From Gammaproteobacteria bacterium (GTDB taxonomy: Bacteria > Pseudomonadota > Gammaproteobacteria > Steroidobacterales > Steroidobacteraceae), in NCBI GenBank assembly GCA_947469285.1, contig CANIOW010000009.1:1-64000 (forward strand): 64,000 nt of DNA, in the 5' to 3' direction. The notes beneath the pieces are model-generated. The model saw only the letters and a program-made list of their open reading frames with translations, was not told the DNA's origin and searched no databases. Made by a program: the position numbers and the translations under genes. Below are positions 1 through 64,000 of the stretch, piece by piece. Positions within the stretch are counted from its first letter, which is position 1; the number at the start of each line of letters is the position of its first letter.

Positions 1-128
1 GCTTGGGTACGTACCTGCTGTACGCCGAGCAGCAAGGCAACGCTCACGGCGATGGCGAACACCGTCAGCGCGGCAGTGCCGCGGCGGTTCCACAGGCTGC
101 TAGCGGCCAGGCGTGCCAGTGCGTTCAT
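1..128 (-). CDS. ABC transporter permease, FtsX/MacB type (N-terminal part only)
   Basis: This is the first 42 codons of a membrane protein that runs off the left edge. The N-terminus has a short basic segment (residues 1-16, ending in WNRR) and one hydrophobic helix (about 18-38), the usual start of FtsX-like ABC permeases. It lies directly downstream of the ABC ATPase gene, so the two should form one transporter. The ATG at 126-128 was chosen because an earlier ATG at 140-142 reads only five codons before a TGA. That arrangement comes from a 14-bp tandem duplication. Substrate is unknown; the Zur-type operator upstream suggests metal handling (inference). Confidence 0.75.
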   Translation of the reverse strand, partial: MNALARLAASSLWNRRGTAALTVFAIAVSVALLLGVQQVRTQ

Positions 129-142
129 GCCAGTGCGTTCAT
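115..142. repeat. 14-bp perfect tandem duplication at the ATPase/permease junction
   Basis: The 14-mer gccagtgcgttcat occurs twice back to back (115-128 and 129-142). On the minus strand each copy carries an ATG. The upstream ATG (140-142) overlaps the ATPase stop TGA (139-141) in a normal ATGA junction but opens a 5-codon reading frame. That mini-frame ends in a TGA overlapping the second ATG (126-128), which starts the permease. Fourteen is not a multiple of three, so the duplication itself created the mini-frame. Confidence 0.9.
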
Positions 143-846
143 GGTAGTGCCGTGTCTGCGGCCGCCTGATTGATGGCTGCCAGCGACAGCGTGCGGTCAA
201 ACAACGGTGCCAGCGAAGTGTCATGGCTGACGAACAGCAAGGTGGCACCAGCGGCGGCCACTTCGTGCATCAGCAATGCAAGGAAAGCGGTGCGCGCATC
301 GTGGTCCAGCGCACTGGTGGGCTCATCGGCGATGATGAGTCGCGGCCGTCCGAGCAGCGCTCGGGCGGCGGCCACCCGTTGTTGCTGTCCGATCGACAGC
401 GTGGTGACCGGACGGGCGAGGAGTGCGGGGTCGGTCAGCCCCAGTGCGGAGAGTAGGCGCCGCGCTTCCTGGCCAGGGTCCGGCCCGGCGCGTTCACGCC
501 GCTGCCGGCTGAACTGCGTGGTTAACAAGACGTTGTCGAGTACCGACAAATACGGCACCAAGTTAAACCATTGGAAAATGAAGCCGAGCCTGTCGGCGCG
601 GAAATGGTCGCGTGCCGCCGCGCTCAGGGCGCCGAGGTCCTGCCCGAACAGTTGCACCGACCCTGCTGCTGGTGCGAGCACCCCGCCGATAAGACCCAGC
701 AGCGTGCTCTTGCCACTGCCGCTGGGCCCGCGTAGGAACACCCGTTCTCCCTCAGACACCACCAACGTGGGCAGTTCCAGCACGGGCGCCTGTCCGGGCC
801 ACGCATAGCGCAATGCTTGGAGATGGATGGCGGGGATGGCGTGCAT
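139..846 (-). CDS. ABC transporter ATP-binding protein, LolD/MacB-like
   Basis: A 235-residue ATPase subunit that should power the permease encoded next to it. Walker A is GPSGSGKST near residue 40, Walker B with the catalytic Glu is LIIADEP, followed by the D-loop SALD and an H-loop SHD. The signature is LSIGQ instead of LSGGQ. The start at 844-846 gives the normal family length; an in-frame ATG at 862-864 would add six residues. It lies 41 bp downstream of the TonB-dependent receptor on the same strand, so co-transcription is likely. Similar ATPase/permease pairs accompany zinc-regulated receptors in other proteobacteria (recollection of family context; the link here is inference). Confidence 0.88.
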   Translation of the reverse strand: MHAIPAIHLQALRYAWPGQAPVLELPTLVVSEGERVFLRGPSGSGKSTLLGLIGGVLAPAAGSVQLFGQDLGALSAAARDHFRADRLGFIFQWFNLVPYLSVLDNVLLTTQFSRQRRERAGPDPGQEARRLLSALGLTDPALLARPVTTLSIGQQQRVAAARALLGRPRLIIADEPTSALDHDARTAFLALLMHEVAAAGATLLFVSHDTSLAPLFDRTLSLAAINQAAADTALP

Positions 847-887
847 GTGCCCATTCTGACCCATCCCGGGGCTGTCGGGTTCCCGTC

Positions 888-3002
888 TTAGAACTGCACC
901 CGGACGCCGACGGTCAGTCCTCGTGCCGGCAACGGGACGTACTCCTTGAGCACGGAGGTGTGACGCCGCAGGTCGCGGTTGAGCAAATTGTTGACGCGCA
1001 GGAAGATGGTGGTGTCCAGACCCCCCCACGTGCCACCCCAGTTGAGATCACCATTCGTCGCCAGTGCCGCCCGTGTGGTTGGTTCGTAGGCAGCCACGCG
1101 GTCCTGTCGTTGGCTCCATTGCAGCTCAAGGTGCGCAGACCACGGGCCGCGCTGATGCTGCAACGCCGCGGTGAGTCGCAGCGGTGGCATCAGCGGCAGG
1201 TCGTTGCCGTGCTTGAGTCGGCCGCGGACCAGGTCACCCGCAAGGCGTAGTTCATAGCCGCTACGCTGGCTGTTGTCGCGGTGGTGCGTCGTGTCGTGGG
1301 CGTTGCCATGGGCGTTGCCGTGGTTGGCGAAGGGCAAAATCCATTCCACTTCCAGGCCGGTAAATAAGGCATCGCCTTGGCGGTAGCGAAATACTCCCAG
1401 TCCGTCGGTCACCAGTTGGGTGGGTTCTAAGTAGAGGTAGTCGTGAAAGTCTTGCGCGAAGACGCCGGCGGACCATCGAGCGGTGTCAGTGTTGCCGCCA
1501 CGCAGCGTTAAATCTAGCGTGTTAGCGGTTTCCTTGCCGAGACTCGCATTGCCTATTTCGAAATGCCCGACGGCGACATGTGGCCCATACGCAAAGAGCT
1601 CAGTCGCTCCTGGCAAACGCTGCGAACGAGTGACCTGCAGCGCTCCATTGAGGGTGTCGCTGACGACCCAGACCATGCCGGCGGCCAGGCCCAGTGAGGT
1701 GCCGCTGCGCGTGGCCGTGGGGACGCTGATGCGTTGTTGCTCCACACGCGCACCGAACTCCAGCGTGCCCGGCGTGATGGGGAGTTCTTCGAAGATGAAG
1801 AGCGCGGCATTCTGCGTAGTGGATGGTGGTACGAAGGCCTCGGTGCCTGCCGCCAGCAGCTCCGCCTGCCGCCATTGCAAGCCTAAGGTGCCCCGCAACG
1901 TACCGAGGGTGTGGTCCGCCATGAGGCGCAGGTCCTGCGCCGTATTATCGAAACGCGTGCCCATCGCACCATCCGCTTCCAGTTCTGCATGTCGGTAGCG
2001 GTTCCAGGCGCCGCGTAGGCGCCACGCCGTGACGTGGCTGTCGAGTGGGCGATATTCGCCCCGCAGGTCTAAGCGGGTCTGTGCCATATCAATGGCCGGG
2101 CCATTTTCCACCAGCCACTCGGTGGCGCCCATGATCGGCTCTGCCGCAGGCCCGGGAATGCCATAGAGCGACTCATAGCGGCTGAGCGCCACGCCGAGGA
2201 AACCCTGATCGCCGATCCAAGAAACGCCCATCGCGCCGCCACGCGAGGCGCTTGCGCTGTTGGGCAGTCGGCCGCGGGTGGCATCCTGGAGGCCTGCACT
2301 CGCCAGCGTTGCGCGCAATGCCGGCGTTAGCGCTTCCCCGGGAATGCGCAGGTTGCCGGTGTGGCGCTGAAAGCCGTCAAAGTGAAACGCGAACGGCCCA
2401 GCACCAGCGTCTGCTCTGGCGGCCACTGAACGTTCCGCCAGTGCCGTGTCCCCGCGGATTTCGGCGGCGCCACTGAAATCTTCGGTCCGTTCACTGGGAA
2501 TGCGATGCGTCACCACGTTGACCAGGCCACCCACCGCACCATTGCCATACAACAGCGTGGCGGGCCCTTTTAGAATCTCGATCTGGTCTGCCGCCAACCC
2601 ATCGATGCTGACGGCGTGGTCGGCTGACAAGGCGGAGGCATCGAGTGCGTCGGCGCCGTCTTCCAGCATCAGCACGCGCTCGCCCGATTGTCCACGGATG
2701 ATCGGCCGACTGGCGGCGGCCCCGAAGTAGGAGCCGGTGACACCGAGACTGGAAGCGACCGTTTCGCCGAGGCTGGCCCCCATCATCCGCTGGAGCGCTT
2801 CACCGGCGAGTACGGTCACCGGTTGCGCCACATCCAACGGTGATTCGCGCAGTGCGGAGGCCGTGACGATCACCTCGTCGGCATCGTGTTCGGAGCGTGA
2901 ATCTAGGTCAGCTGGTGCGCTGCTGACCGGCGCTGACCAGAGACAGACGGCGAGTAACGCAGGTGCGCTGATACCGGTGGTAATCAATGTTGTACGGGAC
3001 AT
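888..3002 (-). CDS. TonB-dependent outer-membrane receptor, ZnuD-like (predicted zinc or metal uptake)
   Basis: A 704-residue outer-membrane receptor: signal peptide (about 1-30), a TonB-box-like VIVTAS segment near 45, a plug domain with RGQSGERV and the LKGPATLLYG...GGLVNVV plug signature, then a 22-strand-type barrel ending in aromatic VQF. A loop near 1265-1330 is rich in histidine (NHGNAHGNAHDTTHH), as in zinc-scavenging ZnuD receptors. The ATG at 3000-3002 has GAGG seven bases upstream; a GTG at 3012-3014 would add four residues. It follows the small secreted protein gene and precedes the ABC genes. Control by Zur is inferred from the operator at 3351-3365. Heme or another metal remains possible. 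Confidence 0.88.
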   Translation of the reverse strand: MSRTTLITTGISAPALLAVCLWSAPVSSAPADLDSRSEHDADEVIVTASALRESPLDVAQPVTVLAGEALQRMMGASLGETVASSLGVTGSYFGAAASRPIIRGQSGERVLMLEDGADALDASALSADHAVSIDGLAADQIEILKGPATLLYGNGAVGGLVNVVTHRIPSERTEDFSGAAEIRGDTALAERSVAARADAGAGPFAFHFDGFQRHTGNLRIPGEALTPALRATLASAGLQDATRGRLPNSASASRGGAMGVSWIGDQGFLGVALSRYESLYGIPGPAAEPIMGATEWLVENGPAIDMAQTRLDLRGEYRPLDSHVTAWRLRGAWNRYRHAELEADGAMGTRFDNTAQDLRLMADHTLGTLRGTLGLQWRQAELLAAGTEAFVPPSTTQNAALFIFEELPITPGTLEFGARVEQQRISVPTATRSGTSLGLAAGMVWVVSDTLNGALQVTRSQRLPGATELFAYGPHVAVGHFEIGNASLGKETANTLDLTLRGGNTDTARWSAGVFAQDFHDYLYLEPTQLVTDGLGVFRYRQGDALFTGLEVEWILPFANHGNAHGNAHDTTHHRDNSQRSGYELRLAGDLVRGRLKHGNDLPLMPPLRLTAALQHQRGPWSAHLELQWSQRQDRVAAYEPTTRAALATNGDLNWGGTWGGLDTTIFLRVNNLLNRDLRRHTSVLKEYVPLPARGLTVGVRVQF

Positions 3003-3031
3003 GGGCGGCCTCACAGACGAAATACCAGAGA

Positions 3032-3049
3032 GCGACCCCGGGGGGTCGC
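3032..3049 (-). other. Strong intercistronic hairpin before the receptor gene
   Basis: GCGACCCC and GGGGTCGC form an 8-bp perfect stem with a 2-nt nominal loop, placed between the end of the small secreted protein gene (3062) and the receptor start (3002). No T-run follows on the minus strand, so it does not look like an intrinsic terminator. It may shield the downstream message or adjust the expression ratio of the two genes (inference). Confidence 0.5.
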
Positions 3050-3061
3050 ACAGGGTGAGCG

Positions 3062-3349
3062 TCAGGCGTGAGGCGGTGCGCGGGAGGCGTAGGGTGCGCG
3101 TGTAGCGACAAGTGGCGCGGCGGCTGCGACCGGTCCCAAAAAGTCATTGAACGGCGCGGGTAAGAACAGCACCGGTCCGTGCATGGGCGGTGGTGCTCCC
3201 CGTTCGATGCCAGCACAGAGCTCGCAGACGGCATGTGCTGCATGGCTGGAGCTGGTCGCCACCGGGTGCACGTGCACCGCCGATAGCCACAGCCAGCTGA
3301 GCAAGGCCAAAGCCAGCAGTGCAGTCCAGCGGGGAGAGGCAGATCGCAT
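3062..3349 (-). CDS. Small secreted His/Cys-rich protein, DUF2946-like
   Basis: A 95-residue protein with a signal-peptide-like N-terminus (basic SPRW, then a Leu/Ala helix to about residue 24), followed by potential metal ligands HVHP, HAAH and CELC. This composition resembles the DUF2946 group of small proteins found near metal-regulated TonB receptors; the family match is from memory and not certain. It is the first gene of the predicted zinc operon, 59 bp before the receptor. The start codon lies one base from a Zur-like operator that contains a TATCAT hexamer, and there is no Shine-Dalgarno, so the mRNA may be leaderless. Confidence 0.6.
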   Translation of the reverse strand: MRSASPRWTALLALALLSWLWLSAVHVHPVATSSSHAAHAVCELCAGIERGAPPPMHGPVLFLPAPFNDFLGPVAAAAPLVATRAPYASRAPPHA

Positions 3350-3350
3350 A

Positions 3351-3365
3351 TGTTACATGATAACA
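3351..3365 (-). promoter_or_regulatory. Zur-like operator overlapping the -10 of the metal-uptake operon
   Basis: TGTTACATGATAACA is an inverted repeat with arms TGTTA/TAACA and matches 13 of 15 positions of the enterobacterial Zur core TGTTATAwTATAACA. Read on the minus strand it contains TATCAT (5/6 to TATAAT) at -13 to -8 from the start codon of the small secreted protein. Zur binding would therefore cover the promoter. It sits in the 62-bp gap shared with holA, so an effect on holA is possible but unsupported. Confidence 0.65.
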
Positions 3366-3411
3366 CAGATGCCGCATCCCACCGAGCGCCGGTCAATGGC
3401 ACACTGTGCGT

Positions 3412-4476
3412 ATGCGCTTGCTCCCTGATGCTCTGACCCGTGACCTGCAGCGGTCCCTCGGGCACGCTTATCTCGTCGCCGGCGCCGAACCGCTGTTGGT
3501 GGAAGAAGCCACCGATGCCATCCGTGCTGCCGCCCGCGCGCAGGGTTTTACCGGCCGCGATGTGTTTGTGGTCGACCGCGGCTTCGAATGGGGCGCTATC
3601 CTGCAAGAAACGCAGGCCATGTCCCTGTTTGCCGACCGCCGCATTCTTGAAATCCGTTTGCCGACGCCGAAGCCCGGAGTGGAGGGTGGTCGCGTGCTGG
3701 CGCAACTGGCAGCGGAGCCCATCCCCGATTTTCTTATCTTGGTGATCACCTCCGGCCTCGACTGGGCGGAACGCAAGACCAGTTGGGTCAAGGCTTTCGA
3801 GGACCGCGCGGTGTTCGTCGACATCGAGCCCGTGCCGACGGAAAAGCTGCCAGCGTGGATCACGCAGCGGTTGTCACGTCACGGGTTACAGCCGGAAGAC
3901 GGGGCGGCGGAACTCCTCGCTGAGCGCTGTGAAGGCAACCTGGTGTCCGCTCATCAGGAGATCGGGCGACTGGCGCTGGTGCTGGGAGGCGAGCCGCAAA
4001 CGCCGCGTGCGCTGTCGGTGGATGCGGTGGCAGATTCGGTGGCGCGCAGCGCCCGTTTCAGTTTGCTGCAACTGGGTGAGGCTGCGCTCGCGGGCGATGC
4101 GCCCCGCGCACTGCGAATTCTGGAGGGTTTACGCAGCGAGGGTGAAGAGCCCACGCTGGTGCTGTGGACGCTGGCTGAAGAAATACGGGCCGTGCTGCAG
4201 TTCAACCCGAACGCGGACCGCGGCGCACCGATGCGTACTTGGCGTGGCGGCCCGCGCCGCCAGCGGGCACTGGCTCAGGCGGCAAAGCGTCTCGGCCGTG
4301 AACGCGCACGTCTCTACCAGATGCTGCAGTTCGCCGGCCATGCAGACCTGCTGGTGAAAGGCGTGCGCCCGGGCGATGCTTGGGGCGCCTTTGCGCGCCT
4401 GGCGGCGGCGCTGGCCGGCGCACCGGTGCCATTGTCGCTGCCGACCAGTCTGGTGCGAGGCGGCAGTGCGGCCTGA
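3412..4476 (+). CDS. holA: DNA polymerase III subunit delta
   Basis: The 354-residue delta subunit of the clamp loader opens the beta sliding clamp. The N-terminus matches the family pattern (LQRSLGHAYLVAGAEPLLVEEA near residues 12-33), and the length is close to the E. coli 343. The ATG at 3412 was preferred to the in-frame GTG at 3406 by family length; neither has a clear Shine-Dalgarno. In many gammaproteobacteria lptE and leuS lie just upstream; here the neighbour is the divergent metal operon, so this junction is a rearrangement point. The end overlaps nadD by 11 bp. Confidence 0.93.
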   Translation: MRLLPDALTRDLQRSLGHAYLVAGAEPLLVEEATDAIRAAARAQGFTGRDVFVVDRGFEWGAILQETQAMSLFADRRILEIRLPTPKPGVEGGRVLAQLAAEPIPDFLILVITSGLDWAERKTSWVKAFEDRAVFVDIEPVPTEKLPAWITQRLSRHGLQPEDGAAELLAERCEGNLVSAHQEIGRLALVLGGEPQTPRALSVDAVADSVARSARFSLLQLGEAALAGDAPRALRILEGLRSEGEEPTLVLWTLAEEIRAVLQFNPNADRGAPMRTWRGGPRRQRALAQAAKRLGRERARLYQMLQFAGHADLLVKGVRPGDAWGAFARLAAALAGAPVPLSLPTSLVRGGSAA

Positions 4477-5152
4477 AGCGCTCACCCCCACGCGCAGCCA
4501 CCTATCCGGAGCGGTAGGTATCTTCGGCGGTACGTTTGATCCCATTCACTATGGGCATTTGCGCACGGCCTACGAGATTTTGCGCGCGCTGGACCTGACG
4601 GAGCTGCGGTTTTTGCCTGCCGGCCAACCACCGCACCGTGCGGGGACGTTTGCGCCACCAGAACTGCGTCTGGCCATGGTGCGTGCGGCCGTGGCCGGGC
4701 TGGAAGGTTTTGTGGTGGACGACCGTGAGATCCGTAAGCAGACGCCCTCCTACACCGTCGAGACGCTTGCGGAATTGCGTACCGAATTGGGGCCGCGGCC
4801 GCTGTGTCTGGTGGTGGGTATGGATGCCTTCCTGGGACTGCCCAAGTGGTACCACTGGGAGCGCCTGTTGGAACTGGCGCATTTGGTGGTGGCCCACCGG
4901 CCTGGTTGGGTGGCCCCGACCGCGGGCCCCTTGGGCGAATTGCTGGCCTTGTGGGGCACAAAAACGCCGATGGACCTGCACGCTGCCCCGGCGGGACGTA
5001 TCCTTGTGCAGGCGGTGACGCAACTGGAAATCTCCTCGACTGACATGCGCGCCTTGCTCGCTGCAGGAGGGGACCCCCGGTTCCTGATGCCGGATGCCGT
5101 TCGTGAAGTTCTGGTCGGGTCCGGGCTCTATGCCCATGCCAAGCCGCGCTGA
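4466..5152 (+). CDS. nadD: Nicotinate-nucleotide adenylyltransferase
   Basis: Transfers AMP from ATP to nicotinate mononucleotide, giving deamido-NAD in NAD synthesis. It shows the nucleotidyltransferase motif GGTFDPIHYGH (about residues 21-31) and the C-terminal ISSTDMR motif (about 189-195). The GTG at 4466 is preceded by GAGG with a 5-base spacer and gives 228 residues, a normal size. It overlaps the holA end by 11 bp, so translation is probably coupled. The holA-nadD-rsfS-rlmH order is conserved in gammaproteobacteria. Confidence 0.94.
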   Translation: MRPEALTPTRSHLSGAVGIFGGTFDPIHYGHLRTAYEILRALDLTELRFLPAGQPPHRAGTFAPPELRLAMVRAAVAGLEGFVVDDREIRKQTPSYTVETLAELRTELGPRPLCLVVGMDAFLGLPKWYHWERLLELAHLVVAHRPGWVAPTAGPLGELLALWGTKTPMDLHAAPAGRILVQAVTQLEISSTDMRALLAAGGDPRFLMPDAVREVLVGSGLYAHAKPR

Positions 5153-5182
5153 GCTCTTTTTCTTCTGTCATCGAGGATCTGG

Positions 5183-5809
5183 ATGATCACTACCCCTAAA
5201 ACCGCTGCTCGCCCCAAAGCCGTGAAAAAGAAAGTCGCGAAAAAGCCCGCCGCCGTAGCCCTGCCGAAGCCGGCTGCCAAGGCAAAAGTGACCGCCAAAG
5301 CCGCACCCGCTACCAAGGCAAAAGCGCCAGCCAAGGCCAAGCCGGCTGCCAAGGTGGCCGCCAAGGCAAAAGTCCCTGCCAAGGCCAAGGCGAAAGCGCC
5401 AGCCAAGGCCAAGACCAAGGCCAAGGCCAAGACCAAGGCCAAGACGACGGCGGCACCCTCGCGGCTGGAGATACTGACCCGTTTGGCGGTAGGTGCTCTG
5501 GAAGACATGAAAGCGCAAAACCTGCGCATTATCGACGTGCGTGGACGCATGGATGTGGCAGACACGCTGGTGGTGGCTTCTGGCACCTCCGACCGCCATG
5601 TGAAATCGCTGGCCGCGGCCGTGGTGGACAAGGCCAAACGTGCCGGTTATCAACCCTATGGGGTCGAAGGTGAACGTGGCGGAGACTGGGTGCTGGTCGA
5701 CCTGCATGAAGTGATCGTGCATGTGATGCTGCCGGCAGTGCGTGAGTTCTATGCGCTTGAAAAGCTCTGGGAAGCACCGGCCGCACGCGCTGCCGTGCCG
5801 CAGGCATAG
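5183..5809 (+). CDS. rsfS: Ribosomal silencing factor RsfS with a long Lys/Ala-rich N-terminal tail
   Basis: RsfS binds protein L14 of the large subunit and blocks subunit joining during starvation. The conserved domain occupies about residues 93-197 (IIDVRGRMDVADTLVVASGT... and GDWVLVDLHEVIVHV). Before it lies a tail of about 92 residues made almost only of Lys, Ala and Pro (KAKAPAKAK-type repeats), absent from standard RsfS of 105-115 residues and reminiscent of histone H1-like or AlgP-type tails. The ATG at 5183 has GAGGA upstream. An internal start just before the domain would be CTG or worse, so the tail is probably translated. Confidence 0.92.
   Translation: MITTPKTAARPKAVKKKVAKKPAAVALPKPAAKAKVTAKAAPATKAKAPAKAKPAAKVAAKAKVPAKAKAKAPAKAKTKAKAKTKAKTTAAPSRLEILTRLAVGALEDMKAQNLRIIDVRGRMDVADTLVVASGTSDRHVKSLAAAVVDKAKRAGYQPYGVEGERGGDWVLVDLHEVIVHVMLPAVREFYALEKLWEAPAARAAVPQA
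5211..5452 (+). repeat. Imperfect repeats encoding the Lys/Ala tail of RsfS
   Basis: Short units of the type gccaaggcaaaa / gccaaggccaag recur in frame across this stretch and encode KAKA/PAKAK motifs. The array lies wholly inside rsfS and is prone to expansion or contraction in multiples of three. The reverse strand gives Gly/Leu-rich reading frames that are artefacts. Confidence 0.8.
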
Positions 5810-5817
5810 GCCCTTCG

Positions 5818-6303
5818 GTGCGGGTGCGCGTGCTGGCGGCAGGCACGCGCCTGCCCCGGTGGATCGACGAGGGCTTCACCGAATATGCCGGCCGTTTGAC
5901 CGGCGAAGTGCGCATGGAGCTGCGGGAGATTCCCGTGACCGCACGCCACGGGAACGATCTGGTGCGGGCGCGAGCCGAAGAGGGCAAACGCATGTTGGCA
6001 GCCATTGACCCTGGAACCTATGTGGTGGCGCTGGAGGTGGGCGGTAAAGCGCATACCACCGAGGCCTTGGCGCGTTGGTTGGCGGCCCGCTTGCAGGATG
6101 GACGCGACCTGGCTTTTTTGATCGGCGGGCCCGATGGGCTCGACCCTGCCTGCACCCAACGCGCTGAAGCCACCTGGTCACTGTCGCCACTCACTTTGCC
6201 GCACGGGTTAGCCCGGGTGGTGTTGGCGGAGGCGGTGTATCGCGCCTTTAGCGTGCTGAAAGGCCACCCTTATCACCGTGCGGGCTCACCTTCCGCTGCT
6301 TGA
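5818..6303 (+). CDS. rlmH: 23S rRNA pseudouridine-1915 N3-methyltransferase
   Basis: A 161-residue SPOUT methyltransferase that methylates pseudouridine 1915 in helix 69 of 23S rRNA. The knotted SAM site is seen at FLIGGPDGL (about 100-108), and the C-terminal HPYHRA (about 150-155) is the family signature. It starts at GTG 5818, eight bases after rsfS, without a strong ribosome-binding site. Length is close to the E. coli 155. Part of the nadD-rsfS-rlmH-maf run. Confidence 0.94.
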   Translation: MRVRVLAAGTRLPRWIDEGFTEYAGRLTGEVRMELREIPVTARHGNDLVRARAEEGKRMLAAIDPGTYVVALEVGGKAHTTEALARWLAARLQDGRDLAFLIGGPDGLDPACTQRAEATWSLSPLTLPHGLARVVLAEAVYRAFSVLKGHPYHRAGSPSAA

Positions 6304-6326
6304 CGCCGACTACCGAGGAGACCTAC

Positions 6327-6950
6327 TTGAACGCGCCCGTCCTGCTGTTGGCCTCCGCTTCGCCGCGGCGCCGTGAACTCCTGCTCCAAATCGGTGTCAC
6401 TCCACAGGTATGGCCGGCGGATATCGATGAGACCGTGCGTGCTGGCGAGGCGCCACAGGATTATGTGCTGCGACTGGCGCGTGGCAAGGCCGAAGCAGTG
6501 TGGACGGCGAGTGCTGGGCAATGGCCAGTGCTGGCGGCTGACACCAGCGTGGTGTGCGGCCAGGAGATACTCGGTAAGCCGGCGGACCGCGCGGCGCTGG
6601 TGCGCATGCTGTTACGGCTCGCTTCCCGCCCGCACGAGGTACTGACGGCCGTGGCATTGCGCACTGCGGAAGGTTTGCGCACCGCGTTGTCGGTGAGTGA
6701 AGTGACTTTTCGGAGCCTGAAGCGCGAAGAGATCGAACGTTACTGGGACACCGGCGAGCCGGCAGACAAGGCGGGAGGGTATGCGGTGCAGGGAATTGGA
6801 GCCATGTTCATCAGTCGCCTGCAGGGCAGTTATTCCGGCGTGATGGGTTTGCCGCTGTATGAAACTGCACAGTTGCTGCAGGCCGCTGGTATTGCCACAG
6901 CGCTCTCGGCAGCGATTCCCGCCATGCCGGCATCTGCGAGCTCGCCGTGA
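6327..6950 (+). CDS. Maf-family nucleoside triphosphate pyrophosphatase (YhdE-like)
   Basis: Hydrolyses non-canonical or surplus dTTP/UTP-type nucleotides to monophosphates (family knowledge). The substrate loop SASPRR is at residues 10-15, the likely catalytic Asp at 72 in AADTSVV, and LGKP follows. The TTG at 6327 was chosen because GAGGAG lies six bases upstream and the protein then begins like other Maf proteins (207 residues); an in-frame TTG at 6300 lacks a ribosome-binding site. The stop overlaps the rng start (GTGA). The maf-rng-yhdP order matches yhdE-rng-yhdP of E. coli. Confidence 0.92.
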   Translation: MNAPVLLLASASPRRRELLLQIGVTPQVWPADIDETVRAGEAPQDYVLRLARGKAEAVWTASAGQWPVLAADTSVVCGQEILGKPADRAALVRMLLRLASRPHEVLTAVALRTAEGLRTALSVSEVTFRSLKREEIERYWDTGEPADKAGGYAVQGIGAMFISRLQGSYSGVMGLPLYETAQLLQAAGIATALSAAIPAMPASASSP

Positions 6951-8443
6951 GTACCGAAATTCTGGTCAATGTGACTCCGCGTGAAACACGTGCTGCCGTA
7001 GTCGAAAATGGCGTGCTGCAGGAAGTGTATGTCGAGCGCGCTAACCGCCGTGGCATCACCAGCAACATCTACAAGGGGAAGGTGTCGCGTACCCTGCCGG
7101 GCATGCAGGCGGCGTTTATCGATATCGGTCTCGCAAGAACGGCTTTTTTGCATGTCTCCGATATTGCTCAGCCAGCGATGGACACCGACACCGCGCCGCT
7201 GCCCTCGCGCACTGAAAATATCCGCGACTTGGTCAATGATGGTGACGATTTGTCGGTACAGGTGCTCAAGGAGCCTCTCGGCACCAAAGGCGCGCGCCTG
7301 ACTACCTTCATTACCTTGCCCTCACGCTATTTGGTGTACATGCCGAAAGGCCAAGGGGTGGGCGTGTCTTCTCGTATCGAAGACGATGCAGAACGGCAGC
7401 GACTGCGTGAAGTCGTCACGGGCGGATTGGCAAATGCCGCGGGTATGGCTGTCGGTGCGGGTAACGGTGGCGGTTATATCGTGCGCACTGCTGCAGAGGG
7501 GGCGCCACTCGAGGCGCTACGCGCCGATATGCTGTTTCTGCAACGGCTATGGGAAGTGGTGCGGCAAAAAGCCTTGCGCGCGACCGCCGGCGAGCTGGTG
7601 CATGAAGATCTGCCGTTGCACCAGCGTATCTTGCGTGACTTGTTGGGGAATGACATCGATCGGGTGCTGGTGGATGCGCCTGCGGCGTTCGCCGAAATGA
7701 CAGCGTTTACCGACACCTTCATGCCGGGCAGCGCGGGTAAGGTCGAACAGTATGATGGCAAGCGACCTATCTTCGATCTGCATGGCGTCGAAGAGGAGAT
7801 TGAGAAGGCGCTAGACCGCAAGGTGCCGCTGAAGTCGGGTGGCTACCTGATGATCGACCAAACAGAAGCGATGACCACTATTGATGTGAATACCGGCGCA
7901 TTTGTCGGCCACCGCACGCTGGAAGACACCATTTTCCGTACCAATCTGGAAGCGGCAGTGGCGATCGCCCGTCAGCTGCGGCTGCGCAATCTCGGTGGCA
8001 TCATCATTCTCGATTTTATCGACATGCAGACCGAGGACCACCGTCGACAGGTATTGCAGGCCCTCGAGCGTGCGCTGGTTGGCGACCATGCCAAGACGAA
8101 TATCAGCAGTGTCTCGCCACTGGGTCTGGTGGAAATGACGCGCAAGCGCACTCGCGAGAGTCTTGAACATCTGCTCTGCCGCCCCTGTCCCACCTGCCTG
8201 GGGCGACGCTATGTGAAAACACCAGAAACGGTCGGTTACGAAATATTCCGTGAGCTGGTGCGTCAGTCCCGACAATTCGAAGTGCGCGAACTGATGGTGT
8301 TGGCGCATCAGGACGTGATCGAGTTACTGCTCGACGAAGAGGCCTCTGCGCTGGCTGAACTCGAAGTCGCCCTGGGTCGTCCCATCCGCCTGCAGACTGA
8401 GGCGCTGTATACCCAGGACCAGTTTGATGTGGTGTTGCTGTAA
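6947..8443 (+). CDS. rng: Ribonuclease G
   Basis: An endoribonuclease of the RNase E/G family that matures the 16S rRNA 5' end and acts in mRNA decay. It has an N-terminal S1-type domain (about 38-120), catalytic Asp residues at 313 (TIDVNTGAF) and 356 (LDFIDM), and the zinc-link CPTC near 414. At 498 residues and with no long acidic C-terminal scaffold, it is RNase G, not RNase E. GTG start overlapping the maf stop by 4 bp. Confidence 0.95.
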   Translation: MSTEILVNVTPRETRAAVVENGVLQEVYVERANRRGITSNIYKGKVSRTLPGMQAAFIDIGLARTAFLHVSDIAQPAMDTDTAPLPSRTENIRDLVNDGDDLSVQVLKEPLGTKGARLTTFITLPSRYLVYMPKGQGVGVSSRIEDDAERQRLREVVTGGLANAAGMAVGAGNGGGYIVRTAAEGAPLEALRADMLFLQRLWEVVRQKALRATAGELVHEDLPLHQRILRDLLGNDIDRVLVDAPAAFAEMTAFTDTFMPGSAGKVEQYDGKRPIFDLHGVEEEIEKALDRKVPLKSGGYLMIDQTEAMTTIDVNTGAFVGHRTLEDTIFRTNLEAAVAIARQLRLRNLGGIIILDFIDMQTEDHRRQVLQALERALVGDHAKTNISSVSPLGLVEMTRKRTRESLEHLLCRPCPTCLGRRYVKTPETVGYEIFRELVRQSRQFEVRELMVLAHQDVIELLLDEEASALAELEVALGRPIRLQTEALYTQDQFDVVLL

Positions 8444-8449
8444 TCGCCC

Positions 8450-11400
8450 ATGACCATGGCACTGCGCCTCCGTCATTGGCTAAAGCGTCTCGCTCTGGCG
8501 GCGATCGGGTTGCTGCTATTGGCGGCACTGCTGGTTGGTGCTTTGGCATTATGGATTGAGCGCTCGCCTGCGCTAACCCGCGACGTCGTGGCGCGGGTTG
8601 AATGGATCACCGGTCTGCATCTGCGCTTCACTGGCCTGACTGCTCGGCTTGGTTGGTTCGGTCCGGAGCTCTCGTTCCGCGAGGTGCATGTGCTGAATGC
8701 CGCCGGCGCGGAGTTGTTGTCAGCGCGCGTCGGGCGGGTGGGCGTTGACTGGTTCCGCATGGCGTTAACCCTGCGCCCGGCGGCGCGCGTAACGCTCGAT
8801 GGCCCGGCACTGGGCGTGGAGTGGACCGATGCTGGAGTGCGCTTTGTCGGGCAGCCGGCGCCGCGCCGCGCAGGTGTGCGGTTGTCGGTCGAGACACTGC
8901 CGACCGGACGACTGCACATCACCAATGCCCGCTTGACGCTGACGGACCGCCGCACGCTGGCAGGCCCTGGGGAGCGCCGCGTGGCATTCAATGACGTGGA
9001 TATTGACCTGACGCGTGAGGCGGAGTCTCTCGACGTCGCGCTGGGCATTGATTTGCCCGCCAGTCTGGGTCGGCGTCTCGATATGCGCGTGCATCTGGCA
9101 GGGTCCCTCGCCGATTCATCACGTCTGGCGTGGGAGGCGCGGGTTCAGGCGACCGGGTTTCAGTGGGCCGGTTGGCACGCGTTGCTCCCTGCTGCGGTTG
9201 CGGCGACGCGGTTGCCGCTCGAGGGGGAGACGGGCCTACGGTTCGATGCCGCGGGGCACGGCAGTACTCCCGACCGTGCCCAGTGGGAGCTCGAGAGCCT
9301 TGGTTTGGTGGTGCCCACCGCCGCACCTGCCACCGCCGCCGAGTTCATTGTGGCCAATGCGCCGCTGCCGACGGAATCTTGCGGTTGGGGTCCGCCAGAG
9401 GCGCTGTCGATTATTAACGTCAACGAGATGACGCGTGCTTACGCACGTTCTCTGGCGGCGCTCGGCATCGACCGTCAACCAGCGCTAGCGCGTTATTCGA
9501 GACTGGCGTTTTCTGGAAAATTGGTTCGTGTGGGCGCCCAGACTCGCGTGATTTTGAGCGATCTGGAGGCGGTCAGCGGTGGCCTGCAATGGCGTGATGG
9601 CAAGGTGGCGCTGGAGTGGGATCAAGATGCGCAAGGGCTGGCCGGTTGGCGCGTGCAAGCGGACTCGCTGCAGCCAGCAGCGCTGGTACCGCTGGTGGGT
9701 TTACTGCCACAGCCAGCGCTACGACAGACCCTGGCAAATCTCTCGCCGCGCGGAGCGTTCACGCAGGTGGATCTTCAGTTTCGTCGTGATACTGGGTGGC
9801 ACCCCGTAGGCCAAATGCAGTTGCAGGCCGTGGGTCTTGGGCCGGTCGGCCGTATTCCTGGCGCTACCGGCTTGTCCGGGACATTTATCGGGAGTGTGGA
9901 AGGTGGTGAGCTGCAACTGGCATCGCCCACTTTCCGTTTGCTGTTGCCGCAGTATCTGCGCGCTCCGGAAGCCGCCAACCTGCGCAGTGGTCGTTTTCGC
10001 TGGCGGCAGAGTGAGGGTGGGCTGCGCGTGGTGGTGGATGACGTGGCGGTGGCTCGTGCAGATGGCAGCGGAACGGCAATGGCCAGGCTGTGGTTACCGG
10101 CGGATGGCAGCTCTCCAGTATTGTCGCTCCATGCGGACGTGCGTGACGTCGACATACGCTCAACCACCCGTTTACTACCAGCGGTCCACCTGGCTGCGGC
10201 ACCGATGGCTTGGCTGGATGGTGCCTTTGTGGCAGGGCGGGCACCAGAAGGCAGTATCGACTATGCCGGGCACATGCGCTGCTATCCGTTCCGCTATGGC
10301 GGCGGTGAATTCCGGGTACGTGTGCTGACCGACGACGTACAGATGCATTACGCCGACGGCTGGCCTGATCTTGAGCACTTGGCTGCGGATGTGCAGTTCC
10401 TCAACAGTGGTTTCAGCTCAGTGCTGCTGAGTGGCACCGTGGGCGGTTTGACCCTCAAGGGCGGCGCCGGCGGCATCGCTGATTTCCGTGAGGGTTTGCT
10501 GGAGGTCAATGGCGAAGGAAATGGCGATCTCGGCCGTGGGCTGGGATTGGTGCAACGCTCACCCATTGGTCCTGCGCTCGGCGCCTTGTTCAATGGTTTG
10601 CGCGGCACGGGCGCGGCGCATTTCTCGACGCAATTGCGCCTGCCCTTGCATGACCTGGCAGCGCGACAAGTCGATGTGCGTGCCGCATTGACCAACGCGA
10701 CGCTCAGGTTTGTGGGCATTGATGAGGTGGCCACGGCCATCAACGGTGAGATCCATGTGCTTAACGAGGCGCTCGAATCGACGGGGCTGACGGCACGCTG
10801 GCTGGGCGGGCCAGTGCGTTTCACAGCGCGCCGCAGTGGTCCTGGCGTGACGGCCAGCAACCTCCTCGAGGCCACAGGGCGGGCGCAGGGCGAGCGTGTG
10901 ACGACGCTGCTACGGCTGCCCGAAGAGGCGATTGGTGGGGCCTTCGACTGGCGCTTCACTGGGCGGTTGCCGCTGGATGGTTTGCCTGCACGTACTGAGC
11001 GCAGCACTTATCGTGTGGATTCCACTATGGAAGGAGCCGTGGTTCAGCTGCCGGCGCCACTGGAAAAAGCGGCGGCCGAAGCCCGTCCCCTGCGCGCCGA
11101 GCTTGGAGTGACCGACCTGCCGCCGTTGACCGCACGCGCGGCCATACCGCGGACGCGTTTCGTGACGCAGTTACAGTGGGGACGCGACAGTGCGGCGCTG
11201 GAATGGATGCATGAGGGCAGCTGGCGTTTCATGCGCGGTACCGTACGCCTTGGTGCGGCAGGGGCCGAACTCAAAGATGCTTCGCGCTTGTGGATTGAAG
11301 GCCATGCCGCCGTGCTCGATGCCTCAGGATGGTTGCGACTGCGCATACCGACTACCGTCGGTGCGCCCTCGGTGAAGGTGGAAGAACTGCTGCGTGGGGC

Positions 11401-12556
11401 CACAGTGACAGCCGATCAGTTGGTGTTCTTAGGTTATGTGTTGCCACACACGGCTGCCCAGTTGACCGGTACCGAAGAGGCCTGGCGCGTGGAGGTTGAA
11501 GGTCCGAACATTGCTGGCCGGGTCGTGGTGCCCTATGACCTGGCCGCTGGGCGCTTGCAGCTGGATCTTGAGCGGCTGAAAGCCAACGAGACGCGGGCTG
11601 GAGGAGCGGTAGGGGATAGTGATCCGCGTGATTTACCGGCGATGCATCTGGCAGTTCGTGCGCTGGAGTTTGAACACCGGCAGTTGGGGCAGCTGACGGC
11701 GGAGCTGGCGCGTACCCCGTCAGGTCTGCGACTGACCCACGCTGAGGTGAAGGCGCCGACCTTCAGTGCGCTCGGTTCTGGCAGTTGGTCGCTGACGGAT
11801 CGTTCGCAGGGGCGGGCTGAGGAATGCCGGGTACAACTGGACGTGCAAAGCACGGATGTGGCGGGCACATTGGCGGCGCTGACGCTGGCGCCGGCGCTGT
11901 CAGGCAAACGTGGCCATGCGCACCTTGATGTGCGCTGGCCGGGTGGGCCAAATGAACGCTTCTTTGAACATCTCGAGGGGCAGATGACGGTTCGGGCCGA
12001 GGAAGGCCAAGTGCTGTCCTTAGAGCCTGGCGCCGGTGGTCGCGCCCTTGGCTTATTGAGTCTTGGTGCGTTGCAGCGTCGGCTGACACTGGATTTCAGT
12101 GATCTCACGGATAAGGGACTGGCTTTCGATGAAGTGCGTGGCGACTTTGAGTTGCGCGATGGCGATGCTTACACCCGCAATCTGGTGCTCAAGGGTCCAG
12201 CTGCCGAGGTCGGCATTGTGGGTCGCACCGGTCTGCGGGCACGCGACTACGACCAGACGGTGAAGGTCACTGGCAATCTGGGGGGTACTCTCGTGGCCGC
12301 CGGTACGCTGGCCGGCGGGCCTGCAGTGGGTGCCGCGCTATTGCTGTTTTCCAAGGTGTTCAAGGAGCCACTCAACGGCATGTCGCGTGGTTATTATCGG
12401 ATTACCGGCAACTGGGATACGCCAGAGGTGCAACGCATCGGTGCGAGCGAAGCGCAGAAAATTGATGCTGCGCGTGAAGTGGAGCAGGACCGGCTGCCAG
12501 CCCCAGTGGCGCCTGCCGTAACGCCGCCGGTGACGGCGCCACCCGCTGGAGGTTGA
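8450..12556 (+). CDS. yhdP: AsmA-like inner-membrane-anchored lipid transport protein YhdP (DUF3971)
   Basis: A 1368-residue protein with one N-terminal transmembrane helix (about 15-37) and a very long periplasmic beta-rich region, typical of AsmA-like proteins that move phospholipid toward the outer membrane. The C-terminal region (about 1180-1320) carries the conserved AsmA_2-type segment with LSLGALQRRLTLDFSDL and GLRARDYDQTV. E. coli YhdP is 1266 residues and also follows rng. The tail after about 1330 is Pro/Val-rich and probably unstructured. Six bases separate it from rng; only a weak ribosome-binding site is seen. Confidence 0.92.
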   Translation: MTMALRLRHWLKRLALAAIGLLLLAALLVGALALWIERSPALTRDVVARVEWITGLHLRFTGLTARLGWFGPELSFREVHVLNAAGAELLSARVGRVGVDWFRMALTLRPAARVTLDGPALGVEWTDAGVRFVGQPAPRRAGVRLSVETLPTGRLHITNARLTLTDRRTLAGPGERRVAFNDVDIDLTREAESLDVALGIDLPASLGRRLDMRVHLAGSLADSSRLAWEARVQATGFQWAGWHALLPAAVAATRLPLEGETGLRFDAAGHGSTPDRAQWELESLGLVVPTAAPATAAEFIVANAPLPTESCGWGPPEALSIINVNEMTRAYARSLAALGIDRQPALARYSRLAFSGKLVRVGAQTRVILSDLEAVSGGLQWRDGKVALEWDQDAQGLAGWRVQADSLQPAALVPLVGLLPQPALRQTLANLSPRGAFTQVDLQFRRDTGWHPVGQMQLQAVGLGPVGRIPGATGLSGTFIGSVEGGELQLASPTFRLLLPQYLRAPEAANLRSGRFRWRQSEGGLRVVVDDVAVARADGSGTAMARLWLPADGSSPVLSLHADVRDVDIRSTTRLLPAVHLAAAPMAWLDGAFVAGRAPEGSIDYAGHMRCYPFRYGGGEFRVRVLTDDVQMHYADGWPDLEHLAADVQFLNSGFSSVLLSGTVGGLTLKGGAGGIADFREGLLEVNGEGNGDLGRGLGLVQRSPIGPALGALFNGLRGTGAAHFSTQLRLPLHDLAARQVDVRAALTNATLRFVGIDEVATAINGEIHVLNEALESTGLTARWLGGPVRFTARRSGPGVTASNLLEATGRAQGERVTTLLRLPEEAIGGAFDWRFTGRLPLDGLPARTERSTYRVDSTMEGAVVQLPAPLEKAAAEARPLRAELGVTDLPPLTARAAIPRTRFVTQLQWGRDSAALEWMHEGSWRFMRGTVRLGAAGAELKDASRLWIEGHAAVLDASGWLRLRIPTTVGAPSVKVEELLRGATVTADQLVFLGYVLPHTAAQLTGTEEAWRVEVEGPNIAGRVVVPYDLAAGRLQLDLERLKANETRAGGAVGDSDPRDLPAMHLAVRALEFEHRQLGQLTAELARTPSGLRLTHAEVKAPTFSALGSGSWSLTDRSQGRAEECRVQLDVQSTDVAGTLAALTLAPALSGKRGHAHLDVRWPGGPNERFFEHLEGQMTVRAEEGQVLSLEPGAGGRALGLLSLGALQRRLTLDFSDLTDKGLAFDEVRGDFELRDGDAYTRNLVLKGPAAEVGIVGRTGLRARDYDQTVKVTGNLGGTLVAAGTLAGGPAVGAALLLFSKVFKEPLNGMSRGYYRITGNWDTPEVQRIGASEAQKIDAAREVEQDRLPAPVAPAVTPPVTAPPAGG

Positions 12557-12559
12557 ACG

Positions 12560-13369
12560 ATGTCGATTGCCGCTGTCATACAAATGACCTCGGGTGACGA
12601 GGTGGCCGCTAACCTGGCAGCTGCAGCGCTAGCATTGCAGGAGGCGCGCGATCTGGGCGCCAGCCTGGCGCTGCTACCGGAGAATTTCGCCTTGATGCCG
12701 CGCAATGAAGCCTCGCGGCGCGCCGTGGTCGAAAGCGATGGCGCCGGGCCCATTCAGGATTTTCTGGCGGCGACAGCGTCGCGGCTCGGTTTGTGGATTG
12801 TAGGTGGAACGCTGCCGGTGTCGGTCCCTGGCGATGCGCGCCCTGCAGCCTGTTGTCCCGTCTATGACGCTACGGGTCGGCGGGTTGCGCGCTACGACAA
12901 AATCCATTTGTTCGATGTTGATTTACCGGATCGGCAGGAACGCTATCGTGAATCGGATAGCTTCGCTCCTGGCAACACGCCGGTGGTGGTGGACACGCCG
13001 GTGGGCCGGTTGGGTCTGTCGGTCTGCTATGACGTGCGTTTCCCAGAACTGTATCGGCAGTTGGTCGCTCTAGGCGCGGAAGTGCTCAGTGTTCCGGCTG
13101 CCTTTACGGCACCGACGGGACGCGCGCACTGGGAGCTGCTGTTACGCGCCCGCGCAGTAGAAAATCTCTGCTTTGTACTGGCCGCTGCGCAGACCGGAGT
13201 GCATGCCAATGGCCGTGAAACCTATGGCGATAGCCTGATCGTTGATCCTTGGGGGGCCGTGCTCGCGCGGCGCCCCAAGGGCGCCGGGGTGGTGGTGGCG
13301 GCCCTCGACCGGGAATTGCAGCAGGCAACGCGTGTATCCTTCCCTTGCCTGCAAAATCGCGTCTTATAG
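12560..13369 (+). CDS. Carbon-nitrogen hydrolase (Nit/omega-amidase-like)
   Basis: A 269-residue nitrilase-superfamily enzyme. The Glu-Lys-Cys triad is visible: Glu in LLPENFALM (near 40), Lys in [14 protein letters not shown] (near 114) and Cys in [11 protein letters not shown] (near 156). The exact substrate cannot be read; family relatives (Nit1/NitFhit-like) hydrolyse deaminated glutathione or alpha-keto amides. GGAGG lies eight bases before the ATG. It sits between yhdP and tldD as in pseudomonads and many other gammaproteobacteria. Confidence 0.88.
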
Positions 13370-13374
13370 AGGTC

Positions 13375-14817
13375 ATGCCGTTGCTGAAAATTGCTGAATC
13401 CTTGCTGTTAAGTCCCGCTGGCCTCACTGAATCCACGCTCGCCGAGGCGCTGGGTCTGATCGCCGCGGCCGGCGTCGACGATGCCGACCTGTATTTCCAG
13501 TCGAGCCGAGAGGAGAGCTGGGCCCTTGAGGACGGGATCGTCAAAGAGGGTTCGCACAGTATCGAACAAGGGGTTGGCGTGCGTGCGCTAACCGGCGACA
13601 AGACTGGCTTTGCCTATTCCGATGAACTGTCGCGCGAGGCGTTGTTGGAGGCCGCGCGTGCGGCGCGGGCGATAGCCCGTCACGGCGGTGCCACGGCCGG
13701 CGTGCAGGCCTTTCACGCTCGCCAGGGCCGGCAGCTGTATCTTCCGGAAGACCCGCTCACCACGCGCACCGATCCGGAGAAAGTAGCTTTCCTTGAGCAT
13801 CTTGATCGTTACGCGCGGGCGCAGGATCCGCGGGTAAAGCAGGTCATGGCCAGTGTCACCGGCGTTCATGAAGTGGTGTTGGTAGCCGCGCTCGATGGCA
13901 CGCTCGCTGCGGATGTGCGGCCATTAGTGCGCATGAATGTTTCAGTCATTGTCGAGCAGGCGGGTCGGCGTGAACAAGGTTATCAAGGCACGGGCGGACG
14001 CTACTCGTTGGCAGATCTGATGACGCATGAGCGTGGTGAGTCGGTGGCGCGCGAAGCGGTGCGGCAGGCGCTGGTGAACCTCGAGGCGGTGCCGGCTCCT
14101 GCCGGCCCCATGACCGTCGTGCTCGCATCGGGATGGCCTGGCATCCTGCTGCACGAAGCCATCGGACATGGCCTGGAAGGGGATTTCAATCGCAAAGGAA
14201 CCTCGGCTTTCTCGGGGCGCGTCGGCGAAAAAGTCGCTAGTCCTTTGTGCACGGTGGTCGATGACGGAACGCTAGACCGTCGTCGCGGTTCATTGAATAT
14301 GGATGACGAAGGGACCGCGACCCAGTGCACGACGCTGATCGAGGGCGGGGTGTTACGCGGTTACCTGCAGGACAAGCAGAATGCACGGCTGATGGGGGTG
14401 GCGCCGACGGGCAATGGTCGTCGCGAATCGTTTGCCCATCCAACGCTGCCACGCATGACCAACACTTACCTGCTCGCAGGCCCCCACGATCCGCAGGAAA
14501 TTCTCGAGTCGGTGGAGAATGGACTTTACGCAGTGAATTTCGGCGGTGGTCAGGTGGATATCACTTCCGGCAAGTTTGTGTTTTCCGCCAGCGAGGCCTA
14601 TCTGATCGAAGGCGGGCGGGTCACGCGGCCAGTGAAGGGGGCAACGCTCATCGGCAACGGCCCCGATGTGCTGACCCGCGTCTCGATGGTGGGTCACGAC
14701 TTGCAGCTCGACGCGGGCGTGGGGACGTGCGGCAAGGAAGGCCAAAGCGTGCCGGTCGGAGTGGGGCAGCCCACCTTGCGCATCGACTCACTCACCGTGG
14801 GCGGTACGGCCGGCTAA
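13375..14817 (+). CDS. tldD: Metalloprotease TldD
   Basis: The TldD subunit of the TldD/TldE metalloprotease, which degrades unfolded or leader peptides and acts in microcin and toxin-antitoxin processing in E. coli. The zinc motif HEAIGHGLE is at 260-268. Length 480 is normal (E. coli 481). The ATG at 13375 has GAGG only two bases upstream; TTG at 13381 with an 8-base spacer is an alternative that removes two residues. The TldE/PmbA partner is not in this window. Confidence 0.94.
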
Positions 14818-14846
14818 GCGCGGTTTGCCGGCGTCTCGCTGCATCG

Positions 14847-16196
14847 TTACATCAGGAACACGGTGCCGAGTCCGAGGAGGGCGGCAAAGCCCACGCAATC
14901 GGTGACGGTGGTCAACACCACGCCGCCGGCGAGGGCGGGGTCGATGCGCAAGCGGCGCAGCAACAGTGGCACGGCCACCCCCGCTACCCCGGCTGCGCAC
15001 AAGTTAATGAGCATGGCCGCGGCGAGCACGGCGGCTACTTGCCAGCGCCCGAACCAGAGCCAGGTGACGAGGCTGACCACCGAGGCCCAGAGCAAGCCAT
15101 TCAGCGCGCCCACCGCTAGCTCCTTCAGTAACAGCCAGCGGGCGTTGGCATCCTGGACCTGACCGAGTGCCAGGCCGCGAATGATGAGCGTGACTGTCTG
15201 GGTGCCGGCAACACCGCCCATGCTGGCCACGACCGGCATCAGCACGGCCAGCATCACCACTTTTTCGATGGTGGCATCGAACAGGCCGACGACCCAGGAA
15301 GCCAAAAAAGCTGTGGCGAGATTGATGCCCAGCCACAGTGAGCGGCGTCGGGCGCTGCGCATCGCGCCGCCGAAGACGTCCGTTTCATCGTCAAGGCCGG
15401 CCAGACCCATTAACGGGTGTTCGGCTTCCTCGCGGATGACGTCGACCACGTCGTCGATGGTAATGCGGCCCAGCAGACGGCCGTTGCCATCCACCACGGG
15501 TGCCGAGACGAGGTCACGGCCCTGGAACAGCAAGACCACTTCATGTGCACTGGCGTCGGGGGCCAGTGGCGTGATGGAGGTGTCGAGCACATCCGCCACG
15601 GTACGTTCACCGTCTTCGGTCAGCAGGCGCGTCAGCGACAGCATGCCGACGAAACAATCTTGTCGATCAACGACCGCCAGCGCGTCGGTCCGGGCAGGGA
15701 GCTCGCCGCGCATGCGTAAGTAACGCAGCACCACTTCGAGTGACACGTCTGGGCGCACCGAGACGGTATCCGGATTCATCAGGCCGCCGGCACTGTCTTC
15801 CGGGAACGACAGCACGGTTTTTAAGCGGTCCCGGTCTTGTTGGTCCAGCGAACGCAACACTTGCTGGGTCACTGTTTCGGGCAGGCCGCCCACGAGGTCT
15901 GCCAGGTCGTCCAGCTCCAGACCTTCGGCGGCCGCCACCAGCTCGGCGTCGTCCATGCCGCCGATCAAGGCTTGCTGCACATCTTCGTGCAGCTCCACCA
16001 AGATATCGCCCTCGAACTCAGGATCTACCAGATCCCAGAGCATTAGGCGCTGCGCTACGGGCAGCGACTCTAACAGCAGCGCGATATCCGCCGGGTGCAG
16101 CGCATTGACCAGCCGTTGCGCCGACTTTACCGTGCCTTCGTCTAAGGCCTCTTTGAGTTGGCTTAGCCGCAGATTCAGTTCGTTGCGGTGCTTCAA
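14847..16196 (-). CDS. mgtE: Magnesium transporter MgtE
   Basis: A 449-residue Mg2+ channel. It has the cytosolic N domain (residues 1-135, with LHPADIALLLESLP), two CBS domains (about 136-265) that sense Mg2+, and five transmembrane helices from about 285 with the pore region GGVAGTQTVTLIIRGLALGQV. The start is TTG at 16194-16196, overlapping the rapZ stop (TTGA); no ATG is available before residue 50. It is the last gene of the rpoN-hpf-rapZ run. Confidence 0.93.
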   Translation of the reverse strand: MKHRNELNLRLSQLKEALDEGTVKSAQRLVNALHPADIALLLESLPVAQRLMLWDLVDPEFEGDILVELHEDVQQALIGGMDDAELVAAAEGLELDDLADLVGGLPETVTQQVLRSLDQQDRDRLKTVLSFPEDSAGGLMNPDTVSVRPDVSLEVVLRYLRMRGELPARTDALAVVDRQDCFVGMLSLTRLLTEDGERTVADVLDTSITPLAPDASAHEVVLLFQGRDLVSAPVVDGNGRLLGRITIDDVVDVIREEAEHPLMGLAGLDDETDVFGGAMRSARRRSLWLGINLATAFLASWVVGLFDATIEKVVMLAVLMPVVASMGGVAGTQTVTLIIRGLALGQVQDANARWLLLKELAVGALNGLLWASVVSLVTWLWFGRWQVAAVLAAAMLINLCAAGVAGVAVPLLLRRLRIDPALAGGVVLTTVTDCVGFAALLGLGTVFLM

Positions 16197-17068
16197 CGCG
16201 CCTCCAACGCCGTGTGTCGTGCGAGTACGCCCGGGTACTGGGCGCCGAAGCGCTCAGCGAGGCGGTCCACAAGATAGACGGACCGGTGCTGTCCGCCGGT
16301 GCAACCAACGGCGACCGTCAGATAGCCGCGGTTGGCCGTCTGGTAGACCGGGATACGACGCCCGATGAAACTGGCGACGTCCTCAAGAAATTCGCTGACC
16401 GAGGGCTGTGCGGCCAGAAAGTCCACCACCGCTGCATCGCGGCCGGTGAGATGTTTCAGCGCTGGATCCCAATGCGGATTGGGCAGGGTCCTGGCGTCAA
16501 ACACGAAGTCGACGTCGGCGGGTAGTCGGTCCTTGAAGCCGAAAGATTCGAACAGGATGGACAGTCGCCCTTCCTGACGTGCGTCCACCCGCAGCCGCAC
16601 GAGCTCACGCAGCTGGTGGACGCTCGACTGGGTGGTGTCAATGACGAGGTCGGCGGCGTCGGTCACCGGGTGCAGCAGACGGCGTTCCTCGGCAATCGCC
16701 TCCCGCAGGGAACGACCATCTTGTGCCAACGGGTGGCGCCGGCGGGTATCACCGTAGCGCCGCAGCAGGGCTTCGTCGTCGGCGTTTAGAAACAGGACAT
16801 CGCAATGCAGGCCCGCCTGACGCAGTTCGCGGACCAGACCGGGAACAGCTGCCAGATCCGCCATGCGGTTGCGTGCATCCAGGCCAACGGCTGCCCGTGA
16901 ATACAGCCCTTCCGGATGGCGTACCAGATGACCGACAAAGGTGTTGAGCATGCCGGCGGGGAGGTTGTCGACGCAGTAATAACCGAGGTCTTCTAGCATG
17001 TGCAGCGCCACGGACTTGCCCGAACCGGACAGGCCGCTGATGACAATGAGACGCATGGGGCTGGGCAT
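16193..17068 (-). CDS. rapZ: RNase adapter protein RapZ
   Basis: A nucleotide-binding protein that in enterobacteria delivers GlmZ sRNA to RNase E and so controls glucosamine-6-phosphate synthesis. Walker A GLSGSGKS lies at 12-19, and the C-terminal GCTGGQHRSVYL motif marks the family. Length is 291 (E. coli 284). CAGG precedes the ATG at 17066-17068; a second ATG four codons later is possible. Unlike in E. coli and Pseudomonas, no ptsN lies between hpf and rapZ. Confidence 0.94.
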   Translation of the reverse strand: MPSPMRLIVISGLSGSGKSVALHMLEDLGYYCVDNLPAGMLNTFVGHLVRHPEGLYSRAAVGLDARNRMADLAAVPGLVRELRQAGLHCDVLFLNADDEALLRRYGDTRRRHPLAQDGRSLREAIAEERRLLHPVTDAADLVIDTTQSSVHQLRELVRLRVDARQEGRLSILFESFGFKDRLPADVDFVFDARTLPNPHWDPALKHLTGRDAAVVDFLAAQPSVSEFLEDVASFIGRRIPVYQTANRGYLTVAVGCTGGQHRSVYLVDRLAERFGAQYPGVLARHTALEAR

Positions 17069-17151
17069 GGGGCACGCCTGAGTGGAAACGTGCCCGAATG
17101 ATAACGCGCACGCGACCGGAGCGTCGGGCCCCGGCGCGGGAGGTGGCAGAA

Positions 17152-17472
17152 TTAGATGGCGCGTCCGCGTGGCGCTTCTGCGGCGTGATGGTCGCCGCGC
17201 TTTTCTTTGTGTTTTTTGACCAGCCGGTCGAGTTTGTCCGTCAGCGCGTCAATGGCGGCGTACATGGTCTCGGCGGTGGCGTCGGCATGCAAATTCCCGC
17301 CGCTGACATGCAGCGTTGCCTCGGCCTTGTGGAAGAGTTTCTCGACGTTTAGAACACAGTGCACATCGATGACCTGGTCAAAGTGGCGCGTGACGCGTTC
17401 GAACCGTTTACCGACGTAATCGCGCATCGAGGTGGTGACGTCGACGTTCTGTCCGGTGAGCATGAGTTGCAT
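17152..17472 (-). CDS. hpf: Ribosome hibernation promoting factor (short form)
   Basis: A 106-residue HPF/YfiA-family protein that binds in the 30S decoding region and promotes 100S dimers. It shows the S30AE fold pattern (GQNVDVTTSMRDYV ... FHKAEATLHV ... YAAIDALTDKLDRLVKKHKEK). The C-terminal dimerisation domain of long HPF is absent. AAGGAG lies upstream of the ATG. It lies downstream of rpoN as in most gammaproteobacteria. Confidence 0.93.
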   Translation of the reverse strand: MQLMLTGQNVDVTTSMRDYVGKRFERVTRHFDQVIDVHCVLNVEKLFHKAEATLHVSGGNLHADATAETMYAAIDALTDKLDRLVKKHKEKRGDHHAAEAPRGRAI

Positions 17473-17557
17473 GGTTTAACTCCTTGCGGCCGCCCGGCGG
17501 CGACCCGGTGATCAGTCTGCTTCCGGCAGGGCCCCATTGCGGTTGGGCCCGGCCATT

Positions 17558-19042
17558 TCAGCGGGGTATTCGCTTCCTTTCAGTGGAGGTGGAAATGTGC
17601 ATGGCTTCACGGTACTTCGCTACGGTCCGGCGCGCCACCTGGGCCCCCCCCTCCGAGAGCAGTTCGGCTAGGCGAGCGTCGGACAATGGCGTACGCGGGT
17701 CCTCGGCCGCGACGAGTTTGCGGATTTTTGCCCGCACGGCGGTAGACGACAGTTCGCTACCGCCCGTACCTGGTACGTGGCTGGAGAAGAAAAAGCGGAA
17801 TTCGAGCACGCCGCGCGGGGTGTGCATGTATTTGCCGGTAGTGACGCGTGAAATGGTGCTTTCATGCATTTCGACAGCTTCGGCGATGTCGCGGAGCACC
17901 ATGGGTTCCATGGACTCTTCGCCCTGTTCGAAGAAAGCCACCTGCCGCTGCACGATGGCGCGGCCGACCTTCAGCAGGGTTTCGTTGCGAATCTCGAGGC
18001 TGCGTAGCAGCCAGCGAGCCTCCTGCAGTTGGGTTCGCAGCGGCGCGCAGTCTGCGCCCCGCGTTAGCAGGCCGGCATACTGCTCGTTGACACGGATCCG
18101 CGGGAGGGCGGAGGGGTTCAGATCCACCTGCCAGCCATGGTCGCCACGGTAGACGAACACATCTGGAACGATGTATTCCGGTTCACTGGCGTGGATGGCG
18201 CCGCCGGGCCGCGGGTTACAGGTGCGCACCATGGCAATCGCCGTCTCGAGGTCTTCGTCGCTGGCCCGCAGGTGTCGCCGCAGGAGCGTCATTTGTCCGT
18301 TGGCGACCAGTTCAAGGTGCTCGCGCGCAATGCAGATGGCCAGCGCCAGACAGGGAGTGTCCGGGGCCAGTTGCTGCAGTTGCAGCGCCAAGCATTCGCC
18401 GAGGGAGCGCGCGGCGACTCCCGGGGGGTCAAAGGCTTGCACCAGCATGACGACGACTTCTGCCTCGTCAACCTCCACTTCGGGAAACTGTGGTCGGACG
18501 ACCGCGCAGATGTCCTCGAGGGAATCGCGCAGGTAACCGTCGTCAGTGATGGCGTCGATCACCGCGCGGCCCAAGGCTGCCTTGCGTGGGTCGAGGCGGG
18601 TCATCTCTAATTGCCAGAGCAGATGATCCTGCAGGGTTTTTCCGGCGGGGTCGGACAGATCCTGGTCATAGTCTTCGCCGCTCCCGCTGGCGGTTTCATT
18701 AACTGCCGCCGTAGGCCCTTCATCCCAGTCACAGTTATCGGCCATCTGTTCAGCGTCGGTGGCGTCGGTGATCAGGCCATCGCGACCGTCAGTCTCGTCA
18801 CCTGCGCCTTCATAGCTCCCCGGGTCGCTGTCGAGGTTGCCGGTCCGGACTTCGGAGAGCGGGACTTCGAGGCTGTCATCCGTTTCCTCCTCGGCTTCCA
18901 ACATGACGTTGGATTCGAGGGTTTCCCGGATCTGGGCCTGCAGATCCAGTGCCGTGAGTTGCAGCAGGCGGATGGCCTGCTGCAACTGCGGCGTCATCGT
19001 CAGTTGCTGGCCAAGGCGCAGTTGCAGAGAGGGCTTGAGCAT
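17558..19042 (-). CDS. rpoN: RNA polymerase sigma-54 factor
   Basis: Sigma-54 directs transcription from -24/-12 promoters with AAA+ activators. Region I is Gln/Leu-rich (residues 1-50, LGQQLTMTPQLQQAIRLLQL), region II is acidic (about 51-120), and the RpoN box ARRTVAKYREAM is near 470-481. Length 494 is normal. It follows lptB by 48 bp, the conserved order. Confidence 0.96.
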   Translation of the reverse strand: MLKPSLQLRLGQQLTMTPQLQQAIRLLQLTALDLQAQIRETLESNVMLEAEEETDDSLEVPLSEVRTGNLDSDPGSYEGAGDETDGRDGLITDATDAEQMADNCDWDEGPTAAVNETASGSGEDYDQDLSDPAGKTLQDHLLWQLEMTRLDPRKAALGRAVIDAITDDGYLRDSLEDICAVVRPQFPEVEVDEAEVVVMLVQAFDPPGVAARSLGECLALQLQQLAPDTPCLALAICIAREHLELVANGQMTLLRRHLRASDEDLETAIAMVRTCNPRPGGAIHASEPEYIVPDVFVYRGDHGWQVDLNPSALPRIRVNEQYAGLLTRGADCAPLRTQLQEARWLLRSLEIRNETLLKVGRAIVQRQVAFFEQGEESMEPMVLRDIAEAVEMHESTISRVTTGKYMHTPRGVLEFRFFFSSHVPGTGGSELSSTAVRAKIRKLVAAEDPRTPLSDARLAELLSEGGAQVARRTVAKYREAMHISTSTERKRIPR

Positions 19043-19090
19043 GAGGTGCTCAGTGTCGCCTTAGGGGGTGGGCGGCTGATGCGTCGGCCG

Positions 19091-19819
19091 TCACATCCTG
19101 AAATTCTGACCCAGATAGACGGTGCGTACTTCCGGGTTGGCCAGGATCTCGGCCGCTGTTCCGGAGGCGATGACTGACCCTTGGTTGACGATGTACGCGC
19201 GCGAGCAGATGCCGAGCGTCTCCCGCACATTGTGGTCGGTGATCAGCACGCCAATACCGCGATCCCGCAGGTGGGCGATGATGCGCTGAATGTCGATGAC
19301 CGACACTGGGTCCACGCCAGCAAAGGGCTCATCGAGCAGGATAAACTGCGGGTCCGCCGCCAGCGCTCGGGCAATTTCCACCCGGCGACGTTCGCCGCCT
19401 GACAGGCTCTGGCCGAGGGCCTCGCGCAGGTGTTCGATGTGCAATTCTTCCAGTAGGGACTGCAGGCGGTCCTGGCGTTCGCTGCGGTTGAGACCCGGGC
19501 GTGTTTCCAGAATGGCCAGCACGTTGTCCGCCACGGTCAGGCGGCGAAACACCGAGGGCTCCTGCGGCAGATAGCCCACCCCGGCCCGTGCTCGCTCGTG
19601 CATGGGCAGCGCGGTGAGGTCCTGATCCCCGATCATTACCGTGCCACCGTCAGCGGGCACCAGTCCGACGATCATGTAAAAGGCGGTTGTTTTACCGGCC
19701 CCATTTGGGCCTAACAAACCCACTATTTCGCCTGATGAGACCGAAATAGAGATGTTATTAACCACTTGCCGGCTTTTATAGCGCTTTGAAAGTTGCGCTG
19801 CGCGTAGAGTGGTGCTCAC
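19091..19819 (-). CDS. lptB: LPS export ABC transporter ATP-binding protein
   Basis: The cytoplasmic ATPase of LptB2FGC, which extracts LPS from the inner membrane. Walker A GPNGAGKT (about 36-43), signature [15 protein letters not shown], Walker [13 protein letters not shown] and H-loop TDHNVRE are all intact. It is 242 residues. GTG start in a 4-bp overlap with the lptA stop. The membrane partners lptF and lptG are not in the window. Confidence 0.95.
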
Positions 19820-20541
19820 GGCGTGCCTTTCGGGGGGGTTGTGGCTTTATCTTGGCTTGTTATGGCTTCTTTCTGTTTTTCAGTGGGTTTTTTTGCATCT
19901 ATCTCGGCCGATGATGGGGGCTGAATGGTTATTCTAACCCGTTCACTGGACTGCTCCCCGGGGTTGGCGAGCACGCGCTGGTCTTGCAGTCCGTAGACCA
20001 GGGTCCGGCCCGTGATCTCGTTGGCGCCATCGGAGAGCCAGGCCGCTTCGCTGAGGCGCACGGTCGCGGCCGCCAGGTCATAGTCGATGCGCCCAGCCTT
20101 GCCCCGAACGAGGCGGGGTTTGCCGCCGACGGTGGTGGCGGGCCGCTGCTGCTCAAACGTGGCGGGCGCTCCGGTGATGACGGCGCGCGCCAACGTGTTG
20201 CCCTGAAAGTTAACTTCAGCCAGATCCGAGGTCAGGGTGCCGTCGGCCGTGGTGATGCGGACACTACCGCGAAAGGACCATTGGCTGTTTTCGAAGTTCA
20301 GACCAGTGGCCAGTGCCTCAGCCGCTTCGACACGTAAGATGCCTTGCTTCAGGGTGACTTGGTGAAAGCGCAGCGAATTGTTCTTGTAGTCGAAGTCCGA
20401 CGAGGCAGCGTCCAGCGCGATCGCCTGACTGGCGCGCGGTACGGCGGCCGGGGCTACGGCGGCGGCGGTCAGCAGCAACCATCCGGTGAGGGACGGGGCG
20501 AGCCAGCGGAAAGGCCGGGCGTCAGTGATGGAAAGTGCCAT
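19816..20541 (-). CDS. lptA: LPS transport periplasmic protein LptA
   Basis: The periplasmic bridge protein that carries LPS from LptC to LptD. A signal peptide (about 1-40) is followed by the OstA-like beta-jellyroll (about 40-200: [22 protein letters not shown]). The C-terminal 35 residues are polar (Lys/Thr/Pro-rich) and longer than in E. coli LptA (185 residues; here 241). It overlaps the lptC end by 20 bp. Confidence 0.9.
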
Positions 20542-21097
20542 GGAGGTCCGATTCTAGCTGCAGTGTGCCTGCCTTCATATCCGCATTCATGCCTCGAGCC
20601 AGCAAGGTATGTGCGCCGAACTGGATGCTGACGGGGGAAGGGGTAGTGGCTGTTTCGTTTAACAGGTCCAGAGTCAGTGTTGGGCTGGTGACGGTGGGGC
20701 TGTCTGCACCGCGCCCACTGACCGGAGACAGACGAACATTACCGCGCAGTCGCAGTTGTCGGCCGGAGGCCGGCAGGTGGCCATGGTCGGCGCGTAGGTT
20801 CCAGGCGTCGGGCGCTCCTGGATGGTACAAGGCGCGCACTTGTTCAAGCGCGATTTCCCGGCTACCCGGAACGGCCTCGCGTGCGGTCTCGGCCATTACG
20901 CGCAGCCGCCAGCGGCCGTCGCTACCCGTTTCTTCCAGAACCGTGTCAGTGAGGGAATAGGCGGGTGTTCCAGCGACGGTGTTGGGTGTGGGCTCCTCTT
21001 CTAGTGGGCGATGAGCCCACCAAGCCGTCAGCGCAGCCAAGAGTGTGAATGCACCGAGCGCGGCTGCATGCCGCCAGCCGCTACTGTGCAGGTTCAT
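20522..21097 (-). CDS. lptC: LPS export protein LptC
   Basis: A bitopic inner-membrane protein of the Lpt bridge. One N-terminal helix (about 10-27) precedes a periplasmic beta-jellyroll (TVAGTPAYSLTDTVLEETG onward). Length is 191, the same as E. coli. Identification rests mainly on its place between kdsC and lptA plus the fold pattern, since LptC diverges quickly. ATGA overlap with the kdsC stop. Confidence 0.88.
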   Translation of the reverse strand: MNLHSSGWRHAAALGAFTLLAALTAWWAHRPLEEEPTPNTVAGTPAYSLTDTVLEETGSDGRWRLRVMAETAREAVPGSREIALEQVRALYHPGAPDAWNLRADHGHLPASGRQLRLRGNVRLSPVSGRGADSPTVTSPTLTLDLLNETATTPSPVSIQFGAHTLLARGMNADMKAGTLQLESDLHGTFHH

Positions 21098-21600
21098 GGG
21101 CTGCGCTGACGGGCAGCGAGTAGGGCGTCGCAGAGTTCACGGACGGCGCCGCCGCCGCCGCGCTGCGTTGTCACCCAATGGGCGCAGCGCAGCGTGTCGG
21201 GGTGGGCGTCCGCCACTACGACGGCCAACCCGACGGACTGCATCAGTGCGAGGTCGGTGGTGTCATCGACGATACAGGCCGTGGCGGCGAGCGGCACACC
21301 GGCAGCCGCGGCCAGCGCCGTGACGGCGGCAACTTTGTCGGCGCAGCCTTGCACTACGGTGCCGATACCTAGCTCCCGCATGCGCACTTCGACGGCTGCC
21401 ATGCGCCGACCGGAGACCACGGCGAGCTGTACCCCGGCGGTCTGGAGCTGCTTCAGCCCATGGCCATCATGCACGTGGAACACCTTCAGGGCCTCGCCAT
21501 CGGCGCCGAAATACAGCCGACCGTCGGTCAGGACACCATCGACGTCAAGTACCAGCAGGCGGATCTCCGCGAGCGCTGTGCCTTGGCTGAGCGCTTTCAC
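21094..21600 (-). CDS. kdsC: 3-deoxy-D-manno-octulosonate 8-phosphate phosphatase
   Basis: Removes phosphate from Kdo-8-phosphate, yielding Kdo for LPS core. It has the HAD motif LDVDGVLTDG (about 18-27), motif II VSGR, and a C-terminal DDTTDL motif in place of the usual GDD. 168 residues, tetramer-forming C1-cap-less type. GTG start overlapping the kdsD stop by 4 bp. Confidence 0.93.
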   Translation of the reverse strand: MKALSQGTALAEIRLLVLDVDGVLTDGRLYFGADGEALKVFHVHDGHGLKQLQTAGVQLAVVSGRRMAAVEVRMRELGIGTVVQGCADKVAAVTALAAAAGVPLAATACIVDDTTDLALMQSVGLAVVVADAHPDTLRCAHWVTTQRGGGGAVRELCDALLAARQRSP

Positions 21601-22580
21601 ATGACCCCCGCACGGAGCAGGTCGTGCACATTCAGCGCGCCAACCAAGTGTCCGGCAGCATCCACCACCGCCAGGGCGGTGATGCCATGAGTTTCCATCA
21701 GGTGGACGGCATCGGCCGCCAGAGCGCTGTGCAGAATGGTCTTTGGCGCTGCGGTCATGACCGCCTGCATGGTTGAGGTGCGCAGATCCAGGCCGTGGTC
21801 CAAGGTGCGGCGCAAATCACCGTCCGTGTAGACACCACGCAGCCGACCGTCAGGATCGGTGATGGCGGTCATGCCGAGGCCTTTGCTCGACATTTCCAGT
21901 AGTCCGTCCCGCAGCAAAGCCTCCGGACGCACGGCCGGGACCGCGGCACCGGAGCGCATGACATCTTCAACATGCAGCAGCAATCGCCGGCCTAGGCTGC
22001 CGCCCGGGTGTGAACGCGCGAAGTCCTCGGCGGTGAAGCCGCGCAACTCCAGCAAGGCCACCGCCAGCGCGTCACCCATGGCCAATGTGGCGGTGGTGCT
22101 GGCTGTCGGGGCGAGGTTCAGCGGGCAGGCTTCAGCGGCGACGCTCACATCCAGGTGGGCGGTGGCAATGCGCGCCAGCGTCGATGCCGGGTTGCCCGTG
22201 AGCGCAACGATGGGCACGCCGAGGCGGCGCAGCGTGGGCACCAGCGCCAAAAGCTCGGTGGTTTCGCCACTGTTGGACAAAGCAATGACGGCATCTTCCC
22301 GCGTGATCATGCCGAGATCGCCATGACTGGCTTCTGCCGGATGCATGAAAAAAGCGGGGGTGCCGGTGCTCGCCAGCGTGGCTGCCACCTTGTTGCCGAT
22401 ATGGCCGGACTTGCCCATGCCGGTCACCACGACGCGACCGCGGATGGCCAGCAGGCAGCGGCAGGCGGTGACGAAGCCGCTGTCCAGTCGGCCGACGAGC
22501 GCGGCGACGGCAGCGGCCTCGGTGGTCAGGGCGGCGCGGCCTGCAGCCAGGACGCGGTCATCGGGCAAAAGAGCAGTCAT
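21597..22580 (-). CDS. kdsD: D-arabinose 5-phosphate isomerase
   Basis: Converts ribulose 5-phosphate to arabinose 5-phosphate, the first step to Kdo. An N-terminal SIS domain (about 30-165, with TGMGKSGHIGNKVAATLAST and ALSNSGETTELL) is followed by two CBS domains (about 200-327). The ATG at 22578-22580 gives 327 residues versus 328 in E. coli; upstream in-frame starts would overlap the divergent ibaG promoter region. First gene of the kdsD-kdsC-lptC-lptA-lptB overlap chain. Confidence 0.95.
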   Translation of the reverse strand: MTALLPDDRVLAAGRAALTTEAAAVAALVGRLDSGFVTACRCLLAIRGRVVVTGMGKSGHIGNKVAATLASTGTPAFFMHPAEASHGDLGMITREDAVIALSNSGETTELLALVPTLRRLGVPIVALTGNPASTLARIATAHLDVSVAAEACPLNLAPTASTTATLAMGDALAVALLELRGFTAEDFARSHPGGSLGRRLLLHVEDVMRSGAAVPAVRPEALLRDGLLEMSSKGLGMTAITDPDGRLRGVYTDGDLRRTLDHGLDLRTSTMQAVMTAAPKTILHSALAADAVHLMETHGITALAVVDAAGHLVGALNVHDLLRAGVM

Positions 22581-22647
22581 GGCAGCATGATAGCGCGCCT
22601 GCCGGGGTAGGCGCCGCTGTCGCCTGCTTTCCCGTACACTTCGCCTC

Positions 22648-22896
22648 ATGAACGCAACAGAAGTGAAGATCCGCATCGAGGCTGGACTGCCAGGTGCGCA
22701 GGTTCAGGTCAAGACACCTGACGACACCCATTTTGAAGCGCTGGTAGTGGCGCCACAGTTCGAGGGGCTGCGGCCGCTGAAGCGCCACCAGTTGGTCTAC
22801 GACACCATCGGGCATGCGGTTGGGCGGGAAGTGCACGCCTTGTCGATCACCGCCTATACACCCACGGAAGCCGCTGCCGCGGGCATTCGTCCCTGA
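22648..22896 (+). CDS. ibaG: BolA-family protein IbaG
   Basis: A small BolA-like protein (82 residues; E. coli IbaG 84) that binds monothiol glutaredoxins and [2Fe-2S] clusters and supports acid and envelope stress responses. The BolA pattern [23 protein letters not shown] includes the conserved His. Its place directly before murA is conserved. No mla genes stand between it and kdsD, unlike E. coli. Confidence 0.9.
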
Positions 22897-24165
<1,269 letters not shown>

Positions 24166-24183
24166 GACGGGATTTCCCGCGGC

Positions 24184-25536
24184 TTAACCGGGGATTAGCG
24201 ACGGATAGCGTGTGGCCAGTTGTTGCGCGTCCTGCGGGCGCTCGCCGAGCGTTACCGTGACATTCAAGGGGGTAGCGCTGCGTGCGCTGCCGTTGGTGCC
24301 CAGTCGGTAACCAGACAACTGCACTTTCGAGCCAGGTCGCCGCAAGGCGAGGCGTGTTACCAGATCACGTGCGTCCGTGACGCGGTGGCCATCGAGGCGC
24401 AACACCACATCGCCCGTGCCGAGCTGCGCTTGATCGCCGGGGCCGTGATCGATCAGTCCAACCACCGCCACACCGCGCAAGTGCCATAGGCCACTGTTGG
24501 CGTCGCGCGCCAGATCGCTGCGCACCAAACCCGCGTCGCTAGCCACCTCCATGTCTAGATCGCGCAGCCCGGCCCCCAGCCAGCCACGTGCGACGCGACC
24601 GTTGTCGATCAGTTCGGCCATCACGCCGCGCACTAGGTTAATGGGAATGGCAAAGCCGATACCCTCGGTGCCGCTCTGGCGGCTGAGCACGGCGGTGTTA
24701 ATGCCCACCAAACGGCCAGCCGTGTCGATCAGGGCCCCGCCCGAGTTGCCTGGATTGATGGCGGCGTCGGTCTGCACAAAATTTTCGAACATCGCCAGTC
24801 CGAGTTGTCCGCGGCCGGTAGCACTGACGATGCCTTGGGTTACGGTTTGTCCAAGGGCTAGCGGATTGCCGATGGCGAGCACCACATCGCCCACACGCAG
24901 ATGGTCCGAGCGGCCCAAGGCAATGACCGGTAGGTGCTGCAGCGGAATCTGCAGTACTGCCAGGTCAGTGTCCGGGTCACTGCCGACGAGTCGGGCCGGC
25001 GCCGTGCGACCGTCCGCCAATTGCACCGTGACGACTGCAACGCCAGCGATGACGTGCTGATTCGTGAGCACATAGCCGCGCGGGTCGATGATGACGCCGG
25101 AGCCGGCGCCCTCGACACGCTGTGCGGTGTCGGGGACCAGCGTGCGAAACGCTTCGGGGAGCCCTGGGGGCGCTGCACGCTCGCGAACGACGCTTTCAGT
25201 GTTGATGCCGACGACGGCCGGAGCCGCACGCGCAACCGCGTCAGCATAAGAGGCCGGTCCGGTTGCTCTCTCCGCGGGCAGGGTGCTGGTTGGGCCCTCG
25301 GCGACCAGCTCGGTTGCGAAGCTTGTCGTCGCCGTGGGCTGCGTAGCCGACAGCGGGTTACTGCGGCTGCCCCCCGGTGGTGTGGTGATGAAAGTAGCCG
25401 GACCCACGGCTGTACCTTGCGGCGGCAGCCATTCCGGGTGTGACCAGACGGCCAGCAATGCACCCGCCAGGCCGAGCGAGATCCACGGCGAGAGATACTG
25501 GGCGGCGCTGGTCAAGCGGTGCAGGAATTGTCGCAT
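24184..25536 (-). CDS. DegS-like membrane-anchored serine protease with one PDZ domain
   Basis: An HtrA-family protease, predicted periplasmic and anchored by one helix (about 16-32). Catalytic residues are His161 (LTNQHVIAGV), Asp191 (PDTDLAVL) and Ser265 (NPGNSGGALID). One PDZ domain covers about 320-425. One PDZ plus an anchor is the DegS architecture (RseA site-1 cleavage, sigma-E response). At 450 residues it is longer than E. coli DegS (355), owing to a Pro/Thr/Ser-rich linker of about 65 residues after the helix and a longer C-terminus. It is divergent from petABC and convergent with murA, not beside degQ. Confidence 0.9.
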   Translation of the reverse strand: MRQFLHRLTSAAQYLSPWISLGLAGALLAVWSHPEWLPPQGTAVGPATFITTPPGGSRSNPLSATQPTATTSFATELVAEGPTSTLPAERATGPASYADAVARAAPAVVGINTESVVRERAAPPGLPEAFRTLVPDTAQRVEGAGSGVIIDPRGYVLTNQHVIAGVAVVTVQLADGRTAPARLVGSDPDTDLAVLQIPLQHLPVIALGRSDHLRVGDVVLAIGNPLALGQTVTQGIVSATGRGQLGLAMFENFVQTDAAINPGNSGGALIDTAGRLVGINTAVLSRQSGTEGIGFAIPINLVRGVMAELIDNGRVARGWLGAGLRDLDMEVASDAGLVRSDLARDANSGLWHLRGVAVVGLIDHGPGDQAQLGTGDVVLRLDGHRVTDARDLVTRLALRRPGSKVQLSGYRLGTNGSARSATPLNVTVTLGERPQDAQQLATRYPSLIPG

Positions 25537-25651
25537 GAGGGGTCTACGGTCCGCGCGTCGGTTACTGGTGTCAATCGTGTCATATCAATGTGGCGGTGCG
25601 ACGATCTGTTTGTTCCGTGGATGGGGGTGCAGTCGTGTGCATTGCCGTGTG

Positions 25652-25657
25652 TATAAT
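25652..25657 (+). promoter_or_regulatory. Perfect -10 hexamer upstream of petA
   Basis: TATAAT lies 64 bp before the petA start in the 184-bp gap between the divergent protease gene and petA. No good -35 is seen at 16-18 bp, so an activator or a weak -35 must be assumed. It would drive the petABC operon. Confidence 0.45.
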
Positions 25658-25720
25658 GCCGGATGCGTGGGGCAGGTCTGAATGCTGTCACCTGCACCGT
25701 CAAAATCCAAGGGCTTATCA

Positions 25721-26308
25721 ATGAGCGAACAAGTCGATTTGGGCCGCCGCAAGTTGCTGACGGCGGCCACTGCCGCGACGGGTGCCATCGGCGCCGGTCT
25801 TGCGGTCTCGCCGTTTCTCGCCTCGTGGAAACCTAGCGCGCGCGCCAAGGCTTTGGGGGCCCCAGTGGAGATTGATATCTCCAAGCTGGAAGCTGGCGCC
25901 ATGATCAAGGTGGAGTGGCGCGGCAAACCCGTCTGGGTAGTGCGCCGTACGCCGGAAATGCTGGGTGGCCTCAGTCAGCACGACGCGTTGCTGCTAGATC
26001 CGGGCAGCGATGGCTCCAAGCAACCAGCGTTCGCCAAGAACGCAGCGCGCGCCGTCAAGCCGGAATACTTTGTCGTGCTGGGCGTGTGCACCCACCTAGG
26101 CTGCTCGCCCATGTCGAAGTTCACCGTGGGTGAAGTCGAAGCAGGTTGGCCTGGCGGTTTCTACTGCCCGTGCCATGGTTCGAAATTCGACCTTGCCGGC
26201 CGCGTATTCAAAGGCGTTCCCGCGCCATCGAATCTCGAGGTGCCACCGTACGCCTTCGTGGGCGAAGGTAAGATTATCGTCGGTACCGAGGGTGCGCAGG
26301 CGGCTTAA
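25721..26308 (+). CDS. petA: Ubiquinol-cytochrome c reductase iron-sulfur (Rieske) subunit
   Basis: The Rieske subunit of the bc1 complex, passing electrons from quinol to cytochrome c1. An N-terminal Tat-like GRRKLL and helix (about 8-30) is followed by cluster ligands Cys123 and His125 (CTHLGC) and Cys149 and His152 (CPCHGSKFD), with Cys128/Cys151 as the disulfide. The ATG at 25721 (195 residues) starts as usual for the family and has AAGGG upstream; an earlier ATG at 25682 would add 13 residues. First of petA-petB-petC. Confidence 0.95.
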   Translation: MSEQVDLGRRKLLTAATAATGAIGAGLAVSPFLASWKPSARAKALGAPVEIDISKLEAGAMIKVEWRGKPVWVVRRTPEMLGGLSQHDALLLDPGSDGSKQPAFAKNAARAVKPEYFVVLGVCTHLGCSPMSKFTVGEVEAGWPGGFYCPCHGSKFDLAGRVFKGVPAPSNLEVPPYAFVGEGKIIVGTEGAQAA

Positions 26309-26355
26309 TGTCGCTTCGTCCCCCGACCCATTCACTGGAGCAGTAGGCAGTCACT

Positions 26356-27624
26356 ATGGCCTCGACCGAATCCCACAATGCCTCCAAGCCGCAGGGCGGC
26401 CTGAACGGCTGGATCAATGCGCGTTTCCCGCTCGATAAGATGCTGCGTGAGCACATTACCGAGTATTACGCGCCCAAGAACTTCAACTTCTGGTACTACT
26501 TCGGCTCGCTAGCGCTGTTCGTGCTGATATTGCAGCTGGTCACGGGTATTTTCCTGACCATGAACTACAAGCCATCGGCCACAGAGGCTTTTGGCGCGGT
26601 CGAATACATCATGCGCGATGTGGAGTGGGGCTGGCTCATCCGCTACTTGCACTCGACCGGCGCGTCGGCGTTTTTCATTGTCATCTACCTGCACATGTTC
26701 CGCGCGTTGCTCTACGGGTCCTATAAAGCGCCGCGAGAGTTGCTGTGGCTGCTCGGTATGGCGATTTACTTGGCGCTCATGGCAGAGGCCTTCATGGGCT
26801 ATCTGCTGCCTTGGGGCAATATGTCCTTCTGGGGCGCGCAAGTCATCGTCTCGCTGTTTGGCACCATCCCCGTGATAGGAGATGGTCTGGTGGAGTGGAT
26901 CCGCGGCGACTATTACATCTCTGACATCACGCTCAATCGGTTCTTTGCCCTGCATGTGGTGGCTCTGCCGTTGGTGCTGGTGTTCTTGGTGGCCGCGCAC
27001 GTTCTGGCCTTGCACGAAGTCGGGTCGAACAACCCCGATGGCGTCGAGATCAAGAAGACCAAGGGCGCTGACGGGAAACCGCTGGACGGCATTCCGTTCC
27101 ATCCCTACTACACCGTGAAGGACCTGTTCGGCCTCGGCGTGTTCCTGACGATTTTTTGCGGCATCGTGTTCTTTAAGCCCGATGGCTGGGGAATGTTTCT
27201 GGAGGCGCCAAACTTCGAGCCCGCCAACCCGATGCAAACGCCGCCCCACATTGCGCCCGTGTGGTACTTCACGCCGTTCTACGCCATCCTGCGCGCGGTG
27301 CCGTCTTTCCTAGGCACTCAGATCTGGGGCGTTATCGCCATGTTTGGCGCCATCGTGCTGTTGGCGCTGTTGCCCTGGCTCGACCGGTCGCCCGTCAAGT
27401 CGATGCGGTATCGCGGATGGGTGCCGAAACTGGCTTTGGCGGTGTTTGCCGTGACTTTCGTCATGCTGGGTTACCTTGGATTGAAGCCGGCTACTGGCAT
27501 CTTTCCATTGCTGGCACGCGTGTTCACGGTGCTGTATTTCGCTTACTTCCTGCTGATGCCGTGGTGGTCCCGTATGGGCGCCACGAAGCCGGTGCCGGAG
27601 AGGGTCACCTACGATGCACATTAA
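26356..27624 (+). CDS. petB: Cytochrome b of the bc1 complex
   Basis: A 422-residue membrane subunit with about eight helices, two b-haems and the two quinone sites. Haem-ligand histidines lie in helices B and D (RYLHSTGASAFF and NRFFALHVVALP with AAHVLALH). The ef-loop motif is PVWY (Val302) instead of the widespread PEWY. It is followed by petC with an 11-bp overlap. It is full-length b, not the split b6/subunit IV form. Confidence 0.96.
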   Translation: MASTESHNASKPQGGLNGWINARFPLDKMLREHITEYYAPKNFNFWYYFGSLALFVLILQLVTGIFLTMNYKPSATEAFGAVEYIMRDVEWGWLIRYLHSTGASAFFIVIYLHMFRALLYGSYKAPRELLWLLGMAIYLALMAEAFMGYLLPWGNMSFWGAQVIVSLFGTIPVIGDGLVEWIRGDYYISDITLNRFFALHVVALPLVLVFLVAAHVLALHEVGSNNPDGVEIKKTKGADGKPLDGIPFHPYYTVKDLFGLGVFLTIFCGIVFFKPDGWGMFLEAPNFEPANPMQTPPHIAPVWYFTPFYAILRAVPSFLGTQIWGVIAMFGAIVLLALLPWLDRSPVKSMRYRGWVPKLALAVFAVTFVMLGYLGLKPATGIFPLLARVFTVLYFAYFLLMPWWSRMGATKPVPERVTYDAH

Positions 27625-28369
27625 GAAGACTTGGCTCGTCGCAGTGGCTGCGGGCCTGATGACCACCATGACACACGGTGCATTGGCCTCCTCCGAGGGC
27701 CCTCACTTGGCGTCGGCTGGTAACGACATCTTCAGTCAGGCGAGCTTGCAGCGTGGCGCCCGCAATTTTGTCGGCTACTGCCTTGGTTGCCACTCGGCGA
27801 AGTATGTTCGCTGGAACCGCGTCGCGGCGGACTTGGGGATTCCCGAGGCCGATCTAAAGTCGATCCAGTTCACGGGCCAGCGCCCGTTCGACACCATGGT
27901 CAGTGGAATGCCGCCTGAGGCAGCGAAACGCTGGTTCGGCAATGCACCGCCAGATATGTCGTTGCTGGCACGCGCACGTGGCACCGACTACATCTACAGC
28001 TACCTCATGTCCTTTTACGCCGACGACAGTCGTCCGCATGGCGTGAATAACCTGGTGCTGCCGGGGACAGCCATGCCGCACGTGTTGGCGGGCTTGCAGG
28101 GGCTGCAGCAGCCAGTCTATGCCACGCACACCGGCGAAGATGGCAAGCCGCAGAGCGTGGTGGAAAAACTCGAGGCAGGCGATGCCGGACAGTTAGCGCC
28201 AGAGCAATATGCGTCGTTTGTGCGCGACACCGTGAACTTTATCGAATACATCGGCGAGCCGGTGCAGGCAAAGCGCCGGACGCTGGGTGTGTGGGTAGTG
28301 CTGTTTTTGCTGGTGTTCACGGCATTTGCCTACCTGCTGAAGCAAGAGTACTGGAAAGACGTGAAGTGA
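27614..28369 (+). CDS. petC: Cytochrome c1
   Basis: The c-type haem subunit of bc1. A signal peptide (about 1-25) precedes the haem-binding site CLGCH (Cys56, Cys59, His60); the likely axial Met is 154 in GTAMPHVL, and one C-terminal anchor helix spans about 226-245. At 251 residues it is a normal bacterial c1. Its start lies inside the petB end, so translation is coupled. Confidence 0.95.
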   Translation: MHIKKTWLVAVAAGLMTTMTHGALASSEGPHLASAGNDIFSQASLQRGARNFVGYCLGCHSAKYVRWNRVAADLGIPEADLKSIQFTGQRPFDTMVSGMPPEAAKRWFGNAPPDMSLLARARGTDYIYSYLMSFYADDSRPHGVNNLVLPGTAMPHVLAGLQGLQQPVYATHTGEDGKPQSVVEKLEAGDAGQLAPEQYASFVRDTVNFIEYIGEPVQAKRRTLGVWVVLFLLVFTAFAYLLKQEYWKDVK

Positions 28370-28375
28370 GCCAAT

Positions 28376-29029
28376 ATGGCCAATCCCCGCGCTTCTCTCG
28401 TTCTCTATTCGCGTAAGGACGACCCCCGCAGTCATGCGGTGCGGATCGTTCTTGCCGAAAAGGCCCTTGACGTCGAGATCATCGACGTTAATCCCGCTCG
28501 TCCGCCAGAAGACCTGCTGGACCTGAACCCCTACCACGAGGTGCCTACCTTCGCAGACCGCGAATTGGCGGTCTACGACCTGCGGGTGCTGTTCGAATAC
28601 TTGGAAGAGCGTCATCCCCACCCGCCCCTGTGGCCGCTGGAGCCGACGCAACGCGCGCGGTTGCGACTGGCGGTTTCGCGGGTCGAACGGGATTGGTATT
28701 CGTTGCACGCGGTGGCCGCCGCGGCACGTGCTGATGGCAATGCCAAGGCCATGGCGCTGGCCAATCGTGATCTCCGTGAAGCAGTGCTGGCGGCCACGCC
28801 ATTGTTTCGCGCGCAGCCGTATTTTCTGGGCACTACCTTTAGTTTTGCCGATGCCGCGGTCTTGGCGCTGCTGGCGCGCCTGCCGGCGCTCGGTATTGAC
28901 CTCGGAGAGGCGGGCGCTGATGTTAAGCGCTATGCGTCTCGATTATTTTCGCGCCCCTCCTTCCGTGCCAGTCTGACCACCTCCGGCCGTCTCGTATCGT
29001 CGCTGGCCAATGACGTGGAGCTCGATTGA
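28376..29029 (+). CDS. sspA: Stringent starvation protein A
   Basis: A GST-fold protein that binds RNA polymerase and supports stationary-phase and acid survival. The N-terminal thioredoxin-like domain (LVLYSRKDDPRSHAVRIVLAEK) lacks a catalytic Cys/Ser at the GST position, as in SspA; an all-helical C-terminal domain follows. 217 residues (E. coli 212). Its place after petABC and before sspB is conserved. Confidence 0.92.
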   Translation: MANPRASLVLYSRKDDPRSHAVRIVLAEKALDVEIIDVNPARPPEDLLDLNPYHEVPTFADRELAVYDLRVLFEYLEERHPHPPLWPLEPTQRARLRLAVSRVERDWYSLHAVAAAARADGNAKAMALANRDLREAVLAATPLFRAQPYFLGTTFSFADAAVLALLARLPALGIDLGEAGADVKRYASRLFSRPSFRASLTTSGRLVSSLANDVELD

Positions 29030-29469
29030 CTGTGACGACGCCTCCCGCTCGACGTGCCCGGCGCCCTTATCTGCTGCGCGCTCTCCACGAGTGGATTTCG
29101 GATAGTGGATTCACGCCCCATATGGTCGTGGATGCTGGTGTCCTAGGGGTGCAAGTGCCACGGGCCTTTGTGCGTGACGGGAAAATAGTCCTGAACTGTA
29201 GTTGGACTGCTACGCAGTCCTTGCGCTTGGGGAACGAAGACGTGACCTTCAGCGCCCGGTTTGGCGGCGTTGCGCATCAAGTGGTGGTTCCCATTGCCGG
29301 CGTGCTTGGTATTTATGCCAATGAAACTGGCGAGGGTATTGTGTTTACCGCGGACGATCTCGCGGGGCACACGCCTGACGATCCTTCCCCACCAGACACG
29401 TCTTCTGCAGGTGAGGCGGCGGTTTCCGCGGCGGCGGAGCGCCGCGCACGGTTTAAGGTCGTGAAGTAA
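29026..29469 (+). CDS. sspB: ClpXP adaptor SspB
   Basis: Delivers ssrA-tagged proteins to ClpXP. The substrate-binding fold spans about 12-115 (RPYLLRALHEWISDSGFTPHMVVDA, IVLNCSWTATQSL, FSARFGG), then an acidic linker leads to the C-terminal ClpX-binding motif (RRARFKVVK). The TTG at 29026 overlaps the sspA stop and has GGAG five bases upstream; GTG at 29032 is the alternative. Confidence 0.92.
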   Translation: MTVTTPPARRARRPYLLRALHEWISDSGFTPHMVVDAGVLGVQVPRAFVRDGKIVLNCSWTATQSLRLGNEDVTFSARFGGVAHQVVVPIAGVLGIYANETGEGIVFTADDLAGHTPDDPSPPDTSSAGEAAVSAAAERRARFKVVK

Positions 29470-29472
29470 TCC

Positions 29473-29820
29473 CTAGCCGTCGGCTCGCCAGGCATCGCGT
29501 ATCCACGTGGGTTCTGTTTCTAAAGAGTGAAATCCCACTACGTCAAAGCGCATTCGACGACGTGCATGGGCGAGATGCTGTTGTGTCCAGAGTGCGGCGG
29601 CGATCATGAGCTTGCGTTGTTTGCGCCGGTCCACGCTGGCCAGTGGGCCACCATAGCCACCATGGCTGCGCAACCGTACTTCCACAAACACCAGTAGCTC
29701 CTGCTCCAGCATCACCAGATCCCACTCGCCGCGACGAAAGCGCGCGTTGGTGGCAAGGCACACGAGGCCTGCGGCCTCGAGCTTCTTGCGTGCCAGCGCT
29801 TCAGCGCTGGCGCCCCGCAC
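29473..29820 (-). CDS. yraN: UPF0102 family protein YraN
   Basis: A predicted nuclease-fold protein of unknown function (Endonuclease_NS/RecB-like fold: RRGEWDLVMLEQELLVFVEVRLRS keeps the D-(x)n-EVR pattern of PD-(D/E)xK nucleases). The GTG at 29818-29820 gives 115 residues, close to relatives; an in-frame GTG at 29884-29886 would add 22 residues inside the lpoA end. It follows lpoA by 10 bp on the same strand, like yraM-yraN in E. coli. Confidence 0.82.
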   Translation of the reverse strand: MRGASAEALARKKLEAAGLVCLATNARFRRGEWDLVMLEQELLVFVEVRLRSHGGYGGPLASVDRRKQRKLMIAAALWTQQHLAHARRRMRFDVVGFHSLETEPTWIRDAWRADG

Positions 29821-29830
29821 ATGACGGGGG

Positions 29831-31741
29831 TCAGGGCTGGCCGGGTTCGGCAAGGCTGATGGGGGGCAACACCCGTGGTTCGCCACCGCGTAATTGCAGC
29901 CATTCCAGATCGCGGTGGATGCGCCGTGCCGTGTCGACGGTCAGGCGACCCGTCATGCCGGCAAGGGGTGAGCGGAAAGGCTCACGCGCCACGCGGATTT
30001 CGGTCAGCACTGCGTAGGCATCAAAACCCAGTGCATACAGCCGTCCGCGTCGACGCAATCGGTCGGGCCATGCCTGTCGTAGATCGTTGCGTACGTCCGG
30101 CATGGTCGGGTCTGGGTCGATCATCCACGGCATGTCCGGAAACATGACCCCCTCCAGATCGAGATTGGCTTTCGGGTTCGGGTCGTAGATCTCTGAAGTG
30201 GCATACACCGGGAGGTCGCCGGCAAAATGAAAACGTAGTTGCGGACGGATGAGACGCGCCGCTTGTGGTTGTCCAGCAATGAAGACGAATTCAATGTTGC
30301 TACGTCGCCGGGCGTTGAATTCCAATGGCTCGCCCAAGACCTGGGTGAGTTTGTGATGGCGGGCCTTGGCCTCATCGACGCCGAGCAGCGCCAGGATGGG
30401 GTCGGTGAAGTCCGAGGTGTCCGTGGCGTAGACGCGCTTGGCAATGAGCCGACCGCCACCGCCCGTCAGTGTGGCCTCAAAGGCTTGCAGCACCCGCTGC
30501 CCCCATTCGCCAGCCGGTAACAGCGCAACACCATGGCGGCGGCCCTCTGCAATGAGGCGTCGCGCTACCTGCACGGCTTCATCTTCAGGCGCCAGTGAAT
30601 ACTGGTAGAACTTGGCCGGCGGCGCGACACCGGCGGGTAAAAAATTCAAGGCCAAGGTGGGTACGCGAACCTCACTGCTGCGTGCCAGTGCAACGGCTTC
30701 TTCTTTGGTCAGCGGCCCCACCACGGCCTCGGCACCTTCTGCCAGGGCGCGCTGGTAGGCGGCCAAGGCATCTGTGCCGGTGTCATAGACTCTCACTCGC
30801 GGTCTGGCGGCAGGTGGTTGTGCGTAGAACGCGGCCAGAAAACCATCCCGTACCGCTACCCCGGCAGTCTGCGCACGACCTGAGAGTGGCACCAGCAAGG
30901 CCAGACGGCCGGAGGGAGGTAGGGCGGGAGGGGATGCCTCAATCATGGAGATCACCAGCGGGCCGTTGGCAGGATGTTCAGGATGTCGTTGGCGCCACTC
31001 ACGTAGCAAGAGCGGACGCTGACCCGGATTGTGGTCGGCTTGAGCGGCGGTACGCGCCAGATCCAGCCAGCCGACGACTGGCTCGGTCGCTCCTGCCGGC
31101 GAGCTCAGGCTGGCGCCGCGCTGGGTCGCTGCGCGCAGCTGGGTCCACAGCCGGCTGCTGGGGGTGGCACTGCCGGCGCGTCGTCCGGCGGCGTCTGCCT
31201 CCACCGACCACCGCACCGCCTCACTGATGGCGCCTCGGGCGAAAGCGATGCGCGCGCGCGCCGCGGCGATCTCCGTATTGGGTGGGGTGGTACTCGGCCA
31301 GTGGTCCAGTAAGGTGCTGGCTTTGCCCGGCTGCCCCTGCGCTAGTGCCACCTCCACCCCGAGGAGGGTGCGGCGCAGCTCAGGCGGCTGGACGGGTCCG
31401 AGCTGGGCAAACACCCGCGCCGCGGATCCCCCATCGCCGGCTACCAGCCACAGGCGCGTCGCGCGAATGAGTAGGTCAGTGCGAGTGGCGCCACGGGCCA
31501 GTGCCGCCTCGGCTTCTGCGGCGTGCGCAGCGGCTGGGGCCTGCTCCGCGCTGGGTATGACAGCCAAGTCGGGAGTGGTGACCATGGCCTGGGATACGGC
31601 AGCGGGTCGTGCGGCGGGCGGCACGTTCAGGCTACAACCGCCGACGGCTGCCGCCAGCAAGAGGCCGAGGCACCGAGCGGGACTTCGCCGCTGTACTTGC
31701 GGTAAAGGCTGGAGCATGGGCAGGATGGTGGGCGCAAACAT
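29831..31741 (-). CDS. lpoA: Penicillin-binding protein activator LpoA (YraM)
   Basis: An outer-membrane lipoprotein that activates PBP1A in peptidoglycan synthesis. It has a lipoprotein signal with Cys at residue 36 (AAAVGGC), a helical TPR-like N domain (about 60-290) and a C-terminal periplasmic-binding-protein fold (about 310-620, LALLVPLSGRAQTAGVAVRDGF). The ATG at 31739-31741 is preceded by a perfect TATAAT at -12 to -7 and no Shine-Dalgarno; ATG at 31715-31717 gives a tighter signal peptide. It is divergent from rsmI, only 22 bp apart. Confidence 0.9.
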   Translation of the reverse strand: MFAPTILPMLQPLPQVQRRSPARCLGLLLAAAVGGCSLNVPPAARPAAVSQAMVTTPDLAVIPSAEQAPAAAHAAEAEAALARGATRTDLLIRATRLWLVAGDGGSAARVFAQLGPVQPPELRRTLLGVEVALAQGQPGKASTLLDHWPSTTPPNTEIAAARARIAFARGAISEAVRWSVEADAAGRRAGSATPSSRLWTQLRAATQRGASLSSPAGATEPVVGWLDLARTAAQADHNPGQRPLLLREWRQRHPEHPANGPLVISMIEASPPALPPSGRLALLVPLSGRAQTAGVAVRDGFLAAFYAQPPAARPRVRVYDTGTDALAAYQRALAEGAEAVVGPLTKEEAVALARSSEVRVPTLALNFLPAGVAPPAKFYQYSLAPEDEAVQVARRLIAEGRRHGVALLPAGEWGQRVLQAFEATLTGGGGRLIAKRVYATDTSDFTDPILALLGVDEAKARHHKLTQVLGEPLEFNARRRSNIEFVFIAGQPQAARLIRPQLRFHFAGDLPVYATSEIYDPNPKANLDLEGVMFPDMPWMIDPDPTMPDVRNDLRQAWPDRLRRRGRLYALGFDAYAVLTEIRVAREPFRSPLAGMTGRLTVDTARRIHRDLEWLQLRGGEPRVLPPISLAEPGQP

Positions 31742-31747
31742 GGCGTG

Positions 31748-31753
31748 ATTATA
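31748..31753 (-). promoter_or_regulatory. Perfect -10 hexamer touching the lpoA start (leaderless candidate)
   Basis: On the minus strand TATAAT occupies -12 to -7 relative to the lpoA ATG at 31741, so initiation would fall on the start codon. No convincing -35 is found at 16-18 bp; that region already lies inside rsmI. Confidence 0.4.
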
Positions 31754-31763
31754 GGCGGCGCAC

Positions 31764-32687
31764 GTGGCCCACCCTCGAGACATTTCCAGTGACACTGCCG
31801 AAAAACAGGGGGCTGAAGGCCTTCCCGTTGGTGAATTGAGGGTCGTGGCCACGCCGATCGGTAACCTCGCGGACCTCACGCCCCGTGCGCGGGAGGCCTT
31901 GGCTACGGCCGATGTGATTGCGGCCGAGGACACGCGGCACACCAGCCAGCTGCTGCGCCACCTCGGTATCGACCGACCCATGCTGTCGCTGCACGATCAC
32001 AATGAAATGGCGCGCATACCAGCGTTGCTTGCCCAACTCAAAGCGGGCGCTTGCATCGCTTTGGTGAGTGATGCGGGGACACCGCTAGTGAGCGACCCGG
32101 GGTCGGCCTTGGTGGCGGCGGCGGTCGCGGCGGGGGTGCGCGTGACGCCTTTACCGGGGGCAAGCGCCTGTCTCGCAGCGCTTTGCGTTGCCGGATTGCC
32201 GGCAGACCGTTTTGCTTTTGAAGGGTTTTTACCGGCAAAAACGGCTGCACGTCGGGCGGCGCTGGAGGCGTTAGCACGCGAACCCCGCACCTTGGTGTTT
32301 TATGAGGCGCCCCACCGTATCGTCGAGGCCCTGGCGGACGCTGCACAGGCTTTCGGTGCTGATCGCCTGGCTGTCGTGGCCCGGGAGCTGACCAAACTGC
32401 ACGAAACCCTGTACCGCGGCACGCTCGGTGAATTGGCAGCACGGGCGCCCGCAGAGCCAAATCTGGCGCGCGGTGAAATGGTGCTGCTGGTGCACGGTTA
32501 TCGTACCGCCGGTGGCGACGACTTGCCGGCTGAGGCCCTGCGTTGGTTACGCCTACTGCTACCGCATCTGGCCCCCTCCCGCGCCGCGGCAGTGGTGGCG
32601 GAGGGGCTGGGCCTGCGTCGGCAGGCGGTGTATGCGCTGGCGCTTAGCTTGGCGTCAGGCACGGGGGACGATGAAAGCGTAGAATGA
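31764..32687 (+). CDS. rsmI: 16S rRNA cytidine-1402 2'-O-methyltransferase
   Basis: Methylates the 2'-OH of C1402 in the decoding site. The family motifs VVATPIGNLADLTPRA, AAEDTRHT, HDHNE and SDAGTPLVSDPG are all present. The GTG at 31764 gives 307 residues; TTG at 31836 (283 residues) is nearer the usual length, and neither has a strong ribosome-binding site. Three bases after its stop the RNase P RNA begins. Confidence 0.94.
   Translation: MAHPRDISSDTAEKQGAEGLPVGELRVVATPIGNLADLTPRAREALATADVIAAEDTRHTSQLLRHLGIDRPMLSLHDHNEMARIPALLAQLKAGACIALVSDAGTPLVSDPGSALVAAAVAAGVRVTPLPGASACLAALCVAGLPADRFAFEGFLPAKTAARRAALEALAREPRTLVFYEAPHRIVEALADAAQAFGADRLAVVARELTKLHETLYRGTLGELAARAPAEPNLARGEMVLLVHGYRTAGGDDLPAEALRWLRLLLPHLAPSRAAAVVAEGLGLRRQAVYALALSLASGTGDDESVE
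32680..32685 (+). promoter_or_regulatory. -10-like hexamer for RNase P RNA
   Basis: TAGAAT (5/6 to TATAAT) overlaps the rsmI stop codon. Its last base is exactly seven positions before G32692, where the P1 helix of RNase P RNA begins. The -35 region is poor. Processing from an rsmI read-through transcript is the alternative. Confidence 0.4.
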
Positions 32688-32689
32688 CG

Positions 32690-33075
<386 letters not shown>

Positions 33076-33140
33076 TATCTCCCACTGGGCCCCACTTTTT
33101 CGGTGGCCGCCCCCTAATGCTGACCTTGGCTTTAGAAGAA

Positions 33141-33209
33141 ACGTGTAAGTCCATGATTTTTCGACCATGAAATACACGTCTAAGGACTTACCTGAGTCGA
33201 CGTAAGTCC
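33141..33209 (+). repeat. Nested inverted repeats in the rnpB-mraZ gap
   Basis: GTAAGTCC occurs at 33145-33152 and 33202-33209, with its reverse complement GGACTTAC between them at 33184-33191. ACGTGTA (33141-33147) also pairs with TACACGT (33173-33179). The middle element can pair with either flank, giving alternative hairpins; the right one has an 8-bp stem and 10-nt loop and is followed 13 bases later by eight Ts (33223-33230). This looks like a read-through-sensitive switch or a loose terminator for rnpB; function is inferred. Confidence 0.6.
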
Positions 33210-33241
33210 CTGTCTCCGTTGATTTTTTTTCCTCCCGGGCG

Positions 33242-33270
33242 TTGCTTTCGACTAGTGCGCGGCCTATAGT
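33242..33270 (+). promoter_or_regulatory. Sigma-70 promoter of the dcw cluster (Pmra)
   Basis: TTGCTT (33242-33247) and TATAGT (33265-33270) are separated by 17 bp. Predicted initiation near 33277 lies just before the MraZ boxes. It should drive mraZ and much of the division and wall cluster. Confidence 0.7.
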
Positions 33271-33279
33271 GGCTGTGAG

Positions 33280-33304
33280 TGGGAAAAAGTGGGAGGAAAT
33301 GGGG
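33280..33304 (+). promoter_or_regulatory. MraZ-binding repeats (three TGGG boxes, 10-bp phase)
   Basis: TGGGA, TGGGA and TGGGG start at 33280, 33290 and 33300, exactly 10 bp apart. E. coli MraZ binds such TGGGN-N5 repeats upstream of its own gene and represses the dcw promoter (established). Here the boxes begin at about +3, so bound MraZ would block promoter escape. A fourth TGGG at 33316 is out of phase. Confidence 0.85.
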
Positions 33305-33327
33305 CACTGCCCCATTGGGAAAGCCAA

Positions 33328-33780
33328 ATGTTTCGTGGTGCCACACAAGTCACGCTGGATGCGAAGGGCCGTATGGTCCTGCCGACGCGTTATCGAGACC
33401 GCATTGCGGAGCGCTGCCAGGGCAATTTGGTGGTGACGATCGACCGTGATCATTGCCTGCTCATCTACCCACTGTCGGAGTGGGAAGAGATCGAGCGCAA
33501 GCTCATGCGCCTACCGACGCTCAACGAAGCGGCCCGCAAATTACAGCGCCTCATGGTGGGTCACGCCACCGATGTCGAGTTGGATGCGAGTGGCCGGCTT
33601 TTATTGCCGCCGAAGCTGCGCGAGTTTGCCGCGCTTGAGCGCGATGCCGTGTTGATCGGGCAAGGAAATCGCTTCGAGTTGTGGGATGAGGCGCGGTGGA
33701 ACGAACGCCGTGATGTCTGGCTGGCCGATACAGATCTGCCGGCAGATCTGTCGGGCGATCTCGGTAATCTTTCACTTTAG
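33328..33780 (+). CDS. mraZ: Transcriptional regulator MraZ
   Basis: A 150-residue AbrB-type DNA-binding protein that controls the division and wall cluster and can also bind RsmH. Two MraZ half-domains are visible, each with the DAKGRMVLP or DASGRLLLPP core (about 11-20 and 88-97). The ATG at 33328 with GGGAAAG upstream gives the standard MFRGA start. It is preceded by its own predicted operator. Confidence 0.95.
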   Translation: MFRGATQVTLDAKGRMVLPTRYRDRIAERCQGNLVVTIDRDHCLLIYPLSEWEEIERKLMRLPTLNEAARKLQRLMVGHATDVELDASGRLLLPPKLREFAALERDAVLIGQGNRFELWDEARWNERRDVWLADTDLPADLSGDLGNLSL

Positions 33781-33797
33781 TTGCTGGGAGGACCCCG

Positions 33798-34766
33798 ATG
33801 GAAGCGGCCCTGCATGCCCCGGTCCTGCTCGCAGAGTCAATCTCAGCCCTAGCTATCCGGCAGGATGGGCTTTACGTCGACGCTACCTTCGGTCGTGGCG
33901 GTCATGCACGGGAATTGTTGGCAGCGCTTGGTCCCGATGGCCGCCTGGTGATGCTGGATCGGGATCCTGCCGCCGTTAAAGTGGCCATGCGTGAATTCGC
34001 GGGTGATGCCCGTGTGCAGGTGATCCACGGCGCGTTCGGCGATCTAACGCGCCTCGTCGGTGAAGTGGTCGATGGTGCGTCGGTGGACGGCATCCTGTTC
34101 GACCTTGGCGTGTCCTCACCGCAACTCGACGAAGCCGAGCGTGGTTTCAGTTTTTTGCGCGATGGACCACTGGACATGCGCATGGACCCCAGCCACGGCG
34201 AGAGCGCCGCACAGTGGTTGGCGCGGGTAGCTGAAAGCGAATTGGTGCGGGTCCTCGCGGATTTTGGCGAAGAGCGCTTTGCGCGTCGCGTCGCGCGGGC
34301 CATTGTCGCTGCGCGTGCCGTGGCACCTTTGCTGACGACCAGTGCGCTTGCAGCAGTGGTGAGTGGTGCTGTGCCGACCCGCGAGCCGGGTAAGCACCCT
34401 GCAACGCGTACTTTTCAGGCAGTGCGCATGGCCGTGAATGGTGAATTGCAGCAACTGGAACAAGGGCTGGAGCAAGCGCTTGGGCTGTTGGCGATTGATG
34501 GGCGGCTGGCCGTCATCAGCTTCCACTCGCTTGAAGACCGCGCAGTCAAACAATTTATGCGTCGCCATGCCGAGGAAGATCCTGTGTGGCGTGGTTTGCC
34601 CGTGGTGCCCGAACATGCGCAGCCGCTGCTGGCGTTGGTAGGGCGTGCCATTCGTCCGCAAGCGGCGGAAGTCGCTTCGAACGTTCGTTCGCGTAGCGCC
34701 ACCTTGCGCGTGGCACGCAAGGTGCGTGCGTCGCCCCCTGGACGCCGGTGGCGGGGTGCGGCATGA
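33798..34766 (+). CDS. rsmH: 16S rRNA cytosine-1402 N4-methyltransferase
   Basis: Methylates N4 of C1402, the same nucleotide whose ribose is methylated by RsmI encoded 2 kb upstream. The SAM motif DATFGRGGHA (about 28-37), FDLGVSSPQLD and the C-terminal ISFHSLEDR are all present. 322 residues; GGGAGG lies before the ATG. Its stop overlaps ftsL (ATGA). Confidence 0.96.
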   Translation: MEAALHAPVLLAESISALAIRQDGLYVDATFGRGGHARELLAALGPDGRLVMLDRDPAAVKVAMREFAGDARVQVIHGAFGDLTRLVGEVVDGASVDGILFDLGVSSPQLDEAERGFSFLRDGPLDMRMDPSHGESAAQWLARVAESELVRVLADFGEERFARRVARAIVAARAVAPLLTTSALAAVVSGAVPTREPGKHPATRTFQAVRMAVNGELQQLEQGLEQALGLLAIDGRLAVISFHSLEDRAVKQFMRRHAEEDPVWRGLPVVPEHAQPLLALVGRAIRPQAAEVASNVRSRSATLRVARKVRASPPGRRWRGAA

Positions 34767-35038
34767 ATCCGCGCGGGATGTTACTGATGTTGGCGGTGCT
34801 TTGGGTCGGTGTCTTGGTCTCAGCCAGCGCTGCGATCCAGATGCGTCACCAATCACGCAGTCTTTTCATGCAACTGGAACGACTGACTGCCGAGCGTGAT
34901 CGGCTCAGTATCGAGTGGGGTCGCTTGCAACTGGAGCAAAGCTCATGGTCGACGCTTGGTGTCGTAGAGCAGGAAGCTAGCTCACGTCTTGGCATGACCA
35001 TTCCGGTGGCGCGGGCCGTACGGATGGTAACGCCATGA
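34763..35038 (+). CDS. ftsL: Cell division protein FtsL
   Basis: A 91-residue bitopic divisome protein that forms the FtsQLB complex and helps activate FtsWI. One membrane helix (about 6-27) is followed by a periplasmic coiled coil (about 32-65, LFMQLERLTAERDRLSIEWGRL). The start at 34763 makes an ATGA overlap with rsmH. Identification relies on position, size and topology, since FtsL sequences diverge. Confidence 0.92.
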   Translation: MNPRGMLLMLAVLWVGVLVSASAAIQMRHQSRSLFMQLERLTAERDRLSIEWGRLQLEQSSWSTLGVVEQEASSRLGMTIPVARAVRMVTP

Positions 35039-36765
35039 AAGCAGCGCGCAAGTTCCCACAGGTGCCGCAGGAAGCCCGTGCGTTCACATGGCGTCTGGCG
35101 TGGGTGGTCATCCTCCTGGCAGGTGGTGCCGGAGCCGTGCTGTATCGCGCGGTAGACCTGCAATATTTGAACCAGGAATTCCTTGCCGACCGCGGTGATG
35201 CACGCGTCATGCGTGTGCAAAAAATCCTCGCTCATCGTGGCTCTATTGTTGATCGCTTTGGCGAGTTGCTGGCAGTGAGTACGCCGGTGGATGCGGTGCT
35301 GGTCAATCCACGTGAACTGCTCGAGGATTACGAGAACATCCGGTTGCTGGCTGGTGCTCTGCATCGGGAGCCTGAGTGGTTGAAGCGACGTCTGGCTGGC
35401 GGCGCTGACCGACAAGGCTTGCCCTTAAATATCCTGCTAGAGCCCGGGCAGTCGCTGCGCCTAAAGCAGTTGAATATTCCCGGCGTGTTCACTGAGCGAA
35501 AATACCGTCGCTATTATCCAGCCGGTGAAGTCACGGGGCATGTGCTTGGTTTCAATAACCTAGATGACCATGGCCAGGAAGGTCTTGAGCTTGGTTATGA
35601 CGAGGCGCTGGGCGGCGAGGATGGCGCCAAGCGCGTCCAGCGCGACAACCTTGGCCGGAACGTGAAAGACATCGCCAGTATCCGCGCCGCTCGGCCGGGT
35701 GCGGTGCTCGAGAGCAGCATCGACCTGCGCATCCAATATCTTGCTTATCGGGCGCTGAAGGCGGCGGTGACTGAACACCATGCCGTGTCCGGCTCAGTAG
35801 TCGTCGTGGACGTTGACACTGGTGAGATTCTCGCCATGGTGAATCAGCCGGCATTTAATCCGAACGACCGTAGTCAGTTTGACGTTGCGCATTACCGCAA
35901 TCGCGCGGCGCTCGATTTGATTGAGCCTGGATCAGTCGTCAAGCCGTTCGTGGTGGCGGCGGCTTTCCAGGCCGGAACGCTATCACCACAGACGGTGATC
36001 GACACCAACCCCGGTACGCTGGTGTTCGGGCGTTACACCATTCGCGACCATGAGAACTATGGGCGAATTACGCCGGTACAGATTCTCGCCAAGTCTTCCA
36101 ATATCGGCATCATTAAAATCGCGCTTGCGCAGCGCCCTGAGGATATCTGGTCGGTATATACGGGTGTCGGTTTTGGGCAGGGCCCAGCCAGTGGTTTTCC
36201 GGGAGAAACTGCCGGCTTACTGCCGCCGCTGAAGGACTGGCGTCCACTGGCAGTGAAATCGCTGGCTTTTGGCTACGGGCTGAGCATGACACCCATGCAG
36301 CTGGTCAGCGCCTATGCCACGCTCGCCAGCGGCGGGATTCGTCGGCCACTCACTTTCCGTCGGGTGTCTACTTCGGTGCCCGGTGAGCGTGTCATCAATG
36401 AGGCGGTCGCGCATAGTGTGGTCAACATACTTGAGACGGTGGTGTCAGAGGACGGCACCGCCAGGCGTGCTGCGATCGAGGGCTACCGGGTCTCTGGCAA
36501 GACTGGAACGGCGCAGATCAATATCTCTGGCGGTTATGACAACAACGGCTACGTGGCCACATTCGCTGGCATGGTGCCTGCCTCAAAACCGCGTCTCGCT
36601 GCGGTAGTGGTCATCTCTGCGCCTCAGGGTGCACACCATGGTGGTGACGTGTCCGCCCCGGTGTTCGCAGAAATCATGTCGGGTGCGGTGCGGCTCATGG
36701 GCATTCCGCCGGACAATCTGGCGGGCATAGAGCCTGGTGCATTGCTGCAGGCGAACGCGCCATGA
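35035..36765 (+). CDS. ftsI: Septal peptidoglycan transpeptidase FtsI (PBP3)
   Basis: A class B penicillin-binding protein that cross-links septal peptidoglycan with FtsW. One membrane helix (about 20-40) precedes a pedestal domain and the transpeptidase domain with Ser300 (GSVVK), SSN at 354-356 and the KTGT motif from Lys489. 576 residues (E. coli 588). 4-bp overlaps on both sides. Confidence 0.97.
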   Translation: MKAARKFPQVPQEARAFTWRLAWVVILLAGGAGAVLYRAVDLQYLNQEFLADRGDARVMRVQKILAHRGSIVDRFGELLAVSTPVDAVLVNPRELLEDYENIRLLAGALHREPEWLKRRLAGGADRQGLPLNILLEPGQSLRLKQLNIPGVFTERKYRRYYPAGEVTGHVLGFNNLDDHGQEGLELGYDEALGGEDGAKRVQRDNLGRNVKDIASIRAARPGAVLESSIDLRIQYLAYRALKAAVTEHHAVSGSVVVVDVDTGEILAMVNQPAFNPNDRSQFDVAHYRNRAALDLIEPGSVVKPFVVAAAFQAGTLSPQTVIDTNPGTLVFGRYTIRDHENYGRITPVQILAKSSNIGIIKIALAQRPEDIWSVYTGVGFGQGPASGFPGETAGLLPPLKDWRPLAVKSLAFGYGLSMTPMQLVSAYATLASGGIRRPLTFRRVSTSVPGERVINEAVAHSVVNILETVVSEDGTARRAAIEGYRVSGKTGTAQINISGGYDNNGYVATFAGMVPASKPRLAAVVVISAPQGAHHGGDVSAPVFAEIMSGAVRLMGIPPDNLAGIEPGALLQANAP

Positions 36766-38252
36766 ATGCACTGACACTCGACCGGTTGCTCGAGGGAATG
36801 GCCATTGCCCCAGCTCTACCTGTCCGCAACCTCTGGATGGACAGTCGGCAGATCGGCGCGGGCGATGCCTTTGTGGCGCTATCGGGCGGGCATACCCATG
36901 GGTTTGCTCACGTCGCCGCGGCGGTATCACAAGGGGCAGTGGCCGTACTCTGTGAGGCCGCAGAGCTTGCCGCCGCACCGACGCTACCGCCGCAGGTGGT
37001 GCTGGTGCCAGTGCCTGGCCTGCGCGGACACCTAGGTGAGCTGGCTTCCCGCGCTGCTCAGGCCGCTACAGTGCTCGACGTGGTGGGTGTCACCGGAACG
37101 AATGGCAAGACGACCGTTACCTGGCTGTTGGCCGCGGCACTGGAGAAATGCCATCGCCCTGCCGCCTACGCAGGAACGCTAGGCGCTGGGCGGCCTGGCG
37201 CTATCGTGCCGGGCACGCACACCACACCTGACGTGTTCTCGGTCCACGCCCAGCTCGCAGGGTTTGTGGCTGCTGGAGCTGGCACTGCAGCGATCGAAGT
37301 GTCCTCCCATGCGCTGGATCAAGATCGGGTGGCGGGGGTGCGATTCAAGGTCGCTGCATTCACGCATCTGACGCGAGACCATCTGGATTACCACCAGACG
37401 TTTGCTGCTTACGGCGCCGCCAAGGCACGTTTGTTCCGCTGGCCAGGGCTTGAACACGCCGTCTTAAATGTCGGCGATGCGTTCGTGCGCACTTTGGTGG
37501 CGAAATTAGATCCTGCCGTGAAGCTCACCACAATTGATGCCACGCCGGGTGAGGTGATTCCTCACGCGCCCTCTTGGGTGCAGGTTAAAACACTGACGCC
37601 CCAGCCGCATGGCTTGACAGTAGTATTTACAACCCATGCAGGTACCGCCGAAATCACCGCGCCACTGATCGGGCGCTTCAACGCCGAAAACCTAGCGATG
37701 GTGCTCGGCGTGCTGTTGGCGCTGGGTATACCGCTACAGCAAGCCGCAGCAGCCCTTCGGGATTGCCGTCCACCGCCCGGTCGGATGGAAGTGGTGCCGG
37801 TGATTGAAGGCACGGGCCCCTTGGTGTTGGTTGACTATGCCCATACCCCGGATGCTCTCGACAAGGCCCTGTCTGCTGCCAGGGAGCATTGTCACGGGGC
37901 GCTGTGGGTCGTCTTCGGCTGCGGCGGTGACCGTGATGCCGGCAAGCGACCACAAATGGGCGCCATTGCTTGCGCGTTGGCCGATCACGTCATCATTACG
38001 GACGACAACCCGCGCTCCGAGAGCAGTGTCGCCATTGCCGAGATGATTCTCGCCGGGTGCACCACCCCAGCGCAGGTAGAAGTGGTTCAGGATCGCTCCG
38101 CTGCCATTACCAGCGCGGTGCAGCGTGCAGCTACCGGTGACCTTGTGCTCATTGCGGGCAAGGGCCATGAGACGACCCAGACCATTGGCGCGCAGGTCAT
38201 GCCCTTCAGTGATATTGCCGTGGCTGCCGCGGCGTGTAGGCGGGCGGCATGA
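36762..38252 (+). CDS. murE: UDP-MurNAc-tripeptide synthetase MurE
   Basis: Adds the third stem residue to UDP-MurNAc-L-Ala-D-Glu. The ATP motif GTNGKTT (about 112-118) and DNPR (415-418) are visible; DNPR marks enzymes that use meso-diaminopimelate, so the wall should be of the A1-gamma type. 496 residues. Overlaps ftsI and murF by 4 bp. Confidence 0.96.
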   Translation: MNALTLDRLLEGMAIAPALPVRNLWMDSRQIGAGDAFVALSGGHTHGFAHVAAAVSQGAVAVLCEAAELAAAPTLPPQVVLVPVPGLRGHLGELASRAAQAATVLDVVGVTGTNGKTTVTWLLAAALEKCHRPAAYAGTLGAGRPGAIVPGTHTTPDVFSVHAQLAGFVAAGAGTAAIEVSSHALDQDRVAGVRFKVAAFTHLTRDHLDYHQTFAAYGAAKARLFRWPGLEHAVLNVGDAFVRTLVAKLDPAVKLTTIDATPGEVIPHAPSWVQVKTLTPQPHGLTVVFTTHAGTAEITAPLIGRFNAENLAMVLGVLLALGIPLQQAAAALRDCRPPPGRMEVVPVIEGTGPLVLVDYAHTPDALDKALSAAREHCHGALWVVFGCGGDRDAGKRPQMGAIACALADHVIITDDNPRSESSVAIAEMILAGCTTPAQVEVVQDRSAAITSAVQRAATGDLVLIAGKGHETTQTIGAQVMPFSDIAVAAAACRRAA

Positions 38253-39634
38253 ACCGTACGCTCGCCGGATTTGCGCATGATGCAGGTGGTCAGTTGCACG
38301 GCGCCGACAGCCCCTACAGTGTGGCGTGCATCGACAGCCGGAAACTGGCATCTGGCGCCTTATTTTTCGCATTGCACGGCGAAACGATCGACGGGCACCA
38401 ATTTGTCGCCGCAGCCGCTGCGCGTGGTGCAGTCGGAGCGGTTGTGGAACGTCTCCTACCAGTAGCGTTGCCGCAGGTGGTGGTGCCGAAAGTGACAGTA
38501 GCGCTGCAGGCCGCAGCGAGCGCACAGCGTCAGCGCTTTAAGGCGCCGGTAGTGGCTGTTGCCGGCAGCAATGGCAAGACCACGACCAAAGAACTGGTCC
38601 GCGCCATTCTGGCGCAACGTGGGGTTGTGCATGCCACGCGCGGCAACCTCAATAACCACTTGGGGGTCCCAATGACCCTGCTCGAGCTGGACTCCGCTCA
38701 GGTGGCTGCGGTCATCGAATTGGGAGCCAATCATAGCGGAGAGGTGGCTTTGCTAACGACGCTCGCGCGTCCCGATGTTGGACTGGTGACCAATGCCGGT
38801 GCAGAACATCTTGAAGGGTTTGGCAGCCTAGAAGGCGCTGCTCGTGCAGAAGGCGAACTGTTCGCGGGTCTCGCGCCGGAGGCGACAGCAGTTCTCAACG
38901 CGGATGATCCTTTTGCTGCGCTGTGGCTGGGAATGAATCGTGCTGGGAAAACGCTCCGCTTCGGTTTTTCGCCGGAGGCCGAAGTCTGCATCCTCCACTG
39001 GCAAGAACACAGATCAGGCGTGCAGTCTTTCACCTTGCGTACCCCATCCGGAGACATCGCGGTGACCTTGCCGCTGCTGGGTCGCCACAATGCACAGAAC
39101 GCTGCCGGCGCGGCGGCTGCGGCACTTGCCGCAGGTGCCACTCATGCTGAAGTCGCCGCAGGACTTGCTACCGCAGCCCCGGTGCCAGGTCGCTTGGTGA
39201 TGCGTGCCGGCATTAACGGCTCGCAGTTGCTTGACGATACCTATAACGCAAACCCGAGCAGTGTTTCCGCGGGTCTGCAGGTTCTCGCCTCTCGAGCGGG
39301 TGATTCTTGGCTGGTGTTCGGAGAGATGGGTGAACTGGGCGAGCACGCTCCCGCGGCCCATGAAGCGGTAGGGCATGAAGCGCGTGCGGCCGGAGTGACC
39401 CGGTTATTCGCCATCGGACAGCCCGCTCGACTAACCGCGGCAGCTTTTGGCGCAGGGGCAGAGTTTTATAACGATGCGGCCTCGCTTGCGGCGTCGTTAG
39501 TGCTGGCATTGCGTAATCGCTCCCCCGGGACTGCGCTGACTGTTTACCTCAAAGGCTCGCGAGTTAATCGTCTTGAACAGGTAGTGGCGATGGTCCTTGA
39601 CGAGCCGTCACAGGAGGGAATGCATGCTGCTTGA
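38249..39634 (+). CDS. murF: UDP-MurNAc-tripeptide--D-Ala-D-Ala ligase MurF
   Basis: Adds D-Ala-D-Ala, completing the soluble pentapeptide precursor. ATP loop [11 protein letters not shown] (about 108-118), the ELGANHSGE motif and [12 protein letters not shown] are present. 461 residues (E. coli 452). Its last codons overlap the start of mraY by 11 bp. Confidence 0.96.
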
Positions 39635-40709
39635 ACTTTCTCGATGGCTGGCGCAGTACTACACGGGCTTTAACGTGTTCGGATACCTGACGTTACGCGC
39701 CATCCTGGCCGCCATTACGGCGCTGGCTATCGCCTTGCTGGTCGGTCCGTGGATGATCGATGCATTGACCCATCATCAAATTGGCCAGAACGTCCGTAGC
39801 GATGGGCCACAGACCCACCTGAAAAAGAAGGGTACGCCAACGATGGGGGGCGCGCTCATTCTGGTTGCCATGACTGTCGGAACGGTGCTGTGGTCTGATC
39901 TTCACAATCGATTTGTGTGGACAGCACTCGGGGTGACGCTGGCATTTGGCGCCGTTGGTTTTTATGACGATTACTTAAAGCTGGTGATCGGTAACAGTAA
40001 AGGCATGCCGGCACGTTGGAAGTATTTTTGGCAGAGTGTCGCCGGATTGGGGGCTGCGCTGTTCCTCGTATACAGCGGGACTGTCCCCGCGGGCACGACA
40101 CTGTATGTCCCCTTCTTTAAGAATCTGTTCCTACCCCTGGGCGTAGGTGGCTTTGTAGCGCTCAGTTATTTCGTCATCGTCGGCACGAGTAATGCGGTGA
40201 ATCTCACCGATGGCCTTGACGGTTTAGCCATCATGCCTGCGGTCATGGTGGCCGGGGCGCTCGGCGTATTTGCCTACGCATCCGGCAATGCGGTGTTCGC
40301 TCACTATCTCCTGATCCCACATATTCCAGGTAGCGGTGAGCTCTTAATATTTTGCACCACCTTAGTCGGCGCAGGTCTGGGTTTTCTCTGGTTCAACACC
40401 TACCCGGCGCAGATATTCATGGGAGATATCGGTGCGCTCGCCATCGGTAGCGCCTTAGGCATTGTGGCGGTCATCGTCCGGCAAGAAATTGTCCTGTTCA
40501 TTATGGGCGGCGTGTTTGTTCTAGAGACGGTCTCGGTGATGCTCCAAGTGGCGTCATTTCGCTTGACGGGCAAGCGTATTTTCCGCATGGCGCCTATTCA
40601 TCATCATTTTGAACTCAAGGGTTGGGCAGAGCCAAAGGTGATCGTGCGCTTTTGGATAATCACCGTGGTGTTGGTTCTGGCCGGGTTAGCGACGTTGAAG
40701 GTTCGTTGA
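39624..40709 (+). CDS. mraY: Phospho-MurNAc-pentapeptide transferase MraY
   Basis: A membrane enzyme that makes lipid I from UDP-MurNAc-pentapeptide and undecaprenyl phosphate. Ten helices are predicted; conserved pieces are KKGTPTMGG, the Asp pair in [17 protein letters not shown], and the [10 protein letters not shown] and [12 protein letters not shown] motifs. The ATG at 39624 behind AGGAGGG gives 361 residues (E. coli 360). Confidence 0.97.
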
Positions 40710-42052
40710 TGTCGGTTCCGACTAACCGATTGCTCTCCACGCTGGTCGTCGGCCTCGGTAAAAGCGGTGTGTCTGCGGTCCGCTGGCTCGTGGCGCGAGG
40801 AGTGCATGTGCGTGCGACAGACTCCCGCAGCGATCCACCGGGCTTGGCGGTGGTTGCCGCTCTGTTAGTCCCGGGTGACCTGTTTCTCGGCGGCTTATCG
40901 GTCGCCGCGCTTGAGGGTGTAGAACAAGTGCTGCTCTCCCCGGGCGTGCCGCGAACTTCAGCGCTACTGATGGAAGCGTTACGCCGTGGTTTACCGGTGA
41001 TTGGTGATGTGGAGTTGTTCGCGCGCGAGGCCGACGCCACTGGCGTGCCGATCATTGGCATTACGGGGACGAATGGCAAAAGTACCGTGACAACGCTGGT
41101 GGGCGAAATGGCCCGTGAGGCGGGCCTCGATGCCGGTGTTGGTGGCAATCTTGGGGAGCCGGTTCTGGATCTGTTGCGAGCCGGCCGGCAGTGGTATGTG
41201 GTGGAGCTGTCCAGCTACCAGTTAGAGTCTTGCCCGAGTCTGCAGTGCGCAGCGGCGACAGTGCTGAACGTCTCGCCAGATCATCTCGACCGCTATGGTT
41301 CAGTAGCGGAGTACGCTGCAGTCAAAGCCAATATCTTCACCGGCGCTGGTGTGGCTATCATTAACGCAGACGACTCGCGAGTGGTAGCCATGGTCACGCC
41401 AGGCAAGCGAATCAAGCAGTTCTCCCTGAGCGGGAACGCTGACTATTATCTGGCGCCACATGCAGGCGGCCCGTGGCTGTGGGCAGGTGGAGAGCCAGTG
41501 CTGCCTGCGTCCGCGCTGCGGATTCCTGGTCTGCATAATGCAGCAAATGCCTTGGCGGCACTGGCGCTGGCAGATGCCGTAGGCTTCCCGCGAAACGCCT
41601 CGCTGACGGTATTACAACAGTTCACCGGTCTTCCCCATCGTACCCAATGGGTCGGGGAGCGTCGGGGCGTTGTCTATATTGATGATTCCAAAGGGACGAA
41701 TGTCGGCGCAACGCTGGCGGCGGTTGCCGGCCTACCGGGTTCGCTGCTGGTGATTGCCGGTGGTGACGGTAAAGGCCAAGACTTTACGCCTTTGGCTGCG
41801 GCATTCCGCGGCAAAGTACGCAAGGCCATGTTGATTGGTCGGGATCGTGATCTCGTTGCAGCAGCGCTGGAGGGCGCCTGTGAGGTAGAGCGCTTTGAAT
41901 CCATGCCGGATGCGGTAGTGGCAGCAGCAAATTCTGCCCGATCCGGAGAGACAGTGTTGCTGTCACCTGCATGCTCCAGCCTCGATATGTTCAGTGACTA
42001 CACCCACCGCGGCCGTGTGTTTGCCGGTGCGGTGAGCGAGCTACCGGCATGA
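40709..42052 (+). CDS. murD: UDP-MurNAc-L-alanine--D-glutamate ligase MurD
   Basis: Adds D-Glu to UDP-MurNAc-L-Ala. N-terminal Rossmann motif VVGLGKSG (about 12-19), ATP loop GITGTNGKST, VELSSYQLE, NVSPDHLDRY and a C-terminal LSPACSSLDMF are intact. It starts in a TGATG overlap with mraY; 447 residues. Confidence 0.96.
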   Translation: MSVPTNRLLSTLVVGLGKSGVSAVRWLVARGVHVRATDSRSDPPGLAVVAALLVPGDLFLGGLSVAALEGVEQVLLSPGVPRTSALLMEALRRGLPVIGDVELFAREADATGVPIIGITGTNGKSTVTTLVGEMAREAGLDAGVGGNLGEPVLDLLRAGRQWYVVELSSYQLESCPSLQCAAATVLNVSPDHLDRYGSVAEYAAVKANIFTGAGVAIINADDSRVVAMVTPGKRIKQFSLSGNADYYLAPHAGGPWLWAGGEPVLPASALRIPGLHNAANALAALALADAVGFPRNASLTVLQQFTGLPHRTQWVGERRGVVYIDDSKGTNVGATLAAVAGLPGSLLVIAGGDGKGQDFTPLAAAFRGKVRKAMLIGRDRDLVAAALEGACEVERFESMPDAVVAAANSARSGETVLLSPACSSLDMFSDYTHRGRVFAGAVSELPA

Positions 42053-43311
42053 TGGCGCGCCTCCTGACTCTGCTGAAAATTCGTGGCCGGTTAGCGCCAT
42101 CTTCGCAGGCTGGGTACCGGGTTCGACCAACGCGCCTCGCCTGGGACCACGTCATTATCATCTGTACTGCTGCGCTGTTACTTATTGGTCTGGTGATGGT
42201 GGCATCTGCCTCCATCTCTATCGCCGACCATCAAAGCGGCGATCCCTTTTTCTATCTCGAAAGGCAGCTCGGTTCCGCAGCGGCGGGAGTGATCGTGGCG
42301 TGGTACCTACTGCGTGTACCCGTAGAGACTTGGGAGCGCTACGGCCTAGTGCTGTTGTTGGTGGCCTTTCTCGGGCTGGTGCTGGTGCTGGTCCCTGGCG
42401 TCGGTGCTGTGGTTAATGGTAGCCGTCGCTGGCTGCGTATCGGGTTTTTTAACTTTCAGTGGTCAGAGGCAGCGCGGATGCTGCTGCTGTTATGGCTCGC
42501 TGGCTACTTGGTCAGGCGCCAAGAAGAGGTCCGCACTACCTTGGTTGGATTTGCCAAGCCCATGGGTCTGCTGTTTATAGCTTTCATGTTGTTGTTATGT
42601 GAGCCAGACATGGGCGCTGCCGTGGTGCTCATGGGTACGGCGTTCCTGCTGACCTATCTGGCCGGTGCGCGTCTTTTGTATTGCGCAGCCTCAGTAGTGC
42701 TTGGGGGCGGGGTCATCGTGGTGGCAGTGGTCACTAGTGCATACCGTATGAAGCGGGTCACTTCTTATACCAAGCCGTTCGAGCATGCGCTGGATAGTGG
42801 CTACCAGCTGGTCGGCTCGTTAATCGCCATTGGGCGCGGTGAATTCTTTGGCGTTGGCCTGGGTGATAGTGCCATGACCACCGGCTATTTGCCTGAGGCA
42901 CATACCGATTTTGTGTTTGCTGTGCTAGCGGAAGAGTTCGGCTTTGTTGGCATTGTTGTGGTGCTGACGCTGTTCATGGTGCTGGCGCTGCGCTGTCTGC
43001 AGTTGTCGCGTCGTGCACTACTGCAAGGCAAAAAATTCCATGCCTATGTGGCTGCGGCGTTTGGTATTTGGATTGGCATGCAATCGCTGGTGAACATGGC
43101 GGTGACCATGGGCATGGTGCCGACAAAAGGGTTGACATTGCCCTTGCTGTCTTATGGGCGCAGCAGCCTGCTAGTGGTCCTCGCCTGGGTCGGTCTGATG
43201 TTGCGTATCCATCACGAAGTGGTCGGTGTCAGCCGCGCAGTTACCCGGCCTACGAATTCGCTCGGCGGGTCTGCGGGTGGTCCTGCCAGCACTAGCGAGG
43301 TGACGGCATGA
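42049..43311 (+). CDS. ftsW: Septal peptidoglycan glycosyltransferase FtsW
   Basis: A SEDS-family polymerase that makes septal glycan with FtsI. Ten helices are predicted from about residue 34; the conserved catalytic region PEAHTDFVFAVLAEEFG and the end motif GLTLPLLSYGRSSLL are present. The cytosolic N-terminus is about 30 residues. 420 residues (E. coli 414). ATGA overlap with murD. Confidence 0.96.
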   Translation: MMARLLTLLKIRGRLAPSSQAGYRVRPTRLAWDHVIIICTAALLLIGLVMVASASISIADHQSGDPFFYLERQLGSAAAGVIVAWYLLRVPVETWERYGLVLLLVAFLGLVLVLVPGVGAVVNGSRRWLRIGFFNFQWSEAARMLLLLWLAGYLVRRQEEVRTTLVGFAKPMGLLFIAFMLLLCEPDMGAAVVLMGTAFLLTYLAGARLLYCAASVVLGGGVIVVAVVTSAYRMKRVTSYTKPFEHALDSGYQLVGSLIAIGRGEFFGVGLGDSAMTTGYLPEAHTDFVFAVLAEEFGFVGIVVVLTLFMVLALRCLQLSRRALLQGKKFHAYVAAAFGIWIGMQSLVNMAVTMGMVPTKGLTLPLLSYGRSSLLVVLAWVGLMLRIHHEVVGVSRAVTRPTNSLGGSAGGPASTSEVTA

Positions 43312-44402
43312 CCGTTAGCTCGAGGCATGTGGTGGTCATGGCTGGCGGTACCGGTGGCCACGTGTTTCCTGCGCTCGCAGTGGCGGATGTGCTGCGCCAG
43401 CGTGGGTGCACGGTCAGTTGGCTGGGGACGCGAAACGGCATCGAAGCGCGTCTGGTGCCTGCCGCCGGAATTGAGGTGGACTGGATCGACATCGGTGGGC
43501 TGCGTGGAAATGGCTTGCGGGGTTGGTTGAGTGCGCCATGGCGCCTCTGGAATGCGGTACGGCAGGCGCTGCTCGCCTTGCGTCGCCGTCAGCCGGTGGT
43601 GGTGCTCGGGCTCGGTGGATTTGTCGCGGGTCCAGGGGGGCTTGCAGCGAGGTGGGCAAAGATACCGCTCGTCATTCACGAGCAAAACGCGGTGGCTGGT
43701 TTAACCAATCGTGCCTTGGCGCTCATCGCTCAGCGAGTACTGGCGGCATTCCCTACGGCATTTTCTGGCGGTCAAGCGGTGGTTACGGGTAACCCTGTGC
43801 GCACCGAGATTGCGGCATTGCCGGCACCGGCCCTGCGTTTTGCAGGTCGTAAAGGGCCGGCGCGCCTGTTCGTGTTTGGGGGCAGCCAGGGAGCACAAGT
43901 CCTCAATCGTTTGTTGCCAGCGGCGATTGGCCAGCTTGCGGTGGAAGAACGGCCATCAGTGGTCCATCAAGCCGGCCGTGGAGCGGACCGGCTGGCACAG
44001 GTCCAGGCGGCTTATGCGGCAGCGGCGGTCACCGTAGAAGTGGTGGAATTTATCGACGATATGGCGAGCGAATATGCCAAGGCCGACCTAGTGGTGTGTC
44101 GTGCAGGAGCGCTGACGGTTAGTGAGTTGGCGGCAGCCGGCGTCGGCGCGGTATTGCTGCCGCTGTCAACGGCGGTTGACGACCATCAGACCGCCAACGC
44201 ACGTTGGTTGGTTGCAGCGGGTGCTGCCCTATGCGTGGATGAGCGCAGTCTCACCGCCTCAGCCCTGGCTGATCATCTCAGACCACTGATCAGTGACGGC
44301 AGGTCCGCGTGGGAAGCCATGGCCAGCGCGGCCCGTAGCTGCGCGGTCGTAGATGCCGCGACCACAGTGGCGGATATTTGCCTTAGTGAGGCACGCGCAT
44401 GA
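43308..44402 (+). CDS. murG: Undecaprenyl-PP-MurNAc-pentapeptide GlcNAc transferase MurG
   Basis: A peripheral GT-B enzyme that makes lipid II from lipid I. The first glycine loop [15 protein letters not shown] (about 11-25), [20 protein letters not shown] and the donor-site [19 protein letters not shown] are seen. 364 residues. 4-bp overlaps with ftsW and murC. Confidence 0.97.
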
Positions 44403-45805
44403 AAGACCGTATGCGGCATATCCAAAGAATTCATTTCGTCGGCATCGGCGGAGCTGGGATGGGCGGCATTGCAGAAGTATTGCTAACGCAGGGTTATGCC
44501 GTGCAAGGCTCCGATCTGAAGCCCAATGCCGTGACGATCCGCCTTGAGCGTCAAGGCGCGCGCATCTTGTTGGGACACACGGCCGAGAATATTGCTGGGG
44601 TCGATGTGGTGGTGGTCTCTAGCGCCATCCAGCGTGACAATCCTGAAGTTGCAGCCGCGCTGGCGAAGCGTATACCCGTGGTTAAGCGCGCCGAAATGCT
44701 CGCAGAGCTGATGCGTTTCCGGTTTGGTATTGCCGTCGCCGGAACTCATGGAAAGACCACTACCACGAGTTTGGTCGCCAGCGTGCTTGCTGAAGGTGGG
44801 CTGGATCCGACCTTTGTCATTGGAGGTCGTCTCAAAAGTGCGGACGCCAATGCGCGCCTCGGACGTGGCAAGTACTTGGTGGCTGAGGCCGACGAAAGTG
44901 ATGCCTCCTTTATTCATCTGCAGCCAGTCATGGCGATTGTTACCAATATTGACAATGATCATTTATCGACTCATGACGGTGACTTTGAGCGTCTAAAGCA
45001 GAGTTTCGTCGACTTCCTGCTGAATCTGCCGTTTTATGGTTTGGCGGTTCTCTGCGCCGAAGACACCCACTTGCAATCGATTCGCGAAGGTCTGTCGCGG
45101 CCGTTTATTACCTACGGTATTGATGTTGAGTCGGATATTCGCGCAGTGAACATCGAGAGATGCGGGCTGCAGTCGCGCTTTTCGGTCTTGCGAGCGGGTC
45201 TGGCGCCACTCGCAGTAACGTTAAACCTGCCTGGCAGGCACAACGTGCTGAATGCACTGGCGGCGATCGCCGTGGCGACAGAGCTTGAAGTGGCGGACGA
45301 GGCCATCGTCGCGGCGCTAAACTCATTTCAGGGTATTGATCGGCGTCTGCAACAACTGGGCGATATTGTTACCTCTCGTGGCACCGTGACGCTCGTCGAT
45401 GACTACGGGCACCACCCGACCGAGGTCGCGGCAACGCTGGAAGCGGTCCGTCAGGGGTGGGCCGGGCGCCGTTTGGTGCTGGCATTCCAGCCGCACCGTT
45501 ACTCACGTACCCGTGACCTGCTGGATGATTTTGCACGTGTATTGTCGACTACCGACGTGCTGCTCGTGACGGAAGTGTATGCCGCTGGGGAAGCGCCTAT
45601 TGCAGGCGCTGATGGCCGCGCTATCTGTCGTGCAGTGCGCTCGCGTGGCCATGTCGAGCCAGTGTTTGTGCCACGCGTCGAAGAGTTGCATACCGCGTTG
45701 ATGGACCTACTACAAGACGGTGACGTGCTCGTGACCATGGGTGCGGGCCATATTGGCGCCGTGGCCCATGAGTTGCCTGTTCGCCTGATGGCAGGTGGCG
45801 TGTGA
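44399..45805 (+). CDS. murC: UDP-MurNAc--L-alanine ligase MurC
   Basis: Adds L-Ala to UDP-MurNAc. The N-terminal [14 protein letters not shown] (about 12-25), ATP loop [11 protein letters not shown] (about 115-125), EADESDASF and [10 protein letters not shown] motifs are intact. 468 residues, slightly shorter than E. coli (491). GTGA overlap with murB. Confidence 0.97.
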
Positions 45806-46725
45806 CGCTACGCCGCTCCCTGTTGCCGCCGCAATTTGAATGGGCTGCAGAGTTCAACGGCCGTCTGCGGGCGGACGAGCCGATGGCGCGGCATACCTCG
45901 TGGCATGTTGGCGGCCCGGTGGACTGGTGGTTCATGCCGCGAGATCTCACCGATCTAAGATCCTTCTTGCGCGCTTTGCCGCGAGACATACCGGTGCACT
46001 GGATTGGTCTCGGTAGCAATGTCTTAGTGCGCGATGGTGGGTTGCGTGGTGCGGCGATTGCTCTGCATGGTGTTCTCACGCGCGTCGATCGATTGAGTCA
46101 AAGCGTAGTGCATTGTGAGGCGGGCGTGCCCTGTGCCCGAATCGCGAAACAATGCCTTAAATGGGGTTTGGCGCCGGCGGCTTTCTTGGCAGGGATTCCT
46201 GGCACATTGGGTGGTGCGCTGGCAATGAACGCTGGGGCGTGGGGTGGTGAAACCTGGGCGCATGTCGAAGAGGTGACGGTCGTTGGTCGTGACGGCGCCT
46301 TGCGGACACGCCAGGCAGCCGAGTATCGCTGGAGCTATCGCCAGCTGCAGGTGCCAGTCGCCGATGAGGCTTTCGTTGGCGCGCGCTTGCAGTTTTCCGC
46401 GGAGCCGAATGCCGTCTATGAAGACATGCAGGTGCTGCTCAATCGACGCCGTGAGACTCAGCCGATTGGCGAGTGGAGTTGCGGCTCCACCTTTACCAAT
46501 CCACCTGGAGACCATGCGGCGCGGTTGATTGAGGCGGCCGGATTAAAAGGCTGCCGACAGGGTGGGGCGGTTGTTTCGCAGAAACATGCCAACTTCCTTC
46601 TGAACGACGGTTCTGCAACCGCGGCGGATATCGAAACCTTGATTGAGCGTGTTCGCGCCGAAGTATTGCGCGTGCATGGCGTTGAACTGTTCACGGAAGT
46701 ACGGATCATGGGAGAGCGGGCATGA
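45802..46725 (+). CDS. murB: UDP-N-acetylenolpyruvoylglucosamine reductase MurB (short type)
   Basis: An FAD enzyme that reduces enolpyruvyl-UDP-GlcNAc to UDP-MurNAc. FAD motif [12 protein letters not shown] (about 70-81), [19 protein letters not shown], and the catalytic Ser in GSTFTNP and Glu near the C-terminus (LFTEVRIMG) are present. At 307 residues it resembles the type II (short) enzyme, not the 342-residue E. coli type I. GTG start. Confidence 0.95.
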
Positions 46726-47696
46726 GTTTCTTGAGGGCCAGCGGCGTCGCCTTCCGCAAGATCACTGACCCGGGCGAATTTGGTCGGGTGGCAGTGTTGT
46801 ATGGCGGTGCCTCAGCTGAAAGAGCCGTCTCATTAAAAAGCGGCACCGCGGTACTCGATGCGCTCATAGAGCGTGGCGTGGATGCCCATGGCATCGATCC
46901 GTCGGAAGTGGAGCCTGCTGAGTTAGTGCGTGCCGGCTTCGACCGCGTATTTATTGTCCTCCATGGTCCCGGTGGTGAGGATGGTGCGATTCAAGGAGCC
47001 CTGGAGTGGCTCGGCCTGCCGTATACCGGCAGTGGAGTGCTCGGCTCGGCAATCGGCATGGATAAGCTGCGGACTAAACAGTTGGCTTCTGCTGCCGGCA
47101 TCAACACGCCGAAATGGTTGCCGGTGGTGGCGGGAGTCGACGCTGCGGTGGTTGCCCGTGTCTTGGGTCTGCCTCTCATCGTGAAGCCGGCAAGCCAAGG
47201 CAGTTCGGTGGGCATGACCAAGGTAACAGCGGCCAATGACATGCAGGCAGCCGTTAGCGCTGCGCTTGAACATGACCCAGTCGCTATCGCTGAAGCATGG
47301 GTGACGGGCAAGGAATACACGGTAGCCGTGTTGCAGGGCGATGCGCTGCCGGCCATTCGCATTGAAACTCCGCGGGGCTTTTACGATTACGAGGCTAAGT
47401 ATCTGTCTGATGACACGCAATATCATTGTCCTTGTGGGCTTGATGCAGTAGCCGAAGCGCAACTACGAACCCTGGCTTTACGTGCATTTGGCGCAGTGGG
47501 GTGTGCCGGTTGGGGCCGCGCCGACTTCATGATCGGGGAGGATGGGGTGCCATTACTGCTCGAGGTAAATACCGTGCCGGGCATGACCGACCACAGCCTT
47601 GTACCGATGGCCGCTCGAGCATCGGGCATCGACTTTGCGGAGTTGTGTTGGCGGGTGCTGGAGACCAGTTTTTCGCGTGAGCGGGTGAACGCCTGA
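46722..47696 (+). CDS. ddlB: D-alanine--D-alanine ligase
   Basis: An ATP-grasp ligase making D-Ala-D-Ala for Mur[15 protein letters not shown] (about 26-39), the [12 protein letters not shown] motif (usual HGxxGEDG), [12 protein letters not shown] and the C-terminal [16 protein letters not shown] with metal-binding Glu and Asn are all seen. 324 residues; the first 20 residues before the conserved core are extra compared with E. coli (306). Confidence 0.95.
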
Positions 47697-48514
47697 TGGA
47701 TGTAGGCGCCCTGTTCGGTCCGTTTGATCGCTGGCTGAAGCGCCGTGCGCGTCAGCGTGCTCGGCGCGCCGTGCAGGAGACGCCTTCGTCAACGATCAAC
47801 TGGGCGCGTTGGGGTTTGCATGGCGCGATTGTGACGCTGGCGTTTGCAGTGATTGGTGGATTGGTGATGGCGATGGATCGTCCAGTGCAGCACGTCTTTG
47901 TGGAAGGGACTTTCCAGCGCGTACGCGCTGGCGATGTGGAGCGTGTGGTGCGTCGCAACCTGACTGGTGGGTTCGTAACTTCCAATCTGCGCTCGTTGCG
48001 CACCCAGGTGGAATCGCTTGCTTGGGTCGATCGTGCCCGTTTGCAGCGTCGCTGGCCGAATGGCGTCGTGGTTAGCATCACGGAGCAGGTAGCCGCGGCA
48101 CGTTGGGATGCTGATGGGCTGCTGAATGCGCGTGGCGAATTGTTTGTGGTGGGAGTGCAGCATCCACCGCCAGAGTTGCCCCTGCTGGCGGGGCCTGTGG
48201 GTTCGGAATGGCAGGTGGCGCAGCGGTTTTTTTCCATTCAGTCACGACTCGCAGAGCGTGGTCTACGCGTTGCTGCAGTGCGCCTTGATGCACGTGGTGC
48301 CTGGGAGCTCGAGTTGGTGGGAGGCGTGGTCGTGCGTTTTGGCCGCCGCCAAGTGGATGAACGCATCCAACGTTTTCTGGATGTTGCAGCAGGCGTTGTT
48401 CAACCGCGAACGGCTGAAATTGCCTATGTCGATATGCGATATAGCAACGGGTTTTCAATCGGTTGGCGCACGCGTGATGCGGGTGCCACCAAGGATGGGC
48501 AGGCAGATGTCTAA
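47696..48514 (+). CDS. ftsQ: Cell division protein FtsQ
   Basis: A bitopic divisome protein. A basic cytosolic N-terminus (about 1-40) and one helix (about 42-60) precede the POTRA domain (HVFVEGTFQRVRAGDVERVV, about 67-135) and the FtsQ beta domain. 272 residues (E. coli 276). TGATG overlap with ddlB, and the ftsA start lies inside its last codons. Confidence 0.94.
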   Translation: MDVGALFGPFDRWLKRRARQRARRAVQETPSSTINWARWGLHGAIVTLAFAVIGGLVMAMDRPVQHVFVEGTFQRVRAGDVERVVRRNLTGGFVTSNLRSLRTQVESLAWVDRARLQRRWPNGVVVSITEQVAAARWDADGLLNARGELFVVGVQHPPPELPLLAGPVGSEWQVAQRFFSIQSRLAERGLRVAAVRLDARGAWELELVGGVVVRFGRRQVDERIQRFLDVAAGVVQPRTAEIAYVDMRYSNGFSIGWRTRDAGATKDGQADV

Positions 48515-49742
48515 GCGTACTGATCGTAATCTCATTGTCGGTCTCGACATTGGTACCTCAAAGGTGGTCGCGCTGGTCGGCGAGGTTAAGCCCGACGGCT
48601 CCTTGGAAGTCATTGGGTTCGGGTCACAGCCTTCGCGCGGCCTCAAAAAAGGCGTGGTGGTCAACATCGACTCCACAGTGCAGTCCATCCAACGCGCCAT
48701 CGAAGAAGCCGAGCTGATGACCGGGGTGGAGATCAACTCGGTCTACACGGGCATTGCCGGCAGCCATGTGCGCAGCCTGAACTCGCATGGCATCGTTGCC
48801 ATTCGGGACAAGGAAGTGACGCAGGCCGATGTCAGCCGCGTCATGGAGGCGGCACGCGCGGTGGCGCTCCCTGCAGATCAGCGCGTGCTGCATGTTATTC
48901 CTCAGGAATTCATCATCGACAGCCAAGATGGTATCCGGGAGCCGCTGGGCATGTCCGGAGTACGTCTCGAAGCGCGGGTGCATGTAGTCACCTGTGCTGA
49001 CAGTGCGGCACAAAACATCATTAAGTGTGTGGAGCGTTGCGGACTGGTGGTAGAGGAAATCATTCTTGAGCAGTGGGCTTCGGCCTATGCGGTGCTGACA
49101 GAGGATGAGAAGGAGCTCGGTGTCTGCCTGATCGATATTGGTGGTGGGACGACTGATATCGCCGTATTTACGGGCGGTGCGCTGCGTCATACCGCCGTCA
49201 TTCCAGTGGCGGGCGATCAGGTGACCAACGACATCGCAGTTTCCATGCGGACGCCGACCCAGTATGCAGAGGACATTAAGATCCGCCATGCCTGTGCCTT
49301 GGGTCAGCTGGCGAAGACCGACGAGACCATCGAGGTGCCCAGCGTCGCCGGACGTCCATCGCGCCGCCTAGCGCGACAGACGTTGGCGGAGATTGTCGAG
49401 CCGCGTTACGAGGAACTATTTCGTTTCGTTCGCGAAGAACTGCGCCGTTCGGGTTATGCGGAGGCGATTGCTGCTGGGCTGGTCATCACCGGTGGCAGCG
49501 CCAAGATGGAAGGGGCGGTGGAACTTGCCGAGGAGGTTTTCCACGTGCCGGTACGACTCGGTCTACCCAGCGGCGTCAGTGGTCTTGGCGAAGTGGTTCG
49601 CAACCCAGTGTATGCGACGGGTGTCGGGCTGTTGCTTTACGCACGTCAGAACATGGCACCGGAGGGGGTCTTGCGGCCTTTTGTCGGTGAGGTATCCGGT
49701 ATGGTCCAGCGCGTCAAAGGCTGGTTACAAGGCCATTTTTGA
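48507..49742 (+). CDS. ftsA: Cell division protein FtsA
   Basis: An actin-like ATPase that tethers FtsZ to the membrane. Phosphate loop GLDIGTSKVVALVGE (about 12-26), SHM and 1C domains, DIGGGTTDIAVF and VITGGSAKMEG are visible, and the C-terminal amphipathic tail (MVQRVKGWLQGHF) is the membrane-targeting helix. 411 residues. The ATG at 48507 overlaps the ftsQ end by 8 bp. Confidence 0.97.
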   Translation: MSKRTDRNLIVGLDIGTSKVVALVGEVKPDGSLEVIGFGSQPSRGLKKGVVVNIDSTVQSIQRAIEEAELMTGVEINSVYTGIAGSHVRSLNSHGIVAIRDKEVTQADVSRVMEAARAVALPADQRVLHVIPQEFIIDSQDGIREPLGMSGVRLEARVHVVTCADSAAQNIIKCVERCGLVVEEIILEQWASAYAVLTEDEKELGVCLIDIGGGTTDIAVFTGGALRHTAVIPVAGDQVTNDIAVSMRTPTQYAEDIKIRHACALGQLAKTDETIEVPSVAGRPSRRLARQTLAEIVEPRYEELFRFVREELRRSGYAEAIAAGLVITGGSAKMEGAVELAEEVFHVPVRLGLPSGVSGLGEVVRNPVYATGVGLLLYARQNMAPEGVLRPFVGEVSGMVQRVKGWLQGHF

Positions 49743-49810
49743 ATTCTTGAAAGGCGGGGCTGGTCACGGACAGCCCTCGGTCGAAACATTTAAAAGCCAG
49801 GAGAGTAGTC

Positions 49811-51031
49811 ATGACATTTGAACTGATGGACGCCTATAGCCAGAGCGCGGTCATCAAGGTGCTGGGAGTGGGCGGTGGTGGCGGCAATGCCGTCTCGCAC
49901 ATGGTCACCACCGGCATCGAGGGGGTTGATTTCATCTGTATCAACACCGATGCGCAGGCGCTCAAGCACAGCAAGGTCAAGGCCTCGCTGCAGATTGGCT
50001 GCAATATCACCAAGGGCCTAGGGGCGGGTGCTGATCCGGAAGTGGGCCGGCAGGCGGCGATGGAGGACCGTGATCGCATCATCGAGCTCATCGAGGGCTG
50101 CGACATGTTGTTTATCACCGCTGGTATGGGTGGTGGTACCGGTACCGGAGCGGCGCCAGTGGTAGCGCAAGTCGCTAAGGAGCTGGGCATCCTCACCGTG
50201 GCGGTGGTCACCAAGCCCTTCGGGATGGAAGGTCGGCGCCGTGGCAGCATCGCTGACCAAGGCATTGCCGAGCTGGCCAAACACGTCGACTCACTGATTA
50301 CGATCCCTAATCAAAAGCTGCTGAGTGTCCTCGGTCCCTCGACGACGTTGCTGGATGCCTTTAAATCCGCCAATACCGTGCTGCAAGGTGCGGTCCAAGG
50401 GATCGCGGAGCTGATTACCCGCCCGGGTCTGATCAACGTCGACTTTGCCGACGTGCGTACCGTGATGTCCGAGACTGGCATGGCGATGATGGGTACCGGC
50501 TTTGCCACCGGCGAAAACCGGGCGCGCCGCGCCGCGGAGATGGCGGTGTCCAGTCCGCTGCTGGAGGACATCAACCTGGCCGGAGCGCAGGGAGTCCTCG
50601 TGAATGTGACTTGCGGCCTCGATCTGTCGATCGGCGAGTTTGAAGAAGTAGGCAACACCGTTAAGGCTTACGCCAGTGACGATGCAACGGTGGTCGTCGG
50701 GACGGTGATCGATCCCGAGCTGCTGGGGGGTGAGCTGCGGGTGACGGTAGTGGCCACGGGGCTTGGTCGGGCGCCGGCCACCCAGGTCATGCCTTCGCCG
50801 TCCCTGACCCGGACCGCCGAGCCTGCGCTGCGCATGGTGCGTCCAGCCGGGATGGGAGCCACGCCCCAAGCGGCATCGCCAACGGCTGGCGGTGACTGGT
50901 CTGACTACGAGCGCCCGGCGGTTCGCCGCGTTCCGGCGAAGGCGGCGGTGGGGGATGGCTTACGTGCCGACGGCGGCTGGGATGAAGACATGTTGGATAT
51001 TCCGGCCTTTTTGCGTCGTCAGGCAGATTGA
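49811..51031 (+). CDS. ftsZ: Cell division protein FtsZ
   Basis: A tubulin-like GTPase that forms the Z ring. The tubulin signature GGGTGTG is near 109-115, the T7 loop motif NVDFADVR near 210, and the conserved C-terminal peptide is [13 protein letters not shown] Pro/Ala-rich linker separates core and tail. GGAGAG lies before the ATG. This is one of the few cluster genes with a real gap (68 bp) in front, so separate expression control is likely. Confidence 0.98.
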
Positions 51032-51163
51032 GCGATTTTCGACGCTTTTCCCGTGAAGATACCGTCGTTGTTTGCCAAAGAGGTAGGCAGCGACGGGTTC
51101 TTAATCCTTGGGCGCGGGCCGTTATTGAGCGATTTACGGGGTGCGTGGTAATCTTCCAATCCT

Positions 51164-52075
51164 ATGGTTAATCAGCGAACTTTAAAGAATTCGATCCACG
51201 CGACAGGCGTGGGCTTGCACACCGGTCAGAAGGTCCTCATGACCCTCCGCCCGGCAGCGCCGAACACCGGTATCGTGTTCCGTCGCACCGACTTACCTGA
51301 GCCGGTAGATGTGGAAGCCCGTGCTGAAAATGTCGGTGACACCATGCTGGGCACCACCCTGATTAAGGGTGATGTTCGGGTGTCCACGATTGAGCATCTG
51401 CTGTCGGCCTTTGCGGGCCTCGGCATTGATAACGCTTTTGTTGAGCTCAGTGCAGCAGAAGTGCCCATCATGGACGGTAGTGCGGGTCCGTACGTGTTTT
51501 TGGTGCAGTCGGCTGGCATTGAGGAACAGAATTCGCTGAAACGCTTTGTGCGTATCAAGAAGTCGATCGAAGTGCGTGACGGAGATAAGTGGGCCCGTTT
51601 TGATCCGTTCGAGGGTTTCAAGGTTAATTTCGAAATTGAGTTTGATCACCCTATTTTTCGCCAGCGCACGCAGCGCGCGTCCATGGATTTCTCGTCCACT
51701 TCATTTCTTCGCGAAGTGAGCCGGGCGCGTACCTTCGGTTTTACGCGGGATCTGGAAATGTTGCGTTCGCGTAATCTAGCGCTTGGCGGCACCATGGAAA
51801 ATGCCATTGTGCTTGACGAGTTTCGCGTGCTTAACGAAGACGGCCTGCGCTACGAGGATGAGTTCGTTAAACACAAGATTCTCGATGCCATTGGTGATCT
51901 GTACCTGCTCGGTCACAGCTTGATCGGGGAATTCAGCGGCTTTAAATCAGGACATGGCCTGAATAATCGCCTGCTGCGGACGCTGATGGCCGATGTCAGT
52001 GCTTGGGAAGAGGTGACCTTCACGGATCGAAAGCTGGCACCCATCAGTTATGCCGGGGCGACGGCCGGCGCCTGA
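51164..52075 (+). CDS. lpxC: UDP-3-O-acyl-N-acetylglucosamine deacetylase
   Basis: The committed step of lipid A synthesis. Zinc ligands are His78 (TIEHLL), His237 and Asp241 ([10 protein letters not shown]); His264 in the hydrophobic FKSGHGLNN segment is the likely general acid. 303 residues (E. coli 305). There is no Shine-Dalgarno; a weak TTGAGC/TAATCT pair (18-bp spacer, 51125-51154) places initiation within a few bases of the ATG. The 132-bp gap after ftsZ also holds a loose CCGTCG/CGACGG inverted repeat. Confidence 0.97.
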
Positions 52076-52090
52076 TAGCCGGTTAAGCAA

Positions 52091-52109
52091 CGCGCGGGTT
52101 ACCCGCGCG
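52091..52109. terminator. GC-rich hairpin between convergent lpxC and dciA
   Basis: CGCGCGGGT and ACCCGCGCG form a 9-bp perfect inverted repeat with one central base, covering the dciA stop codon and lying 16 bp after the lpxC stop. No U-run follows on either strand, so it is a weak bidirectional terminator at best or a roadblock that helps Rho. Confidence 0.45.
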
Positions 52110-52455
52110 GCCGTACCTTCACTTTTACGCGGTCCACCGTCAGCCCGAGTGCTGCAGCTAACGGCAGGCGCCATTCTTCGCTCTGATAGCGCGCCCGGGT
52201 CGCCCAGGCCGCGGATTCGAACACCAGCACCAGTTCGCCCCCGACGCAGCTGGCCGCCCACAGATGGGAGGTGAGCTCAGCGGGCAATACACCGCGCGCC
52301 GCTTCCAGCGTCTGGCCCGCCGCACTGGCCCCGGCATGCAGCGCCTTGAGCGCTCCGGGAGCCACATTGAGCCAATCGCCCAGCGAGCGGGTGCCGCCCT
52401 GTGGGGCCGCGGCGCGGCGGGCGGTCGGGCGGCGAGGGGAGCGGGGCGGCGTCAT
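52099..52455 (-). CDS. dciA: DciA-like helicase-loader protein (DUF721)
   Basis: A 118-residue DUF721-type protein. In Pseudomonas, DciA of this family loads the replicative helicase DnaB in species lacking DnaC, and its gene lies between lpxC and secA as here. Visible support is the size, a basic N-terminus, and the core LWAASCVGGELVLVFESAAWATRARY with conserved Trp and Arg in the DciA domain (about 45-112). The sequence is divergent; assignment rests partly on position. Confidence 0.78.
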   Translation of the reverse strand: MTPPRSPRRPTARRAAAPQGGTRSLGDWLNVAPGALKALHAGASAAGQTLEAARGVLPAELTSHLWAASCVGGELVLVFESAAWATRARYQSEEWRLPLAAALGLTVDRVKVKVRPRG

Positions 52456-52625
52456 CGCGGTATTGTCCCCTATCTCTTGCCAGACTGCCGACCCGCGCTG
52501 GTCCGGAATGCCGCCTCCGCCGGGAAGCTGCGCGGACAGAGCCGGTTCTTCAGGTAAACTCTGTGGTTTGATTCCCTGCTCGGGGGACGGCTGACCGTGC
52601 CCGGGCCCGCTTGAAGGATCCGCGA

Positions 52626-55379
52626 GTGTTCAAGTTCCTGACCCGGTTTTTCGGCAGCCGTAACCAGCGGCTGCTGCGCCAGTACCAGCAATGGGTAGAC
52701 GCGGCCAACGTCCATGAGGCGGCGATGGCGGCCCTAAGCGATGCCGACTTCCCAGCGCTGACGGCCCGTTTTCGTGAACGGCTGGCGGCGGGCGAAACGA
52801 CCGACCAGTTGTTGCCCGAGTCCTTTGCTGCGGTGCGGGAAGCCGCCCGCCGCGCGCTTGGCCTGCGCCATTTTGATGTGCAGTTCATCGGCGGTATTGC
52901 GCTCCACCAGGGCAAGATTTCCGAGATGCGTACCGGCGAGGGCAAGACGCTGGTCGCTACCCTGCCGGTGTACCTGAACGCACTGCCGGCCAAGGGCGTG
53001 CACGTCATCACAGTGAACGACTACCTCGCCAGTCGTGACGCTGAGTGGATGGGGCCGGTCTACCGCTTTTTGGGTCTGACAGTTGGCGTCATTCGTGCCG
53101 CACAGAGCACCGAGGAAAAACGTGCGGCCTATGCCTGCGATATTACCTATGGCACTAACAACGAATATGGCTTCGACTATCTACGCGACAACCTGACCTT
53201 TCGTCTCGAAGACCGGGTACAGCGTGGGCTGGCCTTCGCTATCATCGATGAAGTAGACAGCATCCTGATTGACGAGGCGCGCACGCCGCTCATCATTTCC
53301 GGCCCGGCAGAAGAAAGCACCGAGCTCTATCATCGGGTGAACGCTATCGTGCCGCGTCTGAAGCGCGCTGAGAAAGCCGAGGAAGCCGACGGGGATGCCG
53401 TTGATGGCGACTACTGGGTAGAAGAAAAGCAGCGCCAAGCACATTTGACCGAGGCCGGTCATGAGACCGTCGAAGGCTTGTTTCTGAGCGAAGGCTTGTT
53501 ACGTGACGGCGAAAGCCTCTACGACGCCGCCAACATCCGTCTGATGCATCATCTGGGAGCCGCCCTGCGTGCGCACTCGTTGTATCGTCGTGATGTCGAG
53601 TACATCGTGCGCAATGACGAAGTTATTATTGTCGACGAATTCACTGGTCGTACCATGCCCGGCCGACGCTGGTCTGACGGTCTGCACCAGGCGGTCGAGG
53701 CTAAGGAAGGCGTGCGTATACGCGAGGAAAACCAGACGGTTGCCTCGATCACTTTCCAGAATTATTTCCGTATGTACGGCAAGCTGGCCGGCATGACTGG
53801 AACGGCCGACACCGAAGCTTACGAGTTCCAGCAAATCTACGGTCTCGAGGTCGTGGTCATCCCCACGCACCGTCCTGCGGTGCGCAAGGACATGTCGGAT
53901 CTGGTTTACCTGACGCAAGATGATAAGTTCGGCGCTATTGTCGAAGATGTGCGCGACTGCTTGCAGCGGCAACAGCCAGCATTGGTGGGCACGGCTTCGA
54001 TTGAAGCCTCGGAAGCGTTGTCGGCCTTGCTGCGCAAGGAGGGCATTGCCCATGAAGTGCTGAATGCCAAGCAGCACGATCGCGAGGCGCTCATCGTGGC
54101 ACTGGCGGGTCGACCGGGTGCGGTCACCATTGCTACCAATATGGCGGGTCGTGGCACGGATATCGTGCTCGGCGGCAACTTCGAGGTGGAGCGCGCGCAG
54201 GCCGGGGAGCTCGATGAGGCCGCCGCCGCACGCTTGAAAGCCGACTGGCAGCACCGACATGACCAGGTGCTGGCTGCCGGCGGGTTGCATATCGTGGGTA
54301 CAGAGCGCCATGAGAGCCGTCGTATCGACAACCAGCTGCGCGGCCGCTCAGGCCGTCAGGGTGATACCGGCTCCAGCCGCTTCTACCTGTCGCTGGAAGA
54401 TAACCTCATGCGTATCTTCGGTGATCCAGAACGCATGAAAGCTTTGCTTTCGCGCGTTGGTATGCGGCCGGGTGAAGCCATCGAAAGCGCGTTGCTGACG
54501 CGTCAGATCGAGCGTGCTCAGCGTAAGGTGGAAGCCTACAATTTTGACCTGCGCAAGAATTTGTTGGAATACGACGATGTGGCCAATGACCAGCGCAAGG
54601 TGGTCTACGCGCAACGCTACGAATTGCAACTAGCAGCCGATGTGCGTGAGGTGATCGCCGATCTGCGACGCGAAGTGATTAGTAATACCGTGGCTGCGCA
54701 CATTCCGCCTGAAACGGTAGAGGCGCAATGGGATTTACCAGGAGCGGAAGCCGCGCTGCGTCACGACTATGGCGTTGAGATTGATGTGAAGTCGTTTATG
54801 GCCGAGGAGGCTAAGCGCAAGGGAGAAGATCTGGCGGAACAGGTAGTGGCGCTGCTTGAGGCGGAGTACGCCGTTAAGGAAACGCAGGTCGGGACAGAAT
54901 CCTTGCGACATATCGAAAAGAGCGTCATGTTGCAGATGCTCGATACTCACTGGCGTGAACATTTGGGTGCTATGGACTACATGCGCCAGGGTATTTCCTT
55001 GCGTAGCTACGCGCAGAAAAACCCCAAGCAGGAGTACAAGCGCGAGGCCTTCGAGTTGTTTACGGCCATGCTGGACCGTATCCGGTTCGACACAGTCACC
55101 CTGTTGCACCGGCTACAGGTACGCAGCGAAGAAGAAATTGAGCGTGAGGAGCAGGAGCGTCAGGCGCGTCTCGCGAGCCAGATGCAATTCCAGCATGCTG
55201 CACCGCCACCGGTGTCGGGCAGTCCGGAGGATGCGGCAGCGCGGGCTGCAGCGCCCCAGCAACCGGTGATGGCGCCGGGCCCGTCTACGGTCCAGCGGGA
55301 ACTGCCTAAGATTGGCCGCAACGATGCTTGCCCTTGTGGTTCAGGACGGAAGTTCAAGCACTGCCACGGGGCGATTTGA
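52626..55379 (+). CDS. secA: Preprotein translocase ATPase SecA
   Basis: The motor of Sec protein export. Walker A MRTGEGKT with Lys107, DEAD-type [17 protein letters not shown], the SAT-like TGTADTEA motif, [10 protein letters not shown] and the helical scaffold are present. The C-terminal zinc-binding site [14 protein letters not shown] is complete. The GTG at 52626 with AAGGA seven bases upstream gives 917 residues (E. coli 901); TTG at 52611 is the longer alternative. No secM is seen upstream. Confidence 0.97.
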
Positions 55380-55444
55380 GTCTTAGGGGAGAGGGGTGAG
55401 GCCTTTCATGTCGCTCGATAGCTCGTCATGTTGGCTGATGGCTT

Positions 55445-55891
55445 TCAGCGGAGCCGTTGCCCTGCGGCGTTGATGATGTGCTCGCCGTCTTCCTTGGCGA
55501 ATGCGCCTTTTTGGGGAATGGGCAGGATCTCGAGTACGACCTCCGAGGGTCGGCACAGTCGCGTTCCCCACGGAGTAGTCACTACGGGCCGATTGATGAG
55601 ACAGGGATGTTTGAGCATCTGCTCTATCCGTTGGTCATCGCTCCACGCGGTGGTCGGGATGCCAAGTTCTGCGGCTAATTCCTGGCAGCGCGGCTCCTTT
55701 TCCCGCAACAGCGCCTGTGCTCCGCTCCCCATGGCGGCAATGAGTGCGTGGAGCCGTTCGCGGTCTGGTGGATTTTTTAGGTACTCGATGACGGTCGGCT
55801 CTACGCCGGCATTGCGAATCAGAGCCAGGGTGTTTCTTGAAGTGCCACAGGCGGGATTGTGATAAATGGTGACTTCAAGCTGGTCAGTCAT
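55445..55891 (-). CDS. ArsC-family arsenate reductase (glutaredoxin type)
   Basis: A 148-residue thioredoxin-fold protein. The active-site segment HNPACGTSRNTL (Cys15) and the later NRPVVTTPWGTRLCRP region with its Arg residues match ArsC of the E. coli plasmid type. AGAGGAAG lies before the ATG at 55889-55891. No arsR, arsB or acr3 is nearby, so a housekeeping role or orphan detoxification gene is possible. It separates secA from the mutT-like gene, which are adjacent in E. coli. Confidence 0.88.
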   Translation of the reverse strand: MTDQLEVTIYHNPACGTSRNTLALIRNAGVEPTVIEYLKNPPDRERLHALIAAMGSGAQALLREKEPRCQELAAELGIPTTAWSDDQRIEQMLKHPCLINRPVVTTPWGTRLCRPSEVVLEILPIPQKGAFAKEDGEHIINAAGQRLR

Positions 55892-56058
55892 GTCCGAACT
55901 TCCTCTGTCGTGGGCGTGAATATGCCAAGTGTGCCGAAAATCGCCAGCGCCTTTTGGAGATTCCTCATGGGCCTGTTGAAGAACTTGCAATGGCGCTATG
56001 CGCCCGTCTCGGGGTACGCACCGGGTGGGTTTAGGCTGCTGCGTGCTCGGGTCCTCAG

Positions 56059-56970
56059 TTGAAGACCTCCATCCCCCCGCCCGTGGCGCTGGTTCTGCCG
56101 GAAATTCATGTCATGGCCGGCGCGCTCATCGGGCGCGATGGACGCGTCCTGATCGCACAACGGCCGGCCGGCAAGGCGCATGCCGGGCGATGGGAATTTC
56201 CTGGCGGCAAGAAACACCCCGCTGAGGTGCCGCAGCAGGGTCTCTACCGTGAATTGCGTGAGGAACTGGGCATCGAGGTGAGCGATGCGCGCCCGTTGCT
56301 GAAGGTGCGCCATGAGTATCCGGCTGGAGTGGCGGGTGATGCCGCACGGCGCGTGCTGATTGATGCCTGGGTGGTGACCACATGGCGTGGTCAACCGACG
56401 GGGCTCGATGGGCAGGCGCTGCAATGGGTAAAGCCTGACGCGCTGGAGGCGGTTGATCTGCTCGAAGCGGACGCGCCACTGGTCACAGCATTGCGGCTAC
56501 CGGCGGTGCTGGCCCGTGCCACGGACCCGGTGACCCTGCGCGCGCGCGCCGCGCGAGCACCGCGTTCACGCGAGCGCCTCGGCTGGTGGCTGGATGGCCA
56601 CTGGGATTGGGCGGATAGCCTGACGCGCGAGGTCTTGGCAGAGGTGCATGCGCTGGGTGATGTGCTGCTGACCGGCGGTACCCAGTGGTCGGTGGCGGCG
56701 AGTGTTTTTGTCGATGGTGTGGTGTGGGACACGGCGGCAATGCTGCAACCGTTGCCCGGCAGGGCTCTGTCGGGCGTCGAGGTGTCTACCCTCGCTGAGG
56801 CGGTCGCCGCGAAAGCCGTCGGCGCACGCTTTTTGTGTGTACGTGACCGCCAGCTGGATGCGCGGGCACTGGAAACCTTGGCAGGTGTGGGGTTGCCGCT
56901 GGTAGTGGATGCTACGCGGCCGCGCGTCGGTGGACATGAGGCGGTGACCACCAAGCTATGGTGGCGCTAG
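56059..56970 (+). CDS. MutT-type Nudix hydrolase with a C-terminal thiamine-phosphate-synthase-like domain
   Basis: The N-terminal half is an 8-oxo-dGTPase-like Nudix domain (about 15-140). It has AQRPAGKAHAGRWEFPGG and a complete Nudix box from Gly50 to Ile72 (GX5EX7REUXEEXGU), and should clean the nucleotide pool. The C-terminal half (about 155-303) resembles a degraded ThiE-like barrel (AEAVAAKAVGARFLCV, GVGLPLVVDATRP); such fusions are known in some gammaproteobacteria, with no proved role for the second domain. Start at TTG 56059 is uncertain; GTG at 56083 or ATG at 56113 would shorten it without touching the Nudix box. Confidence 0.82.
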   Translation: MKTSIPPPVALVLPEIHVMAGALIGRDGRVLIAQRPAGKAHAGRWEFPGGKKHPAEVPQQGLYRELREELGIEVSDARPLLKVRHEYPAGVAGDAARRVLIDAWVVTTWRGQPTGLDGQALQWVKPDALEAVDLLEADAPLVTALRLPAVLARATDPVTLRARAARAPRSRERLGWWLDGHWDWADSLTREVLAEVHALGDVLLTGGTQWSVAASVFVDGVVWDTAAMLQPLPGRALSGVEVSTLAEAVAAKAVGARFLCVRDRQLDARALETLAGVGLPLVVDATRPRVGGHEAVTTKLWWR

Positions 56971-57166
56971 TTTGCCGGGTGAAACCCTGCTCAGGAACCT
57001 AGCCGACCACGGACTTTGGCGTGCCATGGGGCGTTTTCGGCATAAACCAGCGTTTTGTCGGCTAATGCATTAGTCTTGGCGTAGCGATGCGGGCTGGTTT
57101 CGCCTCTTTAATGCCGCCCGGCGCAGGTCACAGCACAACGATAATGAATGGGAGCAGCCTTTCGCC

Positions 57167-60100
57167 ATGCCAACCCTCGCCACTTCGCCTGCCGCGGGCA
57201 GTTCGCACGACAACCAACGTCCCCATCCCCGCAAGATTGGCTGGGTGGGGACCAGTGCCATGGCCATGGGGGGTAGTAACCAAAGCCTGTTTCTGATTAC
57301 CGCTCTGTTCGTCGGCCAAGGCGCCATCACCGGTCAGGGCAGTGCCGCCGTGCCGTTACTGATGCTGGGGTTGTTGCTCAGCTGGATGGCCGCTCCGGGT
57401 TGGCTTGAACTGGTCCTCATGTTTCCCAACCGGGTGGGTGGAATCGCTGCTACCTGCGCTGAGGCGTTCAAACCCTATAGTCCAGTCCTCGCGAACCTCA
57501 CCGGCGTTTGTTATTGGTGGGGATGGGTACCCACCTGTGGGCTGACGGCGCTGCTGTCATCGGCGGCGATTCATGAATGGTATTTGCCCGCCATTCCTGT
57601 GCCGCTGATGGCGTGTGGCATCGTGCTGGCATTCACGGCGGTGAATCTCTGCGGCGTGAAGTGGACGGCACGTCTTGCGATCCCCATTGCCGCGCTCTCT
57701 GCGGTGCTGGCCTTTATCTCGGCCTTGGCGCCGGTGCTGACGGGCTCCGTGAGTTGGCAGGAAGCCTCCACTTTTCATCTGACGCTGCCCTTTCCAGGTT
57801 GGTTTGGTGCACTGACCAGCGCCATGGCCGGTCTGTACCTGATCGGGTTCGCCGCGCCAGCTTTTGAAGCTGCCACCTGCCATGTCGGCGAAACCATCGA
57901 TCCAGAAAAAAACGTACCGCGCGCGATGCTGGCCAGCGCGCTGATGGCTTCAGTGTATTTCGTGATCCTCCCGGTGGTTTGGCTCGGCGTACTGGGGCCG
58001 GACGCGCTCGGCAAGGATCTGATGCTGGTATTGGGGCCAACGTTCGCGCCGGTGCTTGGCAGCGCAGCCAAGGCCGCAGCGATCTGGTTCATGATGTTTA
58101 ATATGTTTCACGGTACGTTACAGCCACTGGCCGGTGCGGCACGTACGCTCTCCCAGCTGGCCGATGACGGTTTGCTACCGGAAATTCTGTCGCGACGCTC
58201 CAGCACCGACACACCTTGGGTGGCGACCTGCCTGACCGCGGCATTTTCCATTGGGTTTTTGTTGATCGGAGACCCGATTTGGTTGATCGCTTCGGCCAAT
58301 TTCACCTACCTCATCTCCATCTGCCTGCCCAGTGTTGCCGTCTGGATCTTGCGCGCCGAGCAACCACATCTTCGTCGTCCCTATCGCGCGCCGCGCTGGA
58401 CGATTGCGCTCGGGTTGGTGGCCGCGTGTGTCTGGGGCATTTCAGCCATATTTGGCTTCCAGCAGTTTGGTCTGCCCACGGTGCTGATCGGATTGGCGTT
58501 TGCGTATTCTGGAGCCGCGCTTTACGCGTGGAGGAAATTCGCTGACCGCCGTCAGGCGGGCCTGCCCGGCGTAGCACGGTCACTTCACGTCAAGCTTACC
58601 GGCGCCATGCTGCTGGTTCTGGTGCTGGACGGCATCGGCTACCTGATCGCCGTGAACAGCGTTAGCCGGACCAACCTGCCACAGCTGTCCATGCTGGAAG
58701 ATATCTTTGTGGCTGTGGCAATGCTGACGATATCCGTTGGCTTGATCCTCCCAGGCATGATCGCGCACTCAGCCGTAGAGGTGTCCAATGCGGCCAAACG
58801 CCTGACCTCCGGCACGCTTAACGATTTTTCGAATGCCATGCAGGCGCTGGGTCGTGGCGATCTGGATGCTGCCCACGCACGGGTGGATATTCGCCCAGTG
58901 GTGGTCAACTCCCGCGACGAAGTGGGTGAGATGGCAGAGACTTTCAATGTGCTGCAAAACGAAATCGCTCGCAGTGCGGATGGTCTTGATCATGCCCGTG
59001 AAGGACTTCGCGAAGCCCGCGATGCGCTCACCGAGACCAACCGGAATCTGGAGCAGCGTGTTGAAGAGCTCGCTGCCGCTCTGCTGGAACGTCAGCAAGT
59101 AGAAATACAGCTGCGTCAGGCGAAAGAGGCGGCGGAGGCTGCGGACCATGCCAAGAGTGAATTCCTGGCGATCATGAGTCACGAAATCCGCACGCCCATG
59201 AACGGTGTGTTGGGTTTTGCAGACATCATGAAGGGAACCCCGCTCAGTGCTGAGCAATATGGTTTCGTGGATAATATTTGTAAAAGTGGTGAGTCATTGT
59301 TAGTGATCATCAACGATATCCTCGATTACTCAAAGCTCGACTCTGGACTGTTCAGCCTCAATCCACAGTCCTTCAATTTGAGTGATTGCATACAAGAGTC
59401 GATGGCGCTGTGTGCTCCTGCCGCGGATAAAAATGTCAAACTGAAGGTGACTATCGAGCCGGAAGTGCCGGTGTGGGTCATTCAGGATGCAACCCGGGTC
59501 CGGCAGGTGCTGGTGAACCTGGTCAGTAATGCCATGAAGTTTACCCATGTCGGTTCGGTCGAGGTTCGGGTCCATTGCGAGTTGGATCCAGTTAATCTGC
59601 AAGCCCATCAACGCAGGCTGCGATTTACGGTGATGGATACCGGTATTGGTATAGCAGCCGAAAAAATCCCGACACTGTTCAACCCATTCAGTCAGGTAGA
59701 CACTTCATCAACGCGTGAATATGGTGGTACCGGGCTGGGGTTGTCGATCTCCAGAAATCTAGTGACTCTCATGGGAGGTGACATCTCGGTAGAGAGCGTT
59801 CCGCATCATGGATCGACCTTCACCTTTACCGTGCTGGTCGATCTTGTGGGCGATGCGCAGTCGGCTCCCGCAAACAGCGAAAAACAGGCGTTGATGGCGA
59901 CTGACGAGCGTTTAATGCCGCCGTTGAGCATTTTGGTGGTCGAGGATATCTCGATGAATCAGGCGCTGATCTTGCGCCTGCTCGCGGACTTAGGTCAGCG
60001 TGCGGACACGGCGGTGAATGGCCTTGAGTGTCTACAGGTGGTGCGCAAGAACTCCTATGACTTGATCTTGATGGATCTTCACATGCCCATCATTGACGGC

Positions 60101-60319
60101 CTGGCCGCTACCCACGAGATCCGCAAGATGGAGCAAGCCGAGGATAGCCGTCGCCGTGCGTTCATTTGTGCGCTTACCGCCAATGTTATGCAGCGCGACC
60201 GTGAAGGATGTGTTGCGGCCGGTATGGATGATATTTTATCGAAGCCCTTGCGGATGACAGAACTGCGCGGGGTGCTGGCGAAAGTGCATGCCGGGCTGCA
60301 GCAGCGGGCCGTCCACTAA
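57167..60319 (+). CDS. APC-type amino-acid permease fused to a hybrid histidine kinase
   Basis: A 1050-residue single reading frame with two parts. Residues 25-455 form a 12-helix APC-superfamily permease (GWVGTSAMAMGGSNQS at helix 1, GFAAPAFEAATCHVGETIDPEKNVPRA in the helix 6-7 region). Two more helices (about 474-496 and 510-533) lead to a HAMP-like segment (535-605), a coiled coil (605-660), HisKA with His672 (SHEIRTP), HATPase with Asn788 and DTGIGI from 824, and a receiver with Asp970 (LILMDLHMP). Every signalling residue is present, so it should autophosphorylate. The design parallels CbrA (solute symporter plus kinase) but with a different transporter family. Ligand unknown; amino acid or amine inferred. 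Upstream 196 bp show no clear promoter. Confidence 0.92.
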   Translation: MPTLATSPAAGSSHDNQRPHPRKIGWVGTSAMAMGGSNQSLFLITALFVGQGAITGQGSAAVPLLMLGLLLSWMAAPGWLELVLMFPNRVGGIAATCAEAFKPYSPVLANLTGVCYWWGWVPTCGLTALLSSAAIHEWYLPAIPVPLMACGIVLAFTAVNLCGVKWTARLAIPIAALSAVLAFISALAPVLTGSVSWQEASTFHLTLPFPGWFGALTSAMAGLYLIGFAAPAFEAATCHVGETIDPEKNVPRAMLASALMASVYFVILPVVWLGVLGPDALGKDLMLVLGPTFAPVLGSAAKAAAIWFMMFNMFHGTLQPLAGAARTLSQLADDGLLPEILSRRSSTDTPWVATCLTAAFSIGFLLIGDPIWLIASANFTYLISICLPSVAVWILRAEQPHLRRPYRAPRWTIALGLVAACVWGISAIFGFQQFGLPTVLIGLAFAYSGAALYAWRKFADRRQAGLPGVARSLHVKLTGAMLLVLVLDGIGYLIAVNSVSRTNLPQLSMLEDIFVAVAMLTISVGLILPGMIAHSAVEVSNAAKRLTSGTLNDFSNAMQALGRGDLDAAHARVDIRPVVVNSRDEVGEMAETFNVLQNEIARSADGLDHAREGLREARDALTETNRNLEQRVEELAAALLERQQVEIQLRQAKEAAEAADHAKSEFLAIMSHEIRTPMNGVLGFADIMKGTPLSAEQYGFVDNICKSGESLLVIINDILDYSKLDSGLFSLNPQSFNLSDCIQESMALCAPAADKNVKLKVTIEPEVPVWVIQDATRVRQVLVNLVSNAMKFTHVGSVEVRVHCELDPVNLQAHQRRLRFTVMDTGIGIAAEKIPTLFNPFSQVDTSSTREYGGTGLGLSISRNLVTLMGGDISVESVPHHGSTFTFTVLVDLVGDAQSAPANSEKQALMATDERLMPPLSILVVEDISMNQALILRLLADLGQRADTAVNGLECLQVVRKNSYDLILMDLHMPIIDGLAATHEIRKMEQAEDSRRRAFICALTANVMQRDREGCVAAGMDDILSKPLRMTELRGVLAKVHAGLQQRAVH

Positions 60320-60768
60320 CTGCCGCGGCCTATCCAGCGTTCGATGATGGCTTGTAATTCGTGCGTACGAAATGGCTTGCTGAGATAGTCGTCCATGCCG
60401 GCCGCCAAACAACGTTCGCGATAACCCCGCATGACGTTGGCGGTCAACGCGATAATGGGTACCCGTTGCTCTGTCCGGCCGGAGTCCAGCAGGGCCTTGC
60501 TAACGGTTTTTTCATGCGCACGGATGAGTAGGCTGGCAGTGAATCCATCCATCACCGGCATTTGGCAGTCCATCAGGATGACAGCGTAGACGTTTTTGGT
60601 GGCAGCCTCGGCGCCAGCGCGGCCGTCATTGGCGATGTCGATTTCATAACCGAGCGAGCGCAGCATCGCTACGCACATCTCTTGATTGATCTGGTGGTCT
60701 TCCACGAGCAGCAGGCGCCGCGCGGCGCTTTTAGTGTGTTTCCCTTCTTGTGGGGGCTGTGGTTCCAT
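60316..60768 (-). CDS. Stand-alone response regulator receiver (no output domain)
   Basis: A 150-residue protein that is a receiver domain and little else: acidic pair Glu23/Asp24, phospho-acceptor Asp67 (LMDCQMP), switch Thr in IALTANV and Lys in LSKPF. No DNA-binding or enzymatic part is present. An insert of about ten residues (SKALLDSGRT) precedes beta-4. AGG lies upstream of the ATG at 60766-60768. Its stop overlaps that of the convergent transporter-kinase gene, making it the obvious partner in a phosphorelay (inference). It lies 49 bp downstream of the propeller regulator on the same strand. Confidence 0.9.
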   Translation of the reverse strand: MEPQPPQEGKHTKSAARRLLLVEDHQINQEMCVAMLRSLGYEIDIANDGRAGAEAATKNVYAVILMDCQMPVMDGFTASLLIRAHEKTVSKALLDSGRTEQRVPIIALTANVMRGYRERCLAAGMDDYLSKPFRTHELQAIIERWIGRGS

Positions 60769-60817
60769 CTTCGCCTGCTCTCTCTGCGTGTTCAAACGTC
60801 GGCTACTGCTCAGTGCG

Positions 60818-63169
60818 TCAGTGCAGTGTTGAGTATTGTAGATCGGTTTCCCAGCGTGCTGTTTGCACATACAGCAGCGCGGTGCCATCGGCGCTGACGG
60901 TCAGCCCGCTGGCTTTGGCTGGTCTTGCCAGTGAACGCAGTGTGGTGGTTTCGCGTGAAGGCCAGGCGAGACGCACTAACTGGTGGAGCGCCGTGCCGCG
61001 TTGGCCATCCGCAGTACTGTCGCGCGCTATGAAGTAGATGGCTTCGGTGGTGACTGCCCATTGGGAAAAGTCGGGCACGGCCAGTTGCCGCGCCACGAGC
61101 AGGTCATCACCGCCCCCTTGGGTTGGCCTCGACCACAGACCGGGCCGGTCGGGGCGCGTGTACAGCAGGGTCGTGCCGTCGGTGGTTTCCTGTGCTGAAA
61201 AACCGCCCTCGAGCGTGATTTGCACTGGTGCAGCGGTTGAGGCACCTGGCACGGGGCGCCGCCAGATCTGCCAGCGAGCACCGCGAAGCGGCGGACCACC
61301 GGCCACTTCGATGACCACGGCTCCGCGGGTTGAGGCGTAGTAAATCCAGCGCCCGTCACGCGAGAAGGCCGGCACGCGTTCATCCGCCTTATCGACGGTC
61401 AGGCGGCGATGTTCGCCCGTGGCGGCGTCCACGAGATAGATTTGAAAGTAGCCGTCGACTGCTGCTGAGATCACGAGTCTGCGACCGTCGGGGGACCAGC
61501 GTGGAGTGTCAATACGCGTGGCATGCAAAGTGGTCAGCGGGTGGGCCTGCTGGCCGTCCACAGTGGCCAGCCATAGCTCAGCCCGCCCGCCTTGGTCGCT
61601 CACGAAAACCACGGAGCGACCGTCAGGGGAAAACTGCGGACCGGTCACGTGGGCAGTGGCGCCGCGCCATTCCACGGGGGGGCTGTTGGCAGGGTTGGCG
61701 TTGGTGGTTGTGGTGGCGTTGGTCGCTGACGGGGCATGTATCTTGAGGACACGCGTCATTTCGCGGGCGCGCTCGAAAACCAGGCGCTGGCCATCGCTGG
61801 ACATGGCGGGATGACGCAGGTCTGTCGCTGCCTCGAGCAACAGTTCGGGAGTGTCGCCAGTGACTGGCAGGCGCCACAGGGCCTCTGCACCCCCGCGGTC
61901 GCTGCTGCCCACCAGGCTTAGGCCGCCTGGCTCTACGAGTAACCCGCTCCAGGTAGACGCATCACGCGTCATCCGGCGTATTTCGGTGTGGCCGAAGTCG
62001 ATGCCGGCGATATCCATGTTGCCAGGCGTGCGTTCACGTGCGAAATACAGACTGTGGCCATCGGCCGAGAGCGCGGGCAGCGCGTCGCCTGGCATACCGA
62101 TGGACGGGTTCGTTAGGGCTTGACGACGACCTTGGCCAAATTTGTCATCCAAGTCGAAGGCGACGATGCGCACGGGCTCTTCGGGCGAAGGTTTCTCCGC
62201 GAAGACCAGTGACAGGCCATCCGGTGTCCAGGTGAGCGGCCCGGCGTCAGACGCATTGCACACGGTTAGTGGGTGATCTTCTTCGCCGAGTGGGCTGGTG
62301 CTGCGGAGTTCGCAATCCTGACCTTCAATCTGGTAGTAGGCGATACGTTTCGCGGAGGGAGACCAGCTCGGAAATTTGCGCTCGGCCGTGCTCGCCGGCA
62401 GCAGACGCTGCGGTTGTGTTTGTCCAAAGGCGAGGACATAGAGATCACTGGTACCGCCTGAGGGCGTCCAGCTAAAGACCACTCGTCGACCGTCGGGCGA
62501 CAGGCTGGGCGATTCCTCGCGGCCAGGCCAGTTAGTCAGTGCGATGGGGGCGGAGGGTCGTCCACGCAATACGGGTCCGCCATCTTCCATCCAGCCCAGT
62601 AAGGCGCCGCCGCCGCCGAGGGTGATCGTGGCTGCTACCGCACCAAAGATGAGCCGCCGCCGCCGCCGTGCATTCAAAAAACCGCGCATCGCGCCCGCTT
62701 CTGGCAAATCGTACTCTGGCCGTGTTTGCGCTGGCCCGTCACCGACCACTAGCTGGTAGTGACCATTAAGTGGTGAATCGATGCGGGCGTCTTCGCCGTC
62801 TAGTAGACGACGCAGTTCGCCCACGGCTAACCGTACCCGGTCGGCATGGCGCGGGTGACCATAGACCCGCGCCGCGCAGGTGTCCACCGCCATCAGTTCC
62901 CCCCGCTGACCATCAAACCCTTCGTGCAGCACCAGAAGCACGGTGAGCGTGGTCGCGCTGAGGGTGACGGTCTCTGAGGCGCGCGTTAGCGTCGCCAGGC
63001 CCGGGCGGACCAACCAGTGCCCCAGCGCAAAGTCGGTGTGCCGACTGGCATTGGGCGGCGGGGCGGCTTCAGCCGCAGGCGTCGGCAATTCGACGCCCAG
63101 CTTTAATCCGCGCTTACCCTCTTGAAGGAATTTGCGCTTTCCGGCTTCCAGATAACTGGGTTTTTTCAT
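60818..63169 (-). CDS. Membrane-anchored winged-helix regulator with TolB-like beta-propeller
   Basis: A 783-residue one-component regulator type. A cytosolic OmpR/CadC-like winged helix (about 46-142, LSATTLTVLLVLHEG ... VRLAVGELRRLLDG ... LNGHYQLV) is followed by a basic stretch and one membrane helix (about 172-193). A long periplasmic PD40/TolB-type beta-propeller (about 210-783) repeats SPSLSPDGRRVVFSW-like units. The winged helix is divergent at the recognition helix. The ATG is four bases after the prolyl oligopeptidase stop, so translation is likely coupled; no Shine-Dalgarno. Ligand and target genes are unknown. Confidence 0.85.
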   Translation of the reverse strand: MKKPSYLEAGKRKFLQEGKRGLKLGVELPTPAAEAAPPPNASRHTDFALGHWLVRPGLATLTRASETVTLSATTLTVLLVLHEGFDGQRGELMAVDTCAARVYGHPRHADRVRLAVGELRRLLDGEDARIDSPLNGHYQLVVGDGPAQTRPEYDLPEAGAMRGFLNARRRRRLIFGAVAATITLGGGGALLGWMEDGGPVLRGRPSAPIALTNWPGREESPSLSPDGRRVVFSWTPSGGTSDLYVLAFGQTQPQRLLPASTAERKFPSWSPSAKRIAYYQIEGQDCELRSTSPLGEEDHPLTVCNASDAGPLTWTPDGLSLVFAEKPSPEEPVRIVAFDLDDKFGQGRRQALTNPSIGMPGDALPALSADGHSLYFARERTPGNMDIAGIDFGHTEIRRMTRDASTWSGLLVEPGGLSLVGSSDRGGAEALWRLPVTGDTPELLLEAATDLRHPAMSSDGQRLVFERAREMTRVLKIHAPSATNATTTTNANPANSPPVEWRGATAHVTGPQFSPDGRSVVFVSDQGGRAELWLATVDGQQAHPLTTLHATRIDTPRWSPDGRRLVISAAVDGYFQIYLVDAATGEHRRLTVDKADERVPAFSRDGRWIYYASTRGAVVIEVAGGPPLRGARWQIWRRPVPGASTAAPVQITLEGGFSAQETTDGTTLLYTRPDRPGLWSRPTQGGGDDLLVARQLAVPDFSQWAVTTEAIYFIARDSTADGQRGTALHQLVRLAWPSRETTTLRSLARPAKASGLTVSADGTALLYVQTARWETDLQYSTLH

Positions 63170-63173
63170 TTGG

Positions 63174-64000
63174 TTAGTTTACCGCCGGCGCGCCGCCGGG
63201 GAGATGCAGCTGGCGGAATAGGAACGCCAGCTGGTCGGACCAGTCTTCCACCAGCATCCACGTGGGTTTGCCGGCGCCATGGCCCGCACGGGTTTCGATG
63301 TGTACCAGCACGGGATTTGAGCAGCCTTGCGCATGCTGCAGCGCGGCGCCAAATTTAAAGCTGTTCCAAGGTACGACACGGTCATCGTGGTCCGCGGTAG
63401 TGATGAGCGTGGGCGGGTAGCAGACGCCCTCTTGGACATTGTGGACGGGGGAATAGGCGCGGAGCGCAGCATAGTCGGCTGCCACTTCCGACAGGCCGTA
63501 GTCACTGGACCACCCCCGCGCATTCGCACTGGCGGTATGGTAGCGCAGCATATCCAGTACGCCCACGCCCGGTAGTGCGGCAGCGAACAAATCGGGTCGC
63601 TGCAGCAGTGTCGCCCCAATCAGCAGGCCACCGTTACTGCGTCCATGGATAGCCAGTCGGTTCGGGCTGGTCCAGCCGGAATGCACCAGCCATTCGCCCG
63701 CGGCAATGAAATCGTCGAAGACATTCTGTTTGTGCGCTTTCGTGCCGGACTCATGCCAGAGCGCGCCATACTCACCGCCACCGCGCAAGTTGGCCACGGC
63801 ATAGATGCCACCCGATTCAAGCCATACCGCCATGGGTACGCTGAAGGTCGGAGTGAGCGCCACGTCGAAGCCGCCATAGCCATACAGCAGTGTGGGGCGT
63901 TGGCTATCTTTGGGCAGGTCGCGTCGGTAGGTGAGGAACATGGGGACTCGCGTCCCATCCTTGGAGCTATAGAACACCTGTTCCGTCACGTAATCAACGC
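63174..64000 (-). CDS. Prolyl oligopeptidase, S9A family (C-terminal catalytic part; 5' end beyond window)
   Basis: The visible 275 codons hold the alpha/beta-hydrolase half. It starts with the [21 protein letters not shown] junction typical of S9A enzymes, then YGYGGF, the nucleophile Ser in GRSNGG, Asp in DHDDRVVP and His in AGHGAG. The enzyme cleaves short peptides after proline. The frame stays open to base 64000, so the N-terminal propeller is off the edge and the gene is probably intact. A GTG at 63989 is not the true start, since conserved residues precede it. It heads the compact minus-strand run with the propeller regulator and the receiver. Confidence 0.93.

Follow-up and report, generated by a model that had tools for sequence, protein, structure and literature searches.

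At the beginning of the window, the whole 64,000-nucleotide stretch of DNA that was analysed, a group of genes is carried on the minus strand in the order small protein, TonB-dependent receptor, ABC-type ATPase and the start of an FtsX/MacB-type permease, with holA lying divergently upstream (Table 1). The permease is cut at window position 1 because the contig begins there. The first 149 bases of a second contig of the genome, C39, are identical to the reverse complement of the window start, and C39 holds the rest of the permease, a DUF3299 gene, a COG0523-type (cobW-domain) GTPase in reverse orientation and zur, a FUR-family gene; by this exact overlap, zur comes to lie at the opposite end of the locus. 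The congener G001 has the whole series in the same order on a single contig, and the adjacency of contigs C9 and C39 is well supported, if not proven. Of the 41 receptor loci described below, 25 have the cassette in divergent orientation beside holA, a gene usually preceded by lptE. In G023 and G041, LptE- and LeuS-like ORFs (recognized by eye) occur beyond the cassette, an arrangement that looks like an insertion of the cassette between lptE and holA.

Table 1. Features at the start of the window, listed in minus-strand order (predicted elements are marked as such; uORF, upstream open reading frame)
Feature	Coordinates	Strand	Description
Zur operator (predicted)	3351..3365	-	TGTTA-N5-TAACA; supported by consensus match, position and relatives
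CruR-type uORF, 95 aa	3062..3349	-	Export signal (by eye), H26-x-H28, C42-x-x-C45, 44 residues, R90-A-P-P93, two residues, stop
RAPP arrest-motif codons	3071..3082	-	Motif function as described in PMC9426467 and PMC12992588
Anti-Shine-Dalgarno CCUCAC (codons P93-H94)	3068..3073	-	Predicted pairing with GUGAGG at 3014-3009
GC-rich hairpin GCGACCC-CCCG-GGGUCGC (predicted)	3032..3049	-	In the 59-nt spacer, inside the stem predicted to hide the Shine-Dalgarno sequence
Receptor Shine-Dalgarno GUGAGG	3009..3014	-	Predicted pairing with CCUCAC at 3073-3068
ZnuD-like TonB-dependent receptor, 704 aa	888..3002	-	Ligands D128, H129, E340, H475; His-rich stretch HGNAHGNAHDTTHH
ABC ATPase, 235 aa	139..846	-	Best NCBIfam matches DevA, LolD and FtsE, all below cut-offs
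FtsX/MacB_PCD permease start	1..128	-	Cut by the contig end; 412-aa gene continues on C39

The 15 bp ahead of the small gene, TGTTACATGATAACA, form a perfect inverted repeat in a 5-5-5 arrangement with 5-bp arms. Scored against TGTTATANTATAACA, the gammaproteobacterial Zur consensus, the repeat matches 12 of the 14 specified bases and differs at two, confirming the near-consensus Zur 15-mer picked out by an earlier, sequence-only reading of this DNA. It also agrees with the skeleton RNNNYxxxRNNNY of the E. coli Zur dimer (PMC4219657), and the putative zrg site of V. parahaemolyticus is reported to contain TGTTATATTATAACA (PMC9817125). A search of the window for TGTTAYATRATAACA with up to three mismatches returned only 3351-3365, yet 54 of 100 shuffles had a match too, so this search says little about chance. 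Over both strands of the 3.1-Mb genome, the Zur consensus with at most two mismatches occurs at one place, the same site, and a reversed control pattern at none; when the 600 bp upstream of the receptor were shuffled in two-base blocks, none of 500 shuffles reached two mismatches. In many relatives, the reversed control scores equal to or above the Zur consensus at the two-mismatch threshold, and because two-mismatch sites in a genome are not rare by themselves, the case for an operator is built on position and comparative evidence. At up to three mismatches, TGTTAYATRATAACA gave 19 strand matches in the genome against 19 for the reversed control, hence no excess of further sites of this kind. 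The scan with the Zur consensus at up to two mismatches counted one site in the congener G002.

The repeat lies where a repressor would be expected. It is separated by one base from the first start codon (ATG at 3349-3347, minus strand) and by 46 bp from holA, and the palindrome overlaps TGTTATCAT, which has the form of an extended -10 element (TGnTATCAT) when read on the minus strand, such that bound Zur, covering the -10 region, would block the promoter. Transcription is predicted to start at or beside the ATG, i.e., leaderless, and a sigma-70 scan of 2950-3550 found no -35/-10 pair. At the equivalent place, two congeners have TGTTATGTTGTAACT, in which the arms are kept except for the last base and the centre differs.

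The sequence-only reading had made its operator depend on a zur gene, and one was found, on C39. The nearest solved proteins to its product are 7dh7 (1e-30) and E. coli Zur 4mtd (2e-24), and all eight zinc ligands named in PMC4219657 are present in an alignment read by eye. The genome has three FUR-family members, Fur-like (C27) and Irr/PerR-like (C7), both named by eye, and Zur (C39). Fur or another member of the family was considered as the binder of 3351-3365 and rejected, given that the site does not look like a Fur box (by eye) and that its co-occurrence is with Zur. An Irr/PerR-like protein of the genome (L002, 1345-1866) has no CxxC pairs (by eye), and its gene precedes a fumarase-like ORF. 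In this genus, the 67-bp gap between zur and the COG0523 gene is without a box that would indicate Zur autoregulation; boxes are found in this gap in some more distant relatives (L062, L071, L072, L074, and L086). Among 148 genomes searched (E up to 1e-10), Zur was found in 32, here termed Zur+, the remainder being termed Zur- on the strength of this one search at 1e-10 and with receptor-genome assemblies that are 74-100% complete. The Zur+ relative G073 has two two-mismatch Zur sites approximately 260 and 400 bp after zur (L154, 18000 and 18134), and despite these its receptor has no box. Family searches of the genome under study found neither ZnuA nor ABC-3 permeases, and with a second site at two or fewer mismatches likewise absent, the comparison with znuABC sites suggested by the sequence-only reading was not possible. 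A ZIP transporter is encoded on the same contig as the operon (84930-85760), so the ABC pair need not be the importer.

The receptor has its best match among solved structures in ZnuD (4rdr, 2e-52; next match 2e-9) and its best NCBIfam match in the ZnuD model, with 26 bits to the copper receptor model and 317 bits to ZnuD, approximately a third of the cut-off of 950, for which reason it is referred to as ZnuD-like and not filed as ZnuD. One zinc site of ZnuD is described with the ligands D90 as printed (D99 by alignment), H100, E340, and H499 (PMC4557270), and these four align with D128, H129, E340, and H475 of the receptor. The ligands are invariant across 45 receptors wherever covered (D128 and H129, 44 of 44; E340 and H475, 45 of 45). 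Compared with ZnuD of Neisseria meningitidis, the best match in both PDB and NCBIfam and a protein with which it shares all four ligands of one crystallographic site, the receptor differs in operon context and is far under the curated ZnuD score. It was found in 41 of the 148 genomes, the genome under study included, and a scan of the genome contigs with the receptor gave four loci. Receptor and ZnuA occur together in eight of the 41 receptor genomes, and ZnuA occurs in 57 of the 148 overall; that the two seldom share a genome fits a replacement of ZnuABC.

The ABC pair was assigned to the MacB/Zrg/PA4064-65 kind by domains and layout. The cassette resembles Vibrio ZrgABCDE and P. aeruginosa PA4063-PA4066, which are Zur-regulated and have an FtsX/MacB-type ABC pair (zrgB and zrgC) and a DUF3299 gene (zrgE), in that the MacB-type ATPase, the permease and the DUF3299 gene of these sets are all present, and some relatives of this genome share ZrgA (DUF2796) as well. 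It differs from them in having a ZnuD-like receptor inside the operon and a uORF as the first gene, and none of the four genomes of the genus yielded ZrgA (PF10986). A ZrgA gene stands between receptor and ATPase in seven Zur+ relatives (G022, G088, G050, G077, G015, G065, and G034) and in the Zur- G026, and Zur is present in 21 of 26 ZrgA genomes versus 32 of 148 overall, in statistics that ignore kinship. The layout shared with the ZrgA-bearing relatives identifies the cassette as a ZrgABCDE/PA4063-66-type set with a built-in ZnuD-like receptor. The receptor ligands, the Zrg/PA4063-66-type ABC and DUF3299 genes, the Zur site and zur together support a role in zinc acquisition, as the sequence-only reading had proposed for the cassette; the transport direction of this kind of ABC pair is disputed, so zinc import by the pair itself is not established.

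The small protein was also counted with zinc acquisition in that reading. Its anatomy points elsewhere. In CruR, a DUF2946 protein of Bordetella pertussis, the ribosome is reported to stall at a C-terminal RAPP until copper binds a CxxC motif, whereupon Rho ends transcription ahead of a TonB receptor gene, and the distance from CxxC to RAPP is given as 45 residues, constant within one or two (PMC9426467). Both RAPP and RGPP are described as supporting arrest, and in a purified system CruR is reported to arrest with the third codon in the P site and the fourth in the A site (PMC12992588). Across 17 homologs of the small protein (its own sequence, one from a congener and fifteen from the loci of relatives), the only invariant columns are the start, the two histidines (H26 and H28), C42, C45, R90, P92, and P93, the histidine pair being HxH in the protein itself and spaced wider in G007. 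Matches to DUF2946 were obtained for 16 of the 17 homologs and were weak (best, 1.8e-4), and the protein itself had no match to Pfam DUF2946 at E of 1 or 2. Falling short of the cut-off, it is described as CruR-like in anatomy and not filed as a DUF2946 member.

For the comparison among relatives, 38 of the 41 receptor loci were counted, G034, G043, and G140 being left out for missing upstream sequence; 13 of the 38 are in Zur+ genomes, and 30 of the 41 came from the receptor search and 11 by coordinates. An upstream ORF counted as a uORF if R(A/G/S)PP occurred among its 16 C-terminal residues, with CxxC not required. Such a uORF was found directly before the receptor in 32 of the 38 loci, and CxxC was present in all 32. 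The spacing from CxxC to RxPP is 44 or 45 residues in 30 of these (44 in the genome under study), 46 in G013 and 47 in G102; RxPP lies 1-6 residues from the C-terminal end, and both RAPP and RGPP occur. HxH is present in 27 of the 32 (exceptions: G007, G103, G146, G138, and G013). The HxH, CxxC and RAPP motifs, their spacing and the Shine-Dalgarno (SD) pairing described below make a regulatory arrest-peptide uORF the more likely identity of the small protein than a part of the acquisition machinery.

Other DUF2946 genes of these genomes were considered as a copper-type control and set aside, as most look like another subclass (by eye). Most of these ORFs (L174-L203) have the pattern PxGFM...C...CxFA...R(A/G)PP, are longer and have a single Cys in the second motif (by eye). 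DUF2946-type ORFs with CxxC placed 40-50 residues from RxPP numbered seven, of which three are linked to a receptor and four are elsewhere (L174, L180, L181, and L186). HxH occurs in one of these four, too few ORFs for HxH to be called a zinc mark.

The RNA between the arrest motif and the receptor start has a predicted structure of its own. In the leader of the genome under study, the last Pro codon of RAPP and the codon after it (CCU-CAC) pair with the receptor SD GUGAGG with a predicted probability of 1.0, a value reached by none of 100 shuffles. Both congeners have the SD UUGAGG and the leader sequence CCCCAA, where A-U replaces one of the C-G pairs and a mismatch takes the place of another pair. 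Pairing was computed for 29 of the 32 uORF loci (G060, G023, and G056, with no start by the rule of the script, were left out); between the SD and the stretch from RxPP to the stop it has a predicted mean of 0.57, exceeding 0.5 in 17 loci and lying at or near zero in six. When leaders were exchanged among the 29 loci, mean pairing was 0.34 (sd, 0.05) and 0 of 5000 permutations reached 0.57, with the cognate leader in the top tenth of exchanged leaders at 14 of the 29 loci. For the genome under study, exchanged leaders already average 0.69, and none equals its own value. The predicted pattern is compatible with a switch that works by ribosome stalling at RxPP, which would leave the SD of the next gene free. 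In all 32 loci, the excess of C over G in the leader between CxxC and the receptor is greater than the mean of the receptor body, as would be expected of a Rho site; proline-rich coding could also cause it.

Among the counted loci, 10 of the 13 in Zur+ genomes have a site with at most four mismatches no more than 600 bp upstream of the receptor, versus one of the 25 Zur- loci (G102). The four-mismatch sites of G077 and G015 were each reached by 11 of 500 shuffles and the other eight by 0 or 1. Extending the count to 1 kb gives 11 of 13, with G093, which has none within 600 bp, added at 988 bp; the Zur+ loci without a box are G073 and G110. The association of box and Zur has a p of 6e-6 by genome and of 0.02 by genus split by Zur state (4/7 versus 1/15). 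This distribution, the zur gene and the ZnuD-like receptor uphold the earlier claim that a Zur operator stands at the head of a zinc-type receptor/ABC operon, and 3351-3365 is supported as a real, well-placed candidate Zur operator.

The uORF has a different distribution, being present before the receptor in 25 of 25 Zur- loci and in seven of 13 Zur+ loci. It is missing from six loci, those of G093 and of five congeneric species in which a Zur box immediately precedes each receptor gene, and if the distant site of G093 is counted, no locus with upstream sequence lacks both box and uORF. The association of uORF and Zur has a p of 6e-4 by genome and 0.09 by genus, and with five of the six uORF-less loci in one genus the independent evidence for it is modest. 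Outside the 38, four more distant receptor loci were found, of which G113 (Zur+) and G144 (Zur-) have a uORF and G124 and G135 (both Zur+) have none, their best boxes having four mismatches in G113, G124, and G135 and six in G144. In the Zur- G013, which has one of the most distant receptors, the uORF heads a set of receptor, outer-membrane protein, ZnuA and ZnuB-like permease (outer-membrane protein and permease by eye). Other Zur- loci in which the uORF heads zinc-type sets are G007 (receptor and DUF3299) and G038, G019, G026, G083, and G027 (receptor and ABC genes); in most of the remaining Zur- loci, no zinc (Zrg/Znu) gene was recognized by eye after the receptor.

Outside the order, 13 receptors were available, on nine plasmids (of 14 records) and in four other genomes. 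A site with at most four mismatches lies within 700 bp of 11 of the 13 by raw count. Only one of the 13, the receptor of Colwellia, is preceded by a uORF, and a perfect Zur consensus is present there too. In this organism, C. piezophila (L055, 5162-5773), the perfect consensus, an ORF with CxxC-43-RAPP and the ZnuD-like receptor gene follow one another, placing both elements in another order of bacteria. A plasmid of Sphingomonas koreensis, typed as conjugative (L208, 3640-6859), has a ZnuD-like receptor, a MerC-domain protein and a gene for a 'transcriptional repressor' side by side.

Taken together, the sequence anatomy, genome content, conservation, co-occurrence and statistics of predicted RNA pairing favor a zinc-acquisition operon under two stacked controls, one exerted on the promoter by Zur and the other in the leader by a peptide that would sense metal while nascent, a reading to which we give a probability of roughly 0.68. 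We infer the binding of Zur, the arrest, its relief by metal, the sign of the response and zinc as the metal (the published CruR senses copper). When zinc is plentiful, Zur-zinc on 3351-3365 would lie over the -10 and stop transcription, and residual transcripts would be shut off in the leader, where the metal-filled nascent peptide would not stall; zinc starvation would release Zur. When metal is scarce, the ribosome would stall at RAPP near the end of the uORF, covering codons otherwise paired with the receptor SD, so that receptor and ABC genes would be made, and it may also keep Rho off the C-rich leader. Metal held in the HxH/CxxC site just outside the ribosome tunnel would relieve the arrest, the stem would re-form and expression would drop. 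The products would be the ZnuD-like outer-membrane zinc receptor, the Zrg/PA4064-65-type ABC pair and the DUF3299 protein. The sign, with metal turning expression off, is taken from CruR rather than from CutF, in which metal turns expression on; the output resembles the stem over the SD in CutF.

Several readings compete with parts of this proposal. It is highly improbable that the palindrome is a mere extended -10 promoter element and no operator. TGTTATCAT does fit TGnTATAAT at five of six hexamer bases, and TATA-like stretches occur shortly before the uORF in several Zur- relatives (by eye), but a -10 element has no need of the downstream arm GTAACA, the congeners preserve arms, bar the last base, around a centre that varies, and two-armed boxes are found in most Zur+ loci and are absent from Zur- loci except for the one in 25. 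A plain Zur-regulated zinc operon without a second control, with the small protein serving as a periplasmic chaperone for zinc or a ZrgD-like accessory, would account for the Zur operator and the zinc genes, a zrgD gene (annotated DUF2607) is reported in the Vibrio zrg operon (PMC9817125), and HxH and CxxC would suit a metal binder. We consider this improbable, as almost nothing is conserved beyond the paired His, CxxC and RxPP, yet the spacing between the last two holds at 44-45 in 30 of 32 loci, RxPP stays within 1-6 residues of the end, the small gene directly precedes the receptor in the 32 uORF loci, and the last uORF codons pair with the next SD better than exchanged leaders do on average.

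The metal and the role of the ABC pair are less readily decided. The uORF may be an ordinary copper-responsive CruR, in which case copper would silence a zinc-type receptor (or be imported by it) and Zur would handle zinc. CxxC binds Cu(I), and the published CruR work, as far as available, concerns copper, but this reading appears unlikely in view of the preference of the receptor for the ZnuD over the copper receptor model (317 versus 26 bits), its invariant zinc ligands, the Zrg or ZnuA type of the downstream genes where recognized, and the mostly different subclass to which the other DUF2946 genes of these genomes belong (by eye); no copper gene was seen among the next ORFs of 23 loci (by eye, first 110 residues). 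Somewhat less doubtful, though still the weaker side of the argument, is the possibility that the ABC pair exports a metallophore and the receptor re-imports it once loaded. The permease has MacB_PCD and FtsX domains, and PMC11481552 assigns PA4063-66 to pyochelin-cobalt export and argues that PA4064-65 is an exporter. Against such a role, V. parahaemolyticus without zrgA is reported to be impaired in growth under zinc deficiency (PMC9817125), and the scarcity of receptor and ZnuA in the same genome is what replacement of ZnuABC would produce.

The proposed two-layer control has likenesses to several described systems. Like CruR of B. pertussis, the small protein is an exported first gene product before a TonB-dependent receptor, with CxxC, a near-C-terminal RAPP and a C-rich leader, and the gap between the motifs is 44 residues here versus 45 in CruR. 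It differs in having HxH before CxxC, a zinc-type receptor and operon, a Zur site at the promoter, a spacer of 59 nt compared to 162 nt, and a predicted stem hiding the receptor SD. CutF of Rhodobacter capsulatus is described as an exported protein that senses metal as a nascent chain and, through its C-terminal motif, opens a stem-loop covering the SD of the following gene, though with CxxxC and with copper turning expression on (PMC9973294), whereas at this locus low metal should do so. In Caulobacter, the DUF2946 gene CC2720 has a listed Zur-type site and adjoins the metal transport genes czr, which makes it a partial precedent; these are efflux genes and among the downregulated ones, and the available part of the source makes no mention of a uORF mechanism (PMC4176598).

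Each of the modules, Zur box, CruR-type uORF, ZnuD-like receptor and Zrg-type genes, is individually known. Neither their combination nor a CruR-type uORF linked to a zinc uptake operon appeared among the literature matches listed. Supplementary tables apart, the word 'zinc' is absent from PMC9426467, PMC9973294, and PMC12992588 and occurs once, in a reference, in PMC12914433; the symbol Zn occurs in PMC9426467 in a remark on riboswitches, where the CruR authors state that a riboswitch for copper or zinc had not been described.

Post-transcriptional control of copper by nascent peptides is itself a recent theme (CruR and CutF), and a CruR-like leader before zinc-type receptors, present in 25 of 25 loci seemingly without Zur, would be a candidate nascent-chain zinc sensor. 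We tentatively suggest, at slightly less than even odds, that zinc-sensing arrest peptides of an H2C2 type (HxH...CxxC) switch on ZnuD-type receptors and zinc ABC genes at low zinc, serving as the zinc regulator of the receptor where Zur is lacking and acting in series with Zur in this genus and two other Zur+ lineages. The published behavior of CruR in Bordetella, which is described as responding to copper and with a spacer that works via Rho (PMC9426467), argues against the two-control proposal with zinc as the metal. The locus, in which neither ZnuA nor ZrgA was found, provides a natural setting for asking if a MacB-like pump of the Zrg/PA4064-65 kind imports zinc. As the peptide gene is present in each examined receptor locus seemingly without the repressor, it may be a stand-in zinc sensor; if true, a leader peptide would take the place of a transcription factor in relatives lacking Zur, so that one layer of regulation substitutes for, or reinforces, another.
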